This document shows positions 1-64,000 of a stretch of DNA of 64,000 nt, in pieces. This DNA comes from Salinisphaeraceae bacterium (GTDB lineage Bacteria > Pseudomonadota > Gammaproteobacteria > Nevskiales > Salinisphaeraceae). The stretch's first letter is position 1; each line of letters begins with the position of its first letter. The stretch spans positions 1 to 64,000 of the forward strand of contig NYTH01000027.1 of NCBI GenBank assembly GCA_002683405.1. Direction: 5' to 3'. Below the pieces are notes generated by a model, which was not told the DNA's origin, made no database searches, and saw nothing but the letters and a program-made list of their open reading frames with translations. The position numbers were made by a program, and so were the translations under genes.

Positions 1-542
1 GCGATGATCCGGTCGAAGGCCGCTTCCATGCAGGCAGAGTCATCCGCCGATAGCTCTCGCCCCAGCTCCCGGCCCACGTACCATTGCGGGAACAGCCGCA
101 TTTCGCGGCGCAGATCGTCGACGGCATAGTCGGGCACCGCCCCGGGGCGGCCGGCCGCCTGCATCCGGACCAGGGCATTGATGGCGTCGTCGAATAACGC
201 GTCCGCGTTGTCGTCATCCAGGACCTGCAGATAAGTCTGATCGCCCAGATCCTCGAGCAGCAGAAAGCCCCGGTCGAGATCACTGGCCAGAATGGCCGGC
301 GTGTGCAGCCCGGCGTCTGCCAGCAGGCCCGCCACCTTGATGAACGCGGCCGAATCCTCCTGAGCAGGCGGCGCATCCATCGCAATAAAGGTTTGCTGCG
401 CGGCGTGAACCCGGAAATAGCGGCGGAAACTGGCGTCGATGGATGCGGCGCTCAGCCGCCAGTCAGGCGCGTCCATCACCGAAAGCAGCCAGTGGCGCAG
501 CTGCTTGACGCGCTCGTCGTTCGGCAGGCTCGTGTCAGTCAT
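1..542 (-). CDS. amgK: AmgK-like cell-wall sugar kinase, N-terminal part only
   Basis: This minus-strand reading frame starts with ATG at 540-542 and runs off the left edge of the window, giving about 180 residues. It looks like the N-lobe of an aminoglycoside-phosphotransferase fold kinase. The FRRYFRV segment near residue 40, a following MDAPP and a later LLLEDLGDQTYL segment are typical of AmgK, which phosphorylates N-acetylmuramate and N-acetylglucosamine at C1 for peptidoglycan recycling. The catalytic HGD loop would lie beyond the window edge, so the active site cannot be checked. The gene is divergent from lptD, an arrangement common in gammaproteobacteria, where murU usually follows amgK. 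Another APH-family kinase is possible. Confidence 0.8.
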   Translation of the reverse strand, partial: MTDTSLPNDERVKQLRHWLLSVMDAPDWRLSAASIDASFRRYFRVHAAQQTFIAMDAPPAQEDSAAFIKVAGLLADAGLHTPAILASDLDRGFLLLEDLGDQTYLQVLDDDNADALFDDAINALVRMQAAGRPGAVPDYAVDDLRREMRLFPQWYVGRELGRELSADDSACMEAAFDRII

Positions 543-610
543 GATCGTGGCTTTCGGCGGCTTCGAGGGTGTCCCGCAGACACGACGGCCGGGTCAGCAC
601 GCGGCCTGCA

Positions 611-639
611 TTGCGGCCAGGCCGGACGACTTGCATAAT
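611..639 (+). promoter_or_regulatory. candidate sigma70 promoter for lptD operon
   Basis: TTGCGG at 611-616 and CATAAT at 634-639 are separated by 17 bp, a good match to a sigma70 promoter. It points toward lptD and would leave a leader of about 105 nt. It lies in the 209-bp gap between the divergent amgK-like gene and lptD. It was picked by eye, and other starts are possible. Confidence 0.45.
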
Positions 640-751
640 CCACGCCGACATCGCGCGATAAGAACAGTCCGGCGGCGATGCGGCAGCATGCAGCGCCCCG
701 TTCGGCGCGGCGGCCGAATCGGCGATCCATTCAGGCATATCCGGTAGTCCC

Positions 752-2992
752 TTGAGCTCCAGTCGTCCGTTCAAAACGCGGTTTGCGCTGCACTTTATCA
801 TCGTCCCGGCGATGTTCATCCCGCGGCTCGCCGCCGCGGCAGTCGCCTGCCCCATCGAGCCCTTCATCGAACCGCCGGAAGGGCTGTCCCAGGCCACCAT
901 GACGGCGGACTCGGCCAGCCTGAACGAACAGGGCATGGCCAACGCGGCCGGCATGGTGCGCATGGAGAAGCTCGATCAGGCGCTGGAAGCCCCGAGCCTC
1001 ACCTACGATCGGACGACCTCGCGGGTCGTGGCGCCTGATGGCCTCAAATACTATCGGCCCGGTCTGAACGTCTCGGCCGAGTACGCGGACGTCAACGTCA
1101 ACGACAGCGCCGGCGTTTTCAACCAGGCGCGTTTCACGCTGCCAGGCAATGGCGCGCGTGGCGCCGCCGAGAAGGTGGAGATTCTCGACCCCGACAATTT
1201 CACGCTGGACCAGGCCGACTACAGCACCTGTCCCGGTGAGGACAAGGCCTGGCGGCTGGGCGCCGAACGTATCGAACTCAACCGCGCCGAAGGCTGGGGC
1301 GAAGCCCACGACGCAACCCTGCGGCTGTTCGATGTGCCGGTGCTGTACACGCCCTATCTGAACTTCCCGATTGACGACCGGCGCAAATCCGGGCTGCTGC
1401 TCCCGGTCGCCGGCACCTCGGGCAGCAGCGGCTTCGACCTGGCCGTGCCCTACTATCTGAACCTCGCCCCCAACTACGACGCCACGCTCATCCCGCGCAT
1501 ACTGACTGACCGGGGATTCCAGCTCGGCGGCCAGCTTCGCTATCTGTCAGAACATCACACCGGTGAACTGGCGGGCGAATACCTGCCCAGCGACAGCGTG
1601 TATGGCGAGGAACGCGCCCTGATCCAGGCGGAACACCAGGGCCGGTTCTCGGAGCGCTTTGGCGTGGAGGCCCTCTACAGCAAGGCCAGCGACGACGATT
1701 ATTTCGATGATCTGGGCAGCAATCTGGCTCAGACCTCACAGGCACAACTGGAACGGCGTCTGGAGTTCGACTACGTGCGCGACTGGCTGCACGCGGAAGT
1801 GCTCGCGCAGACCTTCCAAGCGCTGGAGCCGGACGACGAGAACCAGGTATTCCGCCTGCGGCCGTACGGCCAGCTGCCCACCGCGCGGCTGGCGCTGAAA
1901 ACGCCCACCTTTCCCTGGCAGGCGCGGCTGGACATCGAAGCGGCCAACTTCCGGCGCGAAGACAGCCTGGAGGGCGAGCGCTACCACCTGCGGCCAAGCT
2001 TCAACTGGCTGCACGACCGGCAGAGCTGGTACGTGGAAGCCGAAACGGCCTGGGATTACACCGAATACCGGCTGAACAACAGCCCGCTGACCAACGTCGA
2101 GGACAATCAGGATCGCAGCCTGCCGATGGCGTCGCTCAAGGCCGGCATGCGCTTCGAGCGGCTGTTTGCCGGCGGTCTACTGCAGACGCTCGAGCCCCGG
2201 CTATTCTACCTGTACCGGGATTTCGAGTTTCAGGGCAACCTGCCGCTGTTCGACACCGGCACGCCGGATCTGCATTTCGAGCGCCTGTTCGCCAACAACC
2301 GTTTCGTGGGGCTGGACCGTCTGGGCGACGCCAACCAGATGACGGTGGCCCTGACCTCGCGCATCCTCGATCCGGCCACCGGCCGAGCCATTCTCAAGGC
2401 CGACATCGGCCGCGTGATCGGCTTTGACGAGCTCGAGGTCAATCTGCCCCAGCGCAGCGCCTTCGGCTACGAAGACAAGCACTCCGATTACGTCGCCAAC
2501 CTCGAGCTGGCCCCCACGTCGCGACTGTTCGCGGGCCTGACGGTGCAGTACGAGCCGGACGCCGGCCAGCTCAATCGCGGTACTGCCCGGACGGGCTATC
2601 GCGACGAGCAGGGTCGTCGCATTGACCTGGGCTACAGCTTCTACCGCAACTTCCGGCCGCTGGACCCCTTCAACCCGCTCAGCGATTTCGAGACGCTGGA
2701 ACAGACTGATATTATTGTCTTCACGCCGATCACCGACCGGGTGCGGGCCTTCGGCCGATGGAACTATTCGCTCGACAAGCATCAAAGTGTCGAGTCGCTG
2801 GGGGGCTTCGAATACCGCCCCAGCTGCTGCTGGGCTTTTCGCGGCGCGCTGCGCCGGTTTGTGCGCAACAGCGAAGGCGATTACGACACGGCCATCATTT
2901 TCCAGATAGAACTCACCGGGCTCGGCCGATTCGGCGAAGATATCGAGTCCCTGCTCGGACGAGGAATTGACCGCGATGAAGAGATTTTCTAG
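752..2992 (+). CDS. lptD: LPS-assembly outer-membrane protein LptD
   Basis: The product (746 aa) is the outer-membrane beta-barrel that, with lipoprotein LptE, inserts lipopolysaccharide into the outer leaflet. A short basic N-terminus and hydrophobic stretch ending near residue 32 look like a signal peptide. A jelly-roll (OstA-type) domain follows, then a long barrel rich in alternating aromatic and charged strands. Cysteines are at about residues 33, 160 and an adjacent pair at 692-693. This is the one-one-two pattern of E. coli LptD, where disulfides link the N-domain to the barrel. The start is TTG at 752. The first in-frame ATG is 812, which would cut off most of the signal peptide's basic end, so TTG is preferred. 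The 3' end overlaps surA by 17 nt. Confidence 0.95.
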   Translation: MSSSRPFKTRFALHFIIVPAMFIPRLAAAAVACPIEPFIEPPEGLSQATMTADSASLNEQGMANAAGMVRMEKLDQALEAPSLTYDRTTSRVVAPDGLKYYRPGLNVSAEYADVNVNDSAGVFNQARFTLPGNGARGAAEKVEILDPDNFTLDQADYSTCPGEDKAWRLGAERIELNRAEGWGEAHDATLRLFDVPVLYTPYLNFPIDDRRKSGLLLPVAGTSGSSGFDLAVPYYLNLAPNYDATLIPRILTDRGFQLGGQLRYLSEHHTGELAGEYLPSDSVYGEERALIQAEHQGRFSERFGVEALYSKASDDDYFDDLGSNLAQTSQAQLERRLEFDYVRDWLHAEVLAQTFQALEPDDENQVFRLRPYGQLPTARLALKTPTFPWQARLDIEAANFRREDSLEGERYHLRPSFNWLHDRQSWYVEAETAWDYTEYRLNNSPLTNVEDNQDRSLPMASLKAGMRFERLFAGGLLQTLEPRLFYLYRDFEFQGNLPLFDTGTPDLHFERLFANNRFVGLDRLGDANQMTVALTSRILDPATGRAILKADIGRVIGFDELEVNLPQRSAFGYEDKHSDYVANLELAPTSRLFAGLTVQYEPDAGQLNRGTARTGYRDEQGRRIDLGYSFYRNFRPLDPFNPLSDFETLEQTDIIVFTPITDRVRAFGRWNYSLDKHQSVESLGGFEYRPSCCWAFRGALRRFVRNSEGDYDTAIIFQIELTGLGRFGEDIESLLGRGIDRDEEIF

Positions 2993-4346
2993 CCCCCGCA
3001 AGCTGCCGCGACTCGGCACTGCCCTGGCCTGCCTGCTGTGGATGCTGGCCGGCGCGCCCGGCACGCTCTGCGCCCAGTCGCTCGACCGCATCGTGGCCGT
3101 GGTCAACGACGGAGTGATTCTGCAGAGCGAACTGGACAGCGCCGTTGTAAAGGTCGAGCGGCGCCTCGGGCAGCAGGTCGCCGACATGCCGCCAGAGATG
3201 GTGCGCTCGCGCGTGCTGGACCAGCTCATCATGTCGAAGCTGCAGACCCAGCGCGCCGAGCGGGCCGGACTGCGCGTCAGCGACCAGCAGGTCAACCGCG
3301 CCCTGGCCGGCGCCGCAGCGCAGAACGGCATGCAGCCCAACGAGTTCCTCTCCCGACTGACGCGGGAAGGCGTGTCGGTGGAGGAAGTCCGTGGCGACAT
3401 GCGGGAGCAGTTGCTGCTCGAGGAAGTCAAGAAACGCGAGGTGTACGGCCGGGTCTCGGTGACCAGTGAAGACGTCGACCGCTTTCTGGAAAGCGAGGCG
3501 CTGCGCCTCAAGGACAACCGCGAGTATCACATCCGCCACATCCTCATTGAAGCGCCCGACGACGCCAGCGCCCAGGCCATTCGCGCCGCCGAGGACCGTA
3601 CCCGCGAAATTCGCAGCCGGGCTCTGGACGGCGAGTCGTTCGGCGAGCTCGCCATCGCCTTTTCGGAGGGCGGCAAGTCGCTGGAAGGCGGCGATCTGGG
3701 CTGGCTGCCCGGCGGCTACATGCCGACGCTGTTCGCCGACATCGTGCCCACGCTTCAGCCGGGCGAGGTCAGCCGGGTGTTCCGTGGGCCCGGCGGCTTT
3801 CACCTGATCAAGCTTGAAGATGTCCGCTTCACCGAAGATGCCGAACAGGACGAAGGACCGCTGCTGGTCGAGGAAGTCAGCGCACAGCATCTGATGGTCG
3901 AGACGAACGAGTTACGCGACAGCGCGCGGGCGCGGGACGAGATCGAAAAAGTACGTGAGCGTCTCGCGGCCGGTGACGACTTTGCCGAGCTGGCGCGGCA
4001 GTATTCCGACGATGACGCATCGTCCAACCAGGGCGGCGACCTGGGCTGGGTTGAAGCGTCTGGCTACCCCGGCCAGTTCGGCCGTGAACTCAACGACCTG
4101 AAGGCCGGCGAGGTTAGCCAGCCATTCCAGACCGATGTGGGCTGGCACCTGGTCAAGGTCAACGAGCGGCGCGAACGCGACCGGACCGAAGAGCGCATCC
4201 GGGCCCGCGCGCGGCAGGCCATCGGCGAGCGGATGGCCCGCGAGGAAGGCGAAACGTGGCTGCGGCGTCTGCGCGACGAGGCCTATGTGGAAGTCCGCAT
4301 GGACGACTATCAGGGTGAAATTGCAGACGGGCCGGAAGATTCCTGA
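2976..4346 (+). CDS. surA: periplasmic chaperone and peptidyl-prolyl isomerase SurA
   Basis: This 456-aa periplasmic chaperone escorts outer-membrane proteins, LptD among them, to the Bam complex. The ATG at 2976 is chosen over an in-frame TTG at 2967 because GAGGA at 2961-2965 is well placed for it. A signal peptide ends near an ALA-like CAQS site around residue 34, followed by the SurA N-domain. Two parvulin (PPIC) domains lie at about residues 181-283 and 299-398, each closing with a GGFHLIKL/VGWHLVKV-type strand. A charged C-terminal helix follows. The gene overlaps lptD by 17 nt and pdxA by 26 nt, so the run is probably translationally coupled. Confidence 0.95.
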   Translation: MKRFSSPRKLPRLGTALACLLWMLAGAPGTLCAQSLDRIVAVVNDGVILQSELDSAVVKVERRLGQQVADMPPEMVRSRVLDQLIMSKLQTQRAERAGLRVSDQQVNRALAGAAAQNGMQPNEFLSRLTREGVSVEEVRGDMREQLLLEEVKKREVYGRVSVTSEDVDRFLESEALRLKDNREYHIRHILIEAPDDASAQAIRAAEDRTREIRSRALDGESFGELAIAFSEGGKSLEGGDLGWLPGGYMPTLFADIVPTLQPGEVSRVFRGPGGFHLIKLEDVRFTEDAEQDEGPLLVEEVSAQHLMVETNELRDSARARDEIEKVRERLAAGDDFAELARQYSDDDASSNQGGDLGWVEASGYPGQFGRELNDLKAGEVSQPFQTDVGWHLVKVNERRERDRTEERIRARARQAIGERMAREEGETWLRRLRDEAYVEVRMDDYQGEIADGPEDS

Positions 4347-5334
4347 CCCGCTGCCGCTGCTGCTCACGCCCGGTGAGCCAGCCGGTATCGGGCCGGACCT
4401 GGCCGTCATGCTGGCGCAAAAGCCGCAGCCCCGGCCGCTGATCGCCCTGGCCGATCCCGACCTGCTGAGCCAGCGGGCGCAACAACTGGATCTGCCCCTT
4501 CGAATCACCGAACGAGACGGCCCGGCTGCCTGCCAGCCTTCGCAGGCCGGCGAACTGCAGGTCTGGCCCCGGCACCTGGCCCGTCCGGCCTCCCCCGGCC
4601 GGCTGGAGCCGGCCAACGCCGCCTACGTCATCGAGTGCATTGAAACGGCCACGCGAAGCTGTCTTGACAGTCAGGCTGCCGCAATGGTCACCGGGCCGGT
4701 TCACAAGGCGGTGATCAACCAGGCCGGGCATGCCTTTACTGGCCACACCGGCTTCATCGGCACGCTTTGCGGGGAACCCGACCCCTTGATGCTGCTCTGC
4801 AACGAGTCGCTGCGCGTGGCGCTGGCGACGGTTCATATCCCGCTCAGCGCGGTCCCGACGGCCCTCACCCGCGCCGGGCTCAGCCGCAGTCTGAACATGC
4901 TGAATGACGGGCTGAAGCAGCGCTTTGGCCTGGCCCGGCCTCGCATTCTCGTTGCCGGACTCAATCCCCACGCGGGCGAGGACGGCTATCTCGGGCGGGA
5001 AGAAATCGACGTCATCACGCCCACGCTCGACCATCTGCGTGAGCGCGGCCTGAACCTGGAGGGTCCGCTGCCGGCCGACACCCTGTTCACGGCGCACAAG
5101 CTGCAGCAGGCCGATGCGGTGCTGGCGATGTATCACGATCAGGGCCTGCCCGTCATCAAGCATCGGGGTTTCGGGCGCACCGTGAACGTCACGCTGGGAT
5201 TGCCGATCATCCGCTGTTCGGTCGACCACGGCACCGCGCTGTCGCTGGCAGGAACGGGCCGGGCGGATTGCGGCAGCCTGCATGCCGCGGTCACGCTCGC
5301 CGACGAGATGAGCCTGCGCGCCGTGGCCGCCTGA
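4321..5334 (+). CDS. pdxA: 4-hydroxythreonine-4-phosphate dehydrogenase PdxA
   Basis: This is an NAD-dependent enzyme of pyridoxal-5-phosphate synthesis, about 337 aa (E. coli 329). An N-terminal LLLTPGEPAGIGPD segment and metal-ligand histidines at about residues 172, 217 (NPHAGE) and 272 (MYHDQG) match E. coli His166, His211 and His266. The C-terminal DHGTALSLAGTGRAD segment is also typical. No ATG is suitably placed. TTG at 4321 has AGGG five bases upstream and gives the expected length; GTG at 4315 is an alternative. The frame opens inside the end of surA, and the stop shares one base with the rsmA ATG at 5334. Confidence 0.93.
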   Translation: MQTGRKIPDPLPLLLTPGEPAGIGPDLAVMLAQKPQPRPLIALADPDLLSQRAQQLDLPLRITERDGPAACQPSQAGELQVWPRHLARPASPGRLEPANAAYVIECIETATRSCLDSQAAAMVTGPVHKAVINQAGHAFTGHTGFIGTLCGEPDPLMLLCNESLRVALATVHIPLSAVPTALTRAGLSRSLNMLNDGLKQRFGLARPRILVAGLNPHAGEDGYLGREEIDVITPTLDHLRERGLNLEGPLPADTLFTAHKLQQADAVLAMYHDQGLPVIKHRGFGRTVNVTLGLPIIRCSVDHGTALSLAGTGRADCGSLHAAVTLADEMSLRAVAA

Positions 5335-6122
5335 TGTCCGGCGTCAGGCCACGCAAGCGCTTCGGACAAAACTTCCTGCATGATCCGGCGATCATCCAGC
5401 GGATCATCGACTGCATCGACCCCCGCCCCGACGAGTTCATTGTTGAAATCGGCCCCGGTCTGGGCGCGCTGACGCAGCCGCTGCTGCGCGGGGCCGGCCG
5501 CCTGACCGCCATCGAGATTGATCGCGACCTGCCCGAGGCCCTCCAGTCGGCCTGCCGTGGCCTGGGCGAGCTCACCGTCATCAACGCCGACGCCTTGCGG
5601 GCCGACTTCACGACATTATCCGCCGGGGCCCCGATGCGCCTTGTCGGCAATCTGCCCTACAACATTTCGTCACCCCTGCTGTTTCATCTTCTTGGCCATG
5701 CGCGCGCGATCAAGGACATGCATTTCATGCTGCAGCAGGAAGTGGTCGACCGCATGGTGGCCTCGCCCGGCAGCCGGGATTACGGCCGTTTGACCGTCGC
5801 TCTGGCCGTGCGCGCGCGCACGCAGCGCCTGTTCACGGTGGGTCCGGGCGCATTCACGCCGCCGCCCAAGGTCTGGTCGGCCGTGGTGAGGTTGCAACCG
5901 CTTGAAGAGGTCCCCGAGCCACGCGTGCTCGATCAGCTTGACCGGTTGCTGATTCAGGCGTTTTCGCAGCGGCGGAAGACGCTGCGCAATTCGCTCGGAA
6001 AACTGGTCGGCCTCGACGATTTGGCCACTTGCGGCATTGACGGCCAGGCGCGGCCCGAAACGCTGTCGCCGAGCGCGTTCTTGTCGCTGGCCAGACTGCT
6101 TGCGACGCGCACGACGGACTAG
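5334..6122 (+). CDS. rsmA: 16S rRNA dimethyladenosine transferase RsmA (KsgA)
   Basis: This 262-aa SAM-dependent enzyme dimethylates two adjacent adenosines near the 3' end of 16S rRNA during small-subunit maturation. The KRFGQNFL opening, the SAM-binding EIGPGLGALT segment, an acidic ribose-binding IEIDRDL and the catalytic NLPYNIS motif are all present. The C-terminal helical domain is intact. The ATG overlaps the pdxA stop by one base (TGATG). In most gammaproteobacteria apaG and apaH follow at once. Here a convergent gene ends only 33 bp downstream, and apaH lies about 12 kb away. I see no clear terminator in the 33-bp gap. Confidence 0.96.
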   Translation: MSGVRPRKRFGQNFLHDPAIIQRIIDCIDPRPDEFIVEIGPGLGALTQPLLRGAGRLTAIEIDRDLPEALQSACRGLGELTVINADALRADFTTLSAGAPMRLVGNLPYNISSPLLFHLLGHARAIKDMHFMLQQEVVDRMVASPGSRDYGRLTVALAVRARTQRLFTVGPGAFTPPPKVWSAVVRLQPLEEVPEPRVLDQLDRLLIQAFSQRRKTLRNSLGKLVGLDDLATCGIDGQARPETLSPSAFLSLARLLATRTTD

Positions 6123-6155
6123 ATCTGTGCCGCCGCCAGTGGGCCGCGCGGCCGG

Positions 6156-8822
6156 CTAGATCGACTGGCCGCCCTGCCTTGCCAGGCGTCGCCCGAAAGC
6201 GCGCGGCGGCACGGCCCGGCCCACCAGATCGCCGTAGACGTAAACCCGCCCCATGCCAGCCAGCGCCTGACGAACGGGCGCAGCCTCGACCGGCCCGACC
6301 AGCAGCCGCGCGCCGGCGGTCTCGGCCCGGGCCAGCAGCGCCTTGCACCGGTCGAAGGCGGCCAGCTTGTCAGGCAGGCCACTCACGGCGTCGCCGCCGA
6401 CACAGTGCACCATGAGATTCTCCGGCGGCGGGCTGTCCGGGCTGCAATCCGCGGCCAATCGAAAGCCGGCCGGCAGCGATGCCGGATCGGGTACGGCATC
6501 CTGATCGAACCACAGCAGGCTGATCTCCGGCGAAAGATTGAAGCGCGTGCGCGCCAGCTCCCATGCGCGCGCGAAGCCGGGCGCAGTCGCCACCTCTGCC
6601 GGTACCCGCAGAATGATGGGCACCTGCGCCAGCTCAAGGCTCTGCCAGTCCACCACGCCCCTGACGATCTGCTGCAGGCACCAGCCGCCCAGGTCGGCAT
6701 CGATACCAGCCTGACGCGCCTGCGCCCACAGGGCCGGGCCGCTCAGCGGCCCCTGCGGACAGGCCGCCCACTCCGGCTCGGCGTAGGCGGCCGCGATTAC
6801 GCCCGGCGAGGCAGCGGCCTCGATCGGACGCATGACCAGCGTCATGTCGTTTTCCTCGAGCGCGCGTCTGAGCGTGCGCGCGGCGCCGTCACCTGTCGAT
6901 GAAGCCTGCGTCTGATCGGCCTCGTAGCGTGTCGGCTGACCGGTGTTGTCGCGCTTTGCGGCATACAGCGCGACTTCCGCATGCGCCAGCAGGGTTTCGC
7001 CGTCCTGGGCATCCTGCGGCAGCGTGCTCACGCCAATATCCAGCGGGACTGACAGCGCGTGGCCGTCGAGCGTAAAGGCGTCCGTAGCCGCCTGCTGCAA
7101 ACGATTGCCCAGTCGTTCCAGGGACGCCTCGGTGTGTTCGTCCTCGGCCTGACGCAACAGCACGGCGAACTCGTCGCCGCCCAGGCCCACGGTGGCCAGC
7201 GCATTGGGCAGTACCTGCTTGAGTGCCTCGGCAAATCGGGTCAGCAGGCGGTCTCCCGTGTCGCGACCATGCTCGAGATTGACCTGGCGGAAACCGCGTA
7301 GATCAACGACCGCCAGCATCAGTCCGGCGCCCGCTGACGATTCACCGAGCGCGCGGGTTATCTGCTGCATCAGCACCGGGCGCCCGGCCAGCCCGGCCGG
7401 CATCCCCTGCGAGCCGATTCTCACGTCCGGCAGATCCGTCGCAGCGACCGAGGGATCCGGCGCCGGCAGAATACGCAGCAGGTGGCCGTCGCGGCCTTCC
7501 CAGAGGCAGTCGGACACCGACACCTGAACGGGAAAACCGTGGCCGTCGCGATGCACGGCCTGGCCAGGCGCGTTGCTGCGCGCCGACAGGTCCCGCGGCT
7601 CGAACGGGTCGGTGAGCAGTCTGGACAGCGGCAGATCCTTGAGCGCTTCGGGACTGTAGCCAAACGAATGGGCCCAGGCGGTATTGACCAGACCCAGCCG
7701 GCCCCGCGCGTCGGTCACGGCTACCGGCGTGTCACTCAGCCTGAGCAGGGTTTCGGCCAGCAGCGCGCGATCCTCGACTTCGCGACTGCGCCGCAGCTTG
7801 TCATCCTGATCGAAAATCAGGGCCAGGCAGGCCGCGCCGTCGGGCAGGCTGGCGGCGGCGATCTGCAGCTCGACGCCATAGGGCGTCTGGTCCCGTCGAC
7901 GCAGCCAGCCGCTGGCAGCGGCCCGTGACTCACCGCCGGACAGACAGAGGCTCAGCGGCGAATCCACGTGCCGCCCCTGCCGGTCGAACAGCGACAGAGC
8001 GTCGACCGCATCCAGTCCTTTCAGGCGCCGCAGCTCGCTGCCCAGGCACCGTGCGGCCGTGACATTGCCCTGAATGACCCGGCCGTCCCGCGCGATCAGC
8101 AGCAGCCCGATACGCATCTGATCTGCCAGCGTAGCCAGCCCGTCGGCAGACAGCAGTTCCGCCGGTTCGGGCGCGACCCGTGCCGCGTCCGCGGGCCGCC
8201 GGCGGGCGACGCGACGGGCTGGCCTGCGGGTCGACTGCCGGCTGCGGATACGCTCGGCCAGGGCGAGTATCAGGCGGGGACTCAGATAGAAGAGCAGCAC
8301 GAAGGACAGCAGACCCAGTGCCAGCGGCAGCCAGGCTCTCGGCAATGCGTGCGTCACGATGCCCTGCAGCGCCACGCCATACTCCGCGTAGCCCACAACG
8401 CCCGCATCGCGATTGAGCTCCAGCTGATGATCACTGCTGGTCCAGCGGTACCAGTAGGCCTGCCACTGTCGTGATCGAGCGCCAGCCGACTCCTGTGCGC
8501 CCGACAGGCGGCCGCGCGAGAGCAGTACCACGCCATCGGCGTTTCGCAGCGTCAGGTAGTTAAGCCAGAGCGAATCGGACTGCAGCAACGTTGCGACGGC
8601 GCGCCGGACCGCATCCGGAATATCGCCCTGTTCGATGATCCCCGGCAGGCTCTTTTCGAGCGAGGCGACTGCACGCTGCTGCAATGTCCGGTCTGATTCG
8701 GCGAGCTGAAAGAACACGAAAAACGGCGAGGCAACAAAAACATAGGCCGCCAGCAGCCACAGCGGCAGAAGCATGCCGGGCCCGCTGGGCCGGCCCAGCC
8801 GCTCGAGAAATGTGAACGCCAT
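6156..8822 (-). CDS. membrane PAS-GGDEF protein with degenerate EAL domain
   Basis: This 888-aa protein is likely inner-membrane. A hydrophobic helix lies at about residues 16-40, a periplasmic sensor-like loop to about 160, a second helix at about 163-190, and a very Arg-rich cytoplasmic linker. Two PAS-like regions follow (about 230-350 and 355-475), then a GGDEF domain with an intact GGDEF motif at residues 548-552. I see no RxxD inhibitory site just upstream. The C-terminal third resembles an EAL fold, but the EAL signature is lost: RPIEAA replaces the QPI strand and AEPEW sits where EALVRW should be. It could thus make cyclic-di-GMP but probably not cleave it. ATG at 8822 has AGGG nine bases upstream and is preferred over TTG at 8879. 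It is the last gene in line after the Tad pilus genes, separated by 81 bp. Confidence 0.85.
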   Translation of the reverse strand: MAFTFLERLGRPSGPGMLLPLWLLAAYVFVASPFFVFFQLAESDRTLQQRAVASLEKSLPGIIEQGDIPDAVRRAVATLLQSDSLWLNYLTLRNADGVVLLSRGRLSGAQESAGARSRQWQAYWYRWTSSDHQLELNRDAGVVGYAEYGVALQGIVTHALPRAWLPLALGLLSFVLLFYLSPRLILALAERIRSRQSTRRPARRVARRRPADAARVAPEPAELLSADGLATLADQMRIGLLLIARDGRVIQGNVTAARCLGSELRRLKGLDAVDALSLFDRQGRHVDSPLSLCLSGGESRAAASGWLRRRDQTPYGVELQIAAASLPDGAACLALIFDQDDKLRRSREVEDRALLAETLLRLSDTPVAVTDARGRLGLVNTAWAHSFGYSPEALKDLPLSRLLTDPFEPRDLSARSNAPGQAVHRDGHGFPVQVSVSDCLWEGRDGHLLRILPAPDPSVAATDLPDVRIGSQGMPAGLAGRPVLMQQITRALGESSAGAGLMLAVVDLRGFRQVNLEHGRDTGDRLLTRFAEALKQVLPNALATVGLGGDEFAVLLRQAEDEHTEASLERLGNRLQQAATDAFTLDGHALSVPLDIGVSTLPQDAQDGETLLAHAEVALYAAKRDNTGQPTRYEADQTQASSTGDGAARTLRRALEENDMTLVMRPIEAAASPGVIAAAYAEPEWAACPQGPLSGPALWAQARQAGIDADLGGWCLQQIVRGVVDWQSLELAQVPIILRVPAEVATAPGFARAWELARTRFNLSPEISLLWFDQDAVPDPASLPAGFRLAADCSPDSPPPENLMVHCVGGDAVSGLPDKLAAFDRCKALLARAETAGARLLVGPVEAAPVRQALAGMGRVYVYGDLVGRAVPPRAFGRRLARQGGQSI

Positions 8823-8903
8823 CAATATGCGCCCTGATATTGCAGTCGGGCTCGAACGCGGCCACCCGTCCTCGATCAAGAGGCCGGCGCGGGCCGCGCA
8901 GGA

Positions 8904-9170
8904 TCAGTCCGCCGGGCTGAAGGACGACTCGCGATCGAAACGTTCCGGAATCGGGTAGGTGAAGCTCTCCAGATACCGCTCGTAGGTGCGGTCGGCCACG
9001 TCCTTGAGCATCGGCCGTGTTTCAACCGACTGCCGGCCGGCGCGCTGCATCTGCAGCACGCTGCGCGTGGTCTTGCCGATATCGGACGCCTCGGTGGGGG
9101 CCGCGAGCAGCTGACCGGCCGGGAGCCAGCCCGCGAGAGCCAATGCAGAACCGACAATGACGTGTTTCAT
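8904..9170 (-). CDS. DUF3613 small secreted protein of the Tad locus
   Basis: This 88-aa protein has a signal peptide (cleavage near LLAAP, residue 24). Its mature part carries LQMQRAGRQS, then TYERYLESFTYPIPERF, the hallmark of the DUF3613 family. As I recall, these small proteins are usually encoded inside tad loci next to tadD; their role is unknown. The ATG at 9170 has AGGAG six bases upstream, a strong ribosome-binding site. It starts 25 bp after the tadD stop. A periplasmic role in pilus assembly is inferred from context only. Confidence 0.75.
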   Translation of the reverse strand: MKHVIVGSALALAGWLPAGQLLAAPTEASDIGKTTRSVLQMQRAGRQSVETRPMLKDVADRTYERYLESFTYPIPERFDRESSFSPAD

Positions 9171-9195
9171 TTCATTCTCCTGTTAATTCGAGCAG

Positions 9196-9963
9196 CTATC
9201 CGCCGCCGCCACCCATACCCGGCGCCGCCGGTGCAGCAGCCCGTGCGCCGCCCCGGTCGGGCTCATCCAGCGTCTCTAGGGCATCGGCCCCGCCGTACCG
9301 GCTGGCGCGACGCTGAAGATCCTGCAGCGTCCGGGCATCCATGTCGTTTTCGCGGGCCAGCTTCATGGCCTCACGCCGATCGCCGCTGGCCAGCAGCACC
9401 ATGACGTAGTTGTTGCGAAGCAATTCCGCGCGGTTGCTCAACTCATAGGCGGTGCCCAGATGAACACGCGCCTGCTCCAGATGGCCCTGTCGCAGCAGCG
9501 CGAAACCCAGATCGTTGTGCATGCGGGCGTCCGTGGGGCGACGACGCACGGCGCGCCGCAGATACTCCGTGCCCAGATCCAGATTTTCCTGGACGTAAAT
9601 CAGACCCAGGCCGTGCTGCGCGTAGCCGTCATAGGCCGTTTCCACGAGCTCGCGGTAAATGCTTTCCGCCTCGACTGTCTGGCCGGTCTTGCGGAGCACA
9701 TCCGCGCGCATCAGCCTCGATTCCTGGGTAATGCCGAAGTTCTGCTCCTGGGCATCCAGATGGGCGAGCGCGGCATAGAGCTTGCCGTCATCGATCATCT
9801 GCCGGACGAGATCGGCGTGCAGGCGGCGATTTTCGTCAGGCCCGCGGGCTTCCGACACAATCTGCTGGCTGCTGGTCGGAGTCGGACGCTTCTGGAACTC
9901 GCCGCAACCGGTCAATCCTGCTGCAGCGCAGATCACGGTGATCATGTAGCGACGATGCAGCAT
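9196..9963 (-). CDS. tadD: TadD-like tetratricopeptide lipoprotein
   Basis: The product is a 255-aa lipoprotein with a signal peptide and lipobox LTGC near residue 20. Four or so TPR-type helical repeats follow (for example an AQHGLGLIYVQENLD segment and an MHNDLGFALLRQGHLEQA segment), and the tail is Gly/Ala-rich. TadD acts as a pilotin-like or scaffolding factor for the Tad secretin and is required for Flp pilus assembly in systems where it was tested. The gene starts two bases after the tadC stop. No good ribosome-binding site is visible, so translational coupling to tadC is likely. Confidence 0.85.
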   Translation of the reverse strand: MLHRRYMITVICAAAGLTGCGEFQKRPTPTSSQQIVSEARGPDENRRLHADLVRQMIDDGKLYAALAHLDAQEQNFGITQESRLMRADVLRKTGQTVEAESIYRELVETAYDGYAQHGLGLIYVQENLDLGTEYLRRAVRRRPTDARMHNDLGFALLRQGHLEQARVHLGTAYELSNRAELLRNNYVMVLLASGDRREAMKLARENDMDARTLQDLQRRASRYGGADALETLDEPDRGGARAAAPAAPGMGGGGG

Positions 9964-9965
9964 GG

Positions 9966-10889
9966 CTAGAGCGTTGAAAAACCGCGAATAATGGAAGCCA
10001 CCGCCGGCCCGATGATCAGGATCAGGACGGCCGGCAAAAAGCAGAAGACCAGCACCACCGTCATCTTGCCGGACAGCACATTAACGGTTTCCCGCAGCTC
10101 CAGCGTTCTGCGCTCCTCGATGGTCGTCAACGCGTCGGTCAACGGCTCCCGGATCTCGCCACCATAGCGTTCCACCTGGCGGAGAATGCCGAGCACCGAA
10201 TCCAGCTCGGGCACCTGCAGCATGCGGCCGGTTTCGGCCAGCAGCGCGCCAAGGTCGCCACCGGCCTCGATCTGGCGCAGCACGGGCTCCAGCTCGTCAA
10301 CCAGCGTCGGCAGGGTTTCGTGACCGTCCTGCACCAGGCTCAGCAGAGCCTGCCGTGTGCTCAGTCCGGCCTCGAACAGCAGGATGAGCAGATTGATGAA
10401 CAGCGGGATTTCGGCGGCGATTCGATCACGGCGCCGACTGGCCACGGAGCGCAGAACCCAGCGCGGCAGCAGAATGCCGACAATAACGCCGCCCAGGATT
10501 GTCAGTGCCGCCGGCATGACCTCCAGCCGACTCGTCAGGACGAACCAGGCCGGAATGGCCGCCAGCAGCACCAGTAGCGGCAACACGGTCTGAACGGCGA
10601 AGAACGTCGCGCGGGCCCGCGCGCCGCGCCAGCCCGCCTGCGCCAGCAGCACGCTCGTTTCGGCCGGGTCGAGCAGAAGCTGATCCAGCTGCTGCCCCCG
10701 CTCGGCCAGCCGGCCGACCCATTCATCCTTGCTGCCGCGCCGCGGCGCCCGCCCCGTGGAGGCATCCGACAAACGCCTAATCAGCGCCCGCTTGCGGCTG
10801 CTACGCGCGGCCGACATGGCGAAAAAGGCGATGCCGATCACCGCCAGAAAGGCGGCGCCGGCCGCCATGAGCGGCAGGTACTGACTCAC
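9966..10889 (-). CDS. tadC: Tad pilus inner-membrane platform protein TadC
   Basis: This 307-aa type II secretion system F-domain protein has one N-terminal membrane helix, a second pair around residues 95-145, the T2SSF helical domain (about 165-290, with LLFEAGLSTRQALLSL) and a C-terminal membrane helix. With TadB it forms the inner-membrane platform on which the TadA ATPase acts. The start ATG overlaps the tadB stop by four bases. Confidence 0.9.
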   Translation of the reverse strand: MSQYLPLMAAGAAFLAVIGIAFFAMSAARSSRKRALIRRLSDASTGRAPRRGSKDEWVGRLAERGQQLDQLLLDPAETSVLLAQAGWRGARARATFFAVQTVLPLLVLLAAIPAWFVLTSRLEVMPAALTILGGVIVGILLPRWVLRSVASRRRDRIAAEIPLFINLLILLFEAGLSTRQALLSLVQDGHETLPTLVDELEPVLRQIEAGGDLGALLAETGRMLQVPELDSVLGILRQVERYGGEIREPLTDALTTIEERRTLELRETVNVLSGKMTVVLVFCFLPAVLILIIGPAVASIIRGFSTL

Positions 10890-11815
10890 AGATTCGCCTC
10901 GCGAATACCCGCCAGCATGCGCCAGATGATGAAAATGCCCGCCACCTGTAGCAGCAGCGCGACTACGATGAAGCCCTTGCCCACCGGGCCGGCGAGCATG
11001 TCGGTGTAGTAGGCGGGATTGGAAAAGTAGAAAAACGCCGAAATGCCGATGGGCATGGCCGCCACCACCCAGGCAGACACCCGGGTTTCGCCCGTGAGCG
11101 CCTTGAGTTCGCGATACGCGGCGTCCTGGGTCCGGATGGTGTTGATCAGGCTTTTCACCACGCGGCGCATCGAGCCGCCAAAGCGCCGATTGACGCGCGC
11201 CGACATCGACAGGATATGCAGGGCGCGGACCTGCTGCACGGTCGCGGCTTCCGCCAGCGTGCTTTCCACCGTCGCGCCCAGCCGAACCTGACGCGACACG
11301 CTGAGAAACAGCGACCGAATGGGATCGGCGCTCTCGAGCGCCGCGCTCTGCAGCGATTCCTCCAGCGTGTTGCCAGCCGTAAGCGAGCGCATGACGTATT
11401 CGAGAAATTCGGGCATCTGGTCAATGATCTTGCGCCGGCGCGCATTGACGCGCTGCTGCAGAAATACGTGGACCAACCCCACCGCCGCCAGGATCAACGC
11501 CAGACCGGCCAGCGGCTCGATCAGCATGATCAGGACGGCAAACGCCGCGAATCCGCCCAGCAACAGATAGACATTGGCGGGCTGCAGGTCGAAGCCGGCG
11601 CCCCAGAAGCGGTGGCAAATGTAGCGCGTGACCGGGTTCCTGATCTGCTGCAGGTTACGTAGCCCGGCCAGCTCATCGACAAGTTCGCCGGTGGCGGTCT
11701 GACCCACGCGCTCGGCGAAGTCCTCCTCGCCGCCACGCGCCTGCGCCTGGGCAAGCACGAACACGGCCGCCGCCATCAGGCCGACAATGCCTGCCACGAT
11801 CAGAGCGAGGATCAT
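10886..11815 (-). CDS. tadB: Tad pilus inner-membrane platform protein TadB
   Basis: This 309-aa T2SSF-domain protein has an N-terminal membrane helix, two central helices around residues 80-120, the conserved LPEFLEYVMRSL-type F domain (DQMPEFLEYVMRSL, then LTAGNTLEESL) and a C-terminal pair of helices. It is the TadB partner of TadC in the pilus platform. It overlaps tadC by four bases downstream and tadA by four bases upstream, indicating tight translational coupling. Confidence 0.9.
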   Translation of the reverse strand: MILALIVAGIVGLMAAAVFVLAQAQARGGEEDFAERVGQTATGELVDELAGLRNLQQIRNPVTRYICHRFWGAGFDLQPANVYLLLGGFAAFAVLIMLIEPLAGLALILAAVGLVHVFLQQRVNARRRKIIDQMPEFLEYVMRSLTAGNTLEESLQSAALESADPIRSLFLSVSRQVRLGATVESTLAEAATVQQVRALHILSMSARVNRRFGGSMRRVVKSLINTIRTQDAAYRELKALTGETRVSAWVVAAMPIGISAFFYFSNPAYYTDMLAGPVGKGFIVVALLLQVAGIFIIWRMLAGIREANL

Positions 11816-13035
11816 GCGGCGCCTCCGCCGCGGCGATCATGATGGACGTCGCCTTCCTCGTCGTAACCGAACAGCTCGGCCAGGGCCAGATCACGCCCGT
11901 CGTATTCGCCCACTTCCTGTATGGACAGCAGCCGCCGTTTGCCGCTGGGCAGGCGGGTTACGTGCACGATGAGGTCGAGCGCGGAGCTCACCTGATGCAT
12001 GAACGCGCGCTGATCACCCGTAAAGCCGGCAAACCCGGCCAGCAGCTGCAGGCGATGGACGGCATCGCGCGGGCTGTTCGCGTGCAGTGTTGTCATGGAA
12101 CCGTCGTGACCGGTATTCATGGCCTGCAGCATGTCCAGGACCTCGTCGCCGCGCCCCTCGCCGACAATGATCCGGTCGGGGCGCATACGCAGGGCGTTGC
12201 GCACGAGGTCCCGCGCCGACACCTGCCGCTCGCCTTCCAGATTGGGTGGCCGGGTCTCCAGACGCACCACATGGCCATGATGCAGCCGCAATTCGGCCGC
12301 GTCCTCGATAGTCACGATACGTTCGCCCGGCGGCACCCACTGGCTGATGAGGTTGAGAAACGTGGTCTTGCCCGAGCCCGTGCCGCCAATCACGATGATG
12401 TTGCGCCGCGCCCGCACCTGCGCCTGCAGGTAATCGAGAATGGGCCGGGTAACGCTGCCCAGCCGGATCAATTCGCGATCGCTCAGCGGGTTCTCGCGAA
12501 ACTTGCGAATCGATACGCAGGGCCCGTCCAGTGCGATCGGCGGAATGATTGCGTTGACGCGGCTGCCATCGGGCAACCGGGCGTCCACCATGGGCGTCGA
12601 CTCGTCCACCCGCCGCCCCAGCGGCGCGAGAATGCGCTGGATGACGCGGATGACGTGCGCATCATCGCTGAAACGCAGCGACTCGGCGCTGAGCTGGCCG
12701 TCCCGCTCGGTAAAGATCTGATCCGGCCCGTTGACGACAATATCGCTGACGCCGTCGTCGTCCACCAGGGACTGGATCGGCCCGAAGCCGATCAGCTCGT
12801 TCAGGGTGTCCTCGGCCAGCAGCTCCGCCTCGTTCTGATTGACCGGCAGCCGCTTTTCCTGAACGTAGCTGCGCACCTGGCCGCGAATGAACTCGCGGGC
12901 CTTGGCGTGCGACCAGGCCTCGAGGTCGACGCCGCGGTCCTCCAGAAGCCGAATCAGGTGCTGGTGCAGCCGGCTCTTGAGCGCCTGATAATCGTCGGTG
13001 AGCCGGAATTCGCTTGACTGGCTGGCTGCGTGCAT
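11812..13035 (-). CDS. tadA: Tad pilus assembly ATPase TadA (CpaF)
   Basis: This 407-aa VirB11/PulE-type secretion ATPase powers Flp pilus extension, and probably also retraction in systems lacking a second motor. A Walker A motif GGTGSGKTT lies near residue 220. An Asp-box IEDAAEL, a [15 protein letters not shown] Walker B region and the [16 protein letters not shown] segment follow, all in family order. The Walker B region reads GEGRGDE where CpaF proteins usually have GEVRGGE, a mild variation. One base overlaps the tadZ stop and four bases overlap tadB. Confidence 0.94.
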
Positions 13036-14231
13036 CAGTTACCGAACAGCCGCCCGATCAGGCTGCCCTCCCTGGCGGGCGCTTCCGCGGGGCCCGCGAA
13101 GCGCTCCAGCAGCTGACGGACTTCGCGGCAGTACGGATCCCGGGGCGCATGCTCGAACATCAGCTCGCCGGCGTTCATGGCCTCAATGCGCAACTGGGTC
13201 TTCCCGGCCAGCGTCCCGGTGAGCTCCAGATCCAGCAGGGACGCCATCCGTTCGGCTTCCAGCCCGAGCTTGGGCTGGTAGGCGTCAATGACCAGGCCGA
13301 GGTTGTCCAGCGGCGTATCGGCCTGTCGCAGCGCGTGCAGCAGGTGCTTGTTCTGACGGCTCTTGAGGACCGACTGATCCGTCAGCAGCAGGGCCTGGTC
13401 GGACTGGCTGACAATGGCCGAAAGGCCGGCCACCGACAGCCCCGCGTCGGCGCTGACCACCACGTAGTCGAACAGTCCGATGAAGCTTCGAAGCAGCTGC
13501 TGCAGCTCGGGAATGTCCACCACGGGCGGGCTGACGTGGGTTTCGGGGAAGGTCAGCAGGAAAAAACCATCCCGGTAACGGGAAAAGGCGGTGTCCACCA
13601 GCGTCTGGTCGCAGCGGTACACGTCACGCAGCGCATCCAGCGCGCTGTAGCTTTGCTCGGTATCCAGAAACACCAGCGCAGCCCCGCCCGGGAGCGTGAG
13701 ATCCAGCAGCAGCACGCGGTTCCTGGCGCCGGACTGGCGCAGCGCCTCGGCCATATGCACCGCCAGGAAGGCCGTGCCCGGCGTGTTGGGGCTGGAGAGT
13801 ACGGAAATCAGCTTGCCGCCGGCCGGCGCGTCGGCCGCCTTGCTGCCGGGCGCACTGGAACTGCGCCGCAGCACGCGCTCGACCAGCCTGGACAGGTTGT
13901 CATCGTCACGATTGAGCACGAAGTAGTCACGCACCCCCGAACGCATGGCGGTGAGCACGGCGTCGGACTGTTCGCTCTCGCCCACCGCAATGACCGGCAG
14001 CTGCGGATAGATTTCGTGCAGCTGTTCGACCAGCGCGGCACGCGCCTGGGCATGGGTCTCGTCGAACTGGATGAATACCAGCCCGACACCCGGCGTGGCC
14101 GAGACCTCGTCGACAAAGCCGGCCGGGTCGCTTGCGTCGGCGGGGAGAATGGTCACATCCCCGCCCAGACACTCACTCAACCACCGGCCGTAGACCGGAT
14201 CGTCTGCCAGCAACAGCGCCTGGGTTTTCAT
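13035..14231 (-). CDS. tadZ: TadZ/CpaE pilus localisation protein
   Basis: This 398-aa protein has an N-terminal receiver-like domain (about 1-125, with a VGLVFIQFDE strand) and a C-terminal MinD/ParA-like domain from about residue 140. TadZ/CpaE proteins mark the cell position where the Tad machine is built. The nucleotide-binding loop reads LSSPNTPGTAFLA and lacks both lysines of the deviant Walker A motif. Nucleotide hydrolysis is therefore unlikely; loss of ATPase residues is known in other TadZ proteins. The later LLLDLTLPGG strand resembles a Walker A-prime region. The gene lies 29 bp after the secretin gene and directly before tadA. Confidence 0.87.
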   Translation of the reverse strand: MKTQALLLADDPVYGRWLSECLGGDVTILPADASDPAGFVDEVSATPGVGLVFIQFDETHAQARAALVEQLHEIYPQLPVIAVGESEQSDAVLTAMRSGVRDYFVLNRDDDNLSRLVERVLRRSSSAPGSKAADAPAGGKLISVLSSPNTPGTAFLAVHMAEALRQSGARNRVLLLDLTLPGGAALVFLDTEQSYSALDALRDVYRCDQTLVDTAFSRYRDGFFLLTFPETHVSPPVVDIPELQQLLRSFIGLFDYVVVSADAGLSVAGLSAIVSQSDQALLLTDQSVLKSRQNKHLLHALRQADTPLDNLGLVIDAYQPKLGLEAERMASLLDLELTGTLAGKTQLRIEAMNAGELMFEHAPRDPYCREVRQLLERFAGPAEAPAREGSLIGRLFGN

Positions 14232-14260
14232 GGGCAGCCCTTCATGCGGTCCAGCCTGAA

Positions 14261-15472
14261 TTACCGGGTGAAGCCAGTGGAGGCGCCGTCCGGATCGAAG
14301 TCACCTCGCTCGAAGAAGAACAGATCGGCCGAGTCCGGGTCGTAGTCATCGAACTGTTCGCCGGGTAGCGGCACCCGCGTGCCGGCCTTGAGGGGCGTGA
14401 CGAGATGCGGCGTGACGACCATCACAAGCTCGCGGTCGTTGCGCGAGAACGACGTGGACCGGAAGAAGGTCCCGAGAATGGGGATGTCGCCCAGCCAGGG
14501 CACCTTGTCCACGTTCGCCGCCATGTCCTGGTCGACCAGGCCGCTGATGATGAAGGTTTCGCCGTCGCCCAGCTCCACGGTGGTGTCGGTGCGGCGCACC
14601 GCAATACCGGGAATGCTGATGCCGTTGACCTGAACGCCGGAACTGAAGTCCAGCTCACTGACTTCCGGCGCAACCTTCAGCACGATGCGATCGTTCTGCA
14701 GCACCGTTGGCGTCAGGCTCAGGCGCACGCCGAATTCCTTGAATTCGACGCTGATGGCATCGCCGTTGCCCTGGGCCACGGGGATGGGAAATTCGCCGCC
14801 GGCGAGGAAGGTGGCCGTCTGGCCGCTCATGGCCATCAGCGACGGCTCTGCCAGGGTCCGCATCAGGCCGCGCCGTTCGAGGATGCTCAGCAGCGCGATG
14901 GAGTCCTGATTACCATCAGTGAACAAGAGATTGAAAGCGTCGTTGATGGGCTGGAAACCGTTCTGGCCCAGCAACGAAAAGTCTCCATCTGATGTTTCGA
15001 AACCGGCCGAAGATCCCGGTGGCGACAATCGCCCCGCGCTTTGGCCATCATTAGTCAAAAAGTTGAACCCCATCCGGCGAATGGCAGTGCGGCTGACTTC
15101 CGCCACGCGAATATCGGTCTGAACCTGCGTCTTGAGCGGCTGGCGCTCGGCGTCCAGGAGCACGTCGGGCAGATCACCGGCGCCCACCACGATGGAGTGC
15201 CGAATGGGGTCGCTGCTGCCCTGCAGCCAGATTAGCAGGCTGGTGTCGCCCCGCTTGAGACCCGTCAACAGCACGTCACGCACCCCCAACACGTTGACCG
15301 CCGCGGTTTCCGGATTGCCGACCGCCACGCGGGATACCCGATGCTGCATCTTGAGCAGTTCCTGCTGGCCTTCACCGACCTGGATGATGTCCGCGGCGGC
15401 GGTGCCCGCGAAGAGGCAGGCGGCGGCAAGAATCGCGTAGCGAATACCTAATCTCATGGCTGCGCCCATCAT
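14261..15472 (-). CDS. rcpA: Tad pilus secretin RcpA (CpaC)
   Basis: This 403-aa outer-membrane secretin has a signal peptide ending near the AAADI site (about residue 27), then the N-terminal pilus-assembly domain (RVSRVAVGNPETAAVNVLG) and a BON-like stretch. The secretin domain follows from about residue 190, with LAEPSLMAMSGQTATFLAGGEFPIP and the closing VPWLGDIPILGTFFRS. It forms the channel through which the Flp pilus exits. The first ATG, 15472, overlaps the rcpC stop by one base; ATGs at 15469 and 15457 are alternatives. The family usually runs 450-550 aa, so this is a compact member. Confidence 0.92.
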   Translation of the reverse strand: MMGAAMRLGIRYAILAAACLFAGTAAADIIQVGEGQQELLKMQHRVSRVAVGNPETAAVNVLGVRDVLLTGLKRGDTSLLIWLQGSSDPIRHSIVVGAGDLPDVLLDAERQPLKTQVQTDIRVAEVSRTAIRRMGFNFLTNDGQSAGRLSPPGSSAGFETSDGDFSLLGQNGFQPINDAFNLLFTDGNQDSIALLSILERRGLMRTLAEPSLMAMSGQTATFLAGGEFPIPVAQGNGDAISVEFKEFGVRLSLTPTVLQNDRIVLKVAPEVSELDFSSGVQVNGISIPGIAVRRTDTTVELGDGETFIISGLVDQDMAANVDKVPWLGDIPILGTFFRSTSFSRNDRELVMVVTPHLVTPLKAGTRVPLPGEQFDDYDPDSADLFFFERGDFDPDGASTGFTR

Positions 15473-16470
15473 CAGTAGCTTCTCGTGACCGTAGAGCGCT
15501 TGGGCCCTTCGTAGATTTCAATCGTGGCGCGCGGCGGCGCCCGGCGCGCCGTCGACGAACTGCGCTTTTTCTTGATGCCGGCCAGCTCGGACAGCGTGAT
15601 CGGCTCCACCTCGTCTTCCTTGTCGCTGTCCTTGGCGTCGCTGCTGTCGGCGGATGCCTGAACGCTCTCGGGCCGACTGCGCGGCGCGAGCGTTTCGGGC
15701 GGGGCTTCACCTTCCTCGGAAGTAGTCGAGCCGGGCGGCTGCTCGAACTGATCCGCGCTGGCCTTGAAGCTGATGTCCTCCGCCGGGCGCAGGGCCAGGC
15801 GCAGTTCACCCAGGCTGGCGCCCAGCATGACGCGCGTGGTGTCTTCCTGCGGTACGGCAATGACGGCGGTGCGCTGCTGGCGCCGCTGATTCTGCCCGTC
15901 GTTTTCCTGGTCCTCAGCCGCAGCGTTGATCAGCCGCTCTTCGTAGGCCAGCACGCGCGCCTTCTTGAGCAGCATGCGCGCCTGCGAATCTTCGACCTGT
16001 CTGCCGCTCGAGCGGATATAGACCAGCACGTCAACAATATCGCCCGGCTTGACGAAGCCGCCTACCGCAACGACATCTGAAATTTCCAGCGACATCGCCC
16101 GCATCTTGTCGGGGATGGCGTGCGCGAGCGTGTTGGCCGCAGAGAAGCTTTCGTCGGTGACCGGAATACCCATCGAGATGTCGCGCAGCGGAATGCGCCC
16201 GACGACATCGCGCGTGTCGGTGTAGTACTGGTCGGGCTCCACGGCAATGGGCGCCAGCACCACGGACTCCGGCTTGATCGGCTCGTAGGCCGTGATGCGT
16301 TCCACCGCGATCACCGCCAGCACCTGGTCGCTATCCAGTTCGGCCGGCTGCGCCTGGGTTTGTTCGGGCGGCGATTGCAGACCGGGCGTCAGCTTGTAGG
16401 CCACAAACCCCATGATTACCGCCATGAACACCAGTCCGGCGGCCACGGCCTTCAATGCATTACTGCTCAT
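15472..16470 (-). CDS. cpaB: Flp pilus assembly protein CpaB/RcpC
   Basis: This 332-aa protein has one N-terminal membrane helix (about residues 7-26) and an SAF domain (about 50-120, with ITAYEPIKPESVVLAPI and GRIPLRDISMGIPVTDESF). The CpaB/RcpC domain follows, with MRAMSLEISDVVAVGGFVKPGDIVDVL. The C-terminal third is low-complexity, acidic then Arg/Ser-rich. CpaB/RcpC proteins sit in the periplasm with the secretin and are needed for pilus assembly. The stop shares one base with rcpA. Confidence 0.9.
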   Translation of the reverse strand: MSSNALKAVAAGLVFMAVIMGFVAYKLTPGLQSPPEQTQAQPAELDSDQVLAVIAVERITAYEPIKPESVVLAPIAVEPDQYYTDTRDVVGRIPLRDISMGIPVTDESFSAANTLAHAIPDKMRAMSLEISDVVAVGGFVKPGDIVDVLVYIRSSGRQVEDSQARMLLKKARVLAYEERLINAAAEDQENDGQNQRRQQRTAVIAVPQEDTTRVMLGASLGELRLALRPAEDISFKASADQFEQPPGSTTSEEGEAPPETLAPRSRPESVQASADSSDAKDSDKEDEVEPITLSELAGIKKKRSSSTARRAPPRATIEIYEGPKRSTVTRSY

Positions 16471-16517
16471 GCGCGGCCTCTTGCTGAATGATTCAAAAAT
16501 ATTGGCATTGGTTTTTC

Positions 16518-17051
16518 TTAAAGCACCACTTGCGCGACGCCGCTCAGGTTGCCCGGTAGCGGCGGCACCTGCCCGAACGGCGGCAGGTTGAGCCGCGGCA
16601 ATACTGCCGAATCCGTGGTCGACAGAGCAAAGTCGATCGTCACACAGCCCAGCTGACCGCTCGTCGGTAGCGTGGCGCCGGCGCAGGGCGAGCTGTCGCC
16701 ATCACAGCTTGATCCGACGAAACACAGGTTCGTCGCGCTCGCCACGTCGGATGAAAAGCCGCTGCGTACCGACACCGGCAGCCAGTCCAGATTGTCCTCC
16801 GCGACGCGATCGACCACGGCATCCACGGCCGCCAGATACTGCGCCTGGGTTTCGTAGTCTGCCGGCTGAATCGCGGCCGCGGCGACCGCCGCTTCCTGGG
16901 CCGCGTTTTCCAGCGCCATTTCAATCACGAACACGTAGCCGTAATAGATCGTCCCAACGACGATCAGCAGCAGGATCGGCAGCACCAGCGCGAATTCGAT
17001 CATGGCCGCGCCCGACTGCCGGACCCCGATAGCCCGCATGCGGCCGTTCAT
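16518..17051 (-). CDS. TadE/TadG-family pseudopilin (second copy)
   Basis: The product is 177 aa. The SGAAMIEFALVLPILLL segment at about residues 13-29 is the TadE signature: a short positively charged leader, a prepilin-like site, Glu five residues later, then a membrane helix. The mature part is Cys-containing (four cysteines between about 110 and 145), suggesting a disulfide-bonded periplasmic domain. TadE and TadF are pseudopilins processed by the TadV peptidase, which is not encoded in this window. The start overlaps the upstream tadE-like gene by four bases. Confidence 0.85.
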   Translation of the reverse strand: MNGRMRAIGVRQSGAAMIEFALVLPILLLIVVGTIYYGYVFVIEMALENAAQEAAVAAAAIQPADYETQAQYLAAVDAVVDRVAEDNLDWLPVSVRSGFSSDVASATNLCFVGSSCDGDSSPCAGATLPTSGQLGCVTIDFALSTTDSAVLPRLNLPPFGQVPPLPGNLSGVAQVVL

Positions 17052-17530
17052 CGGATGACCCCCGAGCCGCGGCCGGTAATGATATCCGGCACGGGCAGAT
17101 AGCCCGACCCGAGATTCCAGTTGGTGAAGGGATAGGTGACGGTGACTTCGAACTGCGTGCCGGCATTCACCGGCGCACCGCCCGCGTCCACGATGGGGTC
17201 CGAACGCAGCACACTGGCCGTGGCGGAGCCCGGCAGGAACGTCAGCCGGCGGTTCACCCGCGACTGGGCCAGCGTCTGGGCCGTACTCAGAAAGCCGGCC
17301 CCCTGCGGATCGGTGGTTTCCGGGTCGAGCGAAAGCACGGCGCCCACGGCACTTTCCGCCGCGTGCGTTACCGCCTGCTGGGTCACCAGCACCAGACCGA
17401 ACAGCGTACCGCCGATGAGCAGCGCCAGCAGCGCCGGCAGGATCAGGGTGAATTCGATGAGCGTGGCGCCCCGCTGGCTACGACGATCAGCGAGTGACCG
17501 TGAACCTGCAGATTTCAGCCAAGCGTTCAT
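17048..17530 (-). CDS. tadE: TadE-family pseudopilin (first copy)
   Basis: This 160-aa protein carries QRGATLIEFTLILPALLALL at about residues 19-38, the TadE-like processing site plus membrane helix. The periplasmic part is about 115 residues without cysteines. ATG at 17530 is preceded by AGGA close by. It is the first gene after the terminator that follows flp, so its level likely depends on read-through or an unseen promoter between 17531 and 17614. Together with the following copy it probably plays the TadE/TadF roles. Confidence 0.85.
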   Translation of the reverse strand: MNAWLKSAGSRSLADRRSQRGATLIEFTLILPALLALLIGGTLFGLVLVTQQAVTHAAESAVGAVLSLDPETTDPQGAGFLSTAQTLAQSRVNRRLTFLPGSATASVLRSDPIVDAGGAPVNAGTQFEVTVTYPFTNWNLGSGYLPVPDIITGRGSGVIR

Positions 17531-17614
17531 CCATCCTGTCCCTTTGACGGAAACGTGAGAGACCGGAGAGGCCGAGCTAACCCAGGCTAGCTTGGACTAG
17601 CCGGCCGATCCGAG

Positions 17615-17646
17615 AAAAACGGGCTGCGCACATGAGTGCAGCCCGT
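17615..17646 (-). terminator. rho-independent terminator between flp and tad genes
   Basis: A perfect 9-bp stem, ACGGGCTGC at 17619-17627 with its complement at 17638-17646, has a 10-nt loop. In the minus direction it is followed by a run of five T (17615-17619). It lies between the pilin gene and the assembly genes, as expected for an element that gives high pilin but lower machinery expression. Confidence 0.8.
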
Positions 17647-17721
17647 ACACCAGTTAGCTGCACGACACTCGATTGCTTTTGTTCCAACCGAGGACTTGCA
17701 CCAAAACCTCAGATGCGCAGC

Positions 17722-17925
17722 CTATCCAGTGCCGTCGCTGGCACCTTCGATGGTTGTTTGAGCCTCGGAAAAGATGCCCGTAATAGCCTCTACAAGCCCC
17801 GCCTGACTGGCAGCAAACACCGCAATCGCAATCACGGCAACAATCAGCACATACTCGATCAGCGTGGCGCCGGTCTGCTTCCTGACGGCCATGGCAATCA
17901 TGGCGTTCTGAAATTTGCTCAACAT
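17722..17925 (-). CDS. flp: Flp-type pilin
   Basis: This 67-aa prepilin is the major subunit of the Flp pilus. A basic leader is followed by TGATLIEYVLIVAVIAIAVF: the prepilin-peptidase site after Gly, the conserved Glu five residues on, the Tyr next to it and the single hydrophobic helix. ATG at 17925 is chosen over the longer open frame because AGGAG lies six bases upstream and the resulting leader has normal length. A strong terminator follows, separating it from the tad genes. It is divergent from apaH. Confidence 0.93.
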   Translation of the reverse strand: MLSKFQNAMIAMAVRKQTGATLIEYVLIVAVIAIAVFAASQAGLVEAITGIFSEAQTTIEGASDGTG

Positions 17926-18019
17926 GGTTCGCTCCTGAAAAACAACAACATCAATGTCGTACACGGACGATCGACGCATGGCGCTCGGGCCTTCCCATCG
18001 CGGCTCCAGCCGCGCGTCC

Positions 18020-18047
18020 TTGCCTGCTGGCCGGTATTGGTTAGGAT
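18020..18047 (+). promoter_or_regulatory. candidate apaH promoter
   Basis: TTGCCT at 18020-18025 and TAGGAT at 18042-18047 are 16 bp apart and point toward apaH, which starts about 30 bp after the -10 box. Both hexamers match the consensus at four of six positions, so this is a moderate guess. Confidence 0.3.
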
Positions 18048-18076
18048 TGCGGATCATTTCCGGCAAGTCCCGTTCC

Positions 18077-18913
18077 ATGGCCGTTTACGCTATCGGCGAT
18101 CTCCATGGCTGTTATCGACCATTCAGATCACTACTTGAGTGTCTCGATTTCAAGCATTCGCGCGACCGGCTCTGGCTAGTCGGCGACCTGATCAACCGCG
18201 GGCCCGACTCGCTGGGCTGCCTGCGGGAGGCGCGCGCCCTGGGCGACAGCGCCATCACCGTGCTCGGCAATCACGACCTGAGCTTTCTGGCCGCCGCCAC
18301 CGGTTCCGCGCCCGACAAGAACCTGAACAGCAGCCTCAAACCGATACTCGACGCGCCCGACTGTGACGCGCTGATCGCCTGGCTACTGGAGCAGCCCCTG
18401 GCCCACCACGACCCGGACCTGGGCTGGCTGATGGTCCACGCCGGCGTGGCGCCCGAGTGGGACGTGGCCACCACGCTGTCGGTCGCCGCCGAGGTCGAGG
18501 CCCGCCTGCGCAGCGCACCGCACGACCTGCTGTCTCGCATGTTCGGTGACCTGCCGGCGCAGTGGGATGCATCGCTGACCGGCGAGCCGCGCGAGCGGCT
18601 GATCATCAATTACCTGACCCGTGTCCGCATGACTGACCGCTCGGGCAATCTGCTGATGAAACACAAGGGTCCGGCCGATTTCGATGACGACCAGACCCCC
18701 TGGTTCCGGCAGCCCCGCGCGACCCGGGACACCCGCATCGTGTTCGGTCACTGGTCGGCGCTGCAGTCCGTGGCCTGGCCTGAAGATAACGTCTGGTGCG
18801 TGGATACCGGCTGCGCCTGGGGCGGTCAGCTCACGGCGCTGCGGCTCGACGACCCCGAGTTTCCCCTGATACAGGTGCCCAGCGACCAGCCCGTCCCCGA
18901 GCAGCTACGCTGA
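18077..18913 (+). CDS. apaH: bis(5'-nucleosyl)-tetraphosphatase ApaH
   Basis: This 278-aa metallophosphoesterase hydrolyses Ap4A and related dinucleotides, and removes Np4 caps from RNA in E. coli. GDLHGC at about residues 7-12, GDLINRGPDS at about 36-45 and GNHD at about 66-69 supply the metal ligands. Later VHAGVAPEW and FGHW segments complete the site. The ATG at 18077 begins exactly at the conserved MAVYAIGDLHG start. It normally sits directly behind rsmA-apaG. Here it stands alone after the Tad block, and apaG is not in the window. Confidence 0.95.
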   Translation: MAVYAIGDLHGCYRPFRSLLECLDFKHSRDRLWLVGDLINRGPDSLGCLREARALGDSAITVLGNHDLSFLAAATGSAPDKNLNSSLKPILDAPDCDALIAWLLEQPLAHHDPDLGWLMVHAGVAPEWDVATTLSVAAEVEARLRSAPHDLLSRMFGDLPAQWDASLTGEPRERLIINYLTRVRMTDRSGNLLMKHKGPADFDDDQTPWFRQPRATRDTRIVFGHWSALQSVAWPEDNVWCVDTGCAWGGQLTALRLDDPEFPLIQVPSDQPVPEQLR

Positions 18914-18980
18914 GAGAACCGCGCTGAAGTCAAATCGGGCGGCACCGTTTAACGGCATCAGGTCCTTTGGATGAAAAAAG

Positions 18981-19620
18981 CCACAGAGGCACAGAGGCAC
19001 AGAGAAAAGAACCTGGAACCACAAAGACACCAAGAGCACAAAGATGAAGATCAGATTGTCTTCCCTTTGTGTGCCTTGTGCCCTCTGTGGTTGAGTTTCA
19101 TGCCTTGCTCTCTGTGGCTCTGCGCCTCTGTGGCTCTTGAATAAGAAAAACCACAAGGGCACGGAGGCACGGAGAAAAGAAGGTTTGAACCCACAAAGAC
19201 ACCAGGGGCACGAGGATGAAGATCGAGGTATCTCCCCTTTGTGTGCTTTGTGCCTTTGTGGTTAGGTATTTCTTGGCTCTTGGCGTTTGGGTTTCGCGGC
19301 GGCCTGACCAGGCCGGAAAGCCACAACGGCACAGAGGCACGGAGAAAAGAGTAAAACCACAAAGACACCAAGAGCACAAAGGTGAAGATCAGATTGTTTT
19401 ACCTCGGTGTGCTTTGTGCCCTTTGTGGTTGAGTTTTTTACCTTGCTCTCTGCGGCTCTGCGTCTCTGTGGCTCTTGAATAAGAAAAACCACAGAGACAC
19501 GGAGGCACGGAGAAAAGAAGGTTTGAACCACGACGACACGAAGGGCACAAAAGCCGAAGATCACAATGTCTTCCCTTTGTGTGCTTTGTGCCCTTTGTGG
19601 TTAAGCATTTTTTGCTGTGT
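18981..19620. repeat. four tandem copies of a nested palindromic repeat
   Basis: The 783-bp gap between the converging apaH and MMPL genes holds no credible gene. It carries four related units starting at 18981, 19151, 19321 and 19489. Each has an outer left arm built on CCACAGAGGCACAGAGGCAC and a poly-A/G stretch. An inner arm on ACCACAAAGACACCAAGAGC follows, then the inner arm's reverse complement (CTTTGTG... CTGTGG). Units 1 and 3 also have an outer right arm (ending near 19138 and 19476). In unit 1 the inner arms are 19017-19043 and 19065-19092, and the outer arms about 18981-19009 and 19104-19133. Units 2 and 4 have decayed right arms. All reading frames over it are repeat artefacts. Confidence 0.85.
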
Positions 19621-19640
19621 GCTCTACCGCAACGCCCCAT

Positions 19641-19674
19641 AAAAAAACCGCCGACCCGCATCACGGGCCGGCGG
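19641..19674 (-). terminator. rho-independent terminator of the MMPL operon
   Basis: A GC-rich 11-bp stem with one mismatch (19648-19658 with 19664-19674) has a 5-nt loop. In the minus direction it is followed by seven T (19641-19647). It lies 23 bp past the MMPL stop codon. Confidence 0.88.
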
Positions 19675-19696
19675 CGCAGCGGACTGCAAGGCGCGA

Positions 19697-22096
19697 TCAG
19701 TGCGCCTTGGACTGGCTTTCGTCGATATCCTCGAGCTTGTTGTAGCCCCCTTCCGGCACCGGGTAATTCATGAAGAAGTACGCCAGCGCCGGGAGCACCA
19801 CGATGGCGCCCACCATATTCGCGGTGAAGATGAAGATGAGCAGGATGCCCATGTCGATCTGGAACTGCAGCTGCGAGAACAGCCAGGTGGCCACACCACC
19901 GCCCAGCGCCACGCCGGTAAAGATGACCGCTTTACCGGTTTTCTGCATGGTCCGGTAGTAGGCATCCTGCAGCGACAGGCCGAAGTCCCGCACGCCTTCC
20001 TGGAAGACGCTGTAGACGTACACGCCGTAGTCCACGCCGATCCCCACGGCCAGCGCCAGAATGGGCAGCGTGGCCACTTTCAGGCCGATACCCGCCATGG
20101 TCATGACGCCGTAGCCCATGATGGAGACCAGCGATAGCGGCGCCACAATGCATATGACCGCCGCCACGCTGCGGAAGGCCAGCAGCATGAGGACCACGAT
20201 CACCGCGTACACGTAGGCCAGGACCTCGATCTCCTTGTCCTTGATCACCTGGTTGGTCGCCGCCATCACGCCCACGTTACCCGAGGCCATCTTGAACTCG
20301 ACCCGGCCGCCCTGGTTCTCCTCTTCCGAGTTGAACTGGTTCACCGCGGCCACGACGTTCTGGATGGTCTCGGCCTTGTGATCGGACGTGAACACATATA
20401 CCGGCATGACGCTGCAGTCCGGTAGCAGCAGCCCCGAGCTGGACGGAATCGGCGTGATAGCCTGCGAGAGCACGTAGCGATTGCGCGGCAGCATCTTGAA
20501 CTTGGGCCAGCCTTCGTTGAAGCCCATGTTGATCTGCTTGGCAATCTGGCCCAGCGAAATGGTGGACTGCACGCCAGCGGTGTTCTGCATGCGCCAGGCG
20601 AAGCGGTCGATCTTTTCCATGACCTGATAGTCGATGCAGGCCTCGGGTTCGGTCACCGCCATCACCACGAACTGGTCGGTACCGATGGTGAAGTTATCCA
20701 CGATGGCCCGATTGTCCTGGTTGTAGCGCGAATCCGGACGCAGTTCCGGCACGCCTTCGGAGAAACTGCCGATCTGCAGTTCGTCGTACTTCCACACGGC
20801 CCAGCCCAGCAGAATGCCGCAGATCAGCAGGATCGGCACGGCCGCGCCCGGCCGCGTGCTGTTGGACAGCAAGCGCCAGACGCCGTCATAGAGCCGGTCG
20901 CGACGGACCTGCTTTTCCTTGAACGCGTTCGGATCGCTGATCTTCGTCCAGGTCAGCCAGATAGGCACCATCACCTTGTTGGTGATGATGATGGCAAACA
21001 TGCCGAACGCCGCATTCAGGGCCATTTCCTGAATGATGTCGATGGGAATCAGCAGGATGGTCAGAAAGCCCGCGAGGTCGGTCAGCAGCGCGGTCGAGCC
21101 GGGAATGAACAGACGTCGGAAGGTCTGCAGCGACGCATCGAAATTATCGCGGTTGTTGTCCGCCATCTCGTGCACCCAGGCGTTGACGTACTGCACGCCG
21201 TGCGACACCGATACCGCCAGTACCAGGAACGGCACGAGGATGGCGAACGGATCCAGTCCGTAGCCAAACGCCGTGAGAATGCCGAATTCCCAGATCACGC
21301 AGATGATGGACGCCACCAGCACGATCATCGCGAGCTTCGGCGATCCCAGATAGGCCCACAGCAGCAGCGCGGTGAATATCAGCGTGACCAGGAAGAACAA
21401 CCCCACCTCGGTGGCCGCTTCGACAATATCGCCGACCACTTTCGAAAAACCGATGATGTGTATCGAGATTTCTTCGGTTTCGTACTGCTGGCGGATTTTC
21501 TCGAGGCCCTGGGCCACTTCCACCAGGTCCAGTTCTTCGCCGGTCTTGGGGTTGATGTCCAGCAGTTGCGCCTGGACCATCGCGCCGGTTTCGTCTTCGG
21601 ACACATACCGGCCGATGATGTCCGCCTTGCCAACATTGGTCTTGATCAGGTCGAACATTTCCTGGCCGGGCGCATATTCCGCCGGAATCACGTTGCCGCC
21701 GGACAGGCCACCCTCGACCACCTCGATGTAGCGCACGTTCGGTGTGAAAATGGACCAGGTTCGGGCGCGGTTGACGCCAGGCAGGAAGAACACCTCATCG
21801 GTGACCTGCTTCAGCTTGGCCAGGAATTCCTCGTTGTAGATTTCCTCGTCGTCGTCCTGCATGAGTGCGACGAGTATCTGATTGGCGCCCCCCAGGTCAT
21901 CCCGATACTTGAGAAAGGTCTCCATGTAGGGGTGCGTGGTCGGAATCGATTTCAGGTAACCGGCATCGATACGAAAGCCGACCACGATAATCCCGATGAA
22001 CACCAGCGTGATGAGCGCCAGTATCCCCATGCTCAGGCCGCGCTTGGCATAAACCAGCGGCTCGACTGCCCGCAGAATGTGTTGCTGGGTAATCAT
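19697..22096 (-). CDS. MMPL/RND-superfamily transporter
   Basis: This 799-aa membrane protein has the RND exporter (COG1033-like) layout. One helix lies near the N-terminus (about 24-43) and a periplasmic domain runs to about 215. Five helices follow (about 225-375), then a short cytoplasmic link, another helix near 420, a second periplasmic domain (about 440-620) and five more helices. ALAVGIGVDYGVYVYSVF near residue 690 is the conserved proton-relay type helix of the family. The substrate is unknown; MMPL relatives move lipids or other hydrophobic molecules. It is the last gene of a minus-strand set with a YCF48-like and a DUF1302 protein, starting 26 bp after the former, and is followed by a strong terminator. 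Confidence 0.88.
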   Translation of the reverse strand: MITQQHILRAVEPLVYAKRGLSMGILALITLVFIGIIVVGFRIDAGYLKSIPTTHPYMETFLKYRDDLGGANQILVALMQDDDEEIYNEEFLAKLKQVTDEVFFLPGVNRARTWSIFTPNVRYIEVVEGGLSGGNVIPAEYAPGQEMFDLIKTNVGKADIIGRYVSEDETGAMVQAQLLDINPKTGEELDLVEVAQGLEKIRQQYETEEISIHIIGFSKVVGDIVEAATEVGLFFLVTLIFTALLLWAYLGSPKLAMIVLVASIICVIWEFGILTAFGYGLDPFAILVPFLVLAVSVSHGVQYVNAWVHEMADNNRDNFDASLQTFRRLFIPGSTALLTDLAGFLTILLIPIDIIQEMALNAAFGMFAIIITNKVMVPIWLTWTKISDPNAFKEKQVRRDRLYDGVWRLLSNSTRPGAAVPILLICGILLGWAVWKYDELQIGSFSEGVPELRPDSRYNQDNRAIVDNFTIGTDQFVVMAVTEPEACIDYQVMEKIDRFAWRMQNTAGVQSTISLGQIAKQINMGFNEGWPKFKMLPRNRYVLSQAITPIPSSSGLLLPDCSVMPVYVFTSDHKAETIQNVVAAVNQFNSEEENQGGRVEFKMASGNVGVMAATNQVIKDKEIEVLAYVYAVIVVLMLLAFRSVAAVICIVAPLSLVSIMGYGVMTMAGIGLKVATLPILALAVGIGVDYGVYVYSVFQEGVRDFGLSLQDAYYRTMQKTGKAVIFTGVALGGGVATWLFSQLQFQIDMGILLIFIFTANMVGAIVVLPALAYFFMNYPVPEGGYNKLEDIDESQSKAH

Positions 22097-22122
22097 TATC
22101 GTTCTCCTGATTCGGCGAGCCG

Positions 22123-23322
22123 CTACGGGCGCTTGTACAAGAAGGCGCCGGCTTCACCGACCATGATGAGATTGCCGTCGGGCCGCTCGGTCACGGCGGT
22201 CAGGCCGCCCTCGCGCGAGTTGGGCAGCTGCTCGACCTCGGCGCTGCTGTCGTCCGACCCCCAGATCACGCCGTTGATGCCCACGATCACGTAGCCGCCA
22301 TCCCGGGTGGTGGTGGCACCCAGCAGACTCAGCACCGAAGGCTCGTTATCCACGACTTCCCAGGCGGTCTGTTTGGCCTGCTCCTCGGCCTGCTTTCGCT
22401 CGGCTTCGGCCAGGGCTTCCTTCTTCTTCTCGGTGCTCTCCTCGACCACCTTTTCTGCCGCCTCCTGCTCCGGATCTTCGGCATCACTGCCGTCTGAGCC
22501 CTCGTTGTCGTCGGTCATGGTGGGCGGCTTCTTGAACTGGTAGCCCAGATCGGTATCGGGCGGCAGCACCTTGGCGGTGGTCAGATCATTCGTGACGAAC
22601 GCGTGTCCCCGCAGCCCGTACAGGATGGCGCCGGTCTCGCCCATGGCCTTGACGCCGAAATAGGTCCCCGTATAAGGGCCCTCGATAAGCTCCCAGGTTT
22701 CACCGCCATCCTGCGACCGGGTGAGCAGGCCGGTTTCGCCGGCAATAACCAGATCGCCGTTACCCAGCCGCGCTATGGAATTCAGATGCCATTCGCCGGC
22801 GGACAGCGGATCCGGGTACTCTTCCCATGTCTGACCGCCGTCCTCGGTCACGTAAAACAGATCGTAGGCCCCCACGGCAAACCCGCGGTCCTGATCGAGA
22901 AAGGCCACATCCAGGAAAGGCGTTTCCAGTTCCGGATCGAAATGCTGCACGTTCCAGGTTTGCCCGCCGTCACTGGTATGCAGGATGGTGGCGGCATGGC
23001 CTACGGCCCAGCCATTTTCGGCGTCCACGAACTCGACCGCATTCAGGTTGGCGCGCACGGGGCTGGGAACCTGCTTCCACTCGGTGCCGTCCGCCGAAAG
23101 CAGAATATGCCCGCGCGCACCCACAGCCACATAGCCGGCCTCACCGCGGGGGCGGACATCAAGCAACAGCTCGAACGGCGCGCGCGGCATGATCTCGGCC
23201 GGTCGCGGATCGGTGTTTGCCGCTTCCTCGTCCTGCGCGAGCGCAACGGAAAACAGGGCGCTGGAGGCCAGGCCGATCGCCAGCGCGCTCGACGCGGCCG
23301 CCTGAGTCAGTCTTGATTTCAT
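22123..23322 (-). CDS. YCF48-like BNR-repeat periplasmic protein
   Basis: This 399-aa secreted beta-propeller-like protein has a signal peptide ending near ALAQD (residue 30). Asp-box repeats TSDGGQTW, TEDGGQTW and SQDGGETW lie at about residues 116, 159 and 203, and further propeller-like strands reach the C-terminus. An acidic then Lys/Glu/Ala-rich helix (about 268-322) interrupts the propeller and may form a coiled coil. ATG at 23322 starts a proper signal peptide; the longer upstream frame is not used. Such proteins recur beside RND transporters and DUF1302 proteins, as I recall. A role as a periplasmic partner is inferred from that linkage. The name derives from a photosystem assembly factor and says nothing about function here. 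Confidence 0.82.
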   Translation of the reverse strand: MKSRLTQAAASSALAIGLASSALFSVALAQDEEAANTDPRPAEIMPRAPFELLLDVRPRGEAGYVAVGARGHILLSADGTEWKQVPSPVRANLNAVEFVDAENGWAVGHAATILHTSDGGQTWNVQHFDPELETPFLDVAFLDQDRGFAVGAYDLFYVTEDGGQTWEEYPDPLSAGEWHLNSIARLGNGDLVIAGETGLLTRSQDGGETWELIEGPYTGTYFGVKAMGETGAILYGLRGHAFVTNDLTTAKVLPPDTDLGYQFKKPPTMTDDNEGSDGSDAEDPEQEAAEKVVEESTEKKKEALAEAERKQAEEQAKQTAWEVVDNEPSVLSLLGATTTRDGGYVIVGINGVIWGSDDSSAEVEQLPNSREGGLTAVTERPDGNLIMVGEAGAFLYKRP

Positions 23323-23341
23323 GGAATGTCTCTTTTTGAAT

Positions 23342-23362
23342 GCCACGCCGCGAAGGCGTGGC
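23342..23362. repeat. perfect intergenic hairpin between DUF1302 and YCF48 genes
   Basis: GCCACGCC at 23342-23349 and its exact complement at 23355-23362 flank a 5-nt loop. There is no T-run on either strand, so it is not a classical terminator. A second hairpin, GCCCGC at 23522-23527 with GCGGGC at 23531-23536, lies nearer the DUF1302 stop. The remaining roughly 250 bp of this gap shows no gene. Confidence 0.5.
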
Positions 23363-23579
23363 CGCCAGTGTTGCGACCCGCGGCCGAAACCAGATTGCAC
23401 CGGGTCTCGCTCCCCTCGATAGTCTCGCGTTTCTCGCCGCGCAGGCTAGGCGTCAGGCACCCGAGGCGCTCGCCACTCGGTTCGGGGCCCTTGACCCGGC
23501 ACAACTCGGCCCGCCCAGGACGCCCGCCAAGCGGGCATTTCTAACAGAAGCCTTTCCGCTTCGCAACAATCAACCGGCT

Positions 23580-26318
23580 TCAGAACTGGTAGCGAATACC
23601 CAGCTGGAAGAAATCGCGGTCCGCGAGCAGGTTGAACGGCTCGGCGCCGCGGAAGAACGTGACGCCGGCGGTCAGGCTCCAGGCCTGCTCGTAACGCATC
23701 TCCACGTTGATGACGTACATCTCGCGGCCCTCGATGAAATTCTCGCCGGGACCGGGGGCGGTGCCGTCCACGTCATAGCCAAGAATCACGACCGGGTTGA
23801 AACTGATGCCCGGCAGCACGTTCTCGTAGCGAATGATGCCGATGATTCGTCCGCCCCAGGCGAAATCGGTCGCGTAACCGTCGCGCTGCTGGCTCGGATT
23901 GAAGCGCGTACCCTGAAACTGCCCGCAGAGCGTGCTGTTGGCCTGCCGGGCCGTCTGGCTGTCCGGATTGGCGGCCTCGCCCTGCACGACACCTTCCGCG
24001 CAGGCCGGTGCGCCGCTGCCGTCGGTGCCCACGCTGGCGTGATAGTAGGTGCCCGGCCCTTCGATCTGCAGTTCGTCCTGGTCGGGAAAGCCCAGCACAT
24101 GCGTCGCGCCCAGCTCGAAGAACATGATGATCTGGTTGGCCCTGATCCAATTACCGGGCCCGATGATATAGGTGGCGCCCAGGTTGTACTGAAACACCTG
24201 AAAGCGCTCGTAGCCCTGAATGTACTGACCGGGCGCGATGCTGCCCGGCTCGCCGCCTCGGTAGGCGGTGACGAAATCGGGGAACGCGTTGCGCCGGCCG
24301 GTGGGGTCGGTCAGCAGGATATCGTCCGATAGCGGGGCGAGTACGTCGGCCAGCTGCGAGATGTCCTGCACGCCGGTGGCTTCCAGCAAACCGTTCACCA
24401 GCCCCTGTGCGGCGCCCAGATCGACGTTGAGCAGGTTGCCCAGCGCGCCTACCAGATCACCGCCGCCGGCCACCGTATCCAGCACATCGCCCAGACCGGG
24501 CAGGCCGATGGTGTAGCGGTCGTCGAAGCTGCCGATACGGCAATCCTCCGATCGGTTCTGAGACCCGCCGTTGGCGCCTGCACCGTTGGCGCAGCCCACC
24601 GGGGACGACGGCTGCAGCGCGGCAAACACCACGTCGGCATCGTCGACCTGCAGCGGCAGATTCGGCCGATACGCCACTTCGCCCTGAACGGAAAGATTAC
24701 CGAAGGATGTGTTGAAGCTGATGCCGAACAGATCAATGTCTTCCGGATACTCAAGCAGGCCGCGGAAGGAGTCGATGGGGTAGGCCTCGCCGCAGGGCCC
24801 GGTGCCCGGCGCCGCATCCGCCGGACAGGGGTCGCCATTGGGCTGCGTGCTCACCTGGTCGATGGGCAGCGCGTTGATGATCTGCCCGGCCACCGTGGCC
24901 AGAACGCCGCCGGCGTCAGCTCCCAGCGGCAGCCCGCCCTCCTGAGAGCCCGCATTCGCCAGGGCCGGCCCCAGAAAATGGGCGACATCGGCGTTCGGGC
25001 AGTCGGCCAGCAGGTTGACCGTGTCGGTCACGGTTTCGCCGGTTGGCGCCGACTGCAGGCAGGATTCCTGTCCGGCAAACGCGGAGAAGTAAGGCAGCCG
25101 GCTGTGATAGTTCGCGTAATAAAAGCGCAGTTCGGTGCCGTTGTTGAACTCGGGCAGGAACCAGGTGAAGGCCAGGCCGTACTGGCCGCCGCTGGGCGCG
25201 TCGCGCTCGCTGACCGGCACCCGGCCGTCGATGGCCGCCACTGCGGTCAGCAACTCCTGCTCGGCCCGGAGGTTGCCGTCCGGATCGTCCGGAATCTGGC
25301 CAAAGCCGGCGTTGATGTTGTTGTTGTCGGTATCCAGCGTGATGTCGAGCGTGGACAGAAAGGCGCCGCGCGGGGCGATTTCCACCTTTTCCCAGTCGTA
25401 CTGGTAGAAGGCCTCGAAACTGGTGTTGAGCGTCAGAGGCGCCGCGATTTTCAGAGCGCCGATGGGCTCGAAGACGGTGGCCAGCTCGAGAAAGGCGGGC
25501 CGGAACAGCGCGTTGACGTTGGGCGGGTTGAGCGTATTGAGGCTGTTGACCGTCAGCAGCGTGGATTCACCCCAGTTGATGATCTGCTCACCCAGGGTGA
25601 TCTGAACCTCGTTGTCAAAGAACGGCACGGGCACATAGCCCTGCACGTAGAAATCCAGCAGATCGATATCCTGGCCCAGAAACTCGTTGTACTTGTCCTG
25701 CGTCTGGTTCTCGCGGAACTGCGGCGTGCCCACGGACGCGAAGCCGTATTCCCCGGCATTGCGTCGGGCATCATCCTCGGCGCGGTCGGCCGGCGTGTAG
25801 TAGTTGGGGTAGTACTGCTCACGATCGTAGTTCACGAAATCGTGAAAGGCGTTGTAGCGGCCGAAGAAGGTCCAGTCCTTCCACTCGAGCGTCAGATCCT
25901 GCGTGATCTGCGCCACGGCCTGGGTAACGTCGTACTGGTCAAAGTTGAGGTTGCCGTCATCGTTGTTGATGCCGCCTGCCCCGCCGACCGCGAGGCCGGC
26001 GTTGTTGACCGCGGGGCCCTCGGCTTCCAGACCCAGCTGCACCCGGCCGGGCACCGCCCCGGGCGGCGTCGAAAGATGCGGCTGACAGGCAGACCGACAG
26101 GCCGTGGGATCAAGATTGGCTACGCCGATGTTGCGCGGGTCGCGTTCCTCCAGTCGCCACTGCGCGCCGAGCGACAGACTGGTATTCAGCGTTCCGGTCA
26201 CACCGCCGAAAGCATCCCAGTCAAAGCGTATCGCCTGGCTGTCCGGCGAGTAACTGGTGGCCACAACCACTGAACAGACTGCGAACGCCCGCAGACCGGC
26301 AGACCCGAATCCCCGCAT
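23580..26318 (-). CDS. DUF1302-family outer-membrane protein
   Basis: This 912-aa protein has a signal peptide (cleavage near SQAIRF, residue 30), and the mature part is rich in alternating aromatic beta-strands and ends in QLGIRYQF. A terminal Phe preceded by such a strand is typical of outer-membrane barrels. The N-terminal IRFDWDAFGGVTGTLNTSLS segment and the SLGAQWRLEERD strand fit DUF1302. DUF1302 genes often travel with DUF1329, YCF48-like and MMPL genes, though the DUF1329 partner is missing here. An outer-membrane step in moving a hydrophobic compound is an inference. ATG at 26318 has AGGGAG about seven bases upstream and is preferred to the longer frame. Confidence 0.85.
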   Translation of the reverse strand: MRGFGSAGLRAFAVCSVVVATSYSPDSQAIRFDWDAFGGVTGTLNTSLSLGAQWRLEERDPRNIGVANLDPTACRSACQPHLSTPPGAVPGRVQLGLEAEGPAVNNAGLAVGGAGGINNDDGNLNFDQYDVTQAVAQITQDLTLEWKDWTFFGRYNAFHDFVNYDREQYYPNYYTPADRAEDDARRNAGEYGFASVGTPQFRENQTQDKYNEFLGQDIDLLDFYVQGYVPVPFFDNEVQITLGEQIINWGESTLLTVNSLNTLNPPNVNALFRPAFLELATVFEPIGALKIAAPLTLNTSFEAFYQYDWEKVEIAPRGAFLSTLDITLDTDNNNINAGFGQIPDDPDGNLRAEQELLTAVAAIDGRVPVSERDAPSGGQYGLAFTWFLPEFNNGTELRFYYANYHSRLPYFSAFAGQESCLQSAPTGETVTDTVNLLADCPNADVAHFLGPALANAGSQEGGLPLGADAGGVLATVAGQIINALPIDQVSTQPNGDPCPADAAPGTGPCGEAYPIDSFRGLLEYPEDIDLFGISFNTSFGNLSVQGEVAYRPNLPLQVDDADVVFAALQPSSPVGCANGAGANGGSQNRSEDCRIGSFDDRYTIGLPGLGDVLDTVAGGGDLVGALGNLLNVDLGAAQGLVNGLLEATGVQDISQLADVLAPLSDDILLTDPTGRRNAFPDFVTAYRGGEPGSIAPGQYIQGYERFQVFQYNLGATYIIGPGNWIRANQIIMFFELGATHVLGFPDQDELQIEGPGTYYHASVGTDGSGAPACAEGVVQGEAANPDSQTARQANSTLCGQFQGTRFNPSQQRDGYATDFAWGGRIIGIIRYENVLPGISFNPVVILGYDVDGTAPGPGENFIEGREMYVINVEMRYEQAWSLTAGVTFFRGAEPFNLLADRDFFQLGIRYQF

Positions 26319-26564
26319 GTGTTTCTCCCTGAAACTCTGATAATGCCGCCTCGGCAGCACGCCATCCCTGGCTTGGTTTGACCGGTCAGCCCCTCGCGGA
26401 CCACATGACTATGGCATGCTGACTGCGGCCGCGGCAGAGACGGCACCAACTATAAGGTATCGGCCGGCAATGCCCCTAACTTAATGTTTCCGGACGAACT
26501 TTTTTGACGCTCGTCTGCACGTGGCCCCAATTGATCACGACCGCCGAGCGAACCGATGGACCAT

Positions 26565-27659
26565 TTATTCGAAATCCCGAATCACGCTCAGCAGATAGCT
26601 TGTATCCAGCTCTTCGACCCCGGGCTCCGGCTGGTTTTCGTACTCGTGCGCCAACTCGCCCCGCAGCTTCCACAGCGACTCGCGGGTACCCAGCGGGAAC
26701 TCGGCGCCCAGACGCGAGTCGGCCCGGAAATTGTCGGCCGGCTGATTGTCGATCTCCGGAATAAGGGTCAGGGTGTGGGTCAGCCTCATCCACGGCAGCC
26801 AGTCGTAGCGGTAGTCCCAGCCGAATGAAGAGATGATGTTGCTCTCGCTGTCACCCTCCACGTAATCCACGTGCTCGTAACCCAGGCCCATGCGCAGCTT
26901 GTACTCGTGACCGGGCCGGCGAATGAGAAAATAACCCGGACCGACGACGGCCCTCACGCGCAGGTCGATTTCTTCGAACTCGTCCTTCTCGGCCTCCGTT
27001 TCCCCGAACAGGAAGAAGCGCTCCGTCCAGTCCCGTTCAAGCCGCGCGGTGGCACGCGTCTCGTCGCGGGTATCTTCGTCATCCTGCGATTCCTTGTTCC
27101 GCTGAATGGCCAGGCTCAGGCGCTCGCGACCGGTGTCCCGCAGCGCCTCGGCACGGATCGCGTTGCTCTGCGTTTCGGAATTGCCCTGCGAACCTTGAAT
27201 ACCTACCTGCAGACGACCGCTCCAGGGGTCTTCCAGCGCCGCGGCGCGGGCTTCGGCCTCCGCCAGTCTGGTTTGCGCCAGAATCTGCTCAGGGCTGTCC
27301 TCGCCCGGCCGGCGGAGATGAACAAGATTCTCCAGCGCCAGGGGCGCATCGCCGAAATTGGGATTATCCAGGCTGGTCCAATCGTTGTCCGACTCGTAGA
27401 GCAGGCGGGCTGTCACTTCGTCGCCATTGTCGAGCCGGACGACAACGGGCGCCTCCGTTTCCAGCCCCGCCACCTCGGCCTGGTCGACCGTCACGGTTCC
27501 GGCGAAGGTCGTTTCAAGCGTCAACTCGCCGTCGTCCAGTCCGGCAATTTCACCCTGCAGCGTGCTGCCGTCACGGGTATGCACGATATCGGCCCCGGCC
27601 TGGCCGATCCAGAACAGGCCTGCGGCCAGCCATCCGGCCATTCGCACCACGTCACTCAT
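26565..27659 (-). CDS. DUF481-family outer-membrane protein
   Basis: This 364-aa protein has a signal peptide (about residues 1-24) and a roughly 60-residue small beta domain starting at the DIVHTRDGSTLQGEI segment. An Ala/Glu-rich helix follows around 110-140, then a DUF481 barrel from about residue 148 that begins with WSGRLQVGIQGSQGNSET and ends in a Phe-Glu dipeptide. Function is unknown; the family comprises salt-induced or otherwise uncharacterised outer-membrane barrels. ATG at 27659 has AGGGAGT upstream. The gene lies past the rplQ terminator and 246 bp before the DUF1302 gene. That gap has no gene and no clear promoter. Confidence 0.85.
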   Translation of the reverse strand: MSDVVRMAGWLAAGLFWIGQAGADIVHTRDGSTLQGEIAGLDDGELTLETTFAGTVTVDQAEVAGLETEAPVVVRLDNGDEVTARLLYESDNDWTSLDNPNFGDAPLALENLVHLRRPGEDSPEQILAQTRLAEAEARAAALEDPWSGRLQVGIQGSQGNSETQSNAIRAEALRDTGRERLSLAIQRNKESQDDEDTRDETRATARLERDWTERFFLFGETEAEKDEFEEIDLRVRAVVGPGYFLIRRPGHEYKLRMGLGYEHVDYVEGDSESNIISSFGWDYRYDWLPWMRLTHTLTLIPEIDNQPADNFRADSRLGAEFPLGTRESLWKLRGELAHEYENQPEPGVEELDTSYLLSVIRDFE

Positions 27660-27690
27660 CCGGGACTCCCTGTCGTTTAATGCGTAACGC

Positions 27691-27716
27691 AAAAGGCCGG
27701 CTAGAAGCCGGCCTTT
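27691..27716 (-). terminator. terminator of the alpha ribosomal operon
   Basis: A perfect 10-bp stem (27692-27701 with 27707-27716) has a 5-nt loop and ends in TTTT in the minus direction. It sits 34 bp after the rplQ stop and separates the ribosomal operon from the DUF481 gene. Confidence 0.88.
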
Positions 27717-27750
27717 CGATAATTTACTTCTCGGCTGCGCGGTTCGTGCC

Positions 27751-28167
27751 CTATGCGCCTGCCGTGTCGGCCATGTCGAGATCGTCTTCCTCTTCCTCGA
27801 CTTCCACCTGCGGACGGTCCACCAACTCCACAAAGGCCATTGGCGCATTGTCGCCGGGGCGAAATCCGCATTTCAGGATGCGCAGGTAGCCGCCCGGACG
27901 ATCGGCATAACGCTTGCCGAGTTCGTTGAACAGCTTGCCGACCGCTTCCTTGTCGCGCAGACGATTGAAGGCCAGACGACGGTTCGCCACGGTATCGCTT
28001 TTCGCCAGCGTAATCAGCGGCTCGGCGGTGCGGCGCAATTCCTTTGCCTTGGGGAGCGTGGTGCGAATCAGCTCGTGGCGGAACAGCGACGAGGACATAT
28101 TCCGCAACATGGCCTTGCGGTGGGACGACTCACGTCCGAGGTTGGTACCGGTCTTGCGGTGACGCAT
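27751..28167 (-). CDS. rplQ: 50S ribosomal protein L17
   Basis: This 138-aa large-subunit protein sits near the tunnel exit face. The [20 protein letters not shown] start and the [17 protein letters not shown] segment are diagnostic. It is longer than the 127-aa E. coli protein because of an acidic C-terminal tail (a run of Glu/Asp around residues 121-130). It is the last gene of the alpha operon, 41 bp after rpoA and directly before the terminator. Confidence 0.98.
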
Positions 28168-28208
28168 GGTCTGCTCGCTCTACTAATTCTGTGGGATTGA
28201 ACCGCCGA

Positions 28209-29207
28209 TCAGCCGGCGGCGTCTTCCAGCTCGGCCGGCGGCCAGGCTTCCAGGTCCATGCCCAGGCTCAGGCCGTGCTCGGCCAGCACTTCGCTGATTT
28301 CCGTCAGCGATTTCTTGCCCAGGTTGGGGGTCTTCATCAGTTCGGTTTCAGTCCGCTGCACGAGATCACCCACGAAATGAATGTTCTCGGCCTTGAGGCA
28401 ATTGGTCGACCGAACGGTCAGGTCAAGCTCGTCAATCGGCTTGAGCAGGATCGGATTGACCGAACCGGTATCGACCTGCTTTTCGGCCTCCGGCTTGGCT
28501 TCCAGATCCACGAAGACCGAAAGCTGACTGTACAGAATGCCGGCGGCAGTGCGTACGGCTTCCGCCGGATCGACGCTGCCGTTGGTTTCGATGTCCAGCA
28601 CCAGCTTGTCCAGATCGGTGCGCTGCTCAACGCGGGCACGCTCCACGGCGTAGCTGACGCGGCGAATCGGGCTGAACGAGGCATCCAGGCGCAGCGAACC
28701 GATTTCGCTGGCGCCGGTGTCTTCTTCGCCCGGCTCGGCCTTGCTCTGCGCCGGCTGGTAGCCGCGACCACGTGCCACCTTGAGCGTCATTTTCAGATCA
28801 CCACTGGTGAGGTTGGCAATGACCAGATCGGGGTTGACGATTTCCACGTCATGATCGGTGACGATATCGCCAGCCGTCACGGGACCCTCGCCCGACTTGT
28901 TCAGCTGCAGCGTCGACTCTTCGCGACTGTGCATGCGCACGGCGACGTTCTTCAGATTCAGCAGAACGTCGATGACGTCTTCCTGCATACCTTCCACCGT
29001 GGTGTACTCGTGCAGCACACCATCGATAGCCACCTCGGTGATGGCAGCACCGGGAATCGACGACAGCAGGATGCGACGCAGCGCATTGCCCAGCGTGTGC
29101 CCGTAGCCACGCTCCAGCGGTTCGAGCGCAATCTTGGCCCGACGCTCGCTCACCTGCTCGACTTCGACCAATCTTGGCTTCAACAATTGGGTGGAAGCAG
29201 TCTGCAT
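28209..29207 (-). CDS. rpoA: RNA polymerase alpha subunit
   Basis: This 332-aa subunit has an N-terminal dimerisation domain ([20 protein letters not shown] near residue 35) that nucleates core assembly. A flexible linker leads to a C-terminal domain ([20 protein letters not shown]) that binds UP elements and activators. The Arg of TVRS and the [10 protein letters not shown] helix that contact DNA in E. coli are conserved. The gene sits between rpsD and rplQ as in other proteobacteria. Confidence 0.98.
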
Positions 29208-29282
29208 GCGTAATTACCTCTCGCTGTTTCGACAGCGTGTACGTACTGGCGTTGTCGCGCCGGCTCGGCGCCGGCGCCAGAT

Positions 29283-29906
29283 TTACTTGGAATACAGCTC
29301 GACCACGAGGTTCTCGTTGATGTCGGGCAGTATCTGATCGCGGTCAGGCGTTGACTTGAAGGTGCCGTTGAGCTTCTTGTCATCGACATCGACCCACTCA
29401 CTCAATCCCATCTGCGTCGCGACCTCCAGCGACTGCACGATGCGAGTCTGATGCTTGGCCTTTTCGCGGATCGCGATCACGTCGCCTTCCTTGACTTCGT
29501 AGGAAGGGATGTTGACCGGGTAACCGTTGACCGCCACCGCTTTGTGGCTCACCAGCTGGCGGGCTTCCGCCCGGGTGCTGGCAAAACCCATGCGGTAGAC
29601 CACGTTGTCCAGACGCCGCTCAAGCAGCTGAAGCAACAACGTGCCGGTGGCGCCCTTGGTCTGCGCGGCCTTCTTGTAGTAGTTGCGGAACTGCCGTTCC
29701 AGTACGCCATACATGTGGCGGAGCTTCTGCTTTTCGCGAAGCTGCAGCGCGTAATCCGACAGCCGCTGACGGCGCTGCGTGCCCTGGGCACCCGGCGGCG
29801 TATCAAGCTTGCACTTGCCTTCGAGCGAACGCCCGCGACCTTTCAGGAAAAGATCGGTGCCCGCGCGACGGGCCTGCTTGCATTTGGGACCGGTGTACTT
29901 TGCCAT
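29283..29906 (-). CDS. rpsD: 30S ribosomal protein S4
   Basis: This 207-aa primary 16S rRNA-binding protein is also the translational repressor of the alpha operon in E. coli. The [20 protein letters not shown] start, the S4-fold [22 protein letters not shown] and the closing NLVVELYSK are present. Its ATG shares one base with the rpsK stop. Confidence 0.98.
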
Positions 29907-30310
29907 CAGACTCTACGCTTCTTGGGAGGCCGACATCCGTTATGCGGAATCGGCGTGACATCAATAATGCTCACGATCTTGAAACCGTTGCCGTTGAGCG
30001 AGCGCACCGCCGCCTCACGACCCGGCCCCGGGCCCTTGACCCGGACTTCCAGATTCTGAACGCCGTATTCTGCGGCGCCGTTGCCGGCACGTTCCGCAGC
30101 GACCTGGGCCGCAAAAGGCGTACTTTTGCGCGAGCCCTTGAACCCGCAACTGCCCGACGTGCACCAGGACAGGACATTACCCTGCCGATCGCTGATCGTG
30201 ATGACCGTGTTGTTGAAGGTCGCGTGGATGTGCGCGATCCCGTCCGTCACGTTGCGCTTGGCGCGGGCCTTGCGGGCTCGTGTGGAGCTCGTAGCTGTAT
30301 CTGTTGCCAT
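29906..30310 (-). CDS. rpsK: 30S ribosomal protein S11
   Basis: This 134-aa platform protein lies near the mRNA exit. [19 protein letters not shown] and the basic C-terminal [13 protein letters not shown] are diagnostic. The N-terminal [18 protein letters not shown] stretch is slightly longer than in E. coli (129 aa). It follows rpsM after 80 bp and overlaps rpsD by one base. Confidence 0.98.
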
Positions 30311-30390
30311 GTGTTTTGCCTGTCATCGCGCCCCGGGGCGCGTATCAATAACTCCGGAAGTGAACGACGATCGCCTGACCGACGCTCTGC

Positions 30391-30747
30391 CTAGCGGCGA
30401 ATCGGCCGGCGCGGCCCCTTGCGCGTCCGCGAATTGGTCCGGGTACGCTGCCCGCGCACCGGCAGACCGCGCCGATGACGCATGCCGCGATAGCAGCCGA
30501 GATCCATGAGACGCTTGATGTTCATCGAGACTTCGCGACGCAGGTCGCCTTCGATGCTGAATTTCTCGATCTCGCCCCGCAGCGCGTCAATTTCGCCCTC
30601 GGTCAGATCCTTGACCTTGGTATCGCGCGCGACGCTGGCGCCATCGCAAATACCCTTTGCCCGAGTCGGGCCGATGCCATACAACGACTGCAGCGCGATA
30701 ACCGCGTGCTTGTTGACGGGCAGATTGACTCCAGCAATACGCGCCAT
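30391..30747 (-). CDS. rpsM: 30S ribosomal protein S13
   Basis: This 118-aa small-subunit head protein contacts the P-site tRNA and L5. The [20 protein letters not shown] start and the [14 protein letters not shown] tail are typical. The 175-bp gap before it, after rpmJ, is where gammaproteobacterial alpha operons carry the S4-binding pseudoknot. I cannot confirm that structure by eye. Confidence 0.98.
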
Positions 30748-30922
30748 TCGACTGCTCTCTTGCGTTATTCCAGTTAAATACTCGGAGCGTGCGTGCGCGC
30801 GCCAAACAGGCTGCCGCGGACGCCGAACCGGACAAAGCCGCCCATCAGGGCGACAGGCAGGCCGGAAAAGCCCGCCAAGATAAGTGGTTTACTCATGCAA
30901 ATCAAGACCGGACAGACTCTGC

Positions 30923-31039
30923 CTAGCCCTGACGCTGTTTGTGACGCGGGTCGGTGGAACAAATCACCATGACCACGCCGTTCCTGCGCACTACCTTGCA
31001 GTTTCTGCAGATTTTCTTGACCGACGCTCTGACTTTCAT
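30923..31039 (-). CDS. rpmJ: 50S ribosomal protein L36 (zinc-ribbon form)
   Basis: This 38-residue protein begins [20 protein letters not shown] and ends HKQRQG. The zinc ligands Cys11, Cys14, Cys27 and His33 are all present, so this is the zinc-binding C+ type rather than the zinc-free paralogue. It lies 27 bp after secY, the usual place at the spc-alpha junction. Confidence 0.97.
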
Positions 31040-31066
31040 TTTGAACTCCGAATACCCTGCTCGCTG

Positions 31067-32419
31067 CTATCGCAGCATGCCTGCCCGGCCCTGACCCTTG
31101 AGGTTGGCCTTCTTCATCAGACCCTCGTACTGATGCGACATCAAGTGAGCCTGTAACTGCGCCATGAAATCCATGACGACGACCACGATGATCAGCAGCG
31201 ACGTGCCGCCGAAATAGAACGGCACGTTGTACTTGAGGATGAGAAATTCCGGCAGGAGACAGACTGCGGTGACGTAGGCGGCACCCGCAACAGTCAGTCG
31301 CGTGAGCACGGTGTCAATGTAGTTGGCGGTCTGCATGCCTGGCCGCACACCGGGTATGAACGCCCCGGACTTCTTCAGATTCTCCGCCGTCTCACGCGAA
31401 TCGAACACGAGCGCGGTATAGAAGAAACAGAAGAAGATGATCATTATCGAATAGAACAACACATACAGCGGCTGTCCCGGCGCAATGGCGTTCGCCACCC
31501 AGTTCGCCGTGGAGCCGCCTTCACCCAGGAACCGGACCACGGTTGCCGGGAACAGGATGATGCTGGAGGCGAAGATCGGCGGAATAACGCCGGACATGTT
31601 CAGCTTGAGCGGCAGATGCTGCGTCTGCGCAGCATACATTCGGCGCCCGCGCTGTCGCTGGGCATGATGGACGGGTATACGACGCTGCGCCCGCTCGACA
31701 AACACCACGAAACCGGTCACGGCCAGCGCGCCCACGAACATCAGAACCGCAGTGATGGCGCCCATTTCACCCGTGCGCACCAGATCCAGTGTGCCGCCCA
31801 CCGCCGACGGCAGACCCGACACGATGCTCGCGAAGATGAGTATCGAAATACCGTTGCCGATACCCCGCTCGGTGACCTGCTCGCCCAGCCACATCAGGAA
31901 CATGGCGCCCGTGGTCAGGCTCACGGCCGTCGTGAACACGAAGCTGTACTGGGTCACGCCCGGCAGCGCAATGCCCTGGTTGAACAGCGCAATGCCCGTA
32001 CCGATCGACTGGAACAGGGCCAGGCCCACGGTCCCGTACCGCGTGTACTGCGTGATCTTGCGACGCCCGGCCTCACCCTCTTTCTTCAGGTCTTTCAGCG
32101 CCGGCACCGTGGCTGTCATCAGCTGCATGATGATGGATGCCGAGATATACGGCATAACGCCCAGCGCCAGGATCGACAGTCGCTCCAGCGCGCCGCCGGT
32201 GAACATGATCCCGACGTCAAGAATGGTGCCGGACTGGCGCTCGAACAGCTGCGCCAGCTGCGCCGGGTCGATACCCGGAACCGGTATGAAGGTACCGATG
32301 CGGAAGACCACCAGCGCACCCACCAGAAACAGCAGACGCTGACGCACTTCGGTCAGCTTGCCGCTGTCCGGCATCATGCCGCCCATCGCGGGATTCTGCT
32401 TGTTCGGGCCTTTTGCCAT
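31067..32419 (-). CDS. secY: preprotein translocase channel subunit SecY
   Basis: This 450-aa, ten-helix channel protein works with SecE (encoded at 61333) and SecG. The N-terminal [20 protein letters not shown], the plug region, [15 protein letters not shown], and the cytoplasmic C5 loop [20 protein letters not shown] near residue 360 are all recognisable. It is the last large gene of the spc operon, 25 bp after rplO. Confidence 0.98.
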
Positions 32420-32444
32420 ATTGCGCTACGTGTTGCCGGCTGAA

Positions 32445-32876
32445 TTATTCGCTGGCGACGCTGCCGCCGGCGGACTCGATGGCCGACCGCGCGCCGGCGG
32501 TGGCCGCGACGCCCTTGACCTGGACGGCTCCGGACAGCTCACCCGAAGCAATGATCTTTGCCCGTTTGGCGTCCCGCGGCACGACGCCGGCGGATTTGAG
32601 CGCGTCCAGCGTGACGTCGCCTTCGATTTTGCTGAGCGCATCGAGGCGCACTTCGGCACACTGCGCCGTAACCGAACGAAAACCGCTTTTGGGGACACGA
32701 CGCTGCAGCGGCATCTGGCCACCCTCGAAGCCGACCTTGTTATAGCCACCCGAGCGGGATTTCTGGCCCTTGTGGCCACGGCCGCCAGTCTTGCCCAGGT
32801 CCGAGCCGGGGCCACGGCCAATCCGCTTCTTCGCGGGGCGGGCGCCCTTGCCGGGCTGTAAATCGTTGAGTCGCAT
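32445..32876 (-). CDS. rplO: 50S ribosomal protein L15
   Basis: This 143-aa late-assembly large-subunit protein has an N-terminal [20 protein letters not shown] and the Gly/Lys-rich [20 protein letters not shown] tail that threads into rRNA. ATG at 32876 gives this standard start; a longer frame to 32933 adds unrelated residues and is rejected. Confidence 0.98.
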
Positions 32877-32936
32877 GTCTAATCCGCTCTCGTCAGGGTT
32901 GAGTCCATGAATCCGGGCTAACGCCCGCGCCATGGA

Positions 32937-33134
32937 CTACGACAGTTCTTCCACCGCAAGCAGGTAGGAAACCTTGTTGATCATGCCCAGGTTTTCCGGC
33001 GTAGCCGCCACAGTCACGCTGTGGTGCATGCGGCGCAATCCCAGGCCACGAACACAGGCCCGGTGCCTTTCTAGCCGGCCTGCCGTGCTCTTGATGAGTT
33101 TGATCTTCAATTGCTTCGCGTTTTCGCTCGCCAT
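32937..33134 (-). CDS. rpmD: 50S ribosomal protein L30
   Basis: This 65-aa protein matches L30: [20 protein letters not shown] followed by [10 protein letters not shown] and a [11 protein letters not shown] strand. It is a few residues longer than the E. coli protein at both ends. It lies 31 bp after rpsE and 60 bp before rplO. Confidence 0.97.
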
Positions 33135-33165
33135 GTCCTAATTCCCGTATTGGTCAGCCGCCGTC

Positions 33166-33675
33166 TCAGGCGCTCAACTCATCAACGCTTTTGCCACGCT
33201 TGGCAGCGATGTAATGCGGATCGTGCAGTTCCGCCAGGCCGTTGATGGTGGCACGCACGACGTTGATCGGATTGCGAGAGCCGTAACTCTTGGCCAGCAC
33301 GTTGGCCACACCGGCCACTTCCAGCACGGCGCGCATGCCGCCGCCGGCGATAACGCCGGTACCCTCGGAGGCCGGCCGCATGATGACCTTCGTGGCCCCG
33401 TGCCGACCGACGGTTTCGTGCTGAATGGTGTCGCCACGCAGCTTGACATCAATCATGCTCTTGCGCGCCGCTTCCATGGCCTTCTGGATGGCCAGCGGCA
33501 CTTCGCGTGCCTTGCCGTAGCCGAAGCCCACGCGGCCATCGCCGTCACCGACCACGGTGAGCGCGGTGAACCCGAACTGACGGCCACCCTTGACCACCTT
33601 GGCCACACGATTGACGGTAATCAGCTTCTCGAGCAGATCACCTTCGGTACGTTCGTTACGGTCTGGCTGTGCCAT
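33166..33675 (-). CDS. rpsE: 30S ribosomal protein S5
   Basis: This 169-aa protein helps decoding accuracy and mRNA entry. The dsRBD-like N-domain ([40 protein letters not shown]) and the C-domain with [18 protein letters not shown] are intact. The VVKGGR loop, where spectinomycin-resistance changes arise in E. coli, looks wild type. Confidence 0.98.
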
Positions 33676-33711
33676 ATCTCGTTAATCCTTGATGTGCCCG
33701 CTCGTGGGGAA

Positions 33712-34068
33712 CTAGAACTGCAATCCGCCTTCGCGCGCGGCATCGGCCAGCGCCTTGACGCGGCCGTGGTAGGCAAATCCGCCGCGGTCGAACGCCACGC
33801 GCTCGATGCCGGCTTCGCGAGCCTTTTCCGCGATCAGCTTGCCAACCGAGGCGGCCGCTGCGGCGTTACCGGTGGCGCCCACGCCATCGCGCACGGCTTT
33901 CTCCACCGTGGAGGCGGACACCAGGGTCCGGTCGCCGCCGGGCGTCAGAATCTGCGCATAGATGTGCCGGGGTGTGCGAAACACCGTCAGCCGGTGTGCG
34001 CCCGCCTCACGCATACGCATGCGGGAGCGGCGAGCCCGGCGCAAACGATTGACTTGTTTCTTGTGCAT
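33712..34068 (-). CDS. rplR: 50S ribosomal protein L18
   Basis: This 118-aa 5S rRNA-binding protein has an Arg-rich N-terminus ([20 protein letters not shown]) followed by [20 protein letters not shown] and the closing [20 protein letters not shown]. It lies 39 bp after rplF and 36 bp before rpsE. Confidence 0.98.
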
Positions 34069-34107
34069 GCTGGTAAACCGTATTCAAATATCGGGCGGGG
34101 CCCGGAA

Positions 34108-34638
34108 TTATTTCTTCTTCGCTTCCTTGCGAATGACCTGTTCGTCCGAATAGCGGACGCCCTTGCCCTTGTAGGGCTCGGGCGGACGGAACGCGCGAAT
34201 CTCGGCGGCCACCTGACCCACCTGCTGCTTGCTCGCGCCCTTGAGCAGAATTTCCGTCTGCGAGGGTGTTTCCACGCTGACGCCCTCGGGCATCTCGTAG
34301 GCGATCGGATGCGAGAAGCCGAGCGAGAGATTCAGCTTGTTGCCCTGAGCCTGGGCGCGATAACCCACGCCGACCAGTTCCAGCTTGCGCTCGAACCCTT
34401 CCGATACACCCGTGACCAGATTGGCAAGAATCGCCCGCGCGGTACCGGCAATGGCCAGGTTTCGCGTCCGGCCGGTCGCGACGATCGTCGCTTCGCCGTT
34501 TTCGATCTGGACCTCTGCGCCCTTGGGCAGGACGAACTCGAGCGAGCCGTTCTTGCCCTTGACCCGGGCGGTTCCGTTTTCAATCTGCACTTCCACACCA
34601 CTGGGAATGGAAATGGGAGCCTTGGCTACTCTGGACAT
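34108..34638 (-). CDS. rplF: 50S ribosomal protein L6
   Basis: This 176-aa protein contains the two-fold L6 repeat. The N-terminal [20 protein letters not shown] and the C-terminal [20 protein letters not shown], near the factor-binding site, are diagnostic. It lies 42 bp after rpsH. Confidence 0.98.
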
Positions 34639-34680
34639 GACTTCAATCCGCCTCGTTGATTACGTCTGCGATGCGCCCGA

Positions 34681-35073
34681 TCAGGCAACAGTGCAGAGCA
34701 CCTCACCACCGTGACCGGCAGCGCGCGCCGCATGATCCGTCATCACGCCCTGTGACGTGGAGATGATCGCGACACCCAGCCCGCCGACCACAGACGGGAT
34801 ATCCGTCTTGCTGCGGTAGATGCGCAGGCCCGGTTTGCTCACTCGTTCGATGTGCTCGATGACACCGCGGCCCTGGAAATATTTGAGCGTGACGCTCAGC
34901 GTGGGTTTACCCTCGCTCGATACCGCGAAATCCTCGATGAAACCCTCATCCTTGAGCACCTGCGCAATGGCGGTTTTCACCTTGGATGACGGCATCTCCA
35001 CCCGATCCTTTTCGGCCGCCTGGCCGTTGCGGATGCGAGTAAGCATATCGGCGATGGGGTCAGTCATACTCAT
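34681..35073 (-). CDS. rpsH: 30S ribosomal protein S8
   Basis: This 130-aa primary 16S rRNA binder is the spc operon repressor in E. coli. The [18 protein letters not shown] start and the closing [20 protein letters not shown] are typical. The start is ATG 35073, with AGAGGT at about 35083-35088. That ribosome-binding site lies just outside the inverted-repeat element filling the unusual 295-bp gap after rpsN. The element could therefore affect S8 translation. Confidence 0.98.
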
Positions 35074-35093
35074 GCGTACCGATACCTCTTGTG

Positions 35094-35369
35094 GGGAACC
35101 TCGAAATAATTTCTACGCACATCGCGTTTGAGTCCCAAGCTGCCTGCCTGCAAGGCGCGCGGCGCAGCGCCGTGGCAGGCACCACGGTCAAGCCGCGTAA
35201 CGCCGCAGGCGGGCAGCTTGGGCCAAACCCCTTCGGGGACCGGCCGTTGCGCGCACCTGGACTGCGTCATCAGTCGTTCGTTTGCGGGTAGCAAACCTCT
35301 CTCCTTCTTCCTTGCCAGCCGCGCGCAGCGACGCGGGCGCGAGTGTGTAGAAATCATTTCGAGGTTCCC
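35094..35369. repeat. MITE-like element with 31-bp terminal inverted repeats in the spc operon
   Basis: About 276 bp between rpsN and rpsH are bounded by near-perfect inverted repeats. Left is 35094-35125, beginning GGGAACCTCGAAATAATTTC. Right is 35339-35369, its complement with a few changes. Inside lies an 18-bp inverted repeat with one mismatch (35134-35151 with 35205-35222, starting CCCAAGCTGCC). Smaller hairpins lie at 35170-35187, 35228-35238 (TTCG loop) and 35280-35296. The last base of the right repeat is the first plus-strand base of the rpsN stop codon. No credible gene is inside. It would be transcribed within the spc mRNA. Origin and family are unknown to me. Confidence 0.8.
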
Positions 35370-35674
35370 TACCAGGAAGACTTGACCAGACCGGGGATTT
35401 CCCCGTTCATGGCCGCTTCACGAAGTTTGTTGCGGGCAAGTCCGAACTTGCGGTAATAACCCCGCGGACGACCCGTCAGATGACAGCGGTTCCGCAGCCG
35501 ATGCGGGCTGGCGTCACGGGGCAGCTTCTGCAGTTCCTGAACTGCCTCGAAGCGCTCATCCATCGTGGCGTTCGGATCCTTGATCTTCTTTCTCAGCTCG
35601 GCGCGGCGCTCAGCGTACTTCTCTACCGTACGTGCACGCTTGACTTCGCGCTGGACCATACTTTTCTTAGCCAT
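35369..35674 (-). CDS. rpsN: 30S ribosomal protein S14
   Basis: This 101-aa small-subunit head protein is the zinc-free long form, the same length as in E. coli. [20 protein letters not shown] begins it and [20 protein letters not shown] is the conserved C-terminal block; no CxxC pairs are present. ATG 35674 gives the standard start. It lies 19 bp after rplE, and its stop codon abuts the inverted-repeat element downstream. Confidence 0.98.
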
Positions 35675-35693
35675 AACTAACGCTCGTCTTGAA

Positions 35694-36269
35694 TTACTTG
35701 CGGAACGGGAAGTTGAACCCTTCCAGCAAGGCCCGCCCTTCTTCATTCGTCCGGGCGGAAGTGGTGATGATGATGTCCATGCCGCGGAGCACGTCGACCT
35801 TGTCGTAATCGATTTCCGGGAACACGATCTGTTCCTTGATGCCCATACTGTAGTTGCCCCGACCATCAAAGGACCGCGGATTAACGCCGCGGAAATCGCG
35901 GATACGCGGCAGCGCAGCGTTCACCAGCCGGTCCAGAAACTCGTACATCCGCGCCCGGCGCAAGGTCACCTTGCAGCCAATGGGCCATTCCTCGCGGATC
36001 TTGAAGCCGGCCACGGACTTGCGAGCTCGGGTCATCAAGGGTTTCTGACCGGCAATCTGCGCCATATCGTTCATGGCGTGCTCGATAACCTTGCGGTCCG
36101 CGACGGCCTCGCCCACGCCCATGTTCAGCGTGATCTTGGTGATACGCGGCGCAGCCATGGGGCTGCTGTAGCCGAACTGCTTGATCAGCGCCGGCAGCAC
36201 CGTCTCGCGATAATAGGCCTGCAGTCGGGGTGCCCCTGCGGCTTCGGATTGTTTAGCTTCAGCGTTCAT
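35694..36269 (-). CDS. rplE: 50S ribosomal protein L5
   Basis: This 191-aa 5S rRNA-binding protein contacts S13 across the subunit bridge. [20 protein letters not shown] and [20 protein letters not shown] are diagnostic. It is about 12 residues longer at the N-terminus than E. coli L5 (an extension with [11 protein letters not shown]). Confidence 0.98.
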
Positions 36270-36302
36270 CTTTAATTTGATCCTGGTTGATCCCGGCGCG
36301 CG

Positions 36303-36635
36303 CTACGCGTCCACGACCTCGCCACTGGACTTGAAGTAGCGCACCTTGCGGCGTTTGCCGCCTTCTTCAAGCCACTTGAAACCGACCCGATCGCCCTTCT
36401 CGGCCTGCGGGTTGTACAGCATGACGTTGGAAATCTGCAGCGGCATCTCCTGATCAACAATGCCGCCCTGCACGCCTTCCTGCGGGTTGGGGCGCACATG
36501 CTTCTTGGCAATGTTCAGCCCTTCGACCAGAACACGGCCGTCCTTCCGGATTTCCGTGACATAGCCGCGACGACCCTTGTCCTTGCCGGCGATGGCAATC
36601 ACTTCGTCGCCCTTGCGAATACGGTTACTGGCCAT
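36303..36635 (-). CDS. rplX: 50S ribosomal protein L24
   Basis: This 110-aa assembly-initiator protein has a KOW motif ([20 protein letters not shown]) near the N-terminus, then [20 protein letters not shown] and a basic C-terminal part. The ATG shares one base with the rplN stop. Confidence 0.98.
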
Positions 36636-37000
36636 CAGAGCACCTCCGGCGCCAGGGAAATGATGCGCATGTACTTTTCACGCAGCTCACGAGTCACCGG
36701 ACCGAAAATACGCGTGCCGATCGGTTCGTTCTGCGCGTTCAGCAATACCGCGGCGTTGCTGTCAAACCGGATGAGCGAACCATCCGGACGACGCACGCCG
36801 CGCTTGGTGCGCACCACCACCGCATTGAGCACGTCACCCTTCTTCACGCGACCGCGCGGAATGGCGTCCTTCACGGTAATCTTGATGATGTCGCCGATGC
36901 GTGCGTACCGGCGGTGCGAGCCGCCGAGTACCTTGATGCACTGCACCTTGCGCGCGCCGCTGTTGTCGGCAGCCTGCAATACTGTTTCTGTCTGGATCAT
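36635..37000 (-). CDS. rplN: 50S ribosomal protein L14
   Basis: This 121-aa inter-subunit bridge protein has the [20 protein letters not shown] start, [20 protein letters not shown] in the middle and the [20 protein letters not shown] end. It lies five bases after rpsQ and overlaps rplX by one base. Confidence 0.98.
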
Positions 37001-37005
37001 CGGCC

Positions 37006-37290
37006 TTAGGCTCCGGCACCGGCGTTATCGAACTCGCCCGCCTTCTCGACGACGCGGACCAGCACCCAGGACTTGCCCTTGGAGACAGGCCGGGTTTCGC
37101 GGATTTCCACAAAATCGCCGGCGCCGCACTCGTTGCTTTCGTCGTGGGCCTTTATCCGGCTGCTACGGGTGATGTATTTCCCGTACAGCGGATGCTTTTC
37201 CTTGCGCTCAACCAGAACGACGATGGTCTTGTCCATCTTGTCGCTCACCACGCGACCACTGACAACACGCTGATTGGTTGTCTCGCTCAT
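37006..37290 (-). CDS. rpsQ: 30S ribosomal protein S17
   Basis: This 94-aa primary rRNA-binding OB-fold protein carries [20 protein letters not shown] and [20 protein letters not shown]. It is about ten residues longer than the E. coli protein (84 aa), with a Gly/Ala end. The start overlaps rpmC by four bases. Confidence 0.98.
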
Positions 37291-37511
37291 GCGGATTCAC
37301 CTTCCGAATTACTGGCTTGGGACTTCAGACCCTGTTCACGCAGCACGGTCTTGACCCGGGCGATATTCCGCCGCGCGGTCCGCAGCTGCGCCCCACCGGA
37401 CAGCTGGCCGGTGGCCTGCTGCATGCGCAGATTGAACTGCTCGCGGCGAAGCTCCAGCAGCTCCTGCTGCAGATCCTGCGTTGACTTGTTACGTAGTTCA
37501 GAGGCCTTCAT
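37287..37511 (-). CDS. rpmC: 50S ribosomal protein L29
   Basis: This 74-aa two-helix protein at the tunnel exit contains [20 protein letters not shown] and a [14 protein letters not shown] second helix, plus an extra hydrophilic tail. ATG at 37511 matches the family start and has GGGA six bases upstream. ATG at 37517 adds Met-Ala and lies directly against that GGGA, so it is less likely. Confidence 0.96.
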
Positions 37512-37555
37512 CGCCATTCCCGTTGCGTTAATGCGTAGCGCGATTCGCTAGAAAC

Positions 37556-37969
37556 TTAAAGAATCTTCCGTTCAACGAAAGCCGTCTGCACGGGCAGCTT
37601 GGCTGCCGCCAGACGGAACGCTTCCTGCGCCACCTCGCGCGATACACCTTCCATCTCGTAGAGCATCCGGCCGGGCTGAATCTTGGCCACCCAGAACTCC
37701 ACGTTGCCCTTACCCTTGCCCATGCGCACTTCGATGGGCTTCTTGGTCACCGGCACGTCCGGAAAGACCCGAATCCAGGTCTTGCCGCCACGCTTGATGT
37801 GGCGGGTCATGGCGCGACGCGCGGCCTCGATCTGCCGTGCGGTGATCCGGCCCCGGCTGACGGCCTTGAGACCGTACTCGCCAAAACTCACTTCGTTGCC
37901 CCGGCTGGCCAGGCCGCGATTGCGCCCTTTCTGAACCTTCCGAAACTTTGTGCGCTTGGGTTGCAGCAT
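37556..37969 (-). CDS. rplP: 50S ribosomal protein L16
   Basis: This 137-aa protein near the peptidyl-transferase centre and A-site tRNA elbow has [20 protein letters not shown] at the start and [20 protein letters not shown] with the following [16 protein letters not shown]. It lies between rpsC and rpmC. Confidence 0.98.
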
Positions 37970-38002
37970 GATCTATTCCTGATAATTCCTGAGCCGATTC
38001 GC

Positions 38003-38692
38003 CTACTCGGAAGCCGCTTCAGGCTCGGCAGCGACGGCGGTATCAATCTTTTCCGGCTCGAAAATCTCGCCCTTGAAGATCCAGACCTTCACGCCAAGAA
38101 TGCCGTAGGTCGTCTTGGCTTCCGCCAGACCGTAATCAATGTCCGCGCGCAGCGTGTGCAGGGGTACACGGCCGTCGCGGTACCACTCCGAGCGCGCAAT
38201 CTCGGCGCCATTCAGGCGACCACCCACATTCACCCGGATACCGCCTGCGCCCAGCCGCATGGCGTTGCCCACGGCCCGCTTCATGGCGCGCCGGAACATG
38301 ATCCGGCGCTCAAGCTGCTGCGCGATGTTCTCGGCGACCAGCAGCGCGTCCAGTTCGGGCTTGCGAATTTCTTCCACGGACAGGTGACAGGCACCTGCGG
38401 GCAGGCCCATCCGCTTGGCGACTTCGTTCTTGAGCTTCTCGATATCCTCGCCCTTCTTGCCAATCACAATGCCCGGACGGGCCGTGTGAATGACAATACG
38501 GGCCGACCGCGCCGGGCGATCGATCTGGATCCGTGAAACCGACGCGTGCGACAGCTTCTGACGAATGAAATCCCGAATCTGCAGATCCGTGTTCAGCGCG
38601 TCGCGGTAGCCCTTGTTCTCGGCGTACCAGCGCGAACTCCACTCGGTGGTGACACCAAGCCGGAAACCTGTGGGATGTACTTTTTGACCCAT
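38003..38692 (-). CDS. rpsC: 30S ribosomal protein S3
   Basis: This 229-aa mRNA entry-tunnel protein has the [20 protein letters not shown] start, a KH domain with [20 protein letters not shown] and the C-domain [20 protein letters not shown]. It lies 37 bp after rplV. Confidence 0.98.
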
Positions 38693-38729
38693 GTCTTAAC
38701 TCGCTTCGCTATGCTCGTGAGCTACCCGC

Positions 38730-39065
38730 TCACGCACCGTCCGCGACGCGGATGGTGATATGACTCGTGCGCTTGGTAATACGGTCGGCCCGCCCGCGGG
38801 CGCGCGCCTTGATACGCTTCATGACGGGACCCTCGTCCACCATGACGGCCGCAATCTTCAGCTCGTCAATGTCCGCGCCATCGTTGTGCTCGGCATTGGC
38901 GATGGCCGACTCGAGCAGCTTGTGCATGATGCGCGCGCCTTTCTTGCCCGAGAACTTGAGCATCTCGAGCGCCCGCTCCACGGGCACGCCGCGCACCTGA
39001 TCGGCCACCAGCCTCGCCTTTTGCGGCGAAATCCGTGCGTAACGCAGTTTTGCCATCGTTTCCAT
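38730..39065 (-). CDS. rplV: 50S ribosomal protein L22
   Basis: This 111-aa protein sends a beta-hairpin into the exit tunnel. [20 protein letters not shown] parallels the METIAKHRHAR start of E. coli L22, so ATG 39065 is kept over ATG 39056. The hairpin region [20 protein letters not shown] is intact. Confidence 0.97.
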
Positions 39066-39087
39066 TGCTATTCAGCCTTTGCTGCTA

Positions 39088-39357
39088 TCAGCCCTTGCGA
39101 TCGCCCAGGTGGCCCTTGAAGGTCCGGGTGGGCGCGAACTCGCCCAGCTTGTGGCCCACCATGTTTTCCGAAACGAACACCGGCACGTGCTGACGCCCGT
39201 TGTGCACGCTGATGGTCAGACCGATCATGTCCGGCGTGACCATGGACCGGCGTGACCAGGTCTTGATCGGCCGCTTGGTCTGGCTTTCGGCGGCCACCGC
39301 CACCTTTCTGGCCAGATGCAGGTCGATAAACGGGCCTTTCTTGATTGAACGCGGCAT
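39088..39357 (-). CDS. rpsS: 30S ribosomal protein S19
   Basis: This 89-aa head protein bridges to the large subunit. [20 protein letters not shown] and [20 protein letters not shown] are diagnostic. It lies 40 bp after rplB and 22 bp before rplV. Confidence 0.98.
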
Positions 39358-39397
39358 GTGCTACTTCGCCTTTGCTTAAGCCTGTTGAGTGTCGCGA

Positions 39398-40234
39398 CTA
39401 GCGCTTCTTGCGCTTGCTGCGCTTGCGCACAATCAGGCTGTCGGTACGTTTGTTCGTCCGGGTCTTGTAACCCTTCGTCTTCCAGCCCCACGGACTGGTC
39501 GGATGGCGACCACCGCTGGTGCGGCCTTCACCACCACCATGCGGATGATCCACCGGGTTCATGGCCACACCGCGTACGGTGGGGCGCTTCCCGCGCCAGC
39601 GGGTCGCGCCGGCCTTGCCCAGCGACCGCAGGGCATGCTCATCGTTGCCCACCAGACCCACAGTCGCCTTGCAGCGCGCGAATACCCGGCGCATTTCACC
39701 GGAACGCAGTCGCAGCGTTGCGTAATCACCCTCGCGAGCAACCAGCTGGGCGGCAGCACCGGCACTGCGCGCCATCTGCGCACCCTTGCCGGGCCGCAGC
39801 TCCACGCAATGGATCGTGGTGCCGACCGGAATGTTGCTCAGCGGCAGCGCGTTGCCCGGCTTGATGGCGGCCTCGTTGCCGGACTCGACCTTGTCACCCA
39901 CCTGCACAGCGCGGGGGGCGATGATGTAGCGACGCTCACCGTCCGCGTACAGCAGCAGCGCGAGGTGCGCACTACGATTGGGGTCGTATTCGAGCCGCTC
40001 AACCGTCGCCGGAATGCCGTCCTTGTCGCGCTTGAAATCAATAACGCGGTATCGCTGCTTGTGGCCGCCGCCGCGATGCCGGGTCGTGATACGGCCGGCA
40101 TTGTTGCGCCCCCCGCTCTTGGATTTCTTGGCCAGTAGCGCGCGGTGCGGCTCGCCGCGATGCAGATCAGGGTTTTTGACCTGAACCACAAAGCGCCGAC
40201 CGGCGGATGTTGGCTTGGCTTTCTTCAGTGCCAT
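39398..40234 (-). CDS. rplB: 50S ribosomal protein L2
   Basis: This 278-aa protein is essential for subunit association and peptidyl-transferase assembly. The N-terminal basic part, [20 protein letters not shown], and the [20 protein letters not shown] block with the conserved His are intact, followed by the [20 protein letters not shown] end. Confidence 0.98.
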
Positions 40235-40276
40235 GTCTGACTACCTGTTTCCTAAATTCCCGGCGCTGCGCAAGGC

Positions 40277-40588
40277 TTACTCAGCCGCGCCACCGAGGAA
40301 ATCGATTTCCTGACCTTCGGCAAGCGACACGTAGGCCTTCTTCCAACCGGCGCGCTTGCCTACGCGACCGCGAAAGCGCTTGGTCTTGCCCTTCACGTTC
40401 AGCGTCGTGACGCCGGTCACCTTGACCTTGAACAGCTCCTCGACGGCCTGCTTGATCTCCGGCTTGGTCGCGTCAACCGCCACCTCGAAGACCACCTGGT
40501 TGGCTTCGTCCGCCAGCACGGTGCTCTTTTCCGAGATATGCGGAGACCGCAGGACCTGCAGTAGGCGTTCTTGCTTGGCGACAGTCAT
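40277..40588 (-). CDS. rplW: 50S ribosomal protein L23
   Basis: This 103-aa exit-tunnel protein docks trigger factor and [23 protein letters not shown] and [20 protein letters not shown] are diagnostic. ATG 40588 overlaps the rplD stop by four bases (ATGA) and has AGGAG eight bases upstream. A GTG at 40597 would add three residues and is rejected. Confidence 0.97.
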
Positions 40589-41193
40589 GCCAGCCACTCC
40601 TCAATCTGTTTAAGGGCGTCCACGGTCACAACCACCTGCTCGGCACCCACCAGCGCTACCGGGTCCAGTCCGGAAACGTCACTAACCACCAGGCCCGGCA
40701 GGTTGTTGGCCGAATACGCCAGCTTGTCATCCACTTCCTTCACGATGATCAGGCCGCGACTGCCCGCGCCCACGCTGCCGAGCTTGTCGAGCAGCCCGCG
40801 CGTCTTGCGCTCTTCCAGCGCCAGCTCGCTCACGACCAGCAGACGCTCCTGCCGATTGAGCTCCGAAAAGATGGCGCGCATCGCGCCCCGGTACATCTTC
40901 CGGTTGACCTTCTGCGAAAAGTCGCGCGGACGGGCAGCAAACGTCACGCCACCGCCCGACCAGATCGGACTGCGAATCGTGCCGGCACGGGCGCGGCCCG
41001 TACCTTTTTGCCGCCACGGCTTCTTGCCGCCGCCGCGCACATCCGCGCGCGACTTCTGGGCCTTTGTTCCGGCCCGGCCGCCGGCCATGTAGGCCGTCAC
41101 GACCTGATGCACCAGCGTGGCGTTGAATTCGGCACCCAGCAGCGTATCCGCCACTGTTACGCCGTTGCTGTCATTGGCTACCGCAAGTTCCAT
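40585..41193 (-). CDS. rplD: 50S ribosomal protein L4
   Basis: This 202-aa exit-tunnel protein is the S10 operon repressor in E. coli. The tunnel loop [20 protein letters not shown] and flanking [20 protein letters not shown] are intact. Autoregulation through an S10 leader looks doubtful here, because the space in front of rpsJ is very short. Confidence 0.98.
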
Positions 41194-41241
41194 GGGTATC
41201 GCCTTACAATCCGAAAAATACTGTGACTGACGGTGCAGCGA

Positions 41242-41988
41242 CTAGCGCTGCTTAACGGCAGGCCGAATGATCAGATCCGAGCCCTTGGCACCGGGCACGC
41301 CGCCCCTGATGAGCAGGATGCCCTTGTCCACGTCGACCCGGACAATCTCGAGATTCTGCACGGTGCGACGGACATTACCCATCTGACCGGCCATTTTCTT
41401 GCCTTTAAACACGCGGCCAGGCGTCTGGTTCTGGCCAATCGAGCCTGGGGCGCGATGGGCCAGCGAGTTGCCGTGACTCATGCGCTGCGAACTGAAGTTG
41501 TGCCGCTTGATCGTGCCGGCAAAACCCTTGCCGATGGACCGGCCGGTCACATCCACAACCTGGCCGCTTTCAAACAGCGCCGCAGTCAATTCGTCACCGA
41601 TCTTGATATCGGCTTCTTCGTACTGCGGCTCGGCGGCCTGCGCCTGGTCACCCTCTTCGCCGTCGGCTTCCGCCGATTCCGGCGCCGGGGCATCAATGAG
41701 GGTCTTGGTCTTGGGCAGCGCCTCGCCGTCATCCAGGCGAAACTCCCAGACGCCACGACCAGCGCTCACGCCGGCCTTCTTGAACTGCCCTGCCAGCGGC
41801 GCTCCCACGCGAGAGGCGCGACGATCACCCGTAGTGACCTGCACCGCGCGATACCCGTCGGAATCGCCGTCCTTGATCGCGGTTACACGATTGGCGGCAA
41901 TTTCCACGACCGTCACCGGTATGGAAGCGCCAGCGTCCGTGAACACGCGCGTCATGCCGCATTTGCGGCCAATGAGTCCCATCGACAT
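41242..41988 (-). CDS. rplC: 50S ribosomal protein L3 with acidic insertion
   Basis: This 248-aa assembly-initiator protein has its long loop reaching the peptidyl-transferase centre. [20 protein letters not shown] starts it and [20 protein letters not shown] carries the loop with the methylated-Gln region. E. coli L3 has 209 residues. The excess is a block of about 36 residues after EFRLDDGE (roughly residues 92-130) that is rich in Glu, Asp, Ala and Gln. The insertion falls in the solvent-side barrel region rather than in the central loop. ATG 41988 has AGAGG upstream; ATG 41982 is an alternative. Confidence 0.97.
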
Positions 41989-42123
41989 TCGATCTAGCCT
42001 CTTGCTTATCGCCACTCGCTACCGGGGGCGACAGTTCAAGTGTTGGAGCGTTTACAACGGCAGCGAACCGCCGCCTTTCAAGCTGTCACCGGGGTTGCCA
42101 CGATGACCAAAACGCCTAGCCCA

Positions 42124-42438
42124 CTATTGTAACTTAATTTGCACGTCCACGCCTGCGGCGAGGTCGAGTTTCATGAGCGCATCGACGGTTTTTTCCGTCG
42201 GCTCGACAATATCCATCATCCGCTTGTGCGTCCGAATCTCGTACTGATCGCGCGCGTCCTTGTTGACGTGCGGGGAAATCAGCACCGTGTAGCGCTCCTT
42301 GCGGGTCGGCAGCGGAATGGGGCCGTGAACCTGGGCACCCGTGCGCTTCGCGGTTTCCACGATTTCCCGCGCCGACTTGTCGATCAGACGATGATCGAAA
42401 GCCTTCAGGCGGATTCGGATGTTCTGGTTCGTTGCCAT
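42124..42438 (-). CDS. rpsJ: 30S ribosomal protein S10
   Basis: This 104-aa protein also acts as NusE in antitermination with NusB and Nus[21 protein letters not shown] and [20 protein letters not shown] are diagnostic. It is the first gene of the S10 operon. Only 27 bp separate its ATG from the T-run of the tuf terminator, and no strong ribosome-binding site is evident. Confidence 0.98.
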
Positions 42439-42464
42439 ATCAGTTCGCTGCTATCACTCGGGGT

Positions 42465-42496
42465 CAAAAAAGCCGGGCAGCGCCATGCTGCCCGGC
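42465..42496 (-). terminator. terminator between tuf and rpsJ
   Basis: A perfect 9-bp stem (GCCGGGCAG at 42472-42480 with 42488-42496) has a 7-nt loop. In the minus direction it is followed by six T (42466-42471). It lies 15 bp after the tuf stop and ends the str operon, at least in part. Confidence 0.85.
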
Positions 42497-42510
42497 CTGA
42501 TTCAACGCGT

Positions 42511-43701
42511 TTACTCGATGATCTTCGAGACCACGCCGGCGCCTACGGTGCGGCCACCTTCACGGATGGCGAAACGCAGACCCTCTTCCATGGCGATCGG
42601 CGCAATCAGCTCGACTTCCATGGTGACGTTGTCGCCCGGCATGACCATCTCGACGTCAGCCGGCAGCTGGCAATCGCCGGTCACGTCCGTGGTGCGGAAG
42701 TAGAACTGGGGACGGTAGCCCTTGAAAAACGGCGTGTGACGACCGCCCTCTTCCTTCTTGAGCACGTACACCTCGCAGGTGAACTTGGTGTGCGGCGTGA
42801 TCGATCCCGGCTTGGCCAGCACCTGGCCGCGCTCGATGTCCTCGCGCTTCGTGCCGCGCAGCAGGATGCCGACGTTGTCGCCCGCCTCACCCTGATCCAG
42901 CAGCTTGCGGAACATCTCCACGCCGGTAACGGTGGTCTTGGTGGTGGCGTTGATGCCGACGATTTCGATTTCGTCGCCCACCTTGACGATACCGCGCTCG
43001 ACGCGGCCGGTGGCCACGGTGCCGCGACCGGAAATCGAGAAGACGTCCTCGACCGGCATCAGGAAGTCGCCATCCACGGCGCGCTCGGGCTGCGGAATCC
43101 AGTCGTCCAGGGCGTCGATCAGCTTGCTGATGGCCTCGGCGCCGTGCTCGCCCTCATCACCTTCCAGCGCCTTCAGCGCGGAACCGGTGATCACGGGGGT
43201 GTCGTCACCCGGGAACTCGTAGGCGTCGAGCAGCTCGCGGACTTCCATTTCGACCAGCTCGAGCAACTCGGCGTCATCCACCATGTCCGCCTTGTTCAGG
43301 AAGACCACGATGTAGGGCACGCCAACCTGGCGCGCCAGCAGGATGTGCTCGCGCGTCTGCGGCATGGGGCCGTCAGCGGCCGACACCACCAGAATCGCGC
43401 CGTCCATCTGGGCTGCGCCGGTAATCATGTTCTTGACGTAATCCGCATGCCCCGGGCAGTCAACGTGGGCGTAGTGGCGATCTTCCGATTCGTACTCCAC
43501 GTGCGCCGTTGCGATCGTGATACCACGCGCCTTCTCCTCCGGCGCGTTGTCGATCTGGTCGTAGGCGCGCGATTCGCCGCCGAACTTCTTGCCCTGCACA
43601 ACCGTCAGCGCAGCGGTCAACGTGGTCTTGCCGTGGTCAACGTGACCTATCGTGCCCACATTCACATGCGGCTTTGTGCGCTCGAATTTTTCTTTGGACA
43701 T
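42511..43701 (-). CDS. tuf: elongation factor Tu
   Basis: This 396-aa GTPase delivers aminoacyl-tRNA to the ribosome. [10 protein letters not shown] (G1), [13 protein letters not shown] (G3) and NKADMVDD (G4) are intact, and beta-barrel domains 2 and 3 follow to the end. It is the last gene of the str operon, 67 bp after fusA. It is the only tuf in the window: the second copy usually found beside tRNA-Thr, tRNA-Trp and secE is absent from 61708-62125. Confidence 0.99.
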
Positions 43702-43768
43702 GATCTAGCCTCTTTCCTCTTTAGCTTGTGCTACTGCTGACGTTGAAAAGTAAGTGACCGGCAGACAA

Positions 43769-45883
<2,115 letters not shown>

Positions 45884-45912
45884 GGATATGCTCTAGATCG
45901 TTGAAGTGGTCT

Positions 45913-46386
45913 CTACCACCGGAAGTGGGAGAACGCCTTGTTGGCCTCGGCCATGCGATGCACGTCTTCACGCTTCTTGACCGCGGAACCCCGATACTCG
46001 GAGGCATCCAGCAGCTCGCCGGCCAGGCGTTGCGCCATGGAGTGCTCACCACGCTTGCGCGCGGCGTCGATGACCCAGCGCATGGCCAGCGTGGTGCGGC
46101 GCACCGCGCGAACCTCGACGGGCACCTGGTAGGTTGCGCCGCCCACACGGCGGGACTTCACCTCGACCGCGGGACGCACGTTGTCCAGCGCCTCTTCGAG
46201 GGTCTCGATCGGGTTATCGGTCTTCTTCTTGGTGGCGATGATCGACAGGGCGCCATAGACAATGGATTCGGACTTCGACTTCTTGCCGTCTTCCATGATC
46301 ATGTTCATGAACTTGGCAAGCATGATCGACTTGTAGCGCGGATCCGGCAGGATTTCGCGACGCGGTGCAGCGGCTCTACGTGACAT
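45913..46386 (-). CDS. rpsG: 30S ribosomal protein S7
   Basis: This 157-aa head assembly-initiator protein is the str operon repressor in E. coli. [20 protein letters not shown] and [20 protein letters not shown] are diagnostic. ATG 46386 is preceded by TAAGGAG. It lies 12 bp after rpsL. Confidence 0.98.
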
Positions 46387-46398
46387 TGCGCGATCTCC

Positions 46399-46773
46399 TT
46401 AGGACTTCGGCTTCTTGGCGCCGTACTTGGAACGACCCTGACGACGGGCTTCGACGCCCGACGCATCCAGGGCACCGCGCACGGTGTGATAGCGCACACC
46501 CGGCAAGTCCTTCACACGGCCGCCGCGAATCAGCACCACGGAGTGTTCCTGCAGGTTATGGCCCTCACCACCGATGTAGCTGGTGACCTCGAAGCCGTTG
46601 GTCAGGCGCACACGCGCGACCTTACGCAGAGCCGAGTTCGGCTTCTTCGGCGTCGTGGTATAAACACGCGTACACACGCCGCGCTTCTGGGGGCACCCCT
46701 GCAAGGCCGGCACGGTATTCTTGACCGGCTTGTCCTTGCGTCCTTTCCGAACGAGCTGATTGACCGTCGCCAC
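46399..46773 (-). CDS. rpsL: 30S ribosomal protein S12
   Basis: This 124-aa decoding-centre protein carries [20 protein letters not shown] and [20 protein letters not shown]. The two lysines whose change gives streptomycin resistance (42/43 and 87/88 region) are wild type. It is the first gene of the str operon, with its own promoter at 46844-46872 and a hairpin plus T-run in the leader. Confidence 0.98.
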
Positions 46774-46795
46774 AGGCTAAAACCTTGTTTCTGGT

Positions 46796-46827
46796 AAAAA
46801 ATAACAGGCAGGGAGACCCCTGCCTGT
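46796..46827 (-). terminator. hairpin with T-run in the rpsL leader
   Basis: A perfect 10-bp stem (46804-46813 with 46818-46827) has a 4-nt loop and is followed in the minus direction by a TTATTTTTT-like tract. It lies downstream of the strong promoter at 46844-46872 and about 23 bp upstream of the rpsL start. It would thus act as an attenuator of the str operon rather than as an end-of-operon terminator. Confidence 0.65.
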
Positions 46828-46843
46828 CTAGGTGAGGGCGCGA

Positions 46844-46872
46844 ATAGTAATGATGGCTGCAGGTGCTGTCAA
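46844..46872 (-). promoter_or_regulatory. sigma70 promoter of the str operon
   Basis: On the minus strand a perfect TTGACA (46867-46872) is followed after 17 bp by TACTAT (46844-46849). A GC-rich discriminator TCGCGCCC comes next, as in stringently controlled ribosomal promoters. It lies about 70 bp upstream of rpsL and just in front of the divergent modA. Confidence 0.8.
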
Positions 46873-46902
46873 GGCGGCCGAAGACTCAGGTAACGTATCC
46901 GC

Positions 46903-47721
46903 ATGACGTCGTTCAGTTTCAGTTCGGCCCAGTCTGCGCTAAGCCATTCCACCATAAAGCGGTTTTTCCGCACTGGCCTGCTTGCGGGCCTGCTGCTGGG
47001 CAGTGCCCCGGCTTGCGCGCAACCGCTGCTGAGGATCGCCGTCGCCAGCAATTTCGCGGAGGCTTCCGAGCACATCGCGGCCGGCTTCGAGCAGCTCAAT
47101 GCGGTCACGGTCCAGATCAGCTCCGGCTCGACGGGCAAGCTCTATGCCCAGATCAGACACGGGGCGCCCTACGACATTTTCCTCGCCGCCGACGCTGCGC
47201 GGCCGCAACGGCTGGAAGCCGAAGGCGAGACCGTACCCGGCACCCGCATCACCTACGCGGTGGGCCGACTGGCACTGTGGTCCCGCCTGGGGCGACGCGA
47301 CGGTGAGGCCTGTCGGGATACGATCCGGCAAGGCCCGCAAAAAACACTGGCGGTCGCCAATCCTGCGCTGGCGCCCTATGGGCTGGCCAGCGAGCAGGCG
47401 CTCAGGCAGATGAACCTGGCCCAGAGCAACGAGCCGCGCCGGGTGGTGGGCGAGAACATCGCGCAGACCTGGCATTTCGTGGCCAGCGGCGCCGCCGACA
47501 TGGGGCTGGTAGCGCTGTCGCAGGTACTTTTAGTCGATCGGGCCGAACTCGACGGCTGTATCTGGATGGTTCCCGCCCGGTTGCACGACCCCATTGCGCA
47601 ACAGGGGGTCATCCTGAACGATTCGCCGCATGCCCGAGCCTTCATGCAGTGGCTGCAATCAAAGGAGACGACCACCCGCCTGCAGGACATGGGTTACGCC
47701 CTGCCCCGGGAGACACCCTGA
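46903..47721 (+). CDS. modA: molybdate-binding periplasmic protein ModA
   Basis: This 272-aa ABC solute-binding protein has a signal peptide (basic KRFFR followed by a hydrophobic run, cleavage near ACAQP, residue 39). The ModA core has VAVASNF-type and SGSTGKLYAQI segments that hold the oxyanion with Ser and backbone groups, then GAPYDIFLAAD. It captures molybdate (or tungstate) for ModBC. The ribosome-binding site is weak and the promoter is not clear. It is divergent from rpsL and shares one base with modB. Confidence 0.92.
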   Translation: MTSFSFSSAQSALSHSTIKRFFRTGLLAGLLLGSAPACAQPLLRIAVASNFAEASEHIAAGFEQLNAVTVQISSGSTGKLYAQIRHGAPYDIFLAADAARPQRLEAEGETVPGTRITYAVGRLALWSRLGRRDGEACRDTIRQGPQKTLAVANPALAPYGLASEQALRQMNLAQSNEPRRVVGENIAQTWHFVASGAADMGLVALSQVLLVDRAELDGCIWMVPARLHDPIAQQGVILNDSPHARAFMQWLQSKETTTRLQDMGYALPRETP

Positions 47722-48404
47722 TGTTCGAGGGCCTGCAGCAGGCCGACCTGGGACCGCTCTGGCTGAGCTTCAAGCTGGCGGCCGCCACCCTGGCTCTGCT
47801 GCTCCTGCTGGGTACCCCGCTTGCCTGGTGGCTGGCCCGCAGCCGTCGCTGGTACAAAAGCGCCATCGAAAGCCTGGTTGCCCTGCCGCTGGTGTTGCCG
47901 CCGACCGTGCTGGGCTTTTACCTGCTCATTCTGTTCAGTCCGCGCCACCCGTTCGGCGCACAATGGGAAGCACTGACCGGTCACACGCTCAGCTTCAGTT
48001 TCAGCGGCCTGGTCATCGCGTCGGCGGTCTACAGCCTGCCGTTCGTGGTGCAACCCATCCAGCAGGCGTTCGAGGCCGGTGGCCGCTGGGCGCAGGAGAC
48101 CGCGACCACCCTGGGCGCAGGGCCGGTCAGGCGGTTCGTCATGATCACGCTGCCCATGGCCCGCGGCGGTTTTCTGTCTGCCAGCGTAATGGGCTTTGCT
48201 CATACCCTGGGCGAATTCGGCGTGGTGCTGATGATCGGTGGCAACATCGCCGACGAAACCCGCGTGGTATCGATCGCGATTTACGACCATGTCGAAACGC
48301 TGGCGTACGACCAGGCGCATGCGCTGTCGCTCATCCTGCTCTCGCTGTCGTTCCTGTCGCTGCTGGGCCTGTTCATGGTGAACCGACGCTGGACCCTGCG
48401 ATGA
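47721..48404 (+). CDS. modB: molybdate ABC transporter permease ModB
   Basis: This 227-aa inner-membrane permease has five or six helices. The EAA loop reads ETATTLGAGPVRRFVMITLP at about residues 135-154, followed by GEFGVVLMIGGNI, a conserved ModB segment. It forms the translocation path of the ModABC importer. ATG 47721 overlaps the modA stop by one base, and the stop overlaps the modC ATG by three. Confidence 0.93.
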   Translation: MFEGLQQADLGPLWLSFKLAAATLALLLLLGTPLAWWLARSRRWYKSAIESLVALPLVLPPTVLGFYLLILFSPRHPFGAQWEALTGHTLSFSFSGLVIASAVYSLPFVVQPIQQAFEAGGRWAQETATTLGAGPVRRFVMITLPMARGGFLSASVMGFAHTLGEFGVVLMIGGNIADETRVVSIAIYDHVETLAYDQAHALSLILLSLSFLSLLGLFMVNRRWTLR

Positions 48405-49486
48405 ATGCACCCGCGCTCGATGTGTCGCAGACGCTGCGCCGCGGCGAATTCCGGCTCGACGCCCGGCTGGCCTTTGAAAACGCCGGCGCCATGGGCCTGT
48501 ACGGCCCGTCCGGCTGCGGCAAGACCACGCTGCTGCGCTGCATCGCCGGGCTGGAGCCGATGGTCCGGGGTCATGTGCGCATTGCCAATACGGACTGGCA
48601 GACGTCGGCCGGCCAGGCGCTGCCGGCCCACAGGCGACGGGTGGGGTACGTGTTCCAGGACGCCCGGCTGTTCCCGCATCTGAACGTCGCCGGCAACCTG
48701 CGTTTTGCGCTGCGAGCCGCTCGGGGCAACCGACCGGCGCTGTTCAGCGAAACCGTTGATCGCTTTAACCTGAGCGGCCTGCTCAAACGCCGCCCCGGCA
48801 CCCTGTCCGGCGGCGAACAGCGCCGCGTGGCCCTGGCTCGCGCACTCCTGCGTCAGCCGGACCTGCTGCTGCTGGACGAACCGCTGACCGGGCTCGATGC
48901 GACCCAGAAGCTTGAGGTGCTGCCCTATCTCGACCGGCTACGGGCGGAACGGCTGCTGCCGATGTTGATGGTCAGTCACCATATCGACGAGATCATCCGC
49001 GTCTGCGACCAGCTCGTGCGCATGGACGCGGGCCAGGTAGTGGCCAGCGGACCACTAGATGCCGTCCTGCTACGACATGACCTGCCCATGCTGGCCGGCG
49101 ACGAAGCCAGCAGCATGCTTCGCGGCGTGGTAAAGGGCTTCGACGAGCGCTACGGCATGACGCGGGTGGACTGCGATTTCCAGACTCTCCTGCTGCCGGG
49201 GCACCAGGGCACGCTGGGCGAAACACTGCGGCTGCGCATCCTGGCGCGCGACGTCAGCCTGTGCCTTTCCCAGCCGCGCGACACCAGTATCCAGAACATT
49301 CTGCCGGTCACCATCGAGGGCCTGAGCGCCGCCGGTCCGGCCGAGGTAGACATTGCACTTCAGCTCGGCGAACAGCGGCTACTGGCGCGCGTCACGGCGC
49401 GGGCGCAGGACAAGCTCAAGCTCGTGCCCGGCCAGAAGCTCTTCGCGCAAATCAAGGGCGTGGCAGTAAGACGAAGTGAGGCGTGA
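48401..49486 (+). CDS. modC: molybdate ABC transporter ATPase ModC
   Basis: This 361-aa ATPase has Walker A GPSGCGKTTLL near residue 35, a Q-loop VFQDARLFPH, signature LSGGEQRRVALARAL, Walker B LLLLDEPLTGLD and a switch His in MVSHHIDEI. A C-terminal TOBE (mop-like) domain from about residue 295 may bind oxyanion for feedback control. It starts with an ATGA overlap to modB. It is followed by a shared bidirectional terminator with rpoC. Confidence 0.95.
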   Translation: MNAPALDVSQTLRRGEFRLDARLAFENAGAMGLYGPSGCGKTTLLRCIAGLEPMVRGHVRIANTDWQTSAGQALPAHRRRVGYVFQDARLFPHLNVAGNLRFALRAARGNRPALFSETVDRFNLSGLLKRRPGTLSGGEQRRVALARALLRQPDLLLLDEPLTGLDATQKLEVLPYLDRLRAERLLPMLMVSHHIDEIIRVCDQLVRMDAGQVVASGPLDAVLLRHDLPMLAGDEASSMLRGVVKGFDERYGMTRVDCDFQTLLLPGHQGTLGETLRLRILARDVSLCLSQPRDTSIQNILPVTIEGLSAAGPAEVDIALQLGEQRLLARVTARAQDKLKLVPGQKLFAQIKGVAVRRSEA

Positions 49487-49550
49487 AAGTCCGGCCTAAC
49501 TCCGGCAGCGCCAGACCGGCGCTCACCCTCAGACCGGCCCGCCACCCATA

Positions 49551-49580
49551 AAAAAAGCCGCCTCTCTTCGAGGCGGCTTT
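49551..49580. terminator. bidirectional terminator between modC and rpoC
   Basis: An 11-bp stem AAAGCCGCCTC (49554-49564) pairs with 49570-49580 around a 5-nt loop. It has a run of T on both strands: six or more in the rpoC direction, three in the modC direction. It lies 27 bp past the rpoC stop and serves both converging operons. Confidence 0.85.
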
Positions 49581-49607
49581 GCATTGCCGTGTCGGCGACC
49601 ACGGGGG

Positions 49608-53831
<4,224 letters not shown>

Positions 53832-53855
53832 GGGTTGCTCCGCAACTCGTTAAGG

Positions 53856-53906
53856 GTGAGGGGTAAGGGCTGAGGGGTAAAAACGCTTTTGCGCCCTACC
53901 CCTCAC
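53856..53906. repeat. palindromic repeat in the rpoB-rpoC gap
   Basis: GTGAGGGGTA at 53856-53865, with A then GGGC to 53870, pairs with GCCC and TACCCCTCAC at 53893-53906. This gives a 14-bp stem with one bulged base. A further direct copy, TGAGGGGTA, lies at 53871-53879, and related CCTCACACCTCAC sits at the rpoB stop (53928-53940). It is probably a dispersed intergenic repeat of the genome, transcribed within the rpoBC mRNA. Confidence 0.65.
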
Positions 53907-53939
53907 AGTTCGCGCGCAGCGCGACGACCTCACACCTCA

Positions 53940-58022
<4,083 letters not shown>

Positions 58023-58099
58023 GGATGGATACCCTTGCGAATTTGGATTCAACCCGCCTGGCGGGCTGCGTCATCATCTGGAAACGGCTGGAAAGCAAC

Positions 58100-58129
58100 A
58101 AAAGGCCGGCAGCATTCAAGCTACCAGCC
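58100..58129 (-). terminator. attenuator hairpin before rpoB
   Basis: A 10-bp stem with two G-T wobbles in the RNA (58104-58113 with 58120-58129) has a 6-nt loop. It is followed in the minus direction by TTTTGTT. It lies between rplL and rpoB, the position of the well-known partial terminator that lowers rpoBC expression relative to the ribosomal genes in E. coli. Confidence 0.7.
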
Positions 58130-58178
58130 GGTTCAACCCGTTGAATTGAGTGGCGTTTGCGCGATCAACAATACCCGG

Positions 58179-58226
58179 ATTATAACCGATAAATTCGCCG
58201 GGTACAGGGCCAACCCGTACCCGGCG
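58179..58226 (-). promoter_or_regulatory. hairpin and consensus -10 box between rplL and rpoB
   Basis: A long hairpin (58196-58205 plus 58207-58209, with 58214-58216 and 58217-58226, CCAA-type loop) follows the rplL stop by about 37 bp and has no T-run. Just after it on the minus strand lies a perfect TATAAT (58179-58184), but no good -35 box sits 17 bp upstream. It could be a processing site, a weak internal promoter for rpoBC, or both. Confidence 0.4.
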
Positions 58227-58262
58227 ATGATCTTCACGTTCAAGTCGTCAAACGCGAGAAGC

Positions 58263-58646
58263 TTACTTGAGCTCGACGGTAGCGCCGGCTTCCTCGAGCT
58301 GCTTCTTCATTTCCTCGGCATCGGCCTTGGCCACGCCTTCCTTGACCACGGCGGGCGCGCCTTCGACCAGTTCCTTGGCTTCCTTCAGGCCCAGGCCGGT
58401 GATGGCACGCACGGCCTTGATGGCGGACACCTTGTTCTCGCCGAAGCTGGCCAGGTGAACGTCGAACTCGTCCTTTTCTTCCTCTGCGGCGGCTTCGCCA
58501 CCACCGGCAGCGCCGCCGGCGGCCACGGCCACGGGGGCAGCGGCAGACACGCCGAACTTTTCTTCCATCATGGACACGAGGTCGACGATGTCCATCACGG
58601 ACATTTCGGAAATTGCCTCGAGAACTTCTTCCTTAGTAGCAGCCAT
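58263..58646 (-). CDS. rplL: 50S ribosomal protein L7/L12
   Basis: This 127-aa stalk protein has an N-terminal dimerisation part ([20 protein letters not shown]) and an Ala/Gly hinge around residues 38-55. The factor-binding C-domain contains [23 protein letters not shown] 58646 with AAGGAG upstream gives the standard start. Confidence 0.98.
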
Positions 58647-58715
58647 TGTTAACTCCTTGAAAACATTGTTTCGCAAGCGTGAAAAGCCTGCGAGCGTCGT
58701 GATTTAAGAGGGGGC

Positions 58716-59243
58716 TCAAGCAGCCTGTTTCTGATCGCGAACTGCCGCCACCGTGCGGGTGAACTTGGCGACCGGCTCGCGCGTGACGGTGGCCAGTTTG
58801 GTAACCGGCGCATTCATCGCGCGCATCAGCTGGGCCAATGCTTCTTCACGGGTGGGCAGCGTGGCCAGACGGTCCAGATCTTCGCCGGGCAGTACCTGCC
58901 CGCCAAAGGAGATCGCCGTGACCTTCAGCAGTTCATGCTTCTTGCGGAATTCGCTGATGACTCGCGCAGCGGAACCGGCGTCTTCGAGCGAGAAGCCCAG
59001 AATGACCGGCCCTTCGAACGCATCGTTCATGCAGGCGTATTCCGTGTCTGCCAACGCCAGCTTGGCCAGAGAATTCTTGACGACCTTGAGGTAGGCACCG
59101 CCTTCGCGGGCCTTGACTCGCAGGTCATCCATCTGACCGGCCGACAACCCGCGATACTCGGCCAGAACGGCTGAGTAGGCGCGGGAGGCGACCTCGCTGA
59201 CTTCGGCAACCATGGCTTGCTTGGCCTGATAACTCATTGCCAT
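58716..59243 (-). CDS. rplJ: 50S ribosomal protein L10
   Basis: This 175-aa base of the ribosomal stalk binds L7/L12 dimers through its C-terminal helix. SYQAKQAMVAEVSEVASRAY and YLKVVKNSLAKLALADTEYA are diagnostic. ATG 59243 is chosen for AGGAG eight bases upstream; ATG 59237 is an alternative. A roughly 300-bp leader precedes it. Confidence 0.97.
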   Translation of the reverse strand: MAMSYQAKQAMVAEVSEVASRAYSAVLAEYRGLSAGQMDDLRVKAREGGAYLKVVKNSLAKLALADTEYACMNDAFEGPVILGFSLEDAGSAARVISEFRKKHELLKVTAISFGGQVLPGEDLDRLATLPTREEALAQLMRAMNAPVTKLATVTREPVAKFTRTVAAVRDQKQAA

Positions 59244-59544
59244 AGCCAACACTCCTTGAATAAGTCGACCGCTTGCGCCGTCGACAACATGCGGCTGTCA
59301 TCCTCGCGGACTTCAGCCCCTTTGAAGGCATTACATGCGCCCGCTGAAGGGCATGCATGCCATCTGCGCGGGCCGACGTTGATTCGTCTTTGATACCGGC
59401 CGAACAAGTCCAGCCGGTCACCAGCGGTCTTTGATGTCAGCCTCGCTCCAGCGGAGTGGCTGCTTACAAAGTTCCTTTTCGGCGAATGGTCAGGCGCGAC
59501 TGATTCCGCTCAAGCCTGACCTTTCACCCGTCGCGGCTCGCCAG
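59244..59544 (-). promoter_or_regulatory. rplJ leader region, probable L10 autoregulatory site
   Basis: This 301-bp stretch between rplA and rplJ has no gene. It contains a hairpin GGTCAGGC at 59488-59495 with 59514-59521, and several shorter GC-rich stems nearer rplJ. In E. coli the equivalent leader binds the L10-L7/L12 complex to repress rplJL translation. Placement here is by synteny and length only; I did not verify the kink-turn motif. Confidence 0.4.
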
Positions 59545-60240
59545 CTAGGCGGCAAGCCCCGAATGATCCACCGTAATGCCCGGCCCCATCGTGGTCGACA
59601 GGGTCAGCTTCTGGAAATAGATGCCCTTGGACGAACTGGGCTTGGCCTTCTTCAGATCCGCCATGAGAGCCCGGAGGTTCTCGGCCAGCGCCTCGTCGGC
59701 GAAATCCACCTTGCCGATGGCCGCGTGCACGATGCCGCCCTTGTCGGCCCGATACTGCACCTGGCCCGCCTTGGCGTTCTTGACGGCGCCGGCCACGTCG
59801 GCCGTGACGGTGCCGGTCTTCGGATTGGGCATGAGGCCCTTGGGGCCCAGAATCTGGCCCAGCTTGCCGACTACCGGCATGGCGTCGGGCGAGGCAATCA
59901 CGATGTCGAAATTGATCTCGCCTTTCTGAACCTGTTCGGCCAGATCCTCATAGCCCACGATGTCGGCCCCGGCTTCCTTCGCCGCATCGGCGTTGGCGCC
60001 CTGCGTGAAGACGGCCACGCGAACGCTGCGGCCGGTGCCGTTGGGCATGACCGTTGAGCCACGCACAACCTGGTCGGACTTGCGGGTATCGATACCCAGG
60101 TTCACCGCGACTTCAAGTGATTCCTTGAATCGCGCGTTCGACAGCTCCTTGAGCAGCGACAGCGCCTCGTCCAGCGAATACACCTTGGCCGGATCGATCT
60201 TCTCGGCAAACAGTTTCTTGCGCTTACTGAGCTTCGCCAT
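59545..60240 (-). CDS. rplA: 50S ribosomal protein L1
   Basis: This 231-aa mobile-stalk protein also represses the L11 operon in E. coli. [40 protein letters not shown] and the closing [12 protein letters not shown] are typical. ATG 60240 lies two bases after the rplK stop; the longer frame to 60333 merely runs back through rplK. Confidence 0.98.
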
Positions 60241-60242
60241 GA

Positions 60243-60671
60243 TCAGCCCTCCACCTGCAGACCCATGCTGCGGGCCGAGCCCGCAATAATCCGGACAGCC
60301 GCGTCCAAATCGGCGGCGTTCAGGTCCGGCCACTTCAATTCGGCAATCTCTTCCAGCTGCTTGCGCGTGACCTTGCCCACCTTCTTGGTGTTCGGCTCGG
60401 CCGAGCCGCTGGTGATCTTGGCCGCCTTCTTCAGCAGCACGGCCGCCGGCGGGGTCTTCTTGATGAAGGAAAAGCTGCGGTCGGCGAACACCGTAATCAC
60501 CACGGGCACCGGCAAGCCGGGCTCGATGTCCTGCGTTTCGGCGTTGAACGCCTTGCAGAACTCCATGATGTTCACGCCATGCTGGCCCAGCGCCGGCCCC
60601 ACGGGCGGGCTCGGGTTGGCCTTGCCTGCAGGAATCTGCAGCTTGATGTAACCGGCTATTTTCTTAGCCAT
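60243..60671 (-). CDS. rplK: 50S ribosomal protein L11
   Basis: This 142-aa GTPase-centre protein is also needed for RelA activation. The N-domain [20 protein letters not shown] with its thiostrepton-site prolines and the C-domain end [15 protein letters not shown] are present. A 96-bp gap follows nusG; the rplK ribosome-binding site is AAGGAG close to the ATG. Confidence 0.98.
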
Positions 60672-60767
60672 GCTCTACTCCTTACTGGTACCAGCGCCGG
60701 ACTCGGTGGTCGCGGCTCCCAGGGGTTGACGAAACGAGCCCTGGCGGGCCCTGCTCAAAAAACCTGT

Positions 60768-61301
60768 CTATCCTTTCTCGACCTGGCTGAAATCCAGATC
60801 GACCGGCGTCGAGCGGCCGAAAATCATGACGGCCACGCGCAAGCGGTTCTTTTCGTAATTGACCTCTTCGACCACGCCGTTGAAATCGGCGAACGGCCCG
60901 TCGGTCACACGCACTTCCTGGCCCGGCTCGAACAGCGTCTTCGGCCGCGGCGCTTCCACACTCTCTTCCACACGGTTGAGAATCTGGTTTGCCTCGGCAT
61001 CGGAAATCGGTGCCGGACGATCCGCCGTACCGCCGATGAAGCCCATGACCTTGGGCACATTCTTGACCAGGTGCCACGTCTGATCGTTCATTTCCATCTG
61101 GACCAGGACATAGCCCGGGAAGAACTTGCGCTCCGTGGTGCGCCGCTGCCCATCCTTGATTTCCACCACTTCCTCGGTGGGCACCAGGATGTCACCGAAA
61201 AAGTCTTCCATCTCGTGACGCCGGACATGCTCCAGCAGGGACTTCTTCACCTGATTCTCGTATTGAGAATAGGCGTGTACCACGTACCAATGCTTAGCCA
61301 T
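60768..61301 (-). CDS. nusG: transcription elongation factor NusG
   Basis: This 177-aa factor couples RNA polymerase to Rho or to S10 on the ribosome. The NGN domain ([32 protein letters not shown]) and the C-terminal KOW domain ([20 protein letters not shown]) are complete. It lies 31 bp after secE. Confidence 0.98.
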
Positions 61302-61332
61302 CTTTATGTCTTTACCTTTCGCCGCGGCTCGA

Positions 61333-61707
61333 TCAGCGCCCGGTAAGCATCTGCACGGCCCAGGCGAGCACGACGTCCAGGGCCCAGATGAATACGGAGA
61401 GAATGAGCACGACCACGATTACCATCAGCGTGGTCTGCATGGTTTCCTGGCGCGTCGGCCACACCACACGGCGCAGTTCGGTGCGCGAGCCCTGAATATA
61501 GCCCCACGCGGTCTTGCCAAGCGCCGTCTGCAGGGCGATCACAATGGCCAGCCCGGCGCCTGCCAGCATGCCCAGCACGCGAACGAGGTCGTTGTACTGC
61601 GGCTCGAACCAGTAATAGCCGAATATGCTGGCCGACAGAACGCCGACCGCCAGCCACAGCAGCGCGGTATCGACGAATGAGCCGCTCTGTTCTTCGCGAG
61701 TTGCCAT
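61333..61707 (-). CDS. secE: preprotein translocase subunit SecE
   Basis: This 124-aa membrane protein has three predicted helices (about residues 13-33, 41-60 and 88-112). The conserved amphipathic segment [17 protein letters not shown] precedes the last helix. It clamps SecY. It lies 43 bp downstream of tRNA-Trp and probably shares its transcript. Confidence 0.97.
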
Positions 61708-61750
61708 GAAGTGCTTCGGCTACGCCTTGAGCTGTTGTAAATCAGTGATT

Positions 61751-61826
<76 letters not shown>

Positions 61827-61870
61827 AAAATCGCTTTTCGAGCCTGACCCTGCCCGAAAAAAGGTGGCGG

Positions 61871-61899
61871 ATAATACCACATTAAAGCGGCGTTGCCAG
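61871..61899 (-). promoter_or_regulatory. promoter of the tRNA-Trp-secE-nusG transcript
   Basis: On the minus strand CTGGCA (61894-61899) is followed after 17 bp by TATTAT (61871-61876). It lies between the terminator after tRNA-Thr and the tRNA-Trp gene, about 45 bp from the mature tRNA start. Confidence 0.65.
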
Positions 61900-61918
61900 T
61901 CCGGCCTCGCCTGCAAAG

Positions 61919-61950
61919 AAAAAGGGAGCAAGACCCGAGGGCTTGCTCCC
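61919..61950 (-). terminator. terminator after tRNA-Thr
   Basis: GGGAGCAAG at 61924-61932 pairs perfectly with 61942-61950 around a 9-nt loop. In the minus direction five T follow (61919-61923). It begins seven bases past the encoded CCA of tRNA-Thr. Confidence 0.87.
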
Positions 61951-61956
61951 CGTATT

Positions 61957-62031
<75 letters not shown>

Positions 62032-62077
62032 GGGAATATCGTCTGAATTCAGCGGGCCAGCAGCCCGGCGGCGCGTA

Positions 62078-62106
62078 ACTTTACGTGCGGCTGCAAAACG
62101 GGTCAA
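62078..62106 (-). promoter_or_regulatory. tRNA-Thr promoter
   Basis: TTGACC (62101-62106) is followed after 17 bp by TAAAGT (62078-62083), then a GC-rich discriminator TACGCGCCG, on the minus strand. Transcription would start about 40 bp before the tRNA. It overlaps the space directly after the wecG-like stop codon. Confidence 0.7.
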
Positions 62107-62125
62107 GAAAAAGCACCGCCCGTGC

Positions 62126-62911
62126 CTAGTTACAACCGGAAAACCGCCTGCGGACCGCCCACAGCAGCAGGCCCAGGGTGAACGGGATATCGTCCACGAG
62201 GTAGCGCCGCCACAGCCGGGCGGGTTCGGTGGCCAGACGATGCAGCCATTCGAGCCCGATCACCTGGAGCCACCGGGGGGCCCGCGAAGCCCGGCCCGCA
62301 ATAAAGCTGAACGAGAATCCGACCCCCAGCCAGGCCCGACCGGGAAAGGACGGCATCAGCTTCGCGATCAGCTTTTCCTGCTTGGGGCAGCCCAGGCCGA
62401 CAAATACCAGGCGGGCATCGCTTTCGCGAATGACGTTCTCCACGGCCTGGCTGGCGGCCGCATCCTGCTCGAAGCCAAAGGGTGGACAGTGCGTAGTGAC
62501 ATTCAGCCCGGGATATCGCCGAGCAAGCAGCGCCGCCGCTTCATCGGCCGCGCCCGGCTCGCCGCCCAGGAACAGAACGGGAACGCCCGAGCGCGCAGCG
62601 GCGTCCGCCAGCGGCTCGACCAGGTCGGAACCGCACACGCGTTCCGGTAGCGGCTCGCCCGCCAGCTTGCTGGCCCAAACCAGCGGCATGCCGTCGGCCA
62701 CCCGCAACGTCGCGGGCCGGGTCAGAGTCACGAAGGACTGGTCCAGCACCAGTCGACGCAGGATATCCACATTGACGGTGACCACCCAGCAATCCTGCTG
62801 CGCCTGCACCGCACCCATGACCTGACCAACCGTTTCGCTACGCGTGAGCGCATCGATATCACAGCCCCTGAGCGTCAGAGTATCGGGACGCATTGAAAGA
62901 ACACTCTCCAT
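62126..62911 (-). CDS. WecG/TagA/CpsF-family glycosyltransferase
   Basis: The product is about 261 aa. The family blocks VADGMPLVWASKLAGEPLPE with the key Asp, VLFLGGEPGAADEAA, VFVGLGCPKQEKLIA and WLGVGFSFSFIAGRASRAPR, then GLEWLHRLATEPARLWRRYL at the C-terminus, are all present. Members transfer N-acetylmannosamine or a related sugar to lipid-linked precursors of surface polymers. It is not surrounded by other polysaccharide genes: it stands alone between tRNA-Gly and tRNA-Thr. The start is uncertain. ATG 62911 gives the family length, ATG 62893 is possible, and the open frame extends to 63136 through unconserved sequence that runs into the tRNA-Gly fragments. Confidence 0.88.
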   Translation of the reverse strand: MESVLSMRPDTLTLRGCDIDALTRSETVGQVMGAVQAQQDCWVVTVNVDILRRLVLDQSFVTLTRPATLRVADGMPLVWASKLAGEPLPERVCGSDLVEPLADAAARSGVPVLFLGGEPGAADEAAALLARRYPGLNVTTHCPPFGFEQDAAASQAVENVIRESDARLVFVGLGCPKQEKLIAKLMPSFPGRAWLGVGFSFSFIAGRASRAPRWLQVIGLEWLHRLATEPARLWRRYLVDDIPFTLGLLLWAVRRRFSGCN

Positions 62912-63071
62912 CGGGTCGCCAAACGAGGGCCAGAGATTGTCGACAAACCGGAGCTCAGGCAAGTGGCCTCTGTATTTTCCACCAGCCCGCAGCGGTCGTA
63001 GAACTAGAGGCATGGGCTCCAGCCCTTGCGGCAGAGACCGGCAACCGGAACGGATGTGAAAAAGGCGCGAT

Positions 63072-63149
63072 GGGCGATGGGAATCGGCGGCAGCGCAGCG
63101 AGTCCGGAGGATTCGGCCCAGGGACGGGCCGAACAACCCACATCATCAG
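63072..63149 (-). pseudogene. interrupted 3' fragment of a second tRNA-Gly
   Basis: Two 15-nt pieces identical to the intact tRNA-Gly T-arm region occur in order, gggcgatgggaatcg at 63072-63086 and aacccacatcatcag at 63135-63149. A 48-bp insertion separates them. The insertion contains a perfect 8-bp hairpin (TTCGGCCC at 63112-63119 with 63126-63133). The copy lacks the anticodon arm and 5' half and cannot be functional. Confidence 0.7.
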
Positions 63150-63193
63150 GCGGCGCGAAGCGGCGCTGAAAACGGCGATTCGGGGATGGAGGT

Positions 63194-63267
<74 letters not shown>

Positions 63268-63337
63268 TTGTTCATAACCTCGAACTGACTCTGCTCGCTC
63301 GGGCCTTCCTGCCCTCACTAAATTCTAACGCCTTCCG

Positions 63338-63357
63338 GCCCGCCATCCATGGCGGGC
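63338..63357. repeat. perfect palindrome in the tRNA-Gly upstream region
   Basis: GCCCGCCAT at 63338-63346 and its exact complement at 63349-63357 are separated by two bases. It lies in the 516-bp gene-free gap between tRNA-Gly and tRNA-Tyr, which otherwise holds a tRNA fragment and the 59-bp repeat array. Confidence 0.6.
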
Positions 63358-63398
63358 GCTCAGCGGGGCCGAGCTGTGCTCGTCCTTATCCGCTTCGC

Positions 63399-63416
63399 CC
63401 ATTGAACTACGCCCGC
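63399..63416 (-). pseudogene. 5' fragment of a tRNA-Gly copy
   Basis: These 18 bases are identical to the first 18 bases of the intact tRNA-Gly (complement of 63250-63267: acceptor strand plus start of the D-arm), 149 bp upstream of it. Nothing tRNA-like follows, so this is a truncated remnant of a duplication. Confidence 0.75.
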
Positions 63417-63502
63417 GCAACAGCAACCCTAATACAAAGCGAGATAATCTCGCTACGGCACAATGCCGAATATCGCGAAAAACGCTGAAAGGGGAAGCAC
63501 GC

Positions 63503-63747
63503 GACTGCTCCGCTCCGGCGTTATGCCTGGGAGTATGAAAACTCTTGCAGGAGGGATTTCCCGTCTCTTCGCTCCGGCGTTCCGCCTGAGAGTACGAAAA
63601 CTCTTGCAGGAGGGATTTCCCGCCTCTTCGCTCCGGCGTTCCGCCTGAGAGTATGAAAACTCTTGCAGGAGGAATTTTCCGCTTCTTCGCCCCGGCGTTC
63701 CGCCTGAGAGTATTAATACTCTTGCAGGAGGAATTTCCCGCCTGGTT
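63503..63747 (-). repeat. 59-bp tandem direct repeats downstream of tRNA-Tyr
   Basis: The segment ACTCTTGCAGG recurs at 63541, 63600, 63659 and 63718, a period of exactly 59 bp. Four copies abut without spacers, the outermost one at about 63503 being degenerate. Each junction can fold into a 9-bp stem (CCTGAGAGT with ACTCT..CAGG, two bulged bases) with a 6-nt loop. In the copy nearest the tRNA the loop ATTAAT is itself palindromic. As 59 is not a multiple of three and frames shift, the array is not coding. It would be part of the tRNA-Tyr precursor transcript. Confidence 0.9.
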
Positions 63748-63783
63748 CTCCCCGTTCCCAAATTAAATTCGGTGGGCGGGAAA

Positions 63784-63868
<85 letters not shown>

Positions 63869-63898
63869 GGTCGTCTCGGCTGGCGCGAGAAGGCGCGT

Positions 63899-63927
63899 AT
63901 TCTTCGTAAACACCCCCTGAATGTCAA
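63899..63927 (-). promoter_or_regulatory. tRNA-Tyr promoter
   Basis: On the minus strand a perfect TTGACA (63922-63927) is followed after 17 bp by AAGAAT (63899-63904) and a GC-rich discriminator ACGCGCC. Transcription would start about 25 bp before the tRNA. Confidence 0.7.
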
Positions 63928-64000
63928 CCGCCCCGGCCGGGCATTCGCACCCGGTCTCTGCCCTCATCAGGGCCCGGCGCACTTAAAGATTTCGCCGTAT

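Follow-up and report, generated by a model that had tools for sequence, protein, structure and literature searches.

What is the tandem array that follows the tRNA-Tyr gene of this Salinisphaeraceae bacterium, and is it a relative of RtT (Rfam RF00391), the family of the 178-bp repeats in the E. coli tyrT operon? The window analysed here is a 64,000-nucleotide stretch of a draft assembly of 3.72 Mb in 58 contigs (99% complete), in which arrays may be collapsed. The initial annotation described a strict 59-bp tandem array with a conserved small hairpin at each junction and suggested an independent case of repeat-derived RNA from a tyrosine tRNA operon. The array itself is confirmed: TRF reports it at 63511-63743 with a period of 59, 3.9 copies, 91% matches, 0% indels and a score of 382, second in the window only to a 172-bp array, and a separate repeat search gave spacings of 59, 59 and 59. 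Since tRNA-Tyr(GTA) lies at 63784-63868 on the minus strand, the array is on the same strand and spans 41-273 nt past the CCA. The features of the locus, in the direction of transcription, are as follows.

63899-63927, minus strand: putative sigma-70-like promoter of tRNA-Tyr, TTGACA-17-AAGAAT (10/12 in a consensus scan)
63784-63868, minus strand: tRNA-Tyr(GTA), CCA encoded (ARAGORN; Rfam RF00005, 58.8 bits)
63776-63783, minus strand: post-CCA stem, arm 1, TTTCCCGC, beginning at base +1 after CCA
63734-63741, minus strand: post-CCA stem, arm 2, GCGGGAAA, in the first repeat copy (112/112 cells paired over 14 elements)
63683-63741, minus strand: repeat unit 1, with the core GCGGGAAATTCCTCCTGCA at its 5' end
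63699-63732, minus strand: second hairpin of unit 1, TCCTCCTG...CAGGCGGA around AGAGTATTAATACTCT (predicted; four copies without covariation)
63624-63682, minus strand: repeat unit 2
63565-63623, minus strand: repeat unit 3
63506-63564, minus strand: repeat unit 4, with its 3' end decaying
63438-63454, minus strand: weak terminator-like hairpin past the array (the scan found 5 such sites, with 3.2 expected by chance)

The scan found no intrinsic-terminator-like site between tRNA-Tyr and the array, in agreement with the earlier reading of a single likely transcript; the first such site, at 63454-63438, lies beyond the array. Nor did it find a G+C-rich hairpin with a T run inside the array on the minus strand. 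Farther downstream is tRNA-Gly, and no good promoter-like site was found by scan between the two tRNA genes. A hairpin is indeed predicted in every copy (AGAGU...ACUCU within UCCUCCUG...CAGGCGGA), although it is weaker in the last. The proposal that this hairpin might covary was checked across the four copies and gained no support.

The window shows other features besides the array. The usual gene order is tRNA-Tyr-Gly-Thr-tuf, and it is altered at 61826-63200, with a WecG/TagA-like glycosyltransferase frame (62126-63136, minus strand, recognized by inspection only) between tRNA-Gly and tRNA-Thr. The gap between tRNA-Thr and tRNA-Trp is only about 130 bp, so there is no EF-Tu gene there. At 63287-63416 is a repeat of about 110 nt, GGACGAGCAC.GCTCGGCCCCG..., shared with three other loci (L227, L228 and L230, on contigs C39 and C14). 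It is preceded by a copy of at least the first 16 nt of the tRNA that follows and is found exactly at -149 before tRNA-Gly(TCC), Gly(CCC), Ser(GGA) and Thr(CGT); these partial 5' copies upstream mirror the 3' copies found downstream of other tRNA genes. Downstream of tRNA-Gly(TCC), at 63072-63149, a copy of its T-arm region is interrupted by REP-like sequence about 48 nt long (CTGATGATGTGGGTT ... CGATTCCCATCGCCC), and a likewise split T-arm copy follows Gly(CCC). At 18976-19602 the window holds a 172-bp tandem array of 3.7 copies made of CACAGAGG/CTTTGTGG-type sub-repeats.

The array turned out not to be confined to tyrosine. A search of the source genome with the array recovered its core behind tRNA-Leu(CAA) and tRNA-Leu(TAG) as well, and when all 43 tRNA genes located in the assembly were surveyed, the element was seen to adjoin the CCA of Tyr, Leu (TAA, CAG, CAA, TAG), Pro (TGG, CGG, GGG), Val(CAC) and Lys(TTT). 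Behind Lys(CTT), 25 nt copied from the tRNA-Lys 3' end come first, and then the element. The core, GCSGGAAWTYCCTCC, is thus found, besides Tyr, behind four Leu, three Pro and two Lys genes, Val(CAC) and displaced tRNA-Phe 3' ends. The last of these came from a covariance-model search, which added two elements at 257 kb of contig C28, each behind a tRNA-Phe 3'-end copy identical to the last 30 nt of tRNA-Phe, the full gene being on another contig (C43). A tmRNA was considered as the owner of these orphan tails and rejected on account of that identity. The region (L218, C28:255500-257782) may be the scar of an island integrated at tRNA-Phe. A further element, at +555 of Pro(CGG), is likewise displaced together with a copied tRNA 3' end.

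Every core match with at most one mismatch (23/23) lies within 900 nt downstream of a tRNA gene and on its strand; zones of this kind amount to 0.5% of the strand-specific genome length. Copy number differs from locus to locus, and so does the length of the tandem unit: 59 bp in Tyr, 60 in Leu-CAA, 81 in Leu-TAG, 124 in Leu-CAG and about 127 bp in Pro, Lys-CTT and Val. The Tyr array is therefore one member of a genome-specific, previously unlabelled family behind about a dozen tRNA genes. The view of the array as a peculiarity of a tyrosine tRNA operon gives way, since the same element stands behind about eleven other tRNA loci.

Covariation is found instead in a stem that sits mostly outside the Tyr array and was absent from the initial annotation. 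Every first element has an 8-bp stem beginning at the first base after CCA, in which NTTCCNGC pairs with GCNGGAAN located about 35-40 nt downstream. Arm 1 is 8-9 nt long (UUUCCCGC and variants) and its complement is GCGGGAAA. Pairing is kept in all 112 cells of the 14 elements compared, with four of the eight pairs changed on both sides (CCCGC/GCGGG, CCGGC/GCCGG, CGCGC/GCGCG and CCCAC/GTGGG). When the partner was slid by 1-3 columns as a control, at most one double-sided cell appeared. The covariation was also computed with 11 elements. Few of the changes are independent, as the three Pro loci closely resemble one another. Of 42 tRNAs in the source genome, 12 are followed by a stem of at least 7 bp that starts exactly at +1; a complete sister genome has 1 such case among 46 tRNAs, and the background is about 0.56 per offset. 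Two of the 12, Asn and Ser(GGA), have unrelated sequence.

The 3' arm is followed immediately by T(T/C)CCTCC (UUCCUCC in RNA) and, in many copies, by a second hairpin. First elements and internal units alike show almost no variation in CCTCC. The long units have a second conserved block, ACGCGGACCGGGAGGAAAACGG, complementary to TTTCCTCC; the Tyr equivalent is TTCCTCCTG with CAGGCGGAA. In five of six arrays, conservation over 19-nt windows peaks at the core, which in Lys-CTT scores 0.92 versus 0.73 for the rest of the unit.

Arm 1 is found only behind a tRNA CCA or a copied tRNA 3' end. The other 22 internal units lack it. In 17 of these, 8 nt remain perfectly complementary to the locus's own trailer, as GCCGGAAT in the Pro and Leu-CAG arrays and as GCGGGAAA in those of Lys, Leu and Tyr. 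Because the internal units keep this locus-specific 3' arm, each copy offers the start of the trailer an additional site to pair with. This much is read from the sequence; the pairing would take place in an RNA.

How far the element extends beyond its source was asked of several collections. An exact-pattern search found it in 0 of 60 relatives, and of the 85 genomes of the order scanned with the covariance model, only the source itself has it, the other 84 being without. A model search of a sample of the class gave two marginal matches outside, neither near a tRNA. The exact-pattern scan of contigs from 84,980 species, a collection from which the source-genome records may be missing, gave four matches, none near a tRNA, and viral contigs gave 0. 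Rfam searches with the array, at gathering and at permissive thresholds (up to E = 10), returned chance matches only. The initial annotation had named absence from close relatives, combined with the lack of an RNA product, as what would speak against its reading; the first half of that pair is what was found, the array being absent in all relatives searched.

The resemblance to RtT is one of position. Both are tandem arrays that follow tRNA-Tyr directly, on its strand and likely in one transcript. However, the unit is 59 bp here and about 180 bp in RtT, and the units here do not carry the 19-nt copy of the tRNA 3' end found in each RtT unit: no sense match of at least 11 nt to tRNA-Tyr occurs in the 600 nt downstream. 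The element also stands behind many different tRNAs and opens with the stem that abuts CCA. Searches with the RF00391 covariance model, at its gathering score, found no match in the window or in the source genome, which bears out the earlier statement that the sequence differs from rtT. The claim of independence from rtT was incomplete, however, as genomes of the sister genus score 50-75 bits with RF00391 at the homologous position behind tRNA-Tyr, in units of about 180 bp that each end in AATCCTCCTCCCTCCACCA, the 19 nt with which the tRNA itself ends. Given that the source has no RF00391 match and the sister genus has a real RtT, the 59-bp array is not an RtT member, and it fills the same niche. 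As judged from these comparisons, the Tyr array is a replacement for RtT rather than a representative of it.

Within the order, RF00391 picks up sites behind Gln, Arg and Ser tRNAs too, most of them scoring under its gathering threshold. In the sister genome G010, RtT-type units whose tail is an exact copy of the tRNA 3' end (mostly 19 nt, AATC...CCA) follow Arg, Gln, Tyr and Val tRNAs (loci L136, L137, L138, L151, L159, L140 and L144), and units with an exact 19-nt tail stand behind Ser and Gln tRNAs in the source genome (L057, L080, L082, L064 and L076). Tails range from 15 to 22 nt in the Gln and Val units, and the Arg and Ser(TGA) units have, in addition, a 15-16-nt antisense copy of the cognate T arm. 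On this sequence evidence, RtT looks like a general tRNA-linked element and not an oddity of tyrT.

Other known systems share single traits with the element. PMC2965389, the sole relevant paper found in the literature on tandem repeats behind tRNA genes, reports that rtT resembles BIME. Like REP/BIME sequences, the element is a short, dispersed, hairpin-forming repeat, but it is strictly tRNA-trailing, on one strand only and anchored to CCA. 3'ETS trailer RNAs, such as 3'ETS-leuZ of E. coli, are cut from the 3' trailer of a tRNA precursor, as the RNA considered here putatively would be; 3'ETS-leuZ, however, is a single-copy RNA with sponge activity, not a tandem array, and does not belong to a family common to many tRNAs. 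The CcsR or cuckoo RNAs (CcsR1 is Rfam RF02791, “Conserved CCUCCUCCC motif stress-induced RNA 1”) are likewise built of short hairpin units in tandem, and these share a conserved CCUCCUCC-type motif. They differ in that the element here comes from another lineage, lies behind tRNAs, has no Rfam match and has its motif predicted in stems, not in hairpin loops, in both the Tyr and the long units; the CcsR/cuckoo model is absent among the matches of the array up to E = 10. A resemblance of ACUCUCAGGC to a glycine riboswitch was dropped, as there is no Rfam match. A CsrA sponge was also dropped, since the GGA-bearing loop of the Tyr unit is, by inspection, not kept in the Leu units.

The favoured explanation, to which about an even chance is given, is that the element is a co-transcribed, structured tRNA trailer that functions as RNA, in 3'-end formation or termination, and has been amplified by tandem duplication. 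The transcript after CCA would open with an arm that pairs with GCGGGAAA about 35-40 nt on. This stem might hold the trailer in a hairpin for endonuclease cutting, or the element might form a Rho-type termination zone that does without an intrinsic terminator, or both. Tandem duplication would then supply spare anti-trailer sites, and repeat RNA could be released as a by-product. Older literature describes Rho-dependent termination in the E. coli tyrT repeats.

The fusion to CCA without a spacer, the pair-preserving changes, the kept anti-trailer arms, a C skew and the lack of strict terminators all speak for such a trailer. Strict intrinsic terminators were found within the first 250 nt of 0 of 11 element-bearing tRNAs versus 9 of 32 others, a difference that is not significant alone (p = 0.08). 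The flanks of the element-bearing tRNAs are skewed towards C over G (p = 0.0009), a test with few independent points because the elements are homologous; the Tyr trailer is not C-rich (C/G 0.95). On the other side, strong termination would be costly for an array that lies between tRNA-Tyr and tRNA-Gly with no good promoter-like site in between, and the locus-specific copies of arm 2 may be explained in part by descent through duplication. RNase Z is uninformative on a stem abutting CCA, as none of 41 genomes of the order, source included, passes the NCBIfam cut-off (TIGR02651). A more specific idea is that the tandem “anti-trailer” repeats compete for the one arm after CCA and so set the speed or occurrence of maturation or termination at the Tyr, Leu, Pro, Lys, Phe and Val loci, the element having spread by insertion exactly at the CCA end. 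This version is speculative and considered unlikely.

The main rival removes RNA function altogether. The element would be a mobile or recombinogenic DNA repeat that targets tRNA 3' ends and is multiplied by slippage, its stem being a DNA inverted repeat or recombinase site. In favour of this, the same sequence stands behind unrelated tRNAs, always at +1 after CCA, copies are displaced along with tRNA tails (the 25-nt tail at Lys(CTT), the two Phe copies at C28:257 kb and Pro(CGG) +555), the genome is rich in other tRNA-linked partial copies, and the family is limited to one genome. However, all copies are on the coding strand of the tRNA and none is found elsewhere in the genome, and the pair-preserving substitutions and core conservation favour a constraint on RNA, though a DNA-binding dimer site could also covary. 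This reading is possible but falls well short of even. Slippage with no function at all, leaving neutral debris in a non-coding spacer, would account for the decayed last copies, the locus-to-locus variation in copy number and the absence of the family in relatives; it is very improbable, since the core is conserved above the rest of the unit, the stem covaries and the association with tRNAs is exclusive.

The units might also be cut out as regulatory small RNAs that act in trans through the anti-Shine-Dalgarno-like CCUCCUCC, as CcsR/cuckoo RNAs do, or that work as sponges. The near-invariance of CCTCC is in keeping with this, as are the tandem units of 59-128 nt, and tRNA trailers are known sources of small RNAs, 3'ETS-leuZ and rtT among them. 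Yet the motif is complementary to the block GGAGGAAA within each long unit, and to CGGAA in Tyr, and is thus predicted to be paired, not looped, which makes action in trans through CCUCC less likely. A small-RNA role would also leave the covarying stem at CCA unexplained, and there is no Rfam sRNA match. The proposal is accordingly rated as rather improbable.

The family is known from the sequence of one genome, a draft assembly, from which its transcription with the tRNA genes is inferred. Transfer RNA trailers tend to be regarded as disposable. In this bacterium about a dozen tRNA genes have a structured trailer in common, with its pairing conserved, its start joined exactly to CCA and its tandem copies still carrying the anti-trailer arm. 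Its role is probably to shape the 3' end of tRNA transcripts, as far as sequence can tell. Taken with the RtT copies that stand behind Tyr, Arg, Gln and Ser tRNAs of related species, this family suggests that repeat arrays following tRNA genes recur and turn over quickly, and are not an oddity of E. coli tyrT. Because so many loci can be compared within a single cell, the function of rtT-type arrays, an old question, becomes testable.
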